45,349 nucleotides of DNA from Chloroflexota bacterium (GTDB lineage: Bacteria; Chloroflexota; Anaerolineae; J102), in contig JAADGC010000133.1 of NCBI GenBank assembly GCA_013152585.1, positions 1 to 45,349 of the forward strand, given 5' to 3'. How positions within the stretch are numbered: the first letter of the stretch is position 1; every line of letters starts with the position of its first letter. Shown piece after piece: positions 1 to 45,349 of the stretch. A program made the position numbers and the translations under genes. The notes under the pieces are model-generated. The model had not been told where the DNA came from. It saw nothing but the letters and a program-made list of their open reading frames with translations, and ran no database searches.

Positions 1-496
1 ATGTTGAGAATCCCAACAAGGCACCATAGGTCTGGTGGGTGCGTCCCCGGAAATTGGCAAATGAACCGCACCCACGACGAAGTACGCCGGATTGCGAATC
101 CGGCTAGGAGCAAGCCGTCCCGCCGATTGAAATCGGGGCTATGGGGCCTTTGGCCACCGGTCGCCCTACGGCGACCGATCTTGTTGACAGTGAGGGCCTG
201 TTGATGCGATAGCTGCTGTCTCCGCAGCTCCGTCTGCCACAGGCAGGACCGAACGCCTTTTAGGCTCATTTTTGGCAAGTGAATCGCCACCCGCCAAGTT
301 GAGGAGGCATCCGCCAAGTCCCTGCGGGGACTTTTCCCCGGTCAGGCGGCGAATTGATTCGCCGTGTGATGCGGCGGGTTGGCTGCCCTGGCTCCGCCCC
401 GTTTGCAAGAGAGGGTTTGCCTCCCAAAATCCGCCAGTGCTATACTGACCCCAGTCAAGCATTCCCCTTCCTGTTGGCGACCAAGGAGATCCTTCC
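1..496. other. Repeat-rich intergenic leader
   Basis: No credible gene is seen here; the short open frames have no recognisable domain and overlap hairpins. The stretch holds several perfect small palindromes: arms GCCGGATT/AATCCGGC at 86-104, CGGTCGCC/GGCGACCG at 158-177, and CGGCGAAT/ATTCGCCG at 347-364. The segment near 37-60 (GGTGCGTCCCCGGAAATTGG) matches the left end of the small inserted element at 19308-19447. The last 80 bases carry the promoter and ribosome site of the downstream peptidase gene. The region is best read as accumulated repeat fragments. Confidence 0.55.
417..446 (+). promoter_or_regulatory. Candidate sigma70-type promoter of the peptidase gene
   Basis: A -10 box TATACT (441-446, 5 of 6 to consensus) lies 18 bases after TTGCCT (417-422). 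It is followed by a Shine-Dalgarno AAGGAG about 7 bases before the ATG at 497. Assigned by pattern only. Confidence 0.45.
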
Positions 497-2347
497 ATGT
501 CGGTGCAAGCCCCCCCTCCCCTCATCAATGCTGCCCCCCTCAGCCGCGTCTCCGGTCTGAGTCCCACTCATATCGCAGCTCTCAAACCCTACTGGCTTAA
601 CAGCGTCCAGGACTTGCTGGCATGCGTGGAAGTGCCGGGCGGGCGTGATCTCGTGCGCTCGTTGCTGCAAATGACTGATGATCAACTCGATGCCTTGCTG
701 GCGCGTGCTCGTTCCATGGTCAGCCTGCGCGGCGCCAAATCGGCGTTGGAGCAAGAAGCCATGGGGGCCACGTATCAAACCGGAGCCCTGGAGCCGCCGC
801 CCACCGAGAGGGCCGAAAGCAAATATGTGCGCTTGCCTGTGGCTCCCACACTGCCCCCCGTCGTCAACTTCGCCGATCATCTCCCTCCTCCTCGCGATCA
901 GGGCGGGCGAGGCACCTGTGTGGCCCACGCTGCCGCCGCCGTGCGCGAGCAACTGGAAATCGCCGCCGGGCTGGCCGCACCTTCCGAACTCGATCTGTCA
1001 GAACAACTGATTTACTGGTGGTGCAAACAGCAGGATAAGCTTCCCACCGTCAGCGGCACCTTTCCCCATTTGGGCATGGACTGCCTGGCAGAACTCGGAA
1101 CCGCCTCCGAACAGGTCTGGCCTTACAATAGCCGTCCCCGTCTTGGCGATGAAGATCAAGGCCCGCCCCCACCCGCAGCCCTCGCCAATGCCTGGCGTTA
1201 CCGCGTCAAGCGAGTCCTGACCCTCGATCCTCAGGATATCGGCGGCATTAAGGCGGCGCTGGCAGCCGACAAGGCCGTGATGGTCTCCATTCCCATCTAC
1301 CTGTCATGGTATCAGAATCGCGTCACCCGCCGTTATGGCAAGATCAACATGCCGTTTCCCGGGGAGCGGGCCAATGGGTCACATGCCTTCCCCCTCGTCG
1401 GGTATGTCGATGACGACGACGCCCCCGGTGGCGGCTACTTCATCCTCCGCAATTCCTGGTCGCCATGGGGATTTGATGGCGCTTTGCATAATGGCTACGG
1501 CGTGCTGCCCTACGCCTTCATTACCGAACACAATCAGGTGGCCATCACGGCCGAGCGGGCGCCGCTGGCCGATATTTATGTGCGGGCACATGACGCGGAC
1601 GAAGGAGAATTGCCGCGCGGTAGTGATCGCTACAACAGCCCCGACATCTGGGTGCGCAATCGTCGCGATGCCCAGACAGCCCATCAAATGCCACGTGCCC
1701 ATGACCTCAACTGGATTTATGTGCGCACCTGGAATCGAGGCCCCGAAGTCGCTCGCGAAGTCAAGGCCGATATCTTTATCGCCCCGGCCACCCCTTCTCT
1801 GATCCCTGACAGTTGGCAGGCATTGGGCACGGTCACTTTCCCCGACATCGCCGCCGGAGAGTCACAAACAGCGGCGCTGTCGTGGTTGCCCGAGAATGCG
1901 GGGCCCTTTGCCTTTTTGGTACGGCTGCATTCGCCCGACGATCCCGTCACGTACCCTTGGGCCGTGGCCAACGACAACAATCTGGCCCTGAAAAACGTGG
2001 TGCAACTACAGATATCGGCCGGTAGCAGCGCCGAACTAACGTTGCCCCTCTTCACCTTTGCGGGCGAGAACGCTGCCATGGGCCTGGAAATAGATCGGAA
2101 ACAGTTTCGTCGCGGTCGCGTGCAGCTCAGTTGGACAGGCGCCATGCAACGCAGCGCCGCCCATCTGCTGGACGACGAAGCCGAATGGCTGCGGCTGACA
2201 TCCCAGGCTGACTCCGCCCCGGCAGTCACCCTCAACATCTCCGCAGATGCCAACGCCCGCCCGGACGATAGCGCTACCATTACCCTCACGCAACGGCACG
2301 GGCGCTGGCTCATAGGGCGCATGTTGGTGGATATTCGTATCGTCTGA
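497..2347 (+). CDS. Papain-like (C1 family) cysteine peptidase with HhH-like N-terminus
   Basis: A 616-residue protein containing a C1 papain-type peptidase domain. The triad can be read directly: oxyanion Gln135 and nucleophile Cys141 in DQGGRGTCVAHA, with the papain Gln-Cys spacing of six; His296 in GSHAFPLVGY; and Asn319 in ILRNSWSPWG. Residues about 15-45 (SGLSPTHIAALKPYWLNSVQ) look like a helix-hairpin-helix/DUF4332-type segment, and residues about 45-110 are probably a linker. Residues 360-616 are beta-rich, with an Ig/CARDB-like look (WIYVRTWNRGPEVAREV). No signal peptide is visible, so the protein is probably cytoplasmic or exported by an unrecognised route. No propeptide or cystatin-like inhibitor is evident. 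The start has AAGGAGAT seven bases upstream. The substrate is unknown. The fold call is strong; the biological role is open. Confidence 0.85.
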   Translation: MSVQAPPPLINAAPLSRVSGLSPTHIAALKPYWLNSVQDLLACVEVPGGRDLVRSLLQMTDDQLDALLARARSMVSLRGAKSALEQEAMGATYQTGALEPPPTERAESKYVRLPVAPTLPPVVNFADHLPPPRDQGGRGTCVAHAAAAVREQLEIAAGLAAPSELDLSEQLIYWWCKQQDKLPTVSGTFPHLGMDCLAELGTASEQVWPYNSRPRLGDEDQGPPPPAALANAWRYRVKRVLTLDPQDIGGIKAALAADKAVMVSIPIYLSWYQNRVTRRYGKINMPFPGERANGSHAFPLVGYVDDDDAPGGGYFILRNSWSPWGFDGALHNGYGVLPYAFITEHNQVAITAERAPLADIYVRAHDADEGELPRGSDRYNSPDIWVRNRRDAQTAHQMPRAHDLNWIYVRTWNRGPEVAREVKADIFIAPATPSLIPDSWQALGTVTFPDIAAGESQTAALSWLPENAGPFAFLVRLHSPDDPVTYPWAVANDNNLALKNVVQLQISAGSSAELTLPLFTFAGENAAMGLEIDRKQFRRGRVQLSWTGAMQRSAAHLLDDEAEWLRLTSQADSAPAVTLNISADANARPDDSATITLTQRHGRWLIGRMLVDIRIV

Positions 2348-2392
2348 AGACCCATTACCCGGCTTTTATTCCACACAACAGAGGTGACGTCC

Positions 2393-3511
2393 GTGTCAAA
2401 GCAAATTGGAATTCTGACTGCTGGAGGCGATAGTCCCGGCCTCAATGCCGCCATCCGCGCCATTGGCAAAACGGCCATTCGCTCCAATATGCAGGTTATT
2501 GGTTTTCGCGATGGTTTCCGCGGCTTGATGGAAAATCGCTCCCAGCGCCTGGACGGGCGGGCTTTATCGGGGATTCTCACCGTGGGCGGCACCATTTTGG
2601 GCACCAGCCGCGACAAACCGCATCGTATGCCCGTAGGCACCCGTGTCATGGACATGACCGATGTCATGGTCGACAACTATGCTCGCCATTATCTCGATGT
2701 GCTGGTGTGCCTGGGCGGAGGCGGCACGCAGAAAAACGCCCTGCGTCTGGCGGAGAAAGGGCTCAACATCATCACCCTGCCCAAAACTATCGACAACGAT
2801 GTCGCCATGACCGACGTCACCCTTGGCTTCGACACCGCTCTGGGCATTGCCACCGAGGCGATTGATCGTCTGCACAGCACTGCGCACAGTCATCATCGCA
2901 TTATTGTGGTAGAAGTGATGGGGCATCGCGCCGGTTGGCTGGCCCTGGGCGCCGGCATTGCCGGCGGTGCCGACGTCATCCTCGTTCCCGAGATCCCTTA
3001 CCAGGTGGATATCGTAGCCGAAGCCATCTTGCGTCGCAGTCGCCGCGGGAGCCGCTTTAGCATCGTAGCAGTGGCCGAAGGTGCTTGCACCCAGGAGCAA
3101 GCAACCCATATTCAGGAGTTGGAACAACAGCGCGCCCAGACGGACGATCCTGAGATATCGGCTTCCCTCAAAGCTGAGATCAAACGCCTGCGAGCGAATA
3201 TGATAGGTGGCACCTTACGCCTGGTGCAACGCCTGGAAGAACAAACCGGCCTGGAATCACGGCTGACCATCTTGGGGTACCTGCAACGAGGAGGCATCCC
3301 CTCTGCCGCCGATCGTCTGCTCTCCACGTGTTTGGGAACCGCCTGCGTCGAACTGATCAAAAAAGAACACTACGGGGTGATGGTCGCCGCACGAGGAGGT
3401 AGTTACGAAGCTGTGCCTTTGTCTCAGGTAGCAGGCAACGTCAAGCTGGTGCCACTCGACCACCCCTGGGTTCAAAGCGCCGGCGCCGTAGGCACCTGCC
3501 TGGGCAACTGA
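2393..3511 (+). CDS. pfk: 6-phosphofructokinase (PfkA superfamily, atypical nucleotide motif)
   Basis: Phosphorylates fructose 6-phosphate in glycolysis; cytosolic. Motifs seen are [12 protein letters not shown] at residues 11-22, PKTIDND with catalytic Asp134, and [12 protein letters not shown]. The usual GGDGS motif reads GGGGT (108-112), so the conserved Asp is Gly, while Lys131 precedes TIDND. Lys at this position is typical of PPi-dependent and 'mixed' PFK groups, so the phosphoryl donor (ATP or PPi) cannot be assigned with confidence. Length 372 residues, slightly longer than E. coli PfkA. I prefer the GTG at 2393 over the GTG at 2384, because GAGGTGA (2381-2387) is then a ribosome site five bases upstream; the earlier start would lie inside that site. 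It follows the peptidase gene by 45 bases and may be cotranscribed with it. Confidence 0.9.
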
Positions 3512-3519
3512 CGCTGAAC

Positions 3520-3540
3520 AGCCGCATTACGGATGCGGCT
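3520..3540. repeat. REP-like hairpin after pfk
   Basis: A perfect 8-bp stem, AGCCGCAT / ATGCGGCT, with a 5-base loop TACGG. There is no T-run, so it is not a classic terminator. The same core (GCCGCAT-N5-ATGCGGC or a one-base variant) recurs at 19351-19369 and 28024-28042, marking a small dispersed palindrome. Confidence 0.6.
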
Positions 3541-3542
3541 GA

Positions 3543-3968
3543 CGCTTGTCTACGCCATATCACTTGATCGAACTTTATCTGGCCGAGGCCCTGGGTTCGG
3601 GTGCGTGAGGAATCGGGCAGAGGGGAGCAAGGACTATCCGAAGAGCTGGAAGCACGTATGGATGAGATTTTGGCCATCCGACACGCGATCCTCATGGGGC
3701 GCCCATCCCCACACGCGAAAGAACGTGGACGGCACTCGAACAGGCTAAGCTGATGCGGGTGACGCCCGGCGAAACGGCAATAATATCCGGATTTAGCGAT
3801 CCTAGCGCCGAAAGGCTGCGATATCTGGGGCAGTCAGGGCTTTATCCGGGAACGACTGTGCAGGTGCAGGCGTTGACGGAGGATCGGATGGTCCTGCTGG
3901 TGGCAGAAAATGTGGTCGCTATCGATATGAAAGTGACTGTTTTCGTCTTCGTTAAAGAAGATGGTTAA
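3543..3968 (+). pseudogene. Frameshifted remnant of a DtxR-family metal-dependent repressor
   Basis: Three pieces in shifting frames rebuild the C-terminal two thirds of a DtxR/MntR/IdeR-type regulator. Frame of 3561 gives HLIELYLAEALG. Frame of 3601 gives VREESGRGEQGLSEELEARM. Frame of 3672 gives GHPTRDPHGAPIPTRE and continues without a stop through LMRVTPGETAIISG to the end. The GHPTxDPHGxPIP signature and the C-terminal FeoA/SH3-like domain are typical of the family. The breaks lie near 3598-3601 and 3670. The N-terminal winged helix is missing; a REP-like hairpin sits where it should be. An intact family member would repress iron or manganese uptake genes. The 71-codon open frame from 3753 could in principle be translated as a FeoA-like stub, but its homology continues upstream through the frameshift, so decay is the simpler reading. 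Confidence 0.8.
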
Positions 3969-4000
3969 GGATTCAGGTATATTACAAAATGTTACAAAAA

Positions 4001-4028
4001 AAGCCGCCATTTATCAGGATGGCGGCTT
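4001..4028 (-). terminator. Rho-independent terminator of the aldolase gene
   Basis: A 10-bp stem AAGCCGCCAT / ATGGCGGCTT with an 8-base loop. On the minus strand it is followed by a run of U (AAAAAAA at 3996-4002 on plus), 24 bases past the aldolase stop. It can also end transcription from the plus strand. Confidence 0.85.
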
Positions 4029-4051
4029 TCGTATAACCAGCGCTTTTGGTG

Positions 4052-5104
4052 TCAAGCAATCGTGATGGAGGTATCCCTGAATACGTCCTGAATGGCGTGC
4101 AGGAGTTGCACCCCTTCGGCCATGGGTTTCTGGAAAGCTTTGCGGCCGGAGATGAGACCCATGCCGCCAGCACGCTTGTTGATCACGGCGGTGCGCACGG
4201 CCTGCGCCAGATCGTTGCTGCCGGAAGCGCCGCCGGAATTGATGAGGCCGATGCGGCCCATGTAACAGTTGGCCACTTGCCAGCGAGTGAGGTCAATGGG
4301 ATGGTCGGAGGTGAGCTTGTCGTAAACGAGGGGATTCGTGCGGCCAAAACCGATGGCGGTGAAGCCACCGTTGTTGACGGCCTGCTTTTGCTTGATGATG
4401 TCGGCTTCGATGGTGACCCCCAGATGATTCGCCTGGCCGGTCAGGTCGGCAGACGCACTATAATCGACGCCCTCTTTTTTGAAAGCGGGATTGCGCAGAT
4501 ACGCCCATAGCACGGTGACCAGGCCCAGCTCATGCGCTATGGCGAATGCTTCGCTGATCTCGAGAATCTGGCGACGCGATTCGGCGGAGCCAAAATAGAC
4601 TGTGGCTCCCACGGCGACGGCGCCCAGATCGAATGCCTGTTGCACATTGGCAAAGAGCGTTTGATCGTGTATGGCCGGGTAGGTCAACAATTCGTTGTGA
4701 TTGATTTTGACCAGGAAAGGAATTCTGTGGGCATATTTGCGGGAGACAGATCCCAGCACACCCAGGGTTGATGCCACGGCATTGCAGCCGCCTTCGATGG
4801 CCAACTTGATGATATTCTCGGGATCGAAGTACAGGGGGTTGGGAGCGAAGGAGGCAGCGCCCGAATGTTCGATGCCCTGATCGACCGGCAGAATAGAAAC
4901 ATAGCCTGTGCCCGCCATGCGTCCGGTGTTAAGAATGAGCTGCAGGTTACGCATGACAACGGGGGAGCGGTCTGTCTGGGAGAAGACCCGGTACACGTAG
5001 TCGGGACCGGGTGTATAAATCATTTCTTTGGGGATGCCCTGACAAGTGTGTTCCAACAGATATTCGGTTTCGTTGCCGAGCAGTTCCAGTGTGGAAGGTG
5101 TCAT
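4052..5104 (-). CDS. fbaB: Class I fructose-bisphosphate aldolase, FbaB/DhnA type
   Basis: Cleaves fructose 1,6-bisphosphate to dihydroxyacetone phosphate and glyceraldehyde 3-phosphate through a Schiff base. The 350 residues align end to end with E. coli FbaB as I recall it ([67 protein letters not shown]). Lys238 in ADIIKQK corresponds to the Schiff-base lysine of the family. The start at 5104 is chosen because AGGAG lies 9 bases upstream and the protein then begins where FbaB does; the longer open frame up to 5206 has no similarity. It is monocistronic or the last gene after ricT, with a strong terminator behind it. Confidence 0.95.
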
Positions 5105-5343
5105 TATAAAAGATCTCCTCATGAGAAAGGTTGCGGGGATTGAGTGATAGGTGTGGGGAATGATTGGAAATGTTTTAGCGCCGGACCCTGCGGGGTCTGG
5201 GCGCAAAGAGAAGACGAATTCGATTCGCCGGACGGAGGTGGCCCAAAGACGCGTTCGTGCAGATTTCGAGCTATGAAAGGACCTGGTAGTTTTGGGCGCG
5301 ACAGATAATGACGAACGTCATAACGAATCTGGTCGTCAGTGGA

Positions 5344-6177
5344 TCAAGGGCCGTTTCCGTAGCGTTTTTCGGGATGCCCGGGAATGTTCAGGTCCGCAGC
5401 AGCCAGCTCTACCCGCGGTCCGCCCTCCAGGTCAACCGTGGCCTTTTGCAGCAGGATATTGAGATGCATGACTCGCCCAATTCCTTCTGGCGTTTCCACA
5501 CGTTGTCCGCGCTTGGGTAAATACCTGCGCATCTCGGCGTACAGATCATCCTCGTATGCCAAACTGCACAATAATCGTCCACATGAACCGGAAATATCTG
5601 TAGGATTTAAAGGTAGTGTTTGATTTTTTGCCATTTTTATCGAAACTGGATGAAATTCTCGTAAAAATGAGCTGCAACAAATATCTCGTCCGCATTTCCC
5701 AAATCCGCCAATGAGCTTGGCCTGATCACGTACACCGATCTGGCGCATCTCGATGCGGGTGCTGAAGTGATGAGCGATATCTTTGACGAGATTGCGAAAA
5801 TCGATGCGCTTATCTGCCAGAAATTCGACCAGCAACTGCCGCCCATTATAACTGTAAACGCAGCGCACGATTTTCATGACCAGGTGGTGTTCTTTGGCTT
5901 TGCGCTGGCATACTTGCAGGGCAATGTCTTCCTGTGACGCCCAGTACTCTTTTTGGGATAAGTCACGGGATGTGGCGCGCCGGATCACGGGCTTGAGCTG
6001 GCCGCTGACCTCGCCTTCGTCAATCTCTTTGGGGGGCACTACAACCTGCACAAGTTCGTACCCGCGTGCGGTTTCAACAACGACCCATTCGCCAGGTAGC
6101 AGGCCGGTGTAGGGGCCGGGGCTGAAATGATATAGTTTCGTAACAGGCTGGAATTGAATGCCAACAACCTGGGGCAT
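5344..6177 (-). CDS. ricT: RicT/YaaT-like PSP1 domain protein
   Basis: A 277-residue PSP1-domain protein. In Bacillus the homologue YaaT/RicT forms a complex with RicA and RicF that carries Fe-S clusters and supports RNase Y-dependent mRNA processing. The cysteine-rich signature is visible: GGFGKCGRDICCSSFLREFH and GSCGRLLCSLAYE, with the DLSQKEYWASQEDIALQVC and EFLADKRIDFRNLVKDIA blocks before it. The start at MPQVVGIQF has AGAGGAAT just upstream. holB lies immediately upstream, an arrangement also known in Firmicutes (holB-yaaT), which supports the call. ricA and ricF partners are not in this window, so the role here is inferred by family. Confidence 0.88.
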   Translation of the reverse strand: MPQVVGIQFQPVTKLYHFSPGPYTGLLPGEWVVVETARGYELVQVVVPPKEIDEGEVSGQLKPVIRRATSRDLSQKEYWASQEDIALQVCQRKAKEHHLVMKIVRCVYSYNGRQLLVEFLADKRIDFRNLVKDIAHHFSTRIEMRQIGVRDQAKLIGGFGKCGRDICCSSFLREFHPVSIKMAKNQTLPLNPTDISGSCGRLLCSLAYEDDLYAEMRRYLPKRGQRVETPEGIGRVMHLNILLQKATVDLEGGPRVELAAADLNIPGHPEKRYGNGP

Positions 6178-6234
6178 ATAGATTCCTCTTGATGATGATG
6201 GTAGGAACGCCAAAAGCGGCGACTGTGGGTTATT

Positions 6235-7230
6235 CTACGATGAAACGGGGACTTTGAGCAACAATGATTCCATGGCCAGTTGGAGGCTCACATTCTGGCG
6301 GCTGTAGGTGGCTGTTTGCATCAGTGCGGCCAGGAATCGGCGCACGGCGGCGGGTTGTGTGCGTTGGGCGAGGTCTTGTAAGGCCGAGAGTTGATCGCGG
6401 TGCAGTACAAGCTGCGGCCCTGTCTGCTGCAAGAACAACACGTCCCGCCAAAAGAGCAACCACGGCTGCAATATCGATTCGATGTCGTCGCCGCGGGCCA
6501 GCTCTGCTGCCAGGGTCATCCGCTCGACAACGCCTTGCCGGGGCAAGGCTTGCATGCGCTGGAATTGCAGTTGATACGATTCCCAGGCCGCGGGTTGGGT
6601 GGCCATCTCTACGGCCCACCCCAAACGGCCTCTGCTCAGCCCAGCCAGAAGTTGGGCGAGCTCAGTCGGTACTTGCCAGTTTTCCTGCAGGGCTCGGGCT
6701 ACGGTCTCCGTGGAGAGTGGCCGCAGATTGACGATTTGGCAGCGGGATGTAATGGTGGGCAGGAGATTGGCCGATTGGCTACTGATTAATAAGATGCGGG
6801 TGCTGGCACTGGGTTCTTCCAGTGTTTTCAGCAGGGCATTGGCGGCGTTGGGATTGGCACGATCAAAGGCGGTGATGATAAATACCTTGAATTGTCCTTC
6901 GATCGGGGAGAGGGTGGCTTCGTGGATGATCTCTCGCACGGCGTCAACGCGAATTTTGCCCTTTTCGGGCACGATGGAACGATGGTCGGGGTGTGCTTGC
7001 AGGGCGGCGAGGTGACAACTCCGGCATTGCCCGCAGCCGCCCAGTCCCTGCTCGCCGGGGGAGGTACACGTGAGGGCCTGGGCAAAGGCGCGGGCGAGTG
7101 TGGTCTTGCCAATGTGATCGGCGCCGGTGAAGAGATAGGCGTGGCTGGTGCGTCGGGCCAAAACCGCGGCACGCAGGAGGTCCTGCGCCCATCGATGTCC
7201 GTAGACGTGAATGATGTCATCTGTTGGCAT
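6235..7230 (-). CDS. holB: DNA polymerase III subunit delta'
   Basis: Clamp-loader subunit of the replicative polymerase. The 331-residue protein has the AAA+ fold: a P-loop-like GADHIGKT at 36-43, a four-cysteine zinc site (Cys55, Cys66, Cys69, Cys72 in GGCGQCRSC), the block ANALLKTLEEP and the SRC motif in TITSRCQ. Delta' subunits typically carry exactly this zinc module and SRC finger. A central open question in the family is whether the P-loop binds ATP; here Lys42 and Thr43 are kept. It starts 12 bases after the upstream glycosyltransferase stop and precedes ricT by 57 bases, so it is likely part of one long minus-strand operon. The ribosome site is weak (GAGAG). Confidence 0.93.
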   Translation of the reverse strand: MPTDDIIHVYGHRWAQDLLRAAVLARRTSHAYLFTGADHIGKTTLARAFAQALTCTSPGEQGLGGCGQCRSCHLAALQAHPDHRSIVPEKGKIRVDAVREIIHEATLSPIEGQFKVFIITAFDRANPNAANALLKTLEEPSASTRILLISSQSANLLPTITSRCQIVNLRPLSTETVARALQENWQVPTELAQLLAGLSRGRLGWAVEMATQPAAWESYQLQFQRMQALPRQGVVERMTLAAELARGDDIESILQPWLLFWRDVLFLQQTGPQLVLHRDQLSALQDLAQRTQPAAVRRFLAALMQTATYSRQNVSLQLAMESLLLKVPVSS

Positions 7231-7242
7231 GGGAAAAACTCT

Positions 7243-8355
<1,113 letters not shown>

Positions 8356-8368
8356 AATGTACCTGCCA

Positions 8369-9640
8369 TCAAATCAAATAACGAAGCCAGAGATAGACTG
8401 ACCCCAGGACGAGGGTGAGGAAGGTTGTGAGTAAACCGTAGCGTGCAAACTGGATAAATGAGATCTTGTAGCCACTGCGAGCGGCAAAACTGGCCACGAC
8501 CACGTTGGCTGAGGCCCCCACCAGGGTCGAATTTCCGCCAAAATCTGCCCCGATGGCCAAGGCCCACCACAAGGGCCCCGTATTCATGCCCGCTGCGCCC
8601 AGGCTTTTGACCAGGGGAATCATGGTGGCTGTGTAGGGGATGTTGTCGACCACCCCGCTGGCAATGCCCGAAACCCACAGCAAAGCCATCGCCGTTACAG
8701 GCATGCTGCCGCCTGTGGCTCGGAACAGCCAGTCGGCGGCTATTTCAATGGCGCCCACGTAGACGAGGGCTTCTACCAGGATGAACAACCCCACAAAGAA
8801 GAGCAACGTGGGCCATTCCACATCTCTCAGTATTTTGTGGGGGTCGCGTTTGGTCCACAGGAGCAGAGCGGCAGCGCCGGAGAGGGCGATGGTGGCTGTT
8901 TGTAAGTGCAGCACACTGTGCAATAAGAATCCCAACATTACCAGACTCAAGATCACCAGTGACTGTCGCAGTAATACCGGGTCCGTGATCACGCCCTCGG
9001 CGCTGAGCCCCAGTTCTTTTTTTGTTCCCCCACCAGTAACGGCCAACGCCCGCCGAAACATCAGTGGTAGGATGAGGACAAACAGCAGCAGCGATGCCAG
9101 CACCAACGGGCCCATGTGCCACACAAAGGTAACAAAATCGAGCTGGGCGGCGCTGCCGATGAGGATATTGGGCGGATCTCCGATCAGGGTGGCGGCCCCA
9201 CCGATATTCGAGGCCAGCACCTCGGCAATGAGCAGGGGGACAGGATTCACTTTAAGCGTCGAGGCTACAAAGATGGTGATGGGGGCGATGAGAACCACGA
9301 CCGTCACATTGTCGAGCATTGCCGAGCCCAGAGCCGTGACGACGGCCAGCACCTGCATCACCCGTACCGGGTTTCCCCGCCCCAGGTGTACCGCCTTGAT
9401 GGCCAGCCACTGAAAAACACCTGTTTCGCTGAGAATGTTGGCAATGATCATCATCGCCATTAGCAGGAAGATGACATTGAGGTCGATGGCGTGGAAGGCG
9501 ATGTCCTGATCGTAACCGCGGACAAAGGCGATCATCGCCATGGCCCCTAACAGCGCCACCACCATGCGATCGACGCGTTCGGAGACAATGACGGCATAAG
9601 CAACAGTAAAGAGTATTAAGGCAATGAGCATATCGTTCAT
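8369..9640 (-). CDS. ArsB/NhaD (SLC13 superfamily) membrane transporter
   Basis: A 423-residue, very hydrophobic protein with about 11-12 predicted membrane helices and a duplicated layout. The diagnostic loop is ASNIGGAATLIGDPPNILIG, with a second-half counterpart GADFGGNSTLVGASANVV. This fits the ArsB/NhaD/P-protein branch of the ion transporter superfamily, whose members move Na+/H+, arsenite or dicarboxylates. The substrate is not decided by sequence. Only one base separates its ATG from the stop of the upstream PII-like/CBS gene, so the two are certainly cotranscribed and probably act together. No ars genes (arsR, arsC) are nearby, which argues mildly against arsenite export and for Na+/H+ or organic anion exchange. 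Confidence 0.88.
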   Translation of the reverse strand: MNDMLIALILFTVAYAVIVSERVDRMVVALLGAMAMIAFVRGYDQDIAFHAIDLNVIFLLMAMMIIANILSETGVFQWLAIKAVHLGRGNPVRVMQVLAVVTALGSAMLDNVTVVVLIAPITIFVASTLKVNPVPLLIAEVLASNIGGAATLIGDPPNILIGSAAQLDFVTFVWHMGPLVLASLLLFVLILPLMFRRALAVTGGGTKKELGLSAEGVITDPVLLRQSLVILSLVMLGFLLHSVLHLQTATIALSGAAALLLWTKRDPHKILRDVEWPTLLFFVGLFILVEALVYVGAIEIAADWLFRATGGSMPVTAMALLWVSGIASGVVDNIPYTATMIPLVKSLGAAGMNTGPLWWALAIGADFGGNSTLVGASANVVVASFAARSGYKISFIQFARYGLLTTFLTLVLGSVYLWLRYLI

Positions 9641-9641
9641 T

Positions 9642-10502
9642 TTATTGCCCCATCTCCAACTCGAGGGCCAGTAATTCCAGCAGGCTCAGAAACCCGAGCA
9701 CCTGATTCGAGTCGTTGACTACCGGCAGGCCGGAAAGATCGTGTTGGTGCATCAACTGGAAGGCTTTGCTGATGGGATCGTCTGTCCGCACGGCCACCGT
9801 TTCGATCATGATGTCGGCAGCAGAGCGCACCTGTGTCATTTTGGAGAGAGCAACGGCCTGTTCCAGATCACGGGTTTCTTGTACAAATAATTCGGGCATG
9901 ATGCCCAGAAATATCTGGTCGGCCAGCGCCCGCAAAGTCACCAGGCCCAAAAGATGATCGGTACGGCTGATGACTGCGGCCACATGAGTGGAAGGGCTTT
10001 GCAATAGCGCTTCTGCCACATCTTCCAACGAGGCATTGGCCCGTACGGTGACTGGCTTGAAATCCATGAGTTCCAGGGCTTTGGAGACCGGATAGGCGCT
10101 AAAAGTGCGGTCGGCAGTGGAGGCATGGGGGGTTGAGACCCCTTGCTCCGGCAGGGTGCGTTTTTTTAGTCCCAGAGTGCGGCCCAGAGGAATTGTGAAT
10201 AAGATGCCGCTGTTCTGGCGGCCAAAGCCTCCAATCGCCTGTTCGGCCGCAGCAATCGCTGCTTCGACTTGTTTTGCGGGCAAAGCACACAACAGGGTGC
10301 GTTGCGCAACCTCATCTGACTGAAACCAGCGGGAGATTCCGCCCAGCCCGAAATCTTCGAGCCATGACTGCGCCTTGCGCCCGCCCAGGCTATTCATGAT
10401 GGTCACCCCGGGGACGCCGACCGCGTATAAGCTATCGAGGACCGCTGACAACCGATCTAAATCGTCGAGAATGATTATCAGGAGAAAATGGTCTGCTGGC
10501 AT
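9642..10502 (-). CDS. PII-like domain fused to two CBS domains (probable transporter regulator)
   Basis: A 286-residue soluble protein. Residues about 1-112 have the beta-alpha-beta-beta-alpha-beta pattern of a PII/GlnB-like ferredoxin fold (FLLIIILDDLDRLSAVLDSL, then TLLCALPAKQVEAAIAAAEQ and ILFTIPLG). Residues about 140-285 are a CBS pair (first repeat MDFKPVTVRANASLEDVAEA; second SAADIMIETVAVRTDD, ending LSGLPVVNDSNQVLGF). CBS pairs bind adenine nucleotides, and PII-like proteins often control transporters directly. One base separates this gene from the ArsB/NhaD permease, so gating or regulation of that permease by nucleotide status is a reasonable inference. The canonical PII T-loop tyrosine motif is not recognisable. 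AAAGGA precedes the start. Confidence 0.82.
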   Translation of the reverse strand: MPADHFLLIIILDDLDRLSAVLDSLYAVGVPGVTIMNSLGGRKAQSWLEDFGLGGISRWFQSDEVAQRTLLCALPAKQVEAAIAAAEQAIGGFGRQNSGILFTIPLGRTLGLKKRTLPEQGVSTPHASTADRTFSAYPVSKALELMDFKPVTVRANASLEDVAEALLQSPSTHVAAVISRTDHLLGLVTLRALADQIFLGIMPELFVQETRDLEQAVALSKMTQVRSAADIMIETVAVRTDDPISKAFQLMHQHDLSGLPVVNDSNQVLGFLSLLELLALELEMGQ

Positions 10503-10587
10503 AGAGATAAAGTCCTTTCGTGTTGACTGGTATGACAGTCTGGTGTGGCCGCAATAGCGCTTGACAGAAAATGCCTGGGCGCTAACG

Positions 10588-10616
10588 TTGTCGAATCTGC
10601 ACTGTCTCGTTACAAT
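10588..10616 (+). promoter_or_regulatory. Candidate promoter of the exopolysaccharide cassette
   Basis: TTGTCG (10588-10593), a 17-base spacer and TACAAT (10611-10616) give a good sigma70 match just before the acyltransferase start at 10635. A second weaker option is TTGACA at 10561 with TAACGT at 10583. The 130-base region is the divergent promoter space shared with the PII/CBS operon. Confidence 0.55.
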
Positions 10617-10634
10617 GGGAAGGGAGCCTGCTGT

Positions 10635-11354
10635 ATGTTAAGACCTACCTTGCAAACACTTATTCGCCAAATTAAACACAACCCGCATTATACCATTGAT
10701 CCGCGGCTTCCGTTGAGCGGCATGATGACGCTGTTCAAGGAACGGGCGCTGGCCTACGTCCGGGGCTGGTTGCGCCGTCCTACGCTGGCCGCATGTGGGG
10801 GCGCTTTTTTTGTGGGACGACGCGTGCAGTTGCTGAATAGCAGACGCATGCATGTCGGCGCCAGCGTCACCCTGGAGGACGATGTCAAGATCGACGCCTT
10901 GAGTGCAGAGGGCGTTTGCATCGGCGATAATGTATCCATCGGCCGCTTTACGGTGATCGAATGTACGGGTGCAATCACACATTTGGGCAAGGGATTTCGT
11001 ATTGGGAATGATTCCAATCTGGGAGATTACAGCTTTGTGGGCGCAGCCGGGGGCGTGACCATCGGCAGCCAGGTGCTGATCGGCCAAGGGGTGCGCTTCC
11101 ATTCCGAAAATCATGTCATCGAACGCAGCGATGTGCCCATCAAGGTACAGGGCGTGACCCACGCTGGCATCGTCGTGGAGGATGATGTATGGTTGGGCTC
11201 AGGAGCACTGTTGTTGGACGGTGTGCGGGTGGGGAAAGGAGCCGTGGTGGCGGCGGGCAGCGTGGTCACAGCAGATGTGCCCCCTCTGGCGGTGGTGGGC
11301 GGCGTGCCAGCCAAAATCATCAAATTTCGGCAGACAACGGAGCCCCAGGCGTGA
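10635..11354 (+). CDS. Left-handed beta-helix (hexapeptide) acyltransferase
   Basis: A 239-residue protein of the WbbJ/maltose O-acetyltransferase-like group, which move an acetyl or other acyl group from CoA (rarely ACP) to a sugar. Imperfect hexapeptide repeats run through residues about 65-225 ([61 protein letters not shown]), followed by the usual closing [12 protein letters not shown]. His158-type catalytic histidine is likely the one in [10 protein letters not shown]. The start at 10635 has GGGAG upstream. Its stop overlaps the next gene's GTG start by four bases, so it is the first gene of a five-gene polysaccharide cassette. Confidence 0.88.
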
Positions 11355-12760
11355 AAGTGAGGCGTTTACTGCCCTATTGGCTGCCACTGGCCGTCGCTTT
11401 GGGTTTGTTGATGGGGGCGCTGCCCTGGCTATGGCAGGCGCACGATGTGGTGGTGGTTGTGGCGCTGGGGGGCTTGATGGGGGCACTGTTTCTGGTGGCT
11501 GGCTGGCCATTGAGTGGCCTGGCGATTCTGATTGTGGCAGCGTTGCTCACCCGCTATCGTTTCGATATAGGCCCCGTATCGGTGCGGCCCGAACATATCG
11601 CGGCGCTGGCAGTGACGGCGGTCGCGGCTTTTCAGGTGCTCATCCAGCGCGGCCGGCTGCGGGCACCCCTGGCCTTTTGGATGGCGCTGGCTTGGTGGGG
11701 CATGAATGTGGTTGCGGGCGTATTTTTTAGCCCGCGGTTGAGCACAGGCATCCAAAACTCTATGCGCCTGTCGCTGTTGGTGCTCACATTTTTTCTGGTC
11801 GTCAATCTGATCAGCACCCGCCGCCAGTGGTGGCTGGCCATGACGATGTTTTTAGGCGCCGGTGTGCTTGAAGCCGCGTTTGGGATTCTGGCCCGGGTCA
11901 TGTATGCCTTTGGTATCAATTTGGGCGTGCAGGTGGCCTGGAATTTTACAGAACCTATCCCCTACGGCACATTCGAAGAGGGAAACTTATTCGGCAGCCA
12001 CACTGCTTCGTGGGCAATTGTATTGGCGGCGATTATCTTTGCCGGATGGGGTCACACTGCCCGACGCCGTCAGACCCTGCGCATCATGGGCCTGGGTATT
12101 TTGCTGCTGGCGCTGTTTCTGAGTTTGTCGCGCGGGGCATGGGTGATGTTTGCTGTTGGCATGGGATTGTTGTGGATATTGTATACATGGAAGGCGTGGC
12201 ACACGATGAACCGCTTTCTGTTGGCGCTGACTGCGGCGCCCTTTTTAATCTTGATGGTGTTGGCGGTGGCGCCCTTGTTGCCGCCTTCTTTCCCGTTTGT
12301 CGACCGCCTGCAATCTTTTTTGAATCTCGGCCATGACGCCACTTTCTCTGCCCGGCTTTCGGATTGGACCCTGGCCCTGGATGACTGGCGCAAACAGCCC
12401 CTGACAGGCTGGGGGCCGGGGTCTTTTTATGATCTTCATGGTGAACTACGGGCCCATCCTGCCTGGATCAGCAACATCAGCCTCCGTTTGTTGCAGGAAA
12501 CAGGTTTGCTGGGATTGCTTTCTTTTTGCGGTTTTGTCGCCGCCCTGTTCCTGCCGGCATTGAAGACACTGCGCTCGGGATTGCCTGCTGGTGATCGTCT
12601 GGCGCTGCTGGGGCTGAGTATCAGCTTGATGGTATTGTGGGGCCTGGCGTATCAGTCGACAGATGGCATCTGGCTGAGCGCCAGTTGGGTGCAGGCCGGG
12701 TTGCTGGCCGCTGGCAGCCGGGTTCTGTGGCCATCTCGCCCCGCGGAGGCGGCTCAATGA
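11351..12760 (+). CDS. O-antigen ligase/polymerase-like membrane protein
   Basis: A 469-residue integral membrane protein with about 11-12 hydrophobic helices and a large hydrophilic loop near residues 330-380 that contains [16 protein letters not shown], characteristic of the Wzy_C/WaaL (O-antigen ligase) family. Such proteins polymerise or ligate undecaprenyl-linked polysaccharide on the outer face of the cytoplasmic membrane. In an organism without typical LPS genes, an exopolysaccharide polymerase is the more likely role. Start GTG at 11351 overlaps the acyltransferase stop (GTGA), and its own stop overlaps the next ATG (ATGA), indicating translational coupling. The long open frame upstream of 11351 runs through the acyltransferase gene and is not used. 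Confidence 0.85.
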
Positions 12761-13944
12761 CCCCGCGCCCGCACATTGTCTATGTTCATAGCTCCAACGA
12801 GTTGTATGGCTCCGACGTGGTGCTGCTCAATCTTGTGCAACGCCTCGATCCTCAACAGTTTCATCCTGTGGTACTCACCCCCACCGATATCGCCTACGAA
12901 GGCTTGCTGAGTCAGGCTTTGTTGGCAGCAGGCATCGAGCATCATGCCGTCGACATGCCCGTATTGCGCCGGCGTTATCTCTCGGCAAAGGGGTTGTTGC
13001 CCTTGCTGCGCCGTATGGCGGTGGCGCCGTCACGAATGCGGGCGTTTACGCCAACGGATGTTCCCCTGATCATTCATTCCAACACAACGGCGGTGCTGGC
13101 CGGGGCCCTCACCGCCCGGCGCCGGCATCTCCCACACCTGTGGCATGTGCACGAAATCATCACCCAGCCCGTATGGATGCGCAAAGCGATTGCCTGGATG
13201 GTGCAGCACTCGAGTGATCGGGTGGTGGCCATCAGCCAGGCCGTCGCCGACCATCTGCTGGCGGATCAGCCAGGGCTGGCGGCCAAAATGTCGGTCATCT
13301 ATGATGCCGTCGATACAGAGGTGTATCATCCTCACCATGATACTCAGGCCCTGCGCCGGGCCTGGGGTATCCGCCCGGACGACGTGTTAGTGGGGGTTGT
13401 AGGACGCATATCGGCCTGGAAAGGCCAGGAATTGTTTTTGCAGGCGCTGGCGCAGGCTTTGCCACAGGCTCCGCACCTGCACGGGGTCATTGTCGGCAGC
13501 CCGGTCCCGGGCGAAGAATGGCGCCTGCCGGCGTTGCAAGAGCTGACCCGGACATTGGGCATTGCCAAGCATGTGACATGGGCCGGGTTCCGCAGCGACA
13601 GCCCCCAGGTGATGGCCGCCCTTGACATGGTTGTGGTGCCATCGTTGCGTCCAGAACCGTTTGGAATGGCGGTGATCGAGGCCATGGCCAGCGCCCGGCC
13701 CGTGATCGCCACGCGGCATGGCGGCCCCCTGGAGACCGTCGTCGATGGATTGACCGGCTATCTGGTTGCGCCCGACTTTGCCGCCGAGATGTGCCATGCT
13801 CTGGTGCGTCTGGCCCAGCAGCCCGAGTTGCGGCGGCATTTGGGGCAGGCAGGCCGAGAGCGGGTACAGCGGCACTTCAGTTATGATCAGCATGTCTCTG
13901 CTTTTGCAGAGATGTATCGCCAGATGCTCGTATCCACGCCATGA
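12757..13944 (+). CDS. GT4 family glycosyltransferase
   Basis: A 395-residue GT-B enzyme. N-terminal PHIVYVHSSNELYGSDVVLL is typical of a GT4 acceptor domain (Glycosyltransferase_4-like N). The nucleotide-sugar domain begins near VGVVGRISAWKGQELFL and ends with the EPFGMAVIEAMASARP E-x7-E motif and the HGGPLETVVDGLTGYLV block. It overlaps both neighbours by four bases (ATGA at each end), so it is translated together with the polymerase and the lipoprotein. It probably adds a sugar to the lipid-linked repeat unit; the sugar is unknown. Confidence 0.88.
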   Translation: MTPRPHIVYVHSSNELYGSDVVLLNLVQRLDPQQFHPVVLTPTDIAYEGLLSQALLAAGIEHHAVDMPVLRRRYLSAKGLLPLLRRMAVAPSRMRAFTPTDVPLIIHSNTTAVLAGALTARRRHLPHLWHVHEIITQPVWMRKAIAWMVQHSSDRVVAISQAVADHLLADQPGLAAKMSVIYDAVDTEVYHPHHDTQALRRAWGIRPDDVLVGVVGRISAWKGQELFLQALAQALPQAPHLHGVIVGSPVPGEEWRLPALQELTRTLGIAKHVTWAGFRSDSPQVMAALDMVVVPSLRPEPFGMAVIEAMASARPVIATRHGGPLETVVDGLTGYLVAPDFAAEMCHALVRLAQQPELRRHLGQAGRERVQRHFSYDQHVSAFAEMYRQMLVSTP

Positions 13945-14792
13945 AATCCCTTCTCCCTTTTCTGCTCGTTTTTTTCCTCGCAGCCTGCGCCTCTTCCGCT
14001 GTTCCCACCCCTCCCGACCTGCTGGCCCTTGCCAGCCAACAACCCGGCGCCCACGTGTCCCTGGCACCCGCTCCTCCGCCGGGCTTTTCTGCGGTATCTG
14101 CGCCCGAGATATTTGCCTTGCACCGAAGCCAGCAGGCCATCTGGCTCCATGCCCCGGCCGGCGAGCTGTCGGCATCCGGCATGGAGGAGTGGCTCAACGC
14201 CGCCCATGCCCTGCATTTTCCCAATGCCGGTCAGGATCTGTACTGGATACCCCCCACTGCTGATACGGATACCCTGTCCTTCGCCGAGTCACTGGACATA
14301 ACTAGCCAGTTGGCGCCGGAGCAGCAGCGGTTTCTGTGGAGGCAGCGCGGCGATAGCCAGCGGCAACGCCAGGAGTTTGCGGCGGCGGTGCAATCCTACC
14401 AAATCGTTCTGGCTGTCGATGATCAGGATGCCGTCGCCTATGCCGGGCTGGGGGCAGCGCTGTTGGGTTTGGGCCGCAATGAGGAGGCCGCTACCGCACT
14501 TGAACAGGCGTCGGCGTTGGCCCCCGACGACTACTGGACGCATCGTCTGCTTGGCAATGCCTATCTGAAGTTGTTAAGATATCCCTTGGCGCTGGACGAA
14601 CTCACGCAGGCATACATCCTGCGGCCCGACGATCCGCATCTGCTGCTGGGCATTGCCTTGGCGCAGGGACGCATGGGCGACACGGCCACGGCGCGCAACA
14701 CCCTGCAGCAATTATTGGGGCGCAGTGCCAGCCCCCAAGACCGGGCAGATGTGGAAAAGCTCCAGGCTGAATTTAGCTCCGGCACTCCCTGA
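13941..14792 (+). CDS. TPR lipoprotein of the polysaccharide cassette
   Basis: A 283-residue protein with a lipoprotein signal peptide: MKSLLPFLLVFFLAACASS, lipobox LAAC with the acylated Cys at residue 16. A low-complexity Pro/Ala linker follows. Residues about 125-250 form tetratricopeptide repeats (QRGDSQRQRQEFAAAVQSYQ, AYAGLGAALLGLGRNEEAAT, HRLLGNAYLKLLRYPLALDE, LLGIALAQGRMGDTATA). It would be anchored to the outside of the cytoplasmic membrane as a scaffold. Because it is translationally coupled to the GT and polymerase genes, a role in assembling the export or polymerisation machinery is likely. No enzyme motif is visible. Confidence 0.85.
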   Translation: MKSLLPFLLVFFLAACASSAVPTPPDLLALASQQPGAHVSLAPAPPPGFSAVSAPEIFALHRSQQAIWLHAPAGELSASGMEEWLNAAHALHFPNAGQDLYWIPPTADTDTLSFAESLDITSQLAPEQQRFLWRQRGDSQRQRQEFAAAVQSYQIVLAVDDQDAVAYAGLGAALLGLGRNEEAATALEQASALAPDDYWTHRLLGNAYLKLLRYPLALDELTQAYILRPDDPHLLLGIALAQGRMGDTATARNTLQQLLGRSASPQDRADVEKLQAEFSSGTP

Positions 14793-14829
14793 CATCTCTC
14801 ATTCTATCAACAAGCCTCTTTTATTCGTT

Positions 14830-15996
14830 ATGACAACACCTTCCCCAAAAACTTTGCGCATCGCCCTCATGGGGACACGTGGTGTTCCCGCCTCGTATTC
14901 GGGTTTTGAAACCTGTGTCGAGCAGTTGGGCACACGTTTGGCCGAGCGTGGTCACGATGTCACAGTCTACGCCCGCAGCCATCATATCGACTATGACGAG
15001 CCCACTTATGGCGGCATGCGCTTGATCAAACTCCCCACCATCACCAATAAATATCTCGATACCATTGTCCACTCCTTCCTATCCAGTGTGCATGGATTAA
15101 ATCAGCACTACGACGTGGTTCTCTATTTCATTGCCGGCAATAGTCTTGTGAGTTGGATTCCGCGCCTGGCAGGACAAAAAACCCTCATCAATGTGGATGG
15201 TTTGGACTGGAGACGGGCGAAATGGCCCACGTTGGCCAAGAAATACATCCAGTTTGCCGAGAGAATGGCCGGGCCCCTGGCCAACGCCGTCGTCACCGAT
15301 TCCCGAGTCGTGCAGCGTTACTATCAGGATGTCTACCACATCCCCACCACCTACATTGCCTACGGCGCCGAACTGCCCCACCGTCCTCCTGGCGATACTT
15401 TGGCCCAATTGGGATTGAAGCCCCGCCACTATGTGCTCTTTGTGGGCCGACTGGTGCCCGAAAACTGCGCCCATCATCTCATCGAAGCCTGGCAGCATCT
15501 CGATACCGACATGAAATGTGTCGTCGTGGGGGATGCCGCCTATGCCGACGATTATAAAAAGCGCCTGCACGCCACCCATGATCCGCGTGTCATCTTACCT
15601 GGTTATGTGTTTGGCGAAGGGTACTGGGAGCTGGCCAGCAACGCCTACGCCTTCACCCTGACATCCGGTGTTGGCGGCACCCATCCGGCGTTGGTGGAAG
15701 CTATGGCCTTTGGCAATTGTGTGCTCGTGCATAACACCCCCGAAAATCTGGAGACCGTCGGGGACGCCGCTCTCAGCTATGATGGGCAGATGGGTGCTAC
15801 TTCCTTACGCCAGGTGTTGCAACATCTCCTCGACAACCCGCAGGAAGTCGCCGAGTATCGCATTCGTGCCGCGGCCCATGCCCAACAAAAATATAACTGG
15901 GATACGGTTACCGATGCCTATGAGGCCCTTTTTTACGATGTGCTGGCAGGGAAAAAAGTTGCCTCATTTGAAACATCTGTCTCCACTTCCAGTTGA
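14830..15996 (+). CDS. DUF1972-type glycosyltransferase (GT4)
   Basis: A 388-residue GT-B transferase with the DUF1972 N-terminal signature ALMGTRGVPASYSGFETCVE, found in rhamnosyl- and related transferases of capsule and O-antigen loci. The donor domain includes YVLFVGRLVPENCAHHLIEA and the late block SGVGGTHPALVEAMAFG in place of the more usual EGFG form. The ATG at 14830 is used because the open frame upstream reads through the TPR gene in another frame and the conserved domain starts at residue 10. It follows the TPR gene after 37 bases and closes the cassette. Confidence 0.87.
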   Translation: MTTPSPKTLRIALMGTRGVPASYSGFETCVEQLGTRLAERGHDVTVYARSHHIDYDEPTYGGMRLIKLPTITNKYLDTIVHSFLSSVHGLNQHYDVVLYFIAGNSLVSWIPRLAGQKTLINVDGLDWRRAKWPTLAKKYIQFAERMAGPLANAVVTDSRVVQRYYQDVYHIPTTYIAYGAELPHRPPGDTLAQLGLKPRHYVLFVGRLVPENCAHHLIEAWQHLDTDMKCVVVGDAAYADDYKKRLHATHDPRVILPGYVFGEGYWELASNAYAFTLTSGVGGTHPALVEAMAFGNCVLVHNTPENLETVGDAALSYDGQMGATSLRQVLQHLLDNPQEVAEYRIRAAAHAQQKYNWDTVTDAYEALFYDVLAGKKVASFETSVSTSS

Positions 15997-16023
15997 TCCC
16001 GCCCCCATTCCGTGCTCTCGCAT

Positions 16024-16052
16024 TTGCCAAGCCCCGGCCAGCGCGCTATTAT
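16024..16052 (+). promoter_or_regulatory. Candidate promoter of glucan phosphorylase gene
   Basis: TTGCCA (16024-16029) and TATTAT (16047-16052), each 5 of 6 to consensus, are separated by exactly 17 bases. They lie about 100 bases before the phosphorylase start, so this gene is probably transcribed apart from the polysaccharide cassette. Confidence 0.6.
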
Positions 16053-16151
16053 CGTGCCTTCATCTTTATCCCCAACCCCTGTTGATTCTTGCCGGCTGAG
16101 CCCGAAGATCATGCGGAGCTCACCCCAGTTGCATTAAGGAGCCTGATTCAC

Positions 16152-18701
16152 ATGAAAATTCTCGGAGCTATTTCCGTTTTTCCGCCTTTACCCCCCCCAC
16201 TTTCACGCTTAAGCGAGCTGGCATATAATTTGTGGTGGTCATGGTCGCCGGCAGCGCAGCAGATGTACCGTGCCGTCGATCCTGTTTTATGGGAGCAAAC
16301 CAACCATAATCCTATCAAATTATTGCGCGCCGTTGATCCGGCAACATTGGCGCGTTTGGCAGAAGATACCGACTTTTTGCAGTTGTACGAAGCTGTTTTG
16401 ACGGCTTTCGATGCCTACATGAATCCCACCGACACCTGGTATAGGCGCACCTATCCCGATCGTACGGATGAAGTCATCGCCTATTTTTCAGCAGAATTTG
16501 GTCTGCACGAAGCGCTCCCCATCTATTCCGGGGGATTGGGCATTTTGTCGGGAGATCATTGTAAATCGGCCAGTGACTTGGGGCTGCCGTTTGTGGGCGT
16601 GGGTTTTCTTTATCCGCAAGGCTATTTTAAGCAACGCATCGCCGTAGATGGCACACAAGAGGCCATTTATGAAAAGCTCGAGTTCGCTGAGGCCCCGGCT
16701 CAACCAGCCACGGATGCCAATGGTGGGGAAATCATTATCAGCGTGGATTTACCGGGCAGAAAGGTCTATGCTAAAGTCTGGCGTATTCAGGTCGGGCGGG
16801 TACCGTTGTATCTGATGGACACGGATGTCAGCCAAAACCGCCCTGATGATCGTGTATTGGCGGCCCGTCTGTACGGGGGGAATCAGGATCTGCGTGTGGC
16901 CCAAGAGGTTGTGTTGGGCATAGGCGGTGTACGGGCGCTACGGGCACTGGGGATACATCCCACTGTTACTCATATGAATGAGGGCCACGCCGCCTTTTCG
17001 AGCCTGGAACGTGTGCGCGGGTTGGTGCAAGAACAGCATCTCAGTTTTTATCAGGCCCAACAAGCGGTTGCTGCCAGCACGGTGTTCACCACCCATACTC
17101 CGGTGCCGGCAGGCAACGACGCTTTCCCTTTTGAGATGATCGACCATTTCTTTCATCAGTATTGGGGAGAGATGGGATTGGACCGTACCGGGTTCATGAA
17201 TCTGGCTCGCTGGCAAACGCCCTGGGGAGAACGATTCAGCATGACGGTCTTAGCCTTGCGTTTTGCCGTTTTTGCCAATGGTGTCAGCCAGCTTCATGGG
17301 CGGGTCGCCCGTGAAATGTGGTCCGAGCTGTGGCCACAAGTACCAAACGAGGAAATCCCTATTTTGGCGATCACCAATGGCGTTCACACCGATACCTGGC
17401 TGGCGCCAGAGGTGGCCGTGTTATATGACAAATATCTGGGGGCCGAGTGGCGTACTGAACCCGACCAGAGTGCGCCGTGGCAAGGAGTATCATCGATTCC
17501 CAATCAGGAGTTATGGGATACGCATCAGGCCCTCAAGCGCAAACTGATTGATTTTGTGCGGGAACGCGTGGCCCGGCAACGCCGCCGCCATGGTGATAGG
17601 TCGGTTCGCATCGATGCCGCACAGACCCAGTTTGATCCCAATGCTTTTACCATTGGCTTTGCCCGCAGGTTTGCCACTTATAAACGTGCCACACTTCTCT
17701 TTCATGATCTGGAACGTATTCAGCGCATTCTTAAAGATTCTCAACATCCTGTGCAAATATTATTTGCTGGCAAAGCACATCCTGCCGATGATCCTGGCAA
17801 AGCGCTGATCAAACGCATTCACGCATTGGCCCAAACCCCTGAGTTCGAGGGCAAGATTGTTTTTATCGAAGACTATGATATGAACGTGGCGAGACTGTTG
17901 GTGCAGGGAGTCGATCTGTGGCTCAACACTCCCCGTCGTCCCAATGAAGCCAGTGGCACCAGCGGTCAGAAAGCCGCTCTCAACGGTGTTCCCAATCTTT
18001 CGGCTCGGGACGGCTGGTGGGACGAAGGCTATAATGGCAAAAATGGCTGGGCCATTGGCGAAGAGCGTGAGTACCGTGACGAACAGACCCAGGACGAGGC
18101 AGATGCTTTGTCGTTGTACAATATTCTGGAAAATGAAGTTCTTCCCGCCTATTTTTCAGAGTCGGCAGACGGGGTTCACGATCGCTGGGTAGAAACCATG
18201 AAGGAGGCGATTCGATCCTGCGCCCCGCGATTTTCGATGAGTCGCCAGGTCAAGGATTACACCGTGCAGCTCTATCTGCCTGCTGCTGTGGCAGGCAAAC
18301 GACGCGCGGAGAACCATTACGAAAAGGCACAGGTTTTGGCGGCATGGAAGGAGCGATGCTATCTGGCCTGGCCTCAAGTAGCCATCAGATCGGAGGCACT
18401 CAATGTTGACCGGGTGTCTGTGGGCGAGCAACTGCATTTTTCGGCACATGTATTCCTGGGTTCTCTGAGTCCAGAGGATGTGCTGGTTGAGTTTGTTTGG
18501 GGCTGGCGCCGAGATGGCCAGCTTGAAAACATTCAGATTGTGCCCATGCAAATGACTCAAGTTCTTGCTGGAGGGCTGAAACAATATGAGTGCGATTTGG
18601 CTTTTAACCAGAACGGCCGCTTCGGCTATGGTATTCGCATCATTCCCCAGCACCTGCTGCTGACTCACAAGCACGAGTTGGGCCTGGTGAAGTGGGCCTA
18701 G
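16152..18701 (+). CDS. glgP: Alpha-glucan (glycogen/maltodextrin) phosphorylase, GT35
   Basis: Releases glucose 1-phosphate from alpha-1,4-glucans using phosphate and pyridoxal phosphate; cytosolic. The 849-residue protein has the DUF3417 N-terminus of the short bacterial/archaeal class (LSELAYNLWWSWSPAAQQMY), the glucan and phosphate-binding core YFSAEFGLHEALPIYSGGLG and THTPVPAGNDAF, and the PLP-lysine region EASGTSGQKAALNGVPNLSA with Lys607 as the expected Schiff-base residue. Met of the common GTSGMKA is Gln here. A C-terminal extension of roughly 90 residues past the catalytic region (NVDRVSVGEQLHFSAHVFLG) looks beta-rich. AAGGAG lies 10 bases before the ATG. With pfk, fba, tpi, gap and pgk in the same window it feeds stored glucan into glycolysis. 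Confidence 0.93.
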   Translation: MKILGAISVFPPLPPPLSRLSELAYNLWWSWSPAAQQMYRAVDPVLWEQTNHNPIKLLRAVDPATLARLAEDTDFLQLYEAVLTAFDAYMNPTDTWYRRTYPDRTDEVIAYFSAEFGLHEALPIYSGGLGILSGDHCKSASDLGLPFVGVGFLYPQGYFKQRIAVDGTQEAIYEKLEFAEAPAQPATDANGGEIIISVDLPGRKVYAKVWRIQVGRVPLYLMDTDVSQNRPDDRVLAARLYGGNQDLRVAQEVVLGIGGVRALRALGIHPTVTHMNEGHAAFSSLERVRGLVQEQHLSFYQAQQAVAASTVFTTHTPVPAGNDAFPFEMIDHFFHQYWGEMGLDRTGFMNLARWQTPWGERFSMTVLALRFAVFANGVSQLHGRVAREMWSELWPQVPNEEIPILAITNGVHTDTWLAPEVAVLYDKYLGAEWRTEPDQSAPWQGVSSIPNQELWDTHQALKRKLIDFVRERVARQRRRHGDRSVRIDAAQTQFDPNAFTIGFARRFATYKRATLLFHDLERIQRILKDSQHPVQILFAGKAHPADDPGKALIKRIHALAQTPEFEGKIVFIEDYDMNVARLLVQGVDLWLNTPRRPNEASGTSGQKAALNGVPNLSARDGWWDEGYNGKNGWAIGEEREYRDEQTQDEADALSLYNILENEVLPAYFSESADGVHDRWVETMKEAIRSCAPRFSMSRQVKDYTVQLYLPAAVAGKRRAENHYEKAQVLAAWKERCYLAWPQVAIRSEALNVDRVSVGEQLHFSAHVFLGSLSPEDVLVEFVWGWRRDGQLENIQIVPMQMTQVLAGGLKQYECDLAFNQNGRFGYGIRIIPQHLLLTHKHELGLVKWA

Positions 18702-18890
18702 TTGACAGGATAGCCCGCAACTTTGAATGAGTGAAGGTTTTACCAGAATAAACTGAATAAAACTAATGTTATTGACGAAAATGTAAGAATAATTTTGATT
18801 ACACTCTACATGATTGCGGATTCCTAAAAGTGCTGTTTCGTGGATGCCGGCGTGACGCAACGGTTTTCGTATAATGATCCGGCGTTCTTT

Positions 18891-19023
18891 GCTAAGGAAT
18901 CGGGCCCAAAGGGGTTCTGTTTTTGCTCTCCGGGAGGAGATATCTGACATTTTGGTGCTGGCAGTCCTTCTGACCCCTCATGACGTCCGAAAGCGGGAAC
19001 TCATTTGGGGACGATTCCTTAGC
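18891..19023. repeat. 133-bp MITE-like element with terminal inverted repeats
   Basis: The ends are perfect 12-bp inverted repeats, GCTAAGGAATCG (18891-18902) and CGATTCCTTAGC (19012-19023). Similarity continues inward to about 27 bp (left arm to 18917, right arm from 18997). No coding capacity. A degenerate copy of one arm is seen at about 30099-30125 (ACTAAAGAATCGTGC...). A target duplication is not evident, so mobility is only suspected. Confidence 0.6.
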
Positions 19024-19045
19024 GAGCGTCTAGAAATTACCTTCC

Positions 19046-19135
19046 GCTTTGCTCTCGCTGACTGAAGTCAGGCTCTTCAGGCCTGCGGCCAGGAGTCGGC
19101 CTCCGCCGACTCTCCATGGGGTGAAGATGGGACGG
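19046..19135 (+). repeat. Dispersed hairpin-rich repeat, copy 1 (inverse copy at 30251-30343)
   Basis: About 90 bases match the reverse complement of 30251-30343 almost throughout; shared stretches include TCTCGCTGACTGAAGTCAGG, CTCTTCAGGCCTG and CGCCGACTCTCCATGGGG. Internal palindromes such as CTGACTGAAGTCAG and GAGTCGGC/GCCGACTC would fold as RNA or cruciform. A further perfect 12-bp stem, GCCGGCCTCGGG / CCCGAGGCCGGC, follows at 19141-19182. Confidence 0.75.
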
Positions 19136-19215
19136 AGAAGGCCGGCCTCGGGCGCGTAGCACCACTAAAGCCCGAGGCCGGCCTGCGTCGGCCACCTTTG
19201 GAAAGACCAAGGTGC

Positions 19216-19492
19216 TTCAACCGGATATCAGGGGTCTCTCTGTGACGTTCGGGAGATGGCCAGGACATTTTTTCCCAAACAGAGTATTTTTGGCTACCTC
19301 CCGGCGGGTGCGTCCCCGGAATTTGGGCGTAAGGTTGGAGGTGGCGCTGCGGCGCATCACGGATGCGCCGAGCGCTTCCTTTTTTCGAATGTTGGCCGCA
19401 TCCATGATGCGACCAACACTCGCCACCAAAAACATGGGGCGCACCCCCTCCCGGCGGTCTGAATTGAGACCCCACGAAGCCCCAAAGAGCCA
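19216..19492 (+). repeat. Dispersed long-hairpin repeat family, copy A (interrupted)
   Basis: Starts TTCAACCGGATATCAGGGGT and ends GACCCCACGAAGCCCCAAAG followed by AGCCACC. The middle contains GGGAGATGGCCAGGACATTT and CCCAAACAGAGTATTTTTGG, nearly identical to copy C at 28081-28208. The two arms (GACGTTCGGGAGATGGCC and GGCTACCTCCCGGCGGTC) are complementary in most positions. The right arm is split by the insertion at 19308-19447. Other copies are B (26079-26134) and D (45134-45188). Confidence 0.8.
19308..19447. mobile_element. 140-bp non-autonomous insertion element nested in repeat copy A
   Basis: The 10-bp sequence CTCCCGGCGG occurs directly on both sides (19298-19307 and 19448-19457), as expected of a target-site duplication; copy C of the host repeat has no insertion at this place. 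The insert ends are inverted repeats: GGGTGCGTCCCC (19306-19317) against GGGGCGCACCC (19436-19446). Inside are further palindromes: GGTGGCG/CGCCACC, GGCGCAT-N5-ATGCGCC at 19351-19369, and TGTTGG.CGCAT/ATGCG.CCAACA at 19390-19418. There is no reading frame for a transposase. End-like fragments recur near 37-60 and 35016-35040. Confidence 0.72.
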
Positions 19493-19592
19493 CCAATTTC
19501 TACTGATAAATCGGGATTTTTTCCGTACCAGCGTCCGATTCACTATGACCGTTGGTGGAGGGCACGCTCGTCGTAGCCAACGGCGTTCTTCC

Positions 19593-19624
19593 AAAAAAAA
19601 GAGCGGACCCATAGGGGGTCCGCT
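19593..19624 (-). terminator. Terminator of the rpoD-YtxH transcription unit
   Basis: A 9-bp stem AGCGGACCC / GGGTCCGCT with a 5-base loop. On the minus strand it is followed by eight U (AAAAAAAA at 19593-19600 on plus), 27 bases after the YtxH-like gene stop. Confidence 0.88.
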
Positions 19625-19650
19625 TTCTTTCGTCGGGCGGGAACTGAAAT

Positions 19651-19860
19651 TTAGTCCAGTTTGATTCCCAGTTCGGATTCAAGTTCTGAGCGTTTGGATT
19701 CGGCGGCCTCGCGTCCTGATTCGACGATTTCGTTGAGGACGGTTTTCAAATCGTGCCTAATGCCGTCTTCGTCTTCGGATGTCAGTATAAAGTAAGCGAT
19801 GGCTCCGATAGCGGCGCCGAGTCCAATTCCGGTTGCAAATTTGAAAAAGCCTTTCATCAT
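19651..19860 (-). CDS. Small YtxH-like membrane protein
   Basis: A 69-residue protein with one N-terminal glycine-rich membrane helix (FATGIGLGAAIGAIAYFILT, residues about 7-26) and a charged amphipathic tail (LKTVLNEIVESGREAAESKR), the layout of YtxH/gas-vesicle-like small proteins. Function unknown; members are often general-stress or envelope proteins. The tandem ATG ATG start has AGGAG seven bases upstream. It begins 10 bases after the rpoD stop and shares its terminator, so the two are cotranscribed. Confidence 0.75.
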   Translation of the reverse strand: MMKGFFKFATGIGLGAAIGAIAYFILTSEDEDGIRHDLKTVLNEIVESGREAAESKRSELESELGIKLD

Positions 19861-19870
19861 CACATTTCTC

Positions 19871-21154
19871 CTAAGACAGGTAGTCACGTAATTTGCGGCT
19901 ACGGCTGGGGTGGCGTAGCCGGCCCAGTGCCTGGGCTTCGATTTGGCGGATACGTTCCCTTGTGACACCAAATTTCCGCCCTACTTCCTCCAGGGTATAG
20001 CTATACCCGTCAACCAGGCCGAACCGCAACTGTAAAATACGCACCTCTCGAGGGGTCAGCGAGGCGAAAATCTCATCGATGATTTCACGGAGCAGTTGTT
20101 GAGAGGCGGCATCGGTCGGGGATTGGGCGTCTTCATCCTCGATAAAATCGCCTAAGTAGCTGTCTTCTTCTTCGCCAACAGGCATTTCCAATGAGAGGGG
20201 GCGCTGGCTGACACGGATAACCTGCTCCACTTTTTTCGGAGTTACTTCCAATGCCTCAGCAATTTCCTCGGTGGTCGGATCCCGGCCCAGCTCTTGTACC
20301 AGTTGGCGGCTGGTGCGAGTAAGGCGGTTAATCTGCTCGTACATATGCACTGGCACACGGATCGTGCGTCCCTGGTCGGCAATGGCACGGGTCACAGCCT
20401 GGCGAATCCACCAGGTTGCATAGGTGCTGAATTTATAACCGCGGCGATAATCGAATTTATTGACGGCACGAATCAGGCCGATATTGCCTTCCTGGATGAG
20501 ATCGAGGAAAGGAACGCCACGGCCAACGTATTTTTTGGCTACGCTGACAACAAGGCGGGAGTTGGCCTTGATCAGATGTTCCTGGGCTCGTTCGCCATCG
20601 CGGATTTCCCACAGCAATTGTTCTACCTCAACAGGATCTTCCACCCCCTGGTCCAGTCGTTCCTGAGCCAATTGTCCGCGTTCCATTCTTTTGGCCAGGT
20701 CGACTTCCTCAGCGGCTGTTAACAGAGGAACACGGCCGATTTCTTTGAGATAAAGGCTGATGGAGTCGTCAATTTCGATTTGGCTCAGATCGATACCGGA
20801 GGCAGCAGCGGCGCCAGGCGATAGATTTCCGCCGGATTCTTTTTCCTCTTCTTCGTCGTCTGACTCCTGGTCATCTTCTTCATCTTCCTTTAGGGCCACG
20901 ATTTCAACGCCGTGATCGAATAAAGTAGAGAAGACATCCTCCAAAAGATCCATGTTGCTCTCTGCATCGGGCATGGCTTTCAGAATTTCGTCATAGGTGA
21001 TGGTCCCATGTTCTTTGCCGCGCTGCAATAAGTAAACTAATGGGTCTTCTTGGGTGTCGGTTTCGACTTCAGTGCCGTCAATTTCTTCCCTATCGTCCAG
21101 TAACATATTGTTTTCGGTCGTATCGCTTAGCATCATTTCATTATCGCTATTCAC
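19871..21154 (-). CDS. rpoD: Primary sigma factor (RpoD/SigA)
   Basis: The housekeeping sigma70 subunit that directs RNA polymerase to promoters. Seen in order: a short region 1.1-like N-terminus (residues about 35-95, with [20 protein letters not shown]), a very acidic linker ([17 protein letters not shown]), region 1.2 ([21 protein letters not shown]), region 2 ([20 protein letters not shown] and [20 protein letters not shown]), region 3 ([14 protein letters not shown]) and region 4.2 ([20 protein letters not shown]). The long spacer of E. coli RpoD between 1.2 and 2 is absent, as in Gram-positive SigA. I choose the GTG at 21154 because AGGAG lies 8 bases before it; an earlier TTG at 21172 would place this ribosome site inside the gene. 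427 residues. Confidence 0.95.
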
Positions 21155-21172
21155 GACACTTTCTCCTGACAA

Positions 21173-21536
21173 AATATTTGTAGATTAGATGCAGCAAAAT
21201 GGAAAGGGATACAAGAGGGTCCCCCGCCGTATTTGCTTGCGTTGAAGGTGTTCATGGAGCATCGTTTTGGGGATAAGTACTTGCAGTAACAGGCTGCGGT
21301 TTCGATGCTGCGGTCTTGATTCTAATAAAGGGTTGGGCTTCGGCTTTTTTTGACACGAAGGTTCACGGATTTCACGAAAATTTGGTAAGTAATTCGTCTA
21401 ATTGGGGTAATTCGTGTCAAATAAGGCGTTGCTAAACCGTGAGTTTTCTTTTCGCCAGACGCCAGTAAAGTGTTTGAGGCAAAAAGATGTCTGCGATGGT
21501 TTCACGTGAAACATGGGTAACAGGCAGCGGGGACAA
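21173..21536. other. Intergenic region upstream of rpoD with inverted repeat and parS-like site
   Basis: No gene is seen in these 364 bases. They hold an 11-bp inverted repeat TTTGACACGAA (21349-21359) / TTCGTGTCAAA (21411-21421) around a 51-base spacer, and the parS-like palindrome at 21498-21513. The rpoD promoter should lie here on the minus strand, but I cannot single out convincing boxes. Confidence 0.5.
21498..21513. promoter_or_regulatory. parS chromosome-partitioning site
   Basis: GGTTTCACGTGAAACA matches the bacterial parS consensus TGTTTCACGTGAAACA at 15 of 16 positions and contains the perfect 14-bp palindrome GTTTCACGTGAAAC. This is the site on which ParB nucleates. It lies 2.4 kb before parA and near rsmG, the usual origin-proximal setting. 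No second copy was seen in the window. Confidence 0.85.
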
Positions 21537-22505
21537 TCAAACGGCCGCATCACGCAAGTCATAAATGCCGTTCACGATGGGCCAGCTTTTTTGACAACGT
21601 GGGCACAGCAATGCGTCTTGTCGGGCAAGCAGACCTGGGTGATCACATGCGAGACAACGTAACAACGATAGTTCCTCCGTTTTTGCCGATGTGCCTTTCT
21701 TGGTTGCACCGGAGGTAGAGGCACGTCGAATCGCAGGGGACACTTGTTTTTGAACCGATGCCCGAGCCATGATGCTAGGGGAAAGGCGGAGCAACGCCCC
21801 GGGAGCGAATAACAGAGCATCTAACCGGGCCAATAACTGCGGCGAGACGCGACGCTTAAGTTGTTCCAGTCTGAAATGTGAGACGGCAAATTCCTTTTCG
21901 ACGACAAAACTGGCGGCATTCATTTGCTCATCCATCCAGTGGGGATGAAAGTCGTAGTTCAAGGGCACGAACTCGTAGGGTTCGTGGTCAAAGGGGCTCC
22001 AACTTTGACGGCGAGCTACAAAGCGCAGCACAGACTTCAAGTTGCGTTTATTTGCAAACTCAAACACAAAATGTTTGCCGGCATTTAAAACTCGAGCGAT
22101 TTCAGTAAGCGCCAATGCCGGCTGCTGCAGATGGTGCATGACTCGAATCATCACGATCACGTCAGCCACATTAGGCGTAAAAGGTAAATCATATATATTG
22201 GCGGCAACAAACATGAACCGTGGATCGTGTCCACGAGCAGCATATGCTTGCTGTAATAATGACATGGAGTAATCAACCAATACAACGGTTGTGTATGCAT
22301 CATAAAGAGGAGCCAGGCGGCCAAAGCCTGCCCCCACCTCGATCAGTACATTTCCACTCTTGGGAAGCAGTCTGCGAAGCGCAATGCGTTCCACTAGATC
22401 TTCATATTCTCTTCCCTGTCCAATCCAAAAATCAGTCCGATATTGACTGTTTTCATAGTCAATTACTTTAGGTTTGGATGTTATCGTCAACGGTACCTCA
22501 ATCAC
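21537..22505 (-). CDS. Class I SAM methyltransferase with C-terminal zinc ribbon (Trm112-like)
   Basis: A 322-residue protein. Residues about 50-170 form a Rossmann methyltransferase: motif I NVLIEVGAGFGRLAPLY, VVLVDYSMSLL, ANIYDLPFTPNVADVIVMIR and MHHLQQPALALTEIARVLNAGKH (split here by family blocks). Residues about 280-315 contain two CxxC knuckles (CLACDH and CPRCQK) and WPIVNGIYDLR, which is how Trm112p/UPF0434 domains end. The fusion is common in bacterial methyltransferases acting on unknown small molecules or tRNA. The start is GTG at 22505 with no strong ribosome site, so it may lie slightly downstream. Transcribed convergently away from rsmG; the substrate cannot be named. Confidence 0.82.
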   Translation of the reverse strand: MIEVPLTITSKPKVIDYENSQYRTDFWIGQGREYEDLVERIALRRLLPKSGNVLIEVGAGFGRLAPLYDAYTTVVLVDYSMSLLQQAYAARGHDPRFMFVAANIYDLPFTPNVADVIVMIRVMHHLQQPALALTEIARVLNAGKHFVFEFANKRNLKSVLRFVARRQSWSPFDHEPYEFVPLNYDFHPHWMDEQMNAASFVVEKEFAVSHFRLEQLKRRVSPQLLARLDALLFAPGALLRLSPSIMARASVQKQVSPAIRRASTSGATKKGTSAKTEELSLLRCLACDHPGLLARQDALLCPRCQKSWPIVNGIYDLRDAAV

Positions 22506-22948
22506 AACCAGAGTTGGGGGATCAAATACTCCGCGACCGGCGCAGCAATGCTTATCTCAAACAAGATGACAGCTTTTGTTGCGCGGTATTGGAGATTAAC
22601 TTACCTAGTATAGCAGCATTTTCGGGGTTTTGCAATCCTTTTTACGAAATTTCTTATTGAAATCTAAGTTTTATTCGGTGGGGTCGCTTACTGTGCACCT
22701 ATGTTTGCGCCGTACTGGCGTCGATAGCTTTGTATCCGTTACAATTCCTGTGCATCTCATTCATTCATTGGACAGAACACGACTGCTGTCGTAAACTGGA
22801 AAACCTGTAAACGGGTGAACTCGGTAATGGCCGACGGACATCTTCGTCCCCCGCTCAACTGGATTGCAGGGCATTGAGCCTGTCGGCAACCGCTCAGATT
22901 GAGATGGAACAAGCCCATAATCGTACATAATATTTTTCGGAAGAAAGC
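22506..22948. other. Intergenic region before rsmG
   Basis: The 443 bases between the divergent methyltransferase and rsmG genes contain no credible reading frame. I see no DnaA-box cluster (TTATNCACA), tRNA or terminator. A TACAAT hexamer at 22740 and several short stems (for example GACGGACATCTTCGTC near 22834) are present, but neither a promoter nor an RNA gene can be supported. Confidence 0.4.
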
Positions 22949-23737
22949 ATGAACTACTGGTCAGCATTTCTGGAAAACGCCCAAAAAATCGGAATAAGGC
23001 TTGACGATGATGAACTGTCGCTGTTTGTGCGTTATACTGATTTGTTGCTGAAAAACAACAAAAAATTCAATCTTACCGCCATCAAAACAATTCCTGATAT
23101 CCTGACAAAACACTACCTTGACAGTCTGGCTATGCTTCCCGTCATTGCCCGGGCACAGCACATCTCCCCGGATGAATTGCGCCGTAGGGCCTGGTCTGTC
23201 ATTGACATTGGCAGCGGGGGTGGCATTCCTGGATATCCTTTCCTTTTTGTGTGGCCGGCGATGCACCTCACACTGGTCGAGGCGACACGCAAAAAAGCGG
23301 CCTTTCTGCGGCTTGTCTGCGAACAGCTACACCTGGATGTGACTGTCCTGGCGGAACGCACCGAAGCGCTGGGGCAAAATCCCCAATACCGCAGTCAATA
23401 TCAGCTCGTGGTGGCTCGCGCCGTCGCCCCTCTCAACATTTTGATCGAATACACCCTTCCTTTTGTCCAGCTCGACGGTTGGGTCGCCTTGCCAAAGGGG
23501 CCCCTGGTCAGGGAAGAGTTGGCGGCAGCCCAGGCGGGAATTCATCTGTTAGGTGGCACCGTCATCAGTTGCGAAGATATTATCGTTCCCGGACTGGCAG
23601 AAAAACGCTCGCTTTTGCTTTTACGTAAAACCCATCCCACCCCGCAGCAGTATCCTCGGCGCCCAGGTATCCCTGCCAAGCGGCCACTCTCCCCCACAAG
23701 GCTGAGCCGACAGAGTCCCCCTCAAATTACGATTTAA
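22949..23737 (+). CDS. rsmG: 16S rRNA (guanine527-N7)-methyltransferase
   Basis: RsmG/GidB methylates N7 of G527 in 16S rRNA using S-adenosylmethionine. The 262-residue protein shows FNLTAIKTIPDILTKHYLDS, the SAM motif IDIGSGGGIPGYPF, LVEATRKKAAFLR, VVARAVAPLNILIEYTLPF and the C-terminal substrate motif KTHPTPQQYPRRPGIPAKRP, all diagnostic. A short tail after residue 245 is extra. The start has GGAAG five to eight bases upstream. rsmG next to parA is the classic origin-proximal arrangement in bacteria (gidB-parAB), which agrees with the parS site nearby. Confidence 0.95.
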   Translation: MNYWSAFLENAQKIGIRLDDDELSLFVRYTDLLLKNNKKFNLTAIKTIPDILTKHYLDSLAMLPVIARAQHISPDELRRRAWSVIDIGSGGGIPGYPFLFVWPAMHLTLVEATRKKAAFLRLVCEQLHLDVTVLAERTEALGQNPQYRSQYQLVVARAVAPLNILIEYTLPFVQLDGWVALPKGPLVREELAAAQAGIHLLGGTVISCEDIIVPGLAEKRSLLLLRKTHPTPQQYPRRPGIPAKRPLSPTRLSRQSPPQITI

Positions 23738-23762
23738 CATGAAATGACGTCTCCGTTATACT
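23734..23762 (+). promoter_or_regulatory. Candidate parA promoter
   Basis: TTAACA (23734-23739) and TATACT (23757-23762), both 5 of 6 to consensus with a 17-base spacer, overlap the rsmG stop codon. A second TATACT follows at 23767. The parA start is about 110 bases downstream. Confidence 0.6.
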
Positions 23763-23879
23763 GTGCTATACTGTTGACCGACAATGGTTGGTTTCCCCCA
23801 CGGAATAGAGACGCCAGTTAGCTGGCTGATTCCCTCTTAACATCTACTCCTTCCCTCACTTGACACCTGCACTTGACTT

Positions 23880-24641
23880 ATGGCCCGTATCATTGCAGTT
23901 TCCAACCAGAAAGGCGGCGTTGGGAAAACAACTACCGCTATCAATCTGGGCGCGGCCCTCGCCGAAAAAAATCAACGTACGCTGCTGGTCGACATGGATC
24001 CACAAGCTGCTTTGACCGCGGCCTACGGCATCGATCCTGGAACTTTGGAAAAGACGATCTACCAGGTCTTGTTGGCTCAGGAACTCGATGTCGATAGCGT
24101 CATCCATCACGATATCCGCCCCAACCTTAGCATTTTGCCCGCCAACATCGATCTTGCTGGTGCCGAAGTGGAACTAATAGCACACGTGGGCTGGGAGTAT
24201 TTACTGAAAGAAGCCCTGCTTTCTATTCAGGACGAATACGATTTTATCCTCATCGACTGCGGCCCCAGTTTGGGACTCCTCACCATCAACTCCTTGACTG
24301 CCGCCAATGAGGTGCTCGTTCCCCTCTTGTGCGAGTTCCTGGCTTTGCGGGGTATGGGCATCCTCTTTGATACCATCCGCCGGGTTCGCAAAAAAACCAA
24401 CCCTCAACTGCGTGTTTTAGGGATTGCCATCACCCTATTTGACGGTCGCACCCTCCATAGCCGCGAAGTATTAGAAGAAATTCGTAGCATGTTTGGCGAT
24501 AATGTCTTCAAAACGCCCATTCGCAAAAGTATTCGCTTTGCCGAATCGGCCGCCGCACAAATGCCCCTGTCCGAATACTCCCCACAGCACTCGGGCGCAG
24601 ACGCCTACCGCACCCTGGCTGAGGAGATACTCGCACGATGA
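23880..24641 (+). CDS. parA: ParA/Soj chromosome-partitioning ATPase
   Basis: A 253-residue deviant-Walker ATPase of the Soj group without an N-terminal helix-turn-helix. Seen: NQKGGVGKTTTAINLGAALA with the signature first lysine (KGGVGKTT), LLVDMDPQAALTAAYGI (Walker A'), DFILIDCGPSLGLLTINSLT (Walker B; Cys replaces the more usual Pro/Ala) and IAITLFDGRTLHSREVLEEI with the DNA-binding arginine region. ATP-bound dimers bind DNA non-specifically and are released by ParB N-terminal peptides. The stop overlaps the next start as ATGA, so the downstream protein is translationally coupled and the likely partner. Confidence 0.93.
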   Translation: MARIIAVSNQKGGVGKTTTAINLGAALAEKNQRTLLVDMDPQAALTAAYGIDPGTLEKTIYQVLLAQELDVDSVIHHDIRPNLSILPANIDLAGAEVELIAHVGWEYLLKEALLSIQDEYDFILIDCGPSLGLLTINSLTAANEVLVPLLCEFLALRGMGILFDTIRRVRKKTNPQLRVLGIAITLFDGRTLHSREVLEEIRSMFGDNVFKTPIRKSIRFAESAAAQMPLSEYSPQHSGADAYRTLAEEILAR

Positions 24642-26008
24642 GAAAAAAGAGAGCATCGATCCGGGGGCGAGGAAGTGAACTGTTGGGGCGAGGCGTAGAT
24701 GCTTTGTTCAGTGGAACGACTCCGCCCAAAGCCGCCACCCCGGCAGATAGCGCCGAGGCGGAACTAAATGCCATGTTGGCGGTCGAGACGAATGACGCCA
24801 CCCATGGCGACCAGGCCGAACCGTCCCCTACCGTTGATGCCGCAACCCGGCGTTCTCCCGACGTGGCCACACCAAAAGTCACGATGACTATTGCCGGAGA
24901 AGGGGTGAGCCTGACCGAAGATGAACTTATGGACGCTATTGACGTCCCCCTTGGCGAAGGCCTCCAGGCATCACCACCCTATCCGCAACCCCAGCCGGAG
25001 TCAGACACAACGCCCAGTGTTCGCCCTGAACCCTCTCCGGTCGCACCGGCCCCTGCCCTCCCTCCAACCCCCGCTACCCCCCAATCGGAACCTGTGCCTC
25101 CTCGCCCCCGCGTCCACATCGGCGGGCAGCTTAGCGAGGTCGTCGTCACGCCGGGCGAATTAGACAACAACTCCGTGCGACCGCCCTCTCCCTTCATTCG
25201 CCCTTCAGCCCCTCCCGTCGAAGAGCCTTCGCCACCCTCGCAGCTCAGCCCCTCCGAACAGGAGCGCATTCTCGCCCAAGTCAATCAGGAGCGGCTTGAC
25301 GAACTGCATAAACGCATCGATCAACTTTATCGCGACGTCCCCAAACGCATCAGCAATCGCCCCGATCTCACCGCCCAAATCCTGGGGATGTTGCGGCAGG
25401 CGCGTACCATCCTCGTCGAACATCCCTACGACTACATCGAAGCTGAATATAAAATTCAACAGGCCTACGCCATTTACAACCGCGTCGAAAATTCCGAAAA
25501 ATGGGGAGATCTCTACGGATGGCGCGTGTTTTGGTTCGAAGTGATCACGTTCTTCGTTCTACTCTTCTCGTTTCTCAGCCTCCTGGCCTTTGGCAACGAC
25601 ATTTCAGCATTCCTGGCCAAACGATTGGGCGCCACCGAAGCCACACAAGGCCTGCTGACGGCCGTGGGCTTTTGGTCAACATTCGTATGGGGAGGGATTG
25701 GTGGTGTGGTCGGAGCGCTGTACACCCTGTGGACCCATGTTTCAGAACGGCAGGACTTTGAGCGCCAGCATGTGATGTGGTATACCGCTCAGCCCATCAT
25801 GGGGCTCATCCTGGGGGGCGTCACCTTCCTTGTCATCAACACCGGGCTTCTTTCTTTGCAGGGTGGACAAACCGCAGCCGCAGCATTGCGGGAAGATGTG
25901 CAGCTTTTCCCCTCACTCATTGCTTTTATCGCTGGCTTTCGTCCCCAATTCATCTTTGGACTCCTCGTCAAAATTATTAAGCTCATCAACCCCACATCCG
26001 AATCATAG
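24638..26008 (+). CDS. Membrane protein with ParB-like N-terminal peptide, coupled to parA
   Basis: A 456-residue protein in the position where parB is expected. Residues about 8-25 (RGRGSELLGRGVDALFSG) closely resemble the start of ParB proteins (GLGRGLDALF type), the peptide that stimulates ParA ATPase. After that there is no ParB CTPase or helix-turn-helix domain. Instead residues about 30-205 are a Pro/Ala/Ser/Glu-rich disordered linker, residues about 205-290 are helical (SEQERILAQVNQERLDELHK), and about 296-448 hold four membrane helices (VITFFVLLFSFLSLLAF; GFWSTFVWGGIGGVVGALY; PIMGLILGGVTFLVINTGLL; LIAFIAGFRPQFIFGLLVKI). I know no named family. I infer that it tethers or activates ParA at the membrane. 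A strong terminator follows. Confidence 0.75.
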   Translation: MRKKRASIRGRGSELLGRGVDALFSGTTPPKAATPADSAEAELNAMLAVETNDATHGDQAEPSPTVDAATRRSPDVATPKVTMTIAGEGVSLTEDELMDAIDVPLGEGLQASPPYPQPQPESDTTPSVRPEPSPVAPAPALPPTPATPQSEPVPPRPRVHIGGQLSEVVVTPGELDNNSVRPPSPFIRPSAPPVEEPSPPSQLSPSEQERILAQVNQERLDELHKRIDQLYRDVPKRISNRPDLTAQILGMLRQARTILVEHPYDYIEAEYKIQQAYAIYNRVENSEKWGDLYGWRVFWFEVITFFVLLFSFLSLLAFGNDISAFLAKRLGATEATQGLLTAVGFWSTFVWGGIGGVVGALYTLWTHVSERQDFERQHVMWYTAQPIMGLILGGVTFLVINTGLLSLQGGQTAAAALREDVQLFPSLIAFIAGFRPQFIFGLLVKIIKLINPTSES

Positions 26009-26028
26009 CCTCCCGGAGGAGGCCTCAG

Positions 26029-26057
26029 AGCCCCTGTCACAGGACAGGGGCTTTTTT
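26029..26057 (+). terminator. Rho-independent terminator of parA operon
   Basis: A 9-bp stem GCCCCTGTC / GACAGGGGC with a 4-base loop followed by TTTTTTATT, 21 bases past the membrane protein stop. Classic form. Confidence 0.93.
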
Positions 26058-26078
26058 ATTGTGCTGTCGGGCAAACAG

Positions 26079-26134
26079 CCGGCTCTTTTGGATTTTGTGG
26101 GGGTCATAGTGAGACCCCCTGAGAGGCGGTTGAA
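26079..26134 (-). repeat. Dispersed repeat family, copy B (short form)
   Basis: On the minus strand it reads TTCAACCGCCTCTCAGGGGG, then TCTCACTATGACCCCC, then ACAAAATCCAAAAGAGCCGG. It has the same two ends as copies A and C but lacks the middle, leaving the hairpin GGGGGTCTCACTATGACCCCC shape (about 5-bp GGGGG/CCCCC stem). It lies directly after the pncB stop, between two converging genes. Confidence 0.75.
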
Positions 26135-26137
26135 CCA

Positions 26138-27142
26138 CTACCACCAGCGCTTCAGAGCGGGATTCTGCGTAATTCCGGGGATGCGTCCCCGTTTGGCGAT
26201 GGGTTTACCCTCTATCTCTTTGATGTCGGCGGTGAAATCGATGGGACGAGCCCCCGCAATATAACTGCCCACGCCGTAGGCGTCGATGGGTGCCTCGGCG
26301 GACTTGAAATAAGCAATGCGTTCGGGCGTGATTCCTCCGCTGACCACGATGTGCACATACTGGTAGCCGGCCATATCCAAGCGAGCGCGCACCTCAAGCA
26401 CCAATTCTGCCGTGACGCGGCCTCGCTCCGAAGGCGTGTCCAGACGGACCCCCCACAGTTTATCTCCCAAAGCAGCGGCTACCCGTAAACTTTCTTCCGC
26501 TTCATCTTTAAATGTGTCCACCAGGGCAATGCGCCGTACGTCTGCCGGCATATATCGATCAAACGCCTTCACGGCTGCTATCGTGTCCCCCATACACAAC
26601 ACCAGCGCATGGGGGAGTGTTCCCGACGCCTGTACCCCTGCTAATCGGGCACCTTCGGGGGTGGCGCAGCCGCTGCATCCCCCCACCATGGCCGCATACT
26701 CCATGCGAGCAGACACATCCGGATGCACATGACGGGCGCCAAAGCTGAGTACCGGTGTCGGCGCTGCGGCCCTCGCGACTTCTCCGGCTGCGGTGGCCCA
26801 TCCCGTCTCATGGGCCAGTATGCCCAAATACGCCGTTTCATACAAAGCAAACGTTTGATAGGGAGCCGTGATACGCAGAACCACCTCCCGCGGCCGAATC
26901 ACTGCACCCTCAGCCAGCCCCCATACTTCCGATTCCGGCGGTAGTACTTGCTCCAGCAGCGATCGGATCTCGACCATCCCCGCCAATACCGCCGGATAAC
27001 GACAAAACACCTCCATGCTGACAACTGGATTCAACTGTTCCGCCTGCAGGATATCGCAGGTACGGACAAAATAGATGTCGGCATTTTCGCCGGTAAGGGT
27101 TGCCTGGCTGGGCGCAAAGCCGGCGCTAAGATCGGCTGACAT
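26138..27142 (-). CDS. pncB: Nicotinate phosphoribosyltransferase
   Basis: Converts nicotinate and PRPP to nicotinate mononucleotide in the Preiss-Handler NAD salvage route. The 334-residue protein is of the shorter archaeal-like class. Seen: the N-terminal NADIYFVRTCDIL, EVWGLAEGAVIRPREVVLRI, SFGARHVHPDVSARMEYAAM (active-site histidines), GTLPHALVLCMGD, ALVDTFKDEAEESLRVA, LWGVRLDTPSERG and VVSGGITPERIAYF (phosphate-binding loop). The ATG at 27142 has CTGAGGTG upstream and overlaps the end of pncA by 17 bases, so the pair is translated together and catalyses consecutive steps. Confidence 0.93.
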   Translation of the reverse strand: MSADLSAGFAPSQATLTGENADIYFVRTCDILQAEQLNPVVSMEVFCRYPAVLAGMVEIRSLLEQVLPPESEVWGLAEGAVIRPREVVLRITAPYQTFALYETAYLGILAHETGWATAAGEVARAAAPTPVLSFGARHVHPDVSARMEYAAMVGGCSGCATPEGARLAGVQASGTLPHALVLCMGDTIAAVKAFDRYMPADVRRIALVDTFKDEAEESLRVAAALGDKLWGVRLDTPSERGRVTAELVLEVRARLDMAGYQYVHIVVSGGITPERIAYFKSAEAPIDAYGVGSYIAGARPIDFTADIKEIEGKPIAKRGRIPGITQNPALKRWW

Positions 27143-27692
27143 GAGACACCTCAGGGTATAGAGCGGCGCTTTCCACCACCTGGGCACCTAAAATCTTCTG
27201 CATGTACTGCAACGCAAACGCGTGCGCATCCGCATCGAAAGTAGCCACGGCATCCGACACCACCGTCACTTTGTAGTCACGATTTCGCAAATCTGCCACG
27301 GTGAGCATCACACAAATATCGGTACACACCCCCATGACGATCACCCTTTCTGGCTGCATCTCTTTTACAAATGCATCCAGGTCGGTGTCGAAAAAGGCAC
27401 TGTAGCGGCGCTTTTCCTGCAAACGAGCCTGCGGCGCACATGCCCATAGCTCTGGCAGAATGGCACACTCCCACGTCCCCCGCACACAATGCGGTGGCCA
27501 CGTGGTAAATTCGAGATCGTCAGGTTCATGCGTATCGACCGTGAATACCACGGCACTCCCCTGGGCGACCTCGGCGGTTAATAGGCGTTGGATAGCGGGC
27601 AAAATCTCCCGGGCTGCGTTTCCCACAAAAAGCGTTCCTTTGGGATCGACAAAACCTTTTTGCATGTCGACCACAATAACAAGATTGGACAT
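27126..27692 (-). CDS. pncA: Nicotinamidase (isochorismatase-fold hydrolase)
   Basis: Hydrolyses nicotinamide to nicotinate, the step before pncB. The 188-residue protein has the catalytic triad of the family: Asp9 in VVDMQKGF, Lys94 in QEKRRYSAFF and Cys127 in GVCTDICVML. Asp53, His55 and His69 (VDTHEPDD, WPPHCVRGT) match the metal site DxH...H of nicotinamidases. AGGAG sits 8 bases before the ATG. The overlap with pncB strengthens the nicotinamidase assignment over a generic isochorismatase. The upstream region carries a clear promoter with an operator-like palindrome. Confidence 0.92.
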   Translation of the reverse strand: MSNLVIVVDMQKGFVDPKGTLFVGNAAREILPAIQRLLTAEVAQGSAVVFTVDTHEPDDLEFTTWPPHCVRGTWECAILPELWACAPQARLQEKRRYSAFFDTDLDAFVKEMQPERVIVMGVCTDICVMLTVADLRNRDYKVTVVSDAVATFDADAHAFALQYMQKILGAQVVESAALYPEVSHVSRS

Positions 27693-27722
27693 CGGACATA
27701 CTCCTGAGAAGGTAAGAATTGA

Positions 27723-27759
27723 TAGTGTGTATTTTACACTAAGTTGAAATATAGATCAA
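27723..27759 (-). promoter_or_regulatory. pncAB promoter with palindromic operator candidate
   Basis: On the minus strand TTGATC (27754-27759), a 17-base spacer and TAAAAT (27731-27736) form a good promoter. The -10 box is covered by the perfect inverted repeat TAGTGT-N7-ACACTA (27723-27741), a plausible repressor site, for example for an NAD-responsive regulator. The regulator itself is not in the window. Confidence 0.6.
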
Positions 27760-28080
27760 GTATACAGCACGGTGTTTGTATCTGTGCCTGCATCGCGAAT
27801 GTGGGCCGAAGCATCCAATCCTGCTTCGTAAATAGATCTCTCGCAAGGGCGCAAAGGACGCAAAGGGGAAAAGGCCGGGCGAAACTAGGCGGCCATTACG
27901 AGAGATTTTCATCCTTATCGGCGTGCAGCCGCTCATGGCGTCTGCTTCGTAAATAGAACACGTCAAGCTGCCGCATCACGGATCGGGCTAAACGCGAGGC
28001 GGCACATGCCCCCATCGCGCCCAGCCGCATCCGTGATGCGGCGGCCACTGCTTTGTAAAGGACATTCGAAAACAAAATGG
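27760..28080. repeat. Repeat-laden intergenic block
   Basis: No gene. A 16-bp direct repeat CTGCTTCGTAAATAGA occurs at 27821-27836 and 27942-27957, with a weaker third form at about 28048. Between the first two lie the inverted repeats ATCTCTCG (27836-27843) and CGAGAGAT (27899-27906) and the simple phrase GGGCGCAAAGGACGCAAAGG. The REP-like hairpin GCCGCAT-CCGTG-ATGCGGC is at 28024-28042, and its left half also appears at 27970-27982. Confidence 0.65.
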
Positions 28081-28208
28081 TTCATTCGCATCTCAGTGGG
28101 TCTCACTGTGACCTCCAGGAGATGGCCCGGACATTTTTGCCCAAACAGAGCGTTTTTGGCCACCTCCTGGAGGTCAGAAACGAGACCCCACGAAATCCAA
28201 AACAGCCA
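28081..28208 (+). repeat. Dispersed long-hairpin repeat family, copy C (complete)
   Basis: The most intact copy. The 18-base arms GACCTCCAGGAGATGGCC (28110-28127) and GGCCACCTCCTGGAGGTC (28158-28175) pair at all but one position around a 30-base loop. An outer stem GGGTCTC (28098-28104) / GAGACCC (28182-28188) extends it, and flanks TTCATTCGCATCTCA and ACGAAATCCAAAACAGCC match the other copies. It ends about 20 bases before the promoter of the DUF2089 gene. Confidence 0.82.
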
Positions 28209-28228
28209 CGGTTATTTTAAATTTGGGA

Positions 28229-28257
28229 TTGACACAGTTAATATTATAGAGTATAGT
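28229..28257 (+). promoter_or_regulatory. Strong sigma70 promoter of the DUF2089 operon
   Basis: A perfect -35 TTGACA (28229-28234), a 17-base spacer and TATAGT (28252-28257). Transcription should begin near 28264, leaving a short leader with AAAGGAAG before the ATG at 28298. This is the best promoter match in the window. Confidence 0.85.
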
Positions 28258-28297
28258 AGAGCTACTGCTTCAATCTATCTAGTAGGAAAGGAAGATT

Positions 28298-28708
28298 ATG
28301 AAAGAAACTCCCACTGCTTGTCCGTTTTGCGACGGGGACCTCATTGTAGAGGAACTGACTTGTCGGCAATGCGATACCCACTTTCAGGGTCGGTGGACTC
28401 TGGCGGCCAAGCTCGAAGTCGATGCCGAAAAAATGCCGACATTGACACGCTTCGCCCAGCTCTCCTCTGAGCAACTCAAGCTACTTGAGTCTTTCATTCT
28501 ATGTGAGGGCAAGTTGAACCGCCTGCAGGAGGAAGTTGGACTTTCCTATCCCACCCTCCGTTCTCGGCTCAACAACATTATCGAAGCGTTAGGGGGCCAG
28601 ACCACATCTGATACTGACAGTTCCCCGGACCGGCACCAGATCCTGGATAGCCTCGCTGCCGGTGAAATCGCAGCCGAGGAAGCCGCCCAGCTTTTGCGCT
28701 CCCTCTGA
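28298..28708 (+). CDS. DUF2089 protein: zinc ribbon plus helix-turn-helix
   Basis: A 136-residue probable transcription regulator. The N-terminus is a four-cysteine ribbon (CPFCDGDLIVEELTCRQCDT, residues 9-28). Residues about 50-90 resemble a helix-turn-helix (FILCEGKLNRLQEEVGLSYP then TLRSRLNNIIEAL), as in DUF2089 proteins. The last 22 residues (LAAGEIAAEEAAQLL core) match the C-terminal helix pair of the next gene product. In Firmicutes, DUF2089-type proteins sit beside adhesin-like YvlB/LiaX-type proteins linked to envelope stress, so an autoregulatory sensor pair is likely. Ligand and target are unknown. Confidence 0.8.
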   Translation: MKETPTACPFCDGDLIVEELTCRQCDTHFQGRWTLAAKLEVDAEKMPTLTRFAQLSSEQLKLLESFILCEGKLNRLQEEVGLSYPTLRSRLNNIIEALGGQTTSDTDSSPDRHQILDSLAAGEIAAEEAAQLLRSL

Positions 28709-28762
28709 CATGATGTGCAAATCGCCCTCAAACGGGTGCTCGCCGCGGGAGAATTGTCCGGT

Positions 28763-30025
28763 ATGAAAATATTTAGATTTTCACCAGTGGGATTGCTTTA
28801 TATTCATCCTCTTGGCAACGATCTCATCATTCACGGAGACCCCAAGCGCACCGATGTTGAAATCCAGGCATCCACCATTCCCGAAGGTGCCCAGGTATAT
28901 CCCATCGAGGTGCTTGACGCCGAAACCCACATTCGCATTTCGGGCCCGATTACAGTCAATGTCCCGGACAGCATCTCCCTTTTTGTAGAAGGGGAGGTGG
29001 CAGATACGGTGATTCAGCGCGTTGCACATGTTGCGCTGGACGATTGCCTGGGAGACGTCATCGTCAGTGAGATCACATCGCTGCGCTGCAATGGCCAGAT
29101 TAAAGGCAATGTTGCCCTGCGAAAAATCAGTCGTTTTGCTACCCTGCAGCGTGTGCAAGGTGATCTGGTGGCATCGGATGTGGCTTCGTTGCGAACGGAT
29201 GATGTTCGGGGCGACGTGAGCTTGACCAATGTGAATGCAATACAAATGGCCATTGTCAAACACAACTTCACCCTTGTCCACGCTGGCAGCGTACAGATCA
29301 AAGAGGTGGCTGGCGACGTCAAAATTAACAATATCCGAGAATCGATCGCCATCAAACGCATTGGCAGAGACCTCGAAGTTATTTCGGCTGGCACAACCCT
29401 GGCTGCTACCGAGGTCCTGGGCAATGTGCGACTGAATGGCCCGTTGCTGAAAAACGGTAAGTATTGGATCAATGCCGGTGGGGCTGTAGTCGTGCAGGTG
29501 AGTGGAGACGTGCGCATTGCCGTGCGCGCTGCGGGAGAAGTTTTTGCTGGGGATGATCTCCACCTCGTGCAGGAAAAGGGAGATCTCATGACCGCCCAAT
29601 TAGGCGCCGCAGAAATGGCTGCGGACCTCAACATTGTCGCCGGGAGCGACGTCATCCTCAATAGTCCCGGACGTTGGCAGAAACATCGGCGGGCCGTGAT
29701 CGACGCCGAGTTGCAGAAAGCCATGCAAGATGTGCAGGGCGAAATCAAACAAGCTTTGGGAGATGTCGGTAGCCACGTGCGAAGCACTACCACGGCTATT
29801 GCCGACGAAATTCAGCAGCAGGTCAGTGCCGACACACTGGGGCCAACGGTGCGAAATGTGGTGCGCGATATCCTCAGCGCCCTGGAAACAGCGATTCCGC
29901 CCCGGACACCCCCTGCCTCTGCGCCCCCGCGTCCCGAAGAAATGCAGATGGTGTTACAGATGCTGGAACAAGGCACGATCTCTGTAGAAGAGGCAGAGTC
30001 GCTGATCGACGCCTTGCGTTTATAG
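28763..30025 (+). CDS. Beta-solenoid (adhesin/bactofilin-like) protein with C-terminal SHOCT-like helices
   Basis: A 420-residue protein without a signal peptide or membrane helix. Residues about 50-300 consist of short repeating beta strands (DVIVSEITSLRCNGQIKGNV, DLVASDVASLRTDDVRGDVS, DVKINNIRESIAIKRIGRDL), the pattern of DUF4097-like or polymer-forming beta-helices. A helical, Gln/Glu-rich stretch follows (LQKAMQDVQGEIKQALGDVG), and the end (LEQGTISVEEAESLI) repeats the C-terminal motif of the DUF2089 protein. I start it at the ATG 28763 with GGGAG upstream; a GTG at 28715 would add 16 residues. Probably a cytoplasmic structural or sensing partner of the DUF2089 protein; no enzyme motif. 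Confidence 0.7.
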   Translation: MKIFRFSPVGLLYIHPLGNDLIIHGDPKRTDVEIQASTIPEGAQVYPIEVLDAETHIRISGPITVNVPDSISLFVEGEVADTVIQRVAHVALDDCLGDVIVSEITSLRCNGQIKGNVALRKISRFATLQRVQGDLVASDVASLRTDDVRGDVSLTNVNAIQMAIVKHNFTLVHAGSVQIKEVAGDVKINNIRESIAIKRIGRDLEVISAGTTLAATEVLGNVRLNGPLLKNGKYWINAGGAVVVQVSGDVRIAVRAAGEVFAGDDLHLVQEKGDLMTAQLGAAEMAADLNIVAGSDVILNSPGRWQKHRRAVIDAELQKAMQDVQGEIKQALGDVGSHVRSTTTAIADEIQQQVSADTLGPTVRNVVRDILSALETAIPPRTPPASAPPRPEEMQMVLQMLEQGTISVEEAESLIDALRL

Positions 30026-30361
30026 GTGTGAGTTTTGGCTCCTCCTACTGCCAGGGCAACAGCGCCTGAAATTCGTAGGGAAAAGGCGCGCATCGGCACT
30101 AAAGAATCGTGCAAAAAGGAGTTCCCACACTTAGGTAGCGTCCAGGAATAACAATCCTTTTTGGGGCTGACGCTGGCCGAGGGAACCCTTCACTGCGTTC
30201 GAGGGCCGGCTCGGGCTCTTTGGACGCTTTGCGCCGGGAATCGGCCATCGCCGTCCGATCTTCGCCCCATGGAGAGTCGGCGAAGGCCGACTCCTGGCAG
30301 GCCTGAAGAGCCTGACTTCAGTCAGCGAGAACAAAACGAAAGCTCATTGACGGACGTTCAC
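30026..30361. other. Intergenic region between converging genes
   Basis: No gene in these 336 bases. They contain a degenerate arm of the 133-bp element (about 30099-30125) and the inverse hairpin-rich repeat at 30251-30343. No terminator with a T-run is visible, although the hairpins may serve that purpose for both flanking operons. Confidence 0.5.
30251..30343 (-). repeat. Dispersed hairpin-rich repeat, copy 2 (inverse of 19046-19135)
   Basis: The reverse complement of this stretch matches 19046-19135 across about 90 bases, with small differences (for example a 3-base gap near GGCCTGC.CAGGAG). Both copies lie in intergenic space at the 3' ends of genes, 11 kb apart and in opposite orientation. 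Confidence 0.75.
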
Positions 30362-31117
30362 TTAAGGGCGCCAAAACAGTCCCAAAATAAATCTGAGCAC
30401 GGCCAGTGTGGCCCATAGCGCCACATGCACTGTCAGAGCCACAGCCAGCCCCGTCGCCAGCAATTGCGAACCCACGACGATGAATGACGTCCAGGTAGGG
30501 AGCTGCGTCGGCAATCCGCCCAGCCCGAGGAGCACGGCCATGGCAATTGCCGTGTAAATCAGGAACTGGCGCAAGGAAGTCACATCACTGGCGCTGAGAA
30601 ACATGGCATCGCTGACAATGAACAGCAAATACAGCCCTAATACACTGTCCGGCTGATAAATAACTTGCTGGATCACGGCCAACAAATTCGAAAAGGAAAA
30701 CTGACGCCACAAAAAATGCAGCGTCTCGAAATCAATCAGCCCATAACTCACCCACACAGTCAAAAAACCCCCCACCAAAAAAGGCGCTATGCCCACCAGC
30801 GTCAATTGCAATAAGTTCCCCCCCCTGACATCCACCGAACCCAGGCGGATGGGCCCCTTGCGTTGAAATTTCGGCAGGACAGTCACATTGCCGGTTTTCA
30901 CGCCCACCAGTTGCGCCATCAGCCAATGGCTGGTTTCATGAATCAGCGTGCCGGGCAAAACAAAGAGTATGTACAGACTCGTCGCTGCGTTTTCGCTGCG
31001 TGTCAGCAGATAAAAGGTGATAACAAAAGACTGGGCCAGTCGGCGACTGACCCAGTATAAGACGAGTAACAGAATAAAGCTCGCTAAGAGGGGGGACCAG
31101 GAGCTGGGGGCAGTCAT
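30362..31117 (-). CDS. Predicted membrane metallopeptidase-like protein (HETSH)
   Basis: A 251-residue membrane protein with about six hydrophobic helices. Residues 59-63 are HETSH, a zinc-binding HExxH form set in a helix (LIHETSHWLMAQLVGVKTGN), which recalls M50-type or related integral membrane peptidases. The second zinc ligand motif of M50 enzymes (NxxPxxPLDG) is absent, so peptidase activity is uncertain. It starts 4 bases after the tpiA stop and ends the glycolytic operon; the link to glycolysis is unclear and may just be cotranscription. Confidence 0.65.
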   Translation of the reverse strand: MTAPSSWSPLLASFILLLVLYWVSRRLAQSFVITFYLLTRSENAATSLYILFVLPGTLIHETSHWLMAQLVGVKTGNVTVLPKFQRKGPIRLGSVDVRGGNLLQLTLVGIAPFLVGGFLTVWVSYGLIDFETLHFLWRQFSFSNLLAVIQQVIYQPDSVLGLYLLFIVSDAMFLSASDVTSLRQFLIYTAIAMAVLLGLGGLPTQLPTWTSFIVVGSQLLATGLAVALTVHVALWATLAVLRFILGLFWRP

Positions 31118-31121
31118 GACA

Positions 31122-31895
31122 TCAAGGGGTTACCTGGGCTGTTTTGCGCACCATCGCCACAAAAGGGTCCACCTTCAGGCTGGCGCCGCCCACCAGAGCT
31201 CCGTCGATATCCGGTTGCGTCATCAGGTCGGCGATATTGTCCGGTTTGGCGCTGCCCCCGTACTGAATGCGTACCGCCTGGGCCGTGGCTTCGCCATACA
31301 GATCAGCGATTGCCCCTCGAATAGTGATGCCGATAGTGCGGTTGGCCTCAGCCGGTGTGGCCGTAAGCCCCGTGCCAATGGCCCAGATCGGCTCATAGGC
31401 AATCACCAGGCCGGCGACCTGCTCGGCACTCAGCCCGACCAATGCGGCTGCGACCTGCCCGCGTACAAAGCTATCAGTTTCACCCGCCTGATTTTGTTCC
31501 AGGCTTTCGCCCACACAAAGGATGGGCGTGATGCCATGAGCCAGCAGGATTTTAGCTTTTTTATTCACCCAGACGTCGCTTTCGCCAAAGATATTGCGAC
31601 GTTCGGAATGGCCGATGATGCAGTAGTCGACCAGGCCCTCCAGCATGGAGGCGGCGATTTCGCCCGTGTAGGCGCCGCTTTCTTCGTAAAAAACATTCTG
31701 GGCGCCTACACTCACTTTTCCGTGAGAGAGCGCTTCAGCGACAGAAGGGAGGGCTACAAAGGGGGGACACACCACCGTTTCCACGGTTTCGATCTCACGT
31801 ACGCCAGCACGAATGCCGCGTACCAGCGTTACCGCTTCGGCGATGGTTTTATTCATCTTCCAGTTACCGGCAATGATAGGTTTTCGATTGTTCAT
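31122..31895 (-). CDS. tpiA: Triosephosphate isomerase
   Basis: Interconverts dihydroxyacetone phosphate and glyceraldehyde 3-phosphate. The 257-residue TIM barrel shows IIAGNWKMNKT (catalytic Lys), CIIGHSERR (catalytic His), AYEPIWAIGTG (catalytic Glu), IQYGGSAKPDN and DGALVGGASLK (phosphate loops). Full length. Its ATG lies 6 bases after the stop of the small secreted-protein gene and has no clear Shine-Dalgarno, which suggests translational coupling. It stands downstream of gap and pgk in the same direction, the common glycolytic order. Confidence 0.96.
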   Translation of the reverse strand: MNNRKPIIAGNWKMNKTIAEAVTLVRGIRAGVREIETVETVVCPPFVALPSVAEALSHGKVSVGAQNVFYEESGAYTGEIAASMLEGLVDYCIIGHSERRNIFGESDVWVNKKAKILLAHGITPILCVGESLEQNQAGETDSFVRGQVAAALVGLSAEQVAGLVIAYEPIWAIGTGLTATPAEANRTIGITIRGAIADLYGEATAQAVRIQYGGSAKPDNIADLMTQPDIDGALVGGASLKVDPFVAMVRKTAQVTP

Positions 31896-31901
31896 GGTTG
31901 T

Positions 31902-32132
31902 CTATGGGGAGGATTGGATCACACGTAAAGGAATGTAAAAGGAATGATCTGGCGTTGCGTCCGGCTCCGGCGTTGCTTCCGGCGCGCCCCAGATCATGGG
32001 CAGATACAGGGAACGGAATGGCGATGTGGGAGAAGAAAGAAACATCGAGGCTTGCGTCGGTGCTTGAGCGAGTAACTGCACCATTAACAACGAGCTAACT
32101 ACTAATAGGACTAATTTCGACTGAGCGTTCAT
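31902..32132 (-). CDS. Small secreted or anchored protein, unknown
   Basis: A 76-residue product with a probable signal peptide or anchor (LVLLVVSSLLMVQLLAQAPT after MNAQSK), then a Pro/Ser-rich stretch (SLYLPMIWGAPEATPEPDAT). AGAGGTAT precedes the ATG, and it is packed between the zinc-knuckle gene and tpiA, which supports it being real. The phrase LYLPMI resembles the YLPLI/YLPMV segments that often follow signal peptides in Chloroflexota exported proteins. Function unknown. Confidence 0.5.
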   Translation of the reverse strand: MNAQSKLVLLVVSSLLMVQLLAQAPTQASMFLSSPTSPFRSLYLPMIWGAPEATPEPDATPDHSFYIPLRVIQSSP

Positions 32133-32183
32133 CTTATACCTCTTGTACTGTTCATATTGTGGAAAACTGACGGTTGGTCGACG

Positions 32184-32492
32184 TCAGTCGGCAGGAGGAT
32201 CGACCACCTCGCCGCCGTCAGCGTCGATATCGAGAAGGCGTTTCTGTTTATCGAAACGCATGTGCACATGGATTCGCTGAAAACAGCGGTTTTCGCCGCT
32301 GCCTACAAGTACTTTTTGGGCTGTATATTCATGGGTGTCGTAATCAATGCTGAGATCGTTGCTTAAATCGATGCGTGCAGCCAGTATCTCGCCACATCGC
32401 TGACATCTTACATACACCCAATGGCTGCGTTTGTCAAACTGTGCCTGATTGGGAGCCGCAAATACGGCGCCCAAACGTTTGATCAGATTCAT
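32184..32492 (-). CDS. Small conserved zinc-knuckle-like protein next to pgk
   Basis: A 102-residue soluble protein of unknown function. The only recognisable feature is a single CQRCGE knuckle at residues 30-35 ([20 protein letters not shown]), possibly forming a zinc site by dimerisation or with Cys69. The rest alternates short beta strands ([20 protein letters not shown]). The ATG overlaps the pgk stop by four bases, so it is translationally coupled to phosphoglycerate kinase. Confidence 0.65.
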
Positions 32493-33688
32493 GCTGCGTC
32501 ATCCAGGACGGCAATACCGGGCAGTTCCTTGCCTTCGAGAAAACGCAAAGAAGCGCCGCCGCCCGTCGAGATATGGCTCACTCGCTCGCTGAGGCCAGCC
32601 TGGGCGATGGCCGCCGCCGAATCGCCGCCACCGATGATGGTGATGGCATCTTTCAGATCGGCCAGGGTCTGCGCCACGGCAAATGTCCCCAGGGCGAAGC
32701 GCGGAAATTCGAACACACCCAGGGGGCCGTTCCAGACCACGGTACGGGCGGAAGCCAATATCTGCTGATATGCGGCCACGGTGGCTGGTCCCACGTCCAG
32801 GACCATGCGATCGACGGGGATGTCGTCAACGCTGACGATGGCGGCTTCGGCATCCGCCGCAAATTCGCTGGCCACCACCACATCCACAGGCAAATGCAAA
32901 CGGTCTCCGGACGTCTGCCATAATTCGCCGGCGATCTCCAAAGCATCGTGTTCTACCAGCGAACGCCCCAGCTCCTTGCCCTGGGCCGCCAGAAAGGTGT
33001 TGGCCATGCCACCACCGATGAGCAAGGCATCCACTTTGGGCAGAAGATTTCGGATTACGGCGATTTTGTCGCTCACTTTGGCGCCCCCCAAGATGGTGAC
33101 GAATGGGCGTTGCGGCTGGCTGACCGCCTGCCCCAGATAAGCGAGTTCTTTCTCGACCAGTAATCCGGCAACCACCGCCCCACCTTTCGCCCGCACCGCC
33201 CGGGGGACGGCCACCATGGAGGCGTGGGCCCGATGGCAGGTGCCAAAGGCATCATTGACGTAGGCATCGCCGTAGCGGGCCAACTCGGCCGCGAAGTCGG
33301 GGTCACCGGCTTTTTCGCCAGGATAGAAGCGTAGATTTTCCAGCAGCAGGACATCCCCTGCTTCCAGGGCATTGACAAGGATTTCCACATCCGGGCCGAT
33401 GACATCGTTGGCCATGCGCACACGGGCCATGGGCAAAAGGTCTTGCAAGGCATGGCTGACCGGGGCCAGACTGAGTCGGGGGTCAGGCCGGCCTTTGGGG
33501 CGCCCCAGATGCGACATCAGCACCAGGCTGGCCCCACGTTCCAGCAGATTCCGCAAAGTGGGCAAAGCTGCCCGCAAACGCGTATCATCGGTGATTTGCT
33601 GATGTTCGTCCAGCGGGACATTAAAATCAACGCGCACTAAAATCCGCTTGCCTTGCGGATCGATGTCACGTAGCGTTTTTTTGTTCAT
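32489..33688 (-). CDS. pgk: Phosphoglycerate kinase
   Basis: Transfers the acyl phosphate of 1,3-bisphosphoglycerate to ADP. The 399-residue protein carries [10 protein letters not shown] (substrate Asp/Asn), [75 protein letters not shown] (nucleotide site) and [18 protein letters not shown], then GGGDSAAAI. All family blocks are present in order and length is typical. The ATG at 33688 fits the family start and has AGGAAA upstream; the longer frame to 33733 is not conserved. It lies downstream of gap beyond a hairpin at 33738-33781. Confidence 0.96.
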
Positions 33689-33737
33689 AGCTTGCTTTTC
33701 CTGTTGCGCCAGGCAATCGTTTGCCGGCGCCATCTAC

Positions 33738-33781
33738 AAAAAGGTCGGGGTGCGGCACTGTATCCGCATCCCCGACCTTCG
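33738..33781 (-). terminator. Terminator-like hairpin between gap and pgk
   Basis: A long stem AAGGTCGGGGTGCGG / CCGCATCCCCGACCTT with one bulge and an 8-base loop. On the minus strand it is followed by a short U-run (CAAAAAAGG on plus). It lies 75 bases past the gap stop. It probably ends or attenuates the gap transcript so that gap is made in excess of pgk. Confidence 0.75.
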
Positions 33782-33856
33782 TTGTGTCGGATGATGCCGT
33801 GCCGGAGCACGTGTATGAGACTGTGAGAGTGGAGGGAATTCAATCGCCGGGGGGCT

Positions 33857-34870
33857 TTAGATCCCCTGATCGGCGATGTATTTGCAGAGATCGGCCACGC
33901 GCATCGAGTAGGCCCATTCGTTATCGTACCAGGTGACCACTTTGACCAGATCGCCATTGAGCACCTGGGTCGAGCCAGCATCGATGATGGAGGAGCGGGG
34001 ATCGCCCTTGAAATCCGTGCTCACCAGCGGTTCATCGCAGACGCCGAGAATGCCCTGCATGGGGCCGGCCGCGGCGCTGCGGAAGGCCGCCAGCAGCTCT
34101 TCGGTGGTGGTGGGTTTTTCGACGACGGCCGTAAAGTCGACGATGGAGACGGTGGACGTGGGCACGCGCATGGCAATGCCATCGAATCTGCCCTGCAGGC
34201 TGGGGATGACCAGACCGACGGCTTTGGCAGCGCCGGTGGTGGTGGGGATGATGTTCAACGCCGCGGCTCGCGCCCGCCGCAGGTCTTTGTGCACCAGGTC
34301 GAGAATGCGCTGGTCGTTGGTGTAGGAGTGCACGGTGGTCATCAGGCCTTTGACAATGGTGTAGGTGTCGTTCACCACCTTGGCGGCCGGGGCCAGACAG
34401 TTGGTGGTGCAGGAGGCATTGGAGATGATCGAGTGCTGAGCTGGATCGTAATCACCCTGGTTCACGCCCAGCACGATGGTGAGATCGGGATCGGGCGCCG
34501 GGGCAGAGATGATGACTTTTTTGGCTCCGCCCCTCAAGTGCAGGGCAGCCTTGTCGCGCTTGCGGAAAAGACCGGTGGACTCGACGACAATATCGACGCC
34601 TTCGTCACCCCAGGGCAGTTGACCAGGATCGCGCTCGGAGAACACCTTGACGCGTTCGCCATTGACCACCAGATCATTGCCGTCGACGCTGATATCAGCA
34701 TCATAGCGCCCATAGTTGGAATCATATTTCAGCAGATGGGCGTTGGTTTTGGTGTCTACCAGATCGTTGATAGCCACGACTTCAACCTGGCCGTCGTATT
34801 TTTCTTCGATTGCTTTGAATACCTGGCGGCCGATACGGCCAAAACCATTAATACCGACTCGTAATGTCAT
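33857..34870 (-). CDS. gap: Glyceraldehyde-3-phosphate dehydrogenase, type I
   Basis: Oxidises glyceraldehyde 3-phosphate to 1,3-bisphosphoglycerate with NAD(P)+. The 337-residue protein has the Rossmann start [19 protein letters not shown], the active-site [10 protein letters not shown] with Cys154, TVHSYTNDQ with the catalytic His, [21 protein letters not shown] and the C-terminal [12 protein letters not shown]. Start ATG at 34870 agrees with the family and has AAGGAG 11 bases upstream; the longer frame to 34957 is not conserved. It heads the glycolytic group gap, pgk, orf, orf, tpiA. Confidence 0.96.
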
Positions 34871-35168
34871 TTTATTTGGGCTCCTTATGAAAGTGGGTTT
34901 GTTTGAAAAGGGGTTCGACCATGAAATACTTGGCATTTGGGTACAGAACCGATACACGCAAAAAACTGCCTAAGTATGACATATTTTGCTGTAGCAGGCA
35001 ATGATGCAAATCATGGAGGGGCGCGTCCCGAAATTTTGGCAAGATCGCCTTGTTTCTCCAGGTGCACCGCACCCATACGACGCCGTCTGGAACCTTGCCA
35101 CTCTTTGGGGATGCGTCCAATCACGATGAGTCGCAGGGAAGTGGACAGAACGGACGGCCGCGGCTAGA
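34871..35168. other. Divergent intergenic region gap / isopentenyl phosphate kinase
   Basis: 298 bases without a gene, holding the upstream regions of both flanking genes. A fragment at about 35016-35040 (GGGGCGCGTCCCGAAATTTT with GGCAAG) resembles the left end of the 140-bp element at 19308, and GGGGATGCGTCC recurs at 35107. No convincing promoter boxes were found. Confidence 0.4.
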
Positions 35169-35987
35169 ATGAAAACAATGAACCTGCATTTCATCAAGCT
35201 CGGTGGCAGTCTCATCACCGACAAAACCACGCCCCTCACCCCCCGGCCCCTGATCCTGCAGCGCCTGGCCCGCGAGATCGCCGTGGCTCAGGCGGCACTG
35301 CCCCGGCAGCGCTGGCTGATTTCGCATGGCAGCGGCAGCTACGGCCATGTGGTGGGCAAGCGCTATGCCACACGTGCCGGTGTCAGCGACGCCCGTGGCT
35401 GGTGGGGCTTCGTGCAGACCGGCTATATTGCCGCCCAGTTGCATCGTCTGGTGCTGGCGGCGCTGTTGCAGGCCGGTATCCCCGCCATCAGTTTTGCTCC
35501 CTCGGCATGGGTCTCCTGCAGCGATGGTGAGATCAGCGCATTCCGCGTCGAACCCGTGCGTGCAGCCCTGGATGCCGGTTTGACACCGGTCTTGTTTGGC
35601 GACGTTGCTTTTGATGACCGTCGCGGGGGAACGATCATTTCTACCGAGCAGGTGCTGGCCGCCGTTGCGCCCGCCCTGCAACCCCACCGTATCACCCTGG
35701 TGGGCAAGGTCGATGGTGTCTACGAGGCCGATCCCCTGCAGCACCCCGACCTGCATCCTATCCCCCATCTGCAGCTCGACCAGCTCCCGGCATTGGCGCA
35801 GGTGTTGGGCGAGTCGCACGGCATCGATGTCACGGGCGGCATGGTCAGCAAAATAGAGATTATGGCCGATCTGCTGCGGCACATGCCGAAACTGCGCATC
35901 CACCTGCTATCGGGAGAACTCCCCGGCCATTTGCAAGCCCATCTCCTGCATCCCCAGCGCCCGTTGGGCACGACCATCACCTCCTGA
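35169..35987 (+). CDS. Isopentenyl phosphate kinase
   Basis: Phosphorylates isopentenyl phosphate to isopentenyl diphosphate, the last step of the alternative (archaeal-type) mevalonate pathways, known also from Chloroflexota. The 272-residue amino-acid-kinase-fold protein has FIKLGGSLITDK (ATP phosphate loop), HGSGSYGH with His60, the catalytic histidine that separates IPK from related kinases, GDVAFDDRRGGTIISTEQVL and VGKVDGVYEADP, then GIDVTGGMVSKIEIM. The start could be the ATG at 35169 or 35178. It is followed after 10 bases by a GT2 gene. Isoprenoid precursors feed quinones and undecaprenyl carriers, but no other mevalonate gene is certain here. Confidence 0.9.
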   Translation: MKTMNLHFIKLGGSLITDKTTPLTPRPLILQRLAREIAVAQAALPRQRWLISHGSGSYGHVVGKRYATRAGVSDARGWWGFVQTGYIAAQLHRLVLAALLQAGIPAISFAPSAWVSCSDGEISAFRVEPVRAALDAGLTPVLFGDVAFDDRRGGTIISTEQVLAAVAPALQPHRITLVGKVDGVYEADPLQHPDLHPIPHLQLDQLPALAQVLGESHGIDVTGGMVSKIEIMADLLRHMPKLRIHLLSGELPGHLQAHLLHPQRPLGTTITS

Positions 35988-35997
35988 TCCCCGCCTT

Positions 35998-36879
35998 ATG
36001 CTTTCTGCTGCTGTTATCATCGCCAACTGGAATGGCGCCCGACATCTGCGGGTATGCCTGGATAGCCTGCGCCGCCAGACGCACCCCGATTTCGAGGTCA
36101 TCGTGGTGGATAATGGCTCCAACGATGGCTCGGTGGAAATGCTGGCCCGCGAGTATCCCAAAGTGCGGGTATTGGCCCTGGAGCAGAATTACGGGTTTGT
36201 GGTGGCAAGTAATCGGGGGGCAGCCTTGACGCAGGCCGATGTGCTGGTGATGTTGAACAATGATACCGAGGCTGAAGCGCCATGGCTGGAAGCGTTGTGC
36301 CGAGCCTTGGAGGAATACCCGCAGGCCGGTTCTGCCGCCAGCAAAATGCTGCTCTTTGATCGCCGCCAGACACTCCACGCCGCCGGTGATGTGCTCGATG
36401 CCTGTTTCATGCCCCAAAATCGTGGGGTCTGGGAAGAAGATCGGGGGCAGTACGATGCCGATCGCTGGGTGTTCGGCGCCTGTGGCGGGGCCGCCGCCTA
36501 TCGCCGAGAGGCCTGGGAACAGGTGGGTGGCTTCGACGAGCGTTTGTTCATGTATCTGGAAGATGTAGATATGGCCTGGCGCCTGCAAGCCGCCGGTTGG
36601 AAATGTGTTTTCGCGCCCGCAGCCCGGGTCTATCATCATCTCAGCGCCACCGGCGGCGGCGTGATCGCCAGTTATTATGTGGGCCGCAACACGCTGCTGT
36701 TGCACCGACGTTATCTCACAGCCGCCCAATGGCGCCAAAATAGATTCGCGGTGGTGCGGGCCCATGCCGGCGTGGTGTGGGAGGCCCTGCGGGCCTGGCG
36801 CGGCGCTGCGGCCCGCGCTCGTTTACGCGGCGTGTGGCATGGTATTGTGGGTCTGGAAGGCCGCCGTCATGATTCATAG
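35998..36879 (+). CDS. GT2 family glycosyltransferase
   Basis: A 293-residue GT-A enzyme of family 2 (WcaA/rhamnosyltransferase-like). Seen: VIIANWNGARHLRVCLDSLR, VVDNGSNDGSVEML, the DxD-like MLNNDTEAEAPWLEAL, FGACGGAAAYRREAWEQVGG and FDERLFMYLEDVDMAWRLQA with the catalytic ED. A basic C-terminal tail (RAWRGAAARARLRGVW) follows and may associate with the membrane. It would add a sugar from a nucleotide donor to a surface glycan. It lies 10 bases after the IPK stop, which may be only operon packing. Confidence 0.88.
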   Translation: MLSAAVIIANWNGARHLRVCLDSLRRQTHPDFEVIVVDNGSNDGSVEMLAREYPKVRVLALEQNYGFVVASNRGAALTQADVLVMLNNDTEAEAPWLEALCRALEEYPQAGSAASKMLLFDRRQTLHAAGDVLDACFMPQNRGVWEEDRGQYDADRWVFGACGGAAAYRREAWEQVGGFDERLFMYLEDVDMAWRLQAAGWKCVFAPAARVYHHLSATGGGVIASYYVGRNTLLLHRRYLTAAQWRQNRFAVVRAHAGVVWEALRAWRGAAARARLRGVWHGIVGLEGRRHDS

Positions 36880-36888
36880 GAGGTTTTT

Positions 36889-37392
36889 ATGACACATCCC
36901 CTGGTGACACAACTGCGTTTTGCCCGCAGCGAGTTTGGGCGCGGGCTGGAAGGCGTCACGCCCGAGGAGGCGCGGCAACGCTTTTTTCCCATGAATTGCC
37001 TGAGCTGGATGGTGGGACATCTGGCCAACCAGGAGAATTTTTATTGGCTGCGCCTGGCTCAGGGCAGTCAATTGGCACCCGGGCTGAGTGATTTGGTGGG
37101 AACCGGAAAACCGGCCAGCACGCCGCCCTGGGATGAGATGTGGCAGGCTTGGCATGAAATTACTGCCGCTGCCGATGCCTATCTCGATAGCCTGCAAACG
37201 TCTGATCTCACGCAGCATCTGCTCTGGCGCCGGCAACCGGTGCCAGAATCGGTTGGCACCATGCTTTTGCGCAACATCTATCATTATTGGTATCACGCTG
37301 GCGAGGCTGCGGCTGTGCGGCAATTGCTGGGTCATACAGACCTGCCGCAATTTGTGGGCAACATGGCCACAGCCCTCTACCAACCCGAATAG
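36889..37392 (+). CDS. DinB-superfamily protein
   Basis: A 167-residue helical-bundle protein of the DinB/DUF664/YfiT group, which are metal-binding proteins, some of them thiol- or bacillithiol-dependent transferases. The three-histidine metal site is likely His44 in WMVGHLANQENFYW plus the pair in IYHYWYHAGEAAA. AGGAGG sits 7 bases before the ATG, the strongest ribosome site in this operon. It is 9 bases after the GT2 stop. Physiological substrate unknown. Confidence 0.8.
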   Translation: MTHPLVTQLRFARSEFGRGLEGVTPEEARQRFFPMNCLSWMVGHLANQENFYWLRLAQGSQLAPGLSDLVGTGKPASTPPWDEMWQAWHEITAAADAYLDSLQTSDLTQHLLWRRQPVPESVGTMLLRNIYHYWYHAGEAAAVRQLLGHTDLPQFVGNMATALYQPE

Positions 37393-37401
37393 GGGGTAGC
37401 G

Positions 37402-38016
37402 ATGACATTCGGTTGTCATTGGGAATGGCGGGGCTTTGGCATTCTGCCCGACGCCACCCGGAAGCGTATCTCCCGGCTGCCGCTCTGGTTCCAGACGCCG
37501 TCGCCCACACTCGACATCTATTTGTGGACACCCACAATGATTGCGAATGTGAAGCTGCGCGGCGATGCCCTCAAATTCAAACGTTTCATCGCCCGCGAAG
37601 GGCCATTTGAATGCTGGCTCGAAGACGAAACCGAATTGATCCCCTTTCCCCTGGGCGACGAGGTGTTGGCGATGCTGGCAGAGGCCCTGGGCCTGACCCT
37701 GCCCCCACCCGACCGGCTTCTCACCCGGCCAGCCGCTTTGCTGCGCTATCTACAGCAGCAAGCGCCCGTGTTGCAGGTGGTGCCGGTGCGTAAGCAGCGC
37801 TGGTTGCATCATTATCACGCCCCTTCGCCGCCACCGGTGATCGTGGAATTGAGCGAGGTCCTGGGCCCGGAAAGCGTTGCCTCTTTGGCGTTGGAACATC
37901 CACAGTTGGGGCTGTTGCAAGCCGCTCATGCGGCGCTGGCTGCCGATGTGCCGAATCTGCAACCCCTGAGTTATATGGAGGCCGTGAGCTGTTGGGCGCA
38001 GGGCCGGCGTCTGTGA
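37402..38016 (+). CDS. Unrecognised 204-residue protein
   Basis: I do not recognise a family. The N-terminal 90 residues form alternating strands with conserved-looking charged and aromatic positions (CHWEWRGFGILPDATRKRIS, IANVKLRGDALKFKRFIARE), faintly reminiscent of a CYTH-type beta barrel but without its ExExK start. The C-terminal half is helical and Leu/Pro-rich. There is no signal peptide or membrane segment. AGGGGGTAG precedes the ATG, and it lies 9 bases after the DinB gene, so expression as the last gene of the operon is likely. Its stop is 3 bases from the stop of the converging GT39 gene. Confidence 0.6.
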   Translation: MTFGCHWEWRGFGILPDATRKRISRLPLWFQTPSPTLDIYLWTPTMIANVKLRGDALKFKRFIAREGPFECWLEDETELIPFPLGDEVLAMLAEALGLTLPPPDRLLTRPAALLRYLQQQAPVLQVVPVRKQRWLHHYHAPSPPPVIVELSEVLGPESVASLALEHPQLGLLQAAHAALAADVPNLQPLSYMEAVSCWAQGRRL

Positions 38017-38019
38017 AGC

Positions 38020-40080
38020 TCACGGCTGTATTTGCCACTGTCGCAGGCTGATGAAATCTTCTCCTGTGGCCAGGGGCAGGCGTTCGCCGCTGCTTTCATC
38101 GTAAAAGCCGGTGATCAGGCGATAGTCGCCAGGGGAGAGATCGGCGGGCGGGTGCAGGATGAAGGTGGATTCGACGATCTCCCCTTCCTGCCATTGATCG
38201 GTGGGCCGGGCTCCGGCCAGGGGCAGGGCATCGGCCTGGGCCTGGACTTGCCAGTCGGCGTTGAGCACCTGGGTGAAGACTTTCCACGAGCGATCGCTGG
38301 CGCCGGTGGCTTGCCAGTAAAGGGTCAGGCGCAGAGGACGGCCCGGGATCAGCGTGTCGGGCGTCAGGTCGTAGCCCAGCAGGCGAATGCCAGAGGCGAA
38401 GTCTATGGCCAGAGGGTGGGCAAAAGGCGGGGCCTGTGTACGCCGGTGGGGAACAGTGCGCCAGGCCTGCACCCGCACGTATGTCTGGCCAGCGAAGACC
38501 TGATCGTTCATCAGGCTGCCATGTTGCTGCAACCAGGAACGAATGAAGCCGCGGGGATCGTTGACTGTATCGTAGCCGCGCAGCAGCCACACGGTGTTGA
38601 AATCGGCAAAGACCTGCGCCAGCCGGGCCCCGGCCGTAGCGTGATCCACAGCATAGAAATCGCTCTCGGCATCGCCCCAGCCGATGCCTGGATCGCCATC
38701 GATGTGGCCGGTGGTGATCACCAGGGGCCCGGGGCCAACGGCGGCGGCCGGGGGCGGATAGTGGGTCAGGCGGCCCAGCCAGCCGATCTCACCCGGCCAA
38801 TAGGTGAGGAGGGCGGGGTACAGATAACCGGCATTGACCAGAATGGCGTCGCGGGGACCGATGCGTTCGTAAATGTACTGCACGGCCCCGCGCAGATCAT
38901 CAGCCGCTTCGTAGGCAAAACGGTCCGTGTTGTAATTGCGCAGGCTGAGGGCCGTGGGAAGGAGCAGCAGTCCCAAAAAGCCGGCGGTGGCGGCGTGGCG
39001 CCAGCGCCGGTGCGTGTGAAAAAGACGTTCTGTCAGTTGCAGCCATCCCGCGGCTACGAGCAGAGGATAGGCGGCGCTGATAAGATACACGTAGCGCACG
39101 TGATATAATGGCGTCAGCAGTTGCGAGATCAAAAAAATCAGCAGCAACGGCCCGCCGAGGATGCTGGCCAAAAAACAGGCGGCGCCCGGGGCATACTCCT
39201 TGCTTTGGCGCCGGATCACCGGCACCAGTGCTATCCCCAACAGCAAAATGCCCACGGGCCACCAGCGCATGGCATCGATCGATTGTCCCAGCGCCAGGGC
39301 GACGCTGCTTTGACGCAGCATGGTCAGGGCCAGTTGGCCCCCGGACACAGCCTGGCGCCAGGCCGGCACCGGTGGCTGCAAGGCCTGCCGCAGGGCGATG
39401 GGCAGCCACGGCGCATAAAGGACGAGCGTGACCATTTGAGCCAGGAGCCACGCCGGCAGGTACTTTTTGGCGTGGCGCCACAACCACACCAGGGCAAAAA
39501 GATTCAGGGCCACCAGGGCAAAGGCGGTGTAATAAAGCGTCCACAGGGCCAGGGCGGCCAGCAGGGCAATCAGGCCCAGCCGTCGCCAGGGCGCCGTCGT
39601 CGGCCGTTGCAGAAAAGCCCATGTGAGCCACATGAGACTGGTTAACAGCAGCGCTGCCAGCGTGTACATGCGCACTTCCTGCGCATACCATATCGCAAAG
39701 GGATTGACGGCGTAGAGCAGGGCGGCCAGGATGCCGACCGGGGGAGAGAACAAGCGTCGGCCCAGTTGGGCCAGCAAGGGAACCAGGGCCATGCCGAAGA
39801 TTAGCGATAAAAAGGCGTAGGCAAATTCGCTGCGCCCGGCCGCCAGGGTCCAAAAGTGCAATAAACCGTAGTACAACGGGGGATGGATGTCGCCGGCCGT
39901 GTGCGCCCACATCTCGGTCAATGACTGCGACGAGAGCAGCGCACTGACGGTTTCATCGTACCAAAGGCTGTCTACTCCCAGGCGCACGAGGCGCAGGCCG
40001 AAAGCGCCGAGCACGATCAGCAAGAGGAGCAGACGCTGGTCACGCGTGAAGGCTTTGCTGGCTGGCGTTGGGGAATACAT
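38020..40080 (-). CDS. GT39-like (PMT/ArnT) membrane glycosyltransferase
   Basis: A 686-residue GT-C enzyme using polyprenyl-phosphate sugars on the outer face of the membrane. The N-terminal two thirds carry about 12 membrane helices. Family motifs seen: SLWYDETVSALL with the catalytic-type Asp-Glu in the first external loop, DIHPPLYYGLLHFW, and YAQEVRMYTLAALL. The last about 200 residues are soluble and beta-rich (IRLLGYDLTPDTLIPGRPLR, ending DYRLITGFYDESSGERLPLA), a domain often attached to Chloroflexota GT39 proteins. I use the ATG at 40080; another at 40134 would overlap treS by 29 bases. Acceptor unknown (protein, lipid or glycan). Confidence 0.87.
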   Translation of the reverse strand: MYSPTPASKAFTRDQRLLLLLIVLGAFGLRLVRLGVDSLWYDETVSALLSSQSLTEMWAHTAGDIHPPLYYGLLHFWTLAAGRSEFAYAFLSLIFGMALVPLLAQLGRRLFSPPVGILAALLYAVNPFAIWYAQEVRMYTLAALLLTSLMWLTWAFLQRPTTAPWRRLGLIALLAALALWTLYYTAFALVALNLFALVWLWRHAKKYLPAWLLAQMVTLVLYAPWLPIALRQALQPPVPAWRQAVSGGQLALTMLRQSSVALALGQSIDAMRWWPVGILLLGIALVPVIRRQSKEYAPGAACFLASILGGPLLLIFLISQLLTPLYHVRYVYLISAAYPLLVAAGWLQLTERLFHTHRRWRHAATAGFLGLLLLPTALSLRNYNTDRFAYEAADDLRGAVQYIYERIGPRDAILVNAGYLYPALLTYWPGEIGWLGRLTHYPPPAAAVGPGPLVITTGHIDGDPGIGWGDAESDFYAVDHATAGARLAQVFADFNTVWLLRGYDTVNDPRGFIRSWLQQHGSLMNDQVFAGQTYVRVQAWRTVPHRRTQAPPFAHPLAIDFASGIRLLGYDLTPDTLIPGRPLRLTLYWQATGASDRSWKVFTQVLNADWQVQAQADALPLAGARPTDQWQEGEIVESTFILHPPADLSPGDYRLITGFYDESSGERLPLATGEDFISLRQWQIQP

Positions 40081-40105
40081 GCTCGTATCGGAGCCCGCCG
40101 AGGAC

Positions 40106-41713
40106 TCAGTCCACTTTGAGCCAGCGATATCCATACGGAAGCAGCGTGATACGTCCTTCCGACCATCTGACGTGGGCCAGCAAATCGTAGGTGCCCGGTA
40201 TTTCTACGCTCACACCGCGATCGCTGAGATTGTGCAGGCAGATGATGGTTTCGTGACGGGTGATGCGTTTGAAAGCCAACAGCGCCCGATCGGGGTGATC
40301 GAGGAATTGAATGTCTCCCAGCGCCAATGCCGGTTGTTCTTTGTATGTGGTGATCAGTGTGCGCATACGATTGAGCAAAGAGGTGGGGTTGAAGATTTGG
40401 CTGGCCACATTGACGCGTTGGTAACCGTAGACTGCATCATCGATGACCGGGGCATAAAGTTCGGCAGCGTTGGAAAAACCGGCGTTGGCGCTGTCGTCCC
40501 ATTGCATGGGGGTGCGGACGCCATTGCGGTCGGGCAGCCAGATATTGTCGCCCATGCCGATTTCGTCGCCGTAGTAGATGATGGGGCTGCCGGGCAGCGT
40601 GAACAGAAGGCTGTTGAGCAGTTCGATGCGGCGACGATCGTTGCCAAGCAGGGGAGCCAGGCGGCGGCGGATGCCCAAATTGAGCCGCATACGCGGTTCG
40701 GGGGCGTATTGCTCCCACATCCACTGACGCTCGGCCTCTGTCACCATCTCCAGCGTCAGTTCATCGTGGTTGCGCAGGAAGGTGCACCACTGACAATTGG
40801 CAGGGATACCAGGCGTGCGTTTGAGGATGTCGACCACCGGGCTGCGATCGCCGCGCTTGAGGGCCATGTATAACCGCGGCATGACCGGAAAGTGGAAGCC
40901 TATGTGGAATTCGTCGCCCGGCACACTGTTGTCGTTGGGGTCACCGCCAAAGTAGGGACGCACGTCTTGGGGCCACTGATTGGCCTCGCACAGGAGGATG
41001 GCGTGGGGATATTCGTCCTCCATCATGGCGCGCAGGCGTTTGAGAAAGGCGTGGGTTTCGGGCAGGTTTTCGCAGTTGGTGCCCTCACGTTCGAACAGAT
41101 AGGGCACGGCGTCGGCCCGGAACCCGTCCAGCCCCATGTCCATCCAAAAGCGGGCGATGTTGAACATCTCTTCCTGCACGGCCGGATTGTCGAAGTTTAG
41201 ATCGGGTTGCTGGCTGTAAAAGCGATGCCAGTAATACTGCTCCCGCTCATCGTCCCAGACCCAGTTGGAATCTTCGGTGTCGAGAAAGATGATGCGAGCG
41301 TCGCTGTAGGCTTGGTCGGTATCGCTCCATACATAGTAGTCGGTGTAGGGCTCTTGTCGGCGCCGGGAGGCCTGGAACCAGGGATGTTGGTCGGATGTAT
41401 GATTCATGATCAGATCGGCGACGACCCGGATACCATGGGCGTGGGCGGCTGCGATCAGGGCACGAAAATCGTCCAGGTTGCCATAGTCGGGATGCACACC
41501 AAAATAATCGGCCACGTCGTAGCCATCGTCGACCAGGGGGGAGGGAGTGATGGGCAATAGCCACAGACAATCGATGCCCAAATCAGCCAGATAATCGATC
41601 TGGCTGATGACACCTTGCAGATCACCCTGACCATCGTCATTATTATCTTTGAAGGCGCGCACATTAAGTTCATAAAAAACTGCGGTTTGATACCATTGTG
41701 GCTGTGTTAGCAT
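40106..41713 (-). CDS. treS: Trehalose synthase (maltose alpha-D-glucosyltransferase), GH13
   Basis: Interconverts maltose and trehalose. The 535-residue protein closely follows actinobacterial TreS in wording: [126 protein letters not shown] and RTPMQWD. The GH13 triad is Asp201, Glu243 and Asp317. There is no fused maltokinase domain. AAGGA precedes the ATG. It makes a compatible solute or channels maltose from glucan breakdown, consistent with the glucan phosphorylase elsewhere in the window. Confidence 0.93.
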
Positions 41714-41743
41714 AGCATGGTCCTTAAGTGATTGAGATGCGTG

Positions 41744-42346
41744 TCACGTGTTGCGTGGGGCGGTGCGATAGCCCCGACGGCTGAACACGGTGGCGTGCAA
41801 GAGTTTTTCCAGCGCCGGATCGTGGATGTTAAACTGCCGCCGATCGACCAGATAGGCGGCGATGCCTGTGGCCAGATAAGCGGTGGCATCTTGGCGAGCC
41901 GCGGGCCGCAAACCATAGCCGGCGTCAAAGCAACGTCTGACGGTGCGGGCGAACGTGTCGGGAGCTTTGAGGCATGACTGGGCACGGTTCCAGGCCAGGT
42001 GCTCGCAGATCAGATGGCCGATGGGGGTCAGATAATGCACGGGATCGCTGATGCTGAAAGCGAGGTTGATCTGGGCTACCTGCTGCAACGACTGCCCGTG
42101 CCAGGGGAGGGAACCGTCGGTGTAGACGTGCTGCCGGGAGTTGATAATGATGTGCCCGCCCGCTTCTCGCAACCAGTGTTGCAGCAGGGGCGTCGGCAAA
42201 GGCTGAAGCATCTGCAACAGGGCATTGACCGCGGCCATGGGCGTGTCGAAGTGAGCGCTTACGCGGCCGGAGGAACGAGATAACAGGTCGGGCGTGGTGT
42301 GAATGCGGGGCAGAAGTGCGTTGATGTCCACAACAGACAGGGTCAT
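41744..42346 (-). CDS. Unrecognised 200-residue protein between prs and treS
   Basis: I do not recognise a family. The protein is soluble, with mixed helices. Notable phrases are GGHIIINSRQHVYTDGSLPW and HYLTPIGHLICEHLAWNRAQ, followed by ATAYLATGIAAYLVDRRQFN. The cluster of histidines and Glu in HLICEHLAW might bind metal, but no canonical HExxH is present. Its ATG overlaps the prs stop by four bases, and treS follows after 30 bases, so it is expressed with both. A role in carbohydrate or nucleotide metabolism is only guilt by association. Confidence 0.6.
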   Translation of the reverse strand: MTLSVVDINALLPRIHTTPDLLSRSSGRVSAHFDTPMAAVNALLQMLQPLPTPLLQHWLREAGGHIIINSRQHVYTDGSLPWHGQSLQQVAQINLAFSISDPVHYLTPIGHLICEHLAWNRAQSCLKAPDTFARTVRRCFDAGYGLRPAARQDATAYLATGIAAYLVDRRQFNIHDPALEKLLHATVFSRRGYRTAPRNT

Positions 42347-43311
42347 TTCTGGTAAATAGCGCCCACGCTCATGCCCTGATGGATGCGGTGAATGGTTTCC
42401 CCGATGAGGGCGGCGACGCTGAGTTGCACCAGCTTTTCGCCCAACAGCTCTTGGTGGGGCTCGGAGATGGGCAGAGTGTTGGTGACGACGACGTGGTCGA
42501 TGGGGGCTTCGGCGAGGCGCGTACATGCGGGTTCGGAGAACACGGGATGGGTGGCGAAAGCTGCAACCTTGGCAGCGCCGTTTTCTTTGAGATAATGGGC
42601 GGCTTTGGCGATGGTGCCGGCAGTGTCGATTTCGTCATCGATGAGCAGGCAGGAGCGCCCGTCGACTTCGCCAATGACATTATAAATCTCGGTTTCGTCG
42701 CCATCGGGCGAGCGACGTTTCTCGATGATGGCCAATGGCAGACCCAGTTCCTCGGCCAGATTGCGCGCCCGCCGCACACCGCCAATATCCGGCGAGACGA
42801 CGGTGGCGTTCTGCCTGAGATGGGAGCGACGGATGTACTGCACAAATAAATGTCGGGCCGTGAGCTCGTCGGTGGGGATGGTGAAAAAGCCCTGGATTTG
42901 TCCGGCGTGCAGATCAAACGTGAGAAAACGATCTGCCCCGGCAACAGTGATCATGTCGGCCAGCAAACGGGCGGTGATGGGGACGCGCGGTTGATCCTTT
43001 TTATCGGTGCGCGCGTAGGCGTAGTAGGGCACTACTGCCGTGATACGGCCAGCACTGTCGCGGCGCAAGGCATCGATCAGGATCAACAATTCCATGATCA
43101 TGTCATTGACCGGGCGCCCAAAGGGTTGGATCAAGAAGACATCTTTGCCGCGCACGCTTTGTTGCAAGCGCACAAAGATGTTTTCGTTGGGATATTTGCG
43201 GATGCTGACAGGGACCGTGACCAGGCGCAGATAGTCACAGATTGCCAGGGCCAGATGGGGGTTGCAGGAACCGGATACGACCGCCAGGTCGCCGTAAATG
43301 CCTCCAGACAA
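42343..43311 (-). CDS. prs: Ribose-phosphate pyrophosphokinase
   Basis: Makes PRPP from ribose 5-phosphate and ATP. The 322-residue protein shows DLAVVSGSCNPHLA, RLQQSVRGKDVFLIQPFGRP, VVPYYAYARTDKKDQPRVPI, FDLHAGQIQGFF, VVSPDIGGVRRARNLAEELG and the PRPP loop LLIDDEIDTAGTIAKAA. No ATG exists near the family start; I choose TTG at 43311, with a strong AGGAGG five bases upstream and an N-terminus that fits the family. The longer open frame to 43578 runs through the upstream gene. PRPP also feeds pncB. It follows the aconitase-X gene after 25 bases. Confidence 0.9.
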   Translation of the reverse strand: MSGGIYGDLAVVSGSCNPHLALAICDYLRLVTVPVSIRKYPNENIFVRLQQSVRGKDVFLIQPFGRPVNDMIMELLILIDALRRDSAGRITAVVPYYAYARTDKKDQPRVPITARLLADMITVAGADRFLTFDLHAGQIQGFFTIPTDELTARHLFVQYIRRSHLRQNATVVSPDIGGVRRARNLAEELGLPLAIIEKRRSPDGDETEIYNVIGEVDGRSCLLIDDEIDTAGTIAKAAHYLKENGAAKVAAFATHPVFSEPACTRLAEAPIDHVVVTNTLPISEPHQELLGEKLVQLSVAALIGETIHRIHQGMSVGAIYQK

Positions 43312-43336
43312 GGGAGCCTCCTGTGAAAAAAGTGGG

Positions 43337-44650
43337 TCAGACGGGGGCGCCTGAGTGCGGATTTGGGGCGGAATGAGGAGCGGGGGCGGACCAGTATCCC
43401 CGAAGTGCAGCGTTGATACATTGATCGAGATCGCCAAAACGCATCTGCACGCCACTGTGCATGGGGGCGTAGCAAGCCATCTTGCCGGCGTTGGTTGCCA
43501 TGCGCTTGATGCCCAGGCTGCGCACAGGGGCCACGACAGCACAAGTATCGGCAACGACCTCCCCTCCCGCCCGGGCAATGATCTGCACCCAGCCTGCGGC
43601 CTCGGCCCGGGTGCGGGTGATCTGGGCTGTGGTGATCCATAGGCGCGTGCTCAGGTGTTGGCCCTGCAGGCGCTCGGCCACCCGCCGGATCTCGCTCAGC
43701 GAGGCGTGAGGGCAGCCGATGGTGACGAGATCGATTTCGGTCGTAGCGGCATCCGCATCCATGATCTCGTAGGCAGGGTGCAGGCTGTCGATGACGATGC
43801 GGTGGGCGTGAGGGCGGATCAATGCCTCGCCGGCATCGATCGCTTCGGGGGTATAGTCGGCAATATGATACAAGGCCACGGCGCCATAGGCGGCCAGCCC
43901 TGCGCCCAGGCTCTTCAGCCGGTCACCGGCTTCGCCCCCCTGGGTGATTTCATCCGGCAGCGGCGGTAGCCACGTCGCCAGATCGGCAAAGTAGGGCACG
44001 CCATCCCCGACCTGCTTGCCCACGATGTAGCTGAGGGCGCCAAAATCGGCGATGGTGCGCAGCGGACAATTCACCTCGACCACGTGCGTGGCCTGGCGGT
44101 TTGCGGGCAGATGATAGCCATAACGAGCGGTGCGACCCACGATCGCCGCCGCCAGGGCGCTGGGTCCCCCTTCGCGATTGGTGTACGCCCCTGCCACCGA
44201 GTTTGCCCAAACCACGGCACTGGATTCGGCCCAGGCCAGATGCTGGCCGCGTTGGGGGGCGTAGTCGGGAAACAAATACGGTGTGCACGACATGGTTGTC
44301 TGCACGCCCATCCGGGAAAAGGCCTGCACGGCGGCGATTTGCGGTTGCGCAAAGTCAGGGCTGAACCCCATCTCCTGCCAGCGCTCCAGCTCCATCCCGG
44401 CAGGATTCAGGGTGGTGGGCACGCGCACGTGGGCGCCTTCATTGGCCCACTCGCACAAAAAGGCCACGCCGGCATCGCCCAGATTTTTGTAGCTCACCCC
44501 GGCGATTTGCGCATGGCTGATGGGGGTGAGGTCGGGGGCGCCATAAATTCGCCCCAGTGTGACCACGATCTCCATGGCGCGCTGCACGCCAGATCCTGCG
44601 ACGCCGGCCAGCAGTTCTTTTTCCTCGGGGCTGAGGAGCAGTGATGACAT
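43337..44650 (-). CDS. Aconitase X-like protein (AcnX catalytic subunit)
   Basis: A 437-residue protein of the AcnX (DUF521) family, which dehydrate hydroxy acids with a metal or Fe-S cofactor. Seen: SYKNLGDAGVAFLCEW, TTLNPAGMELERW, QTTMSCTPYLFPDYAPQRGQ, AWAESSAVVWANSVAGAYTN, EGGPSALAAAIVGRTARYGY, DLVTIGCPHASLSEIRRVAE and a late VADTCAVVAPV. In bacteria relatives act on cis-3-hydroxyproline; in many archaea they are the large subunit of phosphomevalonate dehydratase, an enzyme of the pathway that ends with IPK. The small DUF126 partner is not in the window. Start ATG at 44650 fits the family. The substrate is undecided. Confidence 0.87.
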   Translation of the reverse strand: MSSLLLSPEEKELLAGVAGSGVQRAMEIVVTLGRIYGAPDLTPISHAQIAGVSYKNLGDAGVAFLCEWANEGAHVRVPTTLNPAGMELERWQEMGFSPDFAQPQIAAVQAFSRMGVQTTMSCTPYLFPDYAPQRGQHLAWAESSAVVWANSVAGAYTNREGGPSALAAAIVGRTARYGYHLPANRQATHVVEVNCPLRTIADFGALSYIVGKQVGDGVPYFADLATWLPPLPDEITQGGEAGDRLKSLGAGLAAYGAVALYHIADYTPEAIDAGEALIRPHAHRIVIDSLHPAYEIMDADAATTEIDLVTIGCPHASLSEIRRVAERLQGQHLSTRLWITTAQITRTRAEAAGWVQIIARAGGEVVADTCAVVAPVRSLGIKRMATNAGKMACYAPMHSGVQMRFGDLDQCINAALRGYWSAPAPHSAPNPHSGAPV

Positions 44651-44661
44651 AACGACTACGT

Positions 44662-44847
44662 TTAACGCTTGCGATTGATGAGATAATCGAGCCCCAAGAA
44701 GATGGCGACGGCCAAAATACCGAACAGGAGCAGGATTTGCCCAAAACCGGCGTGCACCCACACCACAAAGCGCATCCGCGACCAGATGAGCCAGAAGGCG
44801 ATGAGGACGGCAAGGGTGAGTAAAAAGGAGCGGGAACGAGATTTCAT
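44662..44847 (-). CDS. Small two-helix membrane protein
   Basis: A 61-residue protein with two hydrophobic segments (LLTLAVLIAFWLIWS and ILLLFGILAVAIFLGLDYLI) and a basic start and end (MKSRSRS, NRKR). No family recognised. It begins the minus-strand operon, 11 bases before the AcnX gene. GGAG lies 9 bases before the ATG at 44847; an ATG at 44862 would add five residues. Confidence 0.55.
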   Translation of the reverse strand: MKSRSRSFLLTLAVLIAFWLIWSRMRFVVWVHAGFGQILLLFGILAVAIFLGLDYLINRKR

Positions 44848-45133
44848 GGCGATGGGCTCCATCGGGTGGATGCGGAGGGAGGGTAACGCAGAGTCAGAAA
44901 GGGTGCAAAGGGGAGGAAAGCGTGATCTGTGAGCCGTGATCAGTGGTTAGACGGGGAGCGAAGCCCCTGCGGGGCACTGCGATTTGCAGGCCGGCCCCCG
45001 GGCACATCACGGATGCGTCTGCCAGGGGCAGGATGATTGTATCACGCGGGACCATCGCCCGAAAAGACAATCGAATGTTCTTTGGGGCTACGTTTCAGAA
45101 TGGGGGCGTCCCCACCTTACCAAACCCCTAAAG
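44848..45133. other. Intergenic region with palindromes
   Basis: No gene is evident. It holds CGGGGAGCGAAGCCCC- and GCCCCTGCGGGGC-type short stems near 44952-44976, a half of the REP-like palindrome (CACATCACGGATGCG, 45002-45018), and a fragment GGGGGCGTCCCC at about 45104-45115 that resembles an end of the 140-bp insertion element. Confidence 0.4.
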
Positions 45134-45188
45134 TTCAACCGCATCTCAGGGGTCCGTAAAGCGCCCCCCACGAAATTCAAAAGAGCCA
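45134..45188 (+). repeat. Dispersed repeat family, copy D (short form)
   Basis: Reads TTCAACCGCATCTCAGGGGT, then CCGTAAAGCGCCCC, then CCACGAAATTCAAAAGAGCC. Both ends match copies A-C, but the middle hairpin is missing, as in copy B. Confidence 0.75.
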
Positions 45189-45260
45189 GCCCGAGTTACG
45201 TTCTCCGTCGCCGCAATCGCTGCTGACATCCTCGCTCGAATGAAAAACGGGGCCTACAAA

Positions 45261-45298
45261 AAAAACCGTCCCCGCAGACGCCTGCCGGGACGGTTTTT
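45261..45298 (-). terminator. Bidirectional rho-independent terminator
   Basis: A 12-bp perfect stem AAAAACCGTCCC / GGGACGGTTTTT around a 14-base loop, with A-run and T-run on the two sides. On the minus strand it lies just past the stop of the partial gene at the window end. Confidence 0.88.
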
Positions 45299-45318
45299 GT
45301 TTCGGATCGATGACTCAA

Positions 45319-45349
45319 TCAGTCGCGATGGATCTTGGCCAACACATCG
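45319..45349 (-). CDS. C-terminal end of a gene running off the window
   Basis: On the minus strand the last bases read DVLAKIHRD followed by TGA (stop at 45319-45321), with the strong terminator about 20 bases downstream. That arrangement fits the 3' end of a real gene whose body lies outside the window. Too short to identify. Confidence 0.4.
   Translation of the reverse strand, partial: DVLAKIHRD

Follow-up and report, generated by a model that had tools for sequence, protein, structure and literature searches.

We begin by considering two neighbouring genes in a 45,349-nucleotide contig of a Chloroflexota bacterium (this whole stretch is called the window below), which encode a DUF2089 regulator and a beta-solenoid protein. 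The preliminary description of this DNA pointed out that both proteins end in a similar motif, and the motifs are indeed found at residues 119-133 of the regulator and 401-415 of the solenoid protein (counted from ATG). A six-frame search of the window finds the pattern L..G.I..EEA...[LI] at two places, which are the two tails. The question is then "do the two tails have a common origin, and does the tail join the two proteins?" The features that enter into the answer are collected in Table 1.

Table 1. Features of the DUF2089-solenoid locus, in window coordinates
Feature	Coordinates	Strand	Basis
Sigma-70-type promoter TTGACA-17-TATAGT, 11 of 12	28229..28257	+	best match in window
DUF2089 regulator, 136 aa	28298..28708	+	PF22747 and PF09862 above cut-off
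Zinc ribbon of regulator (residues 8-35)	28319..28402	+	PF22747, 35.0 bits
Helix-turn-helix of regulator (residues 55-100)	28460..28597	+	PF09862, 63.7 bits
SHOCT-like hairpin of regulator (residues 111-136)	28628..28705	+	PF22746 20.4 bits (below cut-off); profile match to solenoid tail
Candidate ribosome-binding site GGGAG of solenoid gene	28747..28751	+	sequence; inferred
Beta-solenoid protein, 420 aa from ATG (436 aa from GTG 28715)	28763..30025	+	
Beta-helix body of solenoid (residues 2-300)	28766..29662	+	AlphaFold2 model; Foldseek
Long helix of solenoid (residues 302-346), low confidence	29666..29800	+	AlphaFold2 model
SHOCT-like hairpin of solenoid (residues 392-419)	29936..30019	+	PF22746; model helices 391-402, 408-419

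The regulator has a zinc ribbon followed by a helix-turn-helix, and a SHOCT-like hairpin at its C-terminus. It belongs to the DUF2089 family by both of its curated domains (PF22747, 35.0 bits against a cut-off of 27.6; PF09862, 63.7 against 33.4), and its tail scores 20.4 bits with PF22746, below the cut-off of 27. The structure model of this protein is poor (mean pLDDT 50.8, from an alignment of three sequences), and it places the hairpin helices at residues 112-120 and 126-135. A literature search, with supplements and most subscription papers outside its reach, found no experimental study of DUF2089 function.

For the solenoid gene, the start is most likely the ATG at 28763 rather than the GTG at 28715, because GGGAG precedes the ATG and alignments with the relatives begin at about residue 16-19 of the longer frame. 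The AlphaFold2 model (mean pLDDT 78 overall, with ten-residue blocks of 82-98 over residues 61-300) runs from a beta-helix with a high-confidence core through a long low-confidence helix to the hairpin. Its best Foldseek match is 4qrk (E 1.8e-7, with a low TM of 0.15-0.26), which is named as a Toastrack structure in the passages of PMC11237479 on this fold. VIA-align scores other beta-helices above it (Z of 7.6 for 4qrk, 10.9 for 4opw and 13.2 for the secreted adhesin EtpA), so the fold agrees with Toastrack and does not decide the matter. The PF13349 (DUF4097) model finds no match in the window solenoid, nor elsewhere in the genome at E <= 0.01; it does match 14 of 23 aligned solenoid relatives at that threshold. 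The window solenoid reaches three such proteins directly, those of G030 (E 7.5e-15), G039 (3.0e-13) and G052 (2.5e-12), which at loci L129, L133 and L093 score 24.0, 26.3 and 25.5 with DUF4097, all above the curated cut-off of 22.9. Judged by these relatives and by the structure model, the window protein is related to the Toastrack/DUF4097 proteins but divergent; having no PF13349 match of its own, it is not filed under that family. Bactofilin (PF04519) has no Pfam match in the window solenoid and one among the 23 relatives (E 0.0074); sequence searches of solved structures gave nothing above chance, and the NCBIfam scan nothing above any cut-off.

We turn our attention to the origin of the two tails. 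The solenoid tail matches PF22746, the curated Pfam domain "SHOCT-like_DUF2089-C", at 34.0-34.1 bits, above the cut-off of 27. When 23 solenoid proteins are compared with three DUF2089 proteins, profile against profile, the sole region common to both families is the hairpin (residues 390-417 against 108-135, E 1.1e-6, probability 91), and the predicted models give two helices in both tails, the regulator model being the poor one. Plain pairwise similarity does not single the tails out, and their homology therefore rests on the profiles. The ungapped score of the two tails is 39, below the shuffle maximum of 43 for any segment, as would be expected if Ala/Glu-rich amphipathic helices had come to look alike by chance or composition. 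Such a coincidence is hardly credible, since it is contradicted by the PF22746 match, by the recurrence of the tails in relatives, by a profile of DUF2089 tails alone that finds the solenoid tails and by the profile-profile E-value; we reject it on the last two. On these profiles, the conclusion holds that the two tails are one homologous two-helix hairpin, shared by descent.

The best ungapped 25-residue match between the two proteins lies elsewhere, between the regulator zinc ribbon (28328-28402) and a solenoid turn (29045-29119), with a score of 52 that none of 2000 shuffles reaches. This likeness probably reflects convergent strand patterns, because close solenoid relatives hold the first cysteine in register and not the second.

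Is the hairpin a private link between these two proteins, as the preliminary description supposed? It is instead a widespread named domain: among 61 related genomes, PF22746 is present in 46 and DUF2089 in 42, and a motif restricted to this pair is thereby ruled out. At E <= 1 the PF22746 search of this genome returns six places. At E <= 0.01 there are four, namely the two tails of the window and those of another pair, on contig C86. There, as in the window, a DUF2089 protein with a SHOCT-like tail is followed by another SHOCT-like protein; the C86 locus differs in that the domain is N-terminal on a 125-aa protein, in that GNAT and M29 peptidase genes lie in between, and in that PF04020 (membrane protein) and ABC-2 genes come after.

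The conservation of the motif in both genes, on which the earlier proposal depended, can be followed in the relatives. We considered 45 of 46 DUF2089 places with their surroundings, the window included and G031 (22.2 bits, below cut-off, at a contig edge) left out. By eye, the motif is present in all 45 DUF2089 tails; by HMM, a PF22746 match lies at most 350 bases from DUF2089 in 39 of the 46 places, although a small number of these matches may fall in a neighbouring gene. On the solenoid side, the profile from DUF2089 tails alone finds the tail in 24 of 28 homologues (E-value at most 0.004), and the other four are without an intact C-terminus (contig edge in G028, G013 and G003; broken frame in G048). 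The motif thus recurs in both partners. A solenoid homologue accompanies DUF2089 at 25 of the 45 loci, always on the same strand, and its frame starts less than 700 bases from the DUF2089 end or overlaps it in 22 of these 25 (by 368 bases in G038); in G004, G026 and G057 it lies 1.5-3.7 kb away. Within the stretch examined, no solenoid homologue was found at the remaining 20 loci; a solenoid partner is thus no fixed companion of the regulator, and the PF22746-type domain is present also at loci of this kind. At 26 of the 45 loci there is a small protein whose N-terminus bears a SHOCT-like domain, and 14 of these loci have the solenoid as well. Over the 61 genomes, 95 of 124 SHOCT-like matches fall within 5 kb of a DUF2089 helix-turn-helix, and for 51 of these the distance exceeds 350 bases.

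Two further arrangements were seen directly after DUF2089. At L115 (5332-6501) the place is taken by another kind of solenoid, a pentapeptide-repeat protein that begins with a SHOCT-like domain. In several loci without the beta-solenoid (L027:4760-5764, L089, L108, L120) a GNAT acetyltransferase gene lies directly 3' of DUF2089.

The next question is "do the two hairpins bind each other?" If they did so with partner specificity, the tails of cognate proteins might be expected to vary together. Twenty pairs could be delimited by the pattern, out of the 25 loci with both genes. The tail distances of partners correlate (r 0.28, p 0.017), a correlation accounted for by relatedness: the partial Mantel r is 0.10 (p 0.21, n 20 pairs), and partner-specific covariation was not found. 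The mean distance is 0.629 for cognate and 0.649 for non-cognate tails, a difference that is not significant (p 0.10). In the part of PMC3581485 that concerns it, the canonical SHOCT domain (PF09851) did not act as an oligomerisation domain when tested; that domain resembles the present one in being short, two-helical, mostly C-terminal and carried on many bodies, and it is a separate Pfam family from PF22746. Of all steps in our explanation we are least sure of direct regulator-solenoid binding by way of the hairpin, and we put it forward tentatively, as a possibility with somewhat less than an even chance. The hairpin could also be a shared membrane-docking tag, which brings each protein to the inner membrane face or to a common partner and involves no mutual contact. 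The missing covariation and the SHOCT oligomerisation result speak for such a tag, the hairpin sits on many different bodies (the pentapeptide-repeat protein among them), and the sections of PMC11237479 on SHOCT-like domains predict that these fix diverse domains to the inner leaf of the membrane. Against it, no solenoid protein has a long hydrophobic stretch, not even in its tail, and lipid binding is a prediction. We consider docking without contact less likely than not.

Where does the solenoid protein reside? The statement that it has no signal peptide agrees with a hydropathy scan, in which neither a signal peptide nor a transmembrane segment is evident (maximum 19-residue mean 1.19). In the same scan all 28 homologous frames are free of signal peptides and membrane helices (19-residue means reach 1.44 at most); the protein appears to be intracellular. 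Among its Foldseek matches are several that the PDB lists as putative adhesins, and PMC9239133, in its account of LiaG, calls the DUF4097 domain extracellular; the solenoid might accordingly be imagined to work extracellularly, either in adhesion or as an exposed sensor comparable to the part of enterococcal LiaX that is released. This is very improbable in view of the 28 frames and of a partner that is a DNA-binding protein bearing the same tail.

We next consider the promoter of the pair. What had been called the strongest promoter of the window is its best sigma-70-type sequence match; that part stands, and strength of expression is a prediction from the match. For the comparison among relatives, 44 loci were used (G019, with a short upstream, is left out, and start codons were picked by rule, not annotation). 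Within 110 bases upstream, a match of at least 10 of 12 is found at 36 of the 44 DUF2089 loci and one of 11 or 12 at 26, where a Markov control gives on average 1.1 and 0.10 of 44. The upstreams of other long frames contain 11 and 3 such matches in 373; these frames are lower in A+T (0.40 vs 0.61), and in their A+T-rich subset the numbers are 5 and 1 of 21, which makes the contrast with the DUF2089 upstreams smaller. A TG precedes the -10 in 17 of the 30 sites with a 17-base spacer. The conserved promoter may mean that expression is high at all times, or that a repressor keeps the promoter in check. When the DUF2089 upstreams of 37 loci (the 44 minus near-duplicates, namely six of genus g6, G012 and G014-G018, and G058) were searched for operators, Shine-Dalgarno words came out on top; AATATT occurs in 12 of the 37 (z 6.1 vs a null 95% of 5.6), too weak to claim as an operator. 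The promoters of L027, L088-L130 and the window often carry TTGACAAA and an extended -10.

The flanks of the pair have features of their own. Just upstream of the promoter lies an imperfectly palindromic dispersed repeat of about 116 bases (28085-28200), with a further copy at 19222-19307; the genome holds 47 matches (E <= 0.001), some of which are the two strands of one copy. Downstream, the frame 30362-31117 on the minus strand has no Pfam match at E <= 0.01; it is membrane-protein-like and contains HETSH (HExxH), which is reminiscent of M50 peptidases. Because this next gene is convergent, the transcription unit seems to consist of two genes. The two genes behind their near-consensus promoter form a transcription-unit-like arrangement that recurs, together with the hairpin, in related genomes.

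We now compare this arrangement with known systems. The passages of PMC11237479 (mSystems 2024) on DUF2089 divide the family's proteins into a zinc ribbon, an HTH and a SHOCT-like part, put the family in a conserved four-gene Toastrack context with variants that include LiaI-LiaF-TM, B-box or PspC, and propose intracellular, membrane-proximal signalling with a transcriptional output. The window agrees with that neighbourhood in having a zinc ribbon-HTH-SHOCT-like regulator beside a Toastrack-type protein, terminal SHOCT-like domains and a predicted intracellular location; it differs in that there are just two genes, neither of them for a membrane protein, and in that the solenoid has diverged beyond the reach of the DUF4097 model. 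To the extent that these passages cover it, the tag and gene pairs of this type have been published before as a likely membrane-stress module, and the finding is mostly known. YvlB and LiaX (of yvlABCD and liaXYZ), in their published descriptions, are likewise Toastrack/DUF4097 proteins with a helical or SHOCT-like segment, and act in envelope stress. Their SHOCT-like segment is N-terminal, whereas that of the window solenoid is C-terminal, and LiaX acts on the LiaFSR kinase system while the solenoid's neighbour is a DNA-binding protein. YvlB, a DUF4097 protein, has two-hybrid links to PspA/LiaH and to Yvl proteins in the relevant part of PMC9239133.

The genome studied here encodes PspA and PspC elsewhere. 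At L138, a PspA homologue (701-1447) is followed by a 248-aa frame (1476-2204) with a weak SHOCT-like stretch.

The earlier suggestion of an internal scaffold-regulator module, and not an adhesin, is supported by the hydropathy scans, by the constant strand and by the view taken in those passages of PMC11237479. We favour, with moderate confidence, the reading of the pair as a DUF2089-Toastrack-type intracellular module of a scaffold and a regulator in envelope stress. Its mechanism is the proposal made there for such neighbourhoods, applied to this locus. The solenoid would serve as a scaffold in the cytoplasm close to the membrane and sense envelope stress there, and the SHOCT-like hairpins would gather regulator, solenoid and often the small SHOCT protein on one complex or membrane surface. 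Stress would then release the DNA-binding regulator and alter transcription from its own strong promoter and from other genes. The PspA and PspC genes elsewhere in this genome and its second DUF2089 locus speak for this reading; the 20 loci without a solenoid homologue, the missing covariation, the oligomerisation result for canonical SHOCT, the sub-threshold score of the regulator hairpin and the lack of a DUF4097 match in the window solenoid speak against it. A bolder version, which we think improbable, is an assembly code of these Chloroflexota: the hairpin would join regulator, solenoid and small SHOCT protein into an envelope-stress switch that works without a kinase, the solenoid being Toastrack-like or, at one locus, a pentapeptide repeat. 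DUF2089 would keep its own unusually strong, conserved promoter closed for as long as the scaffold does not draw it off.

The finding confirms in Chloroflexota what PMC11237479, in its general treatment, proposed for bacteria as a whole. Having a single regulator, a single scaffold and a tag common to both, the pair would be a small system for testing SHOCT-like function, and the conserved DUF2089 promoter is a ready reporter.
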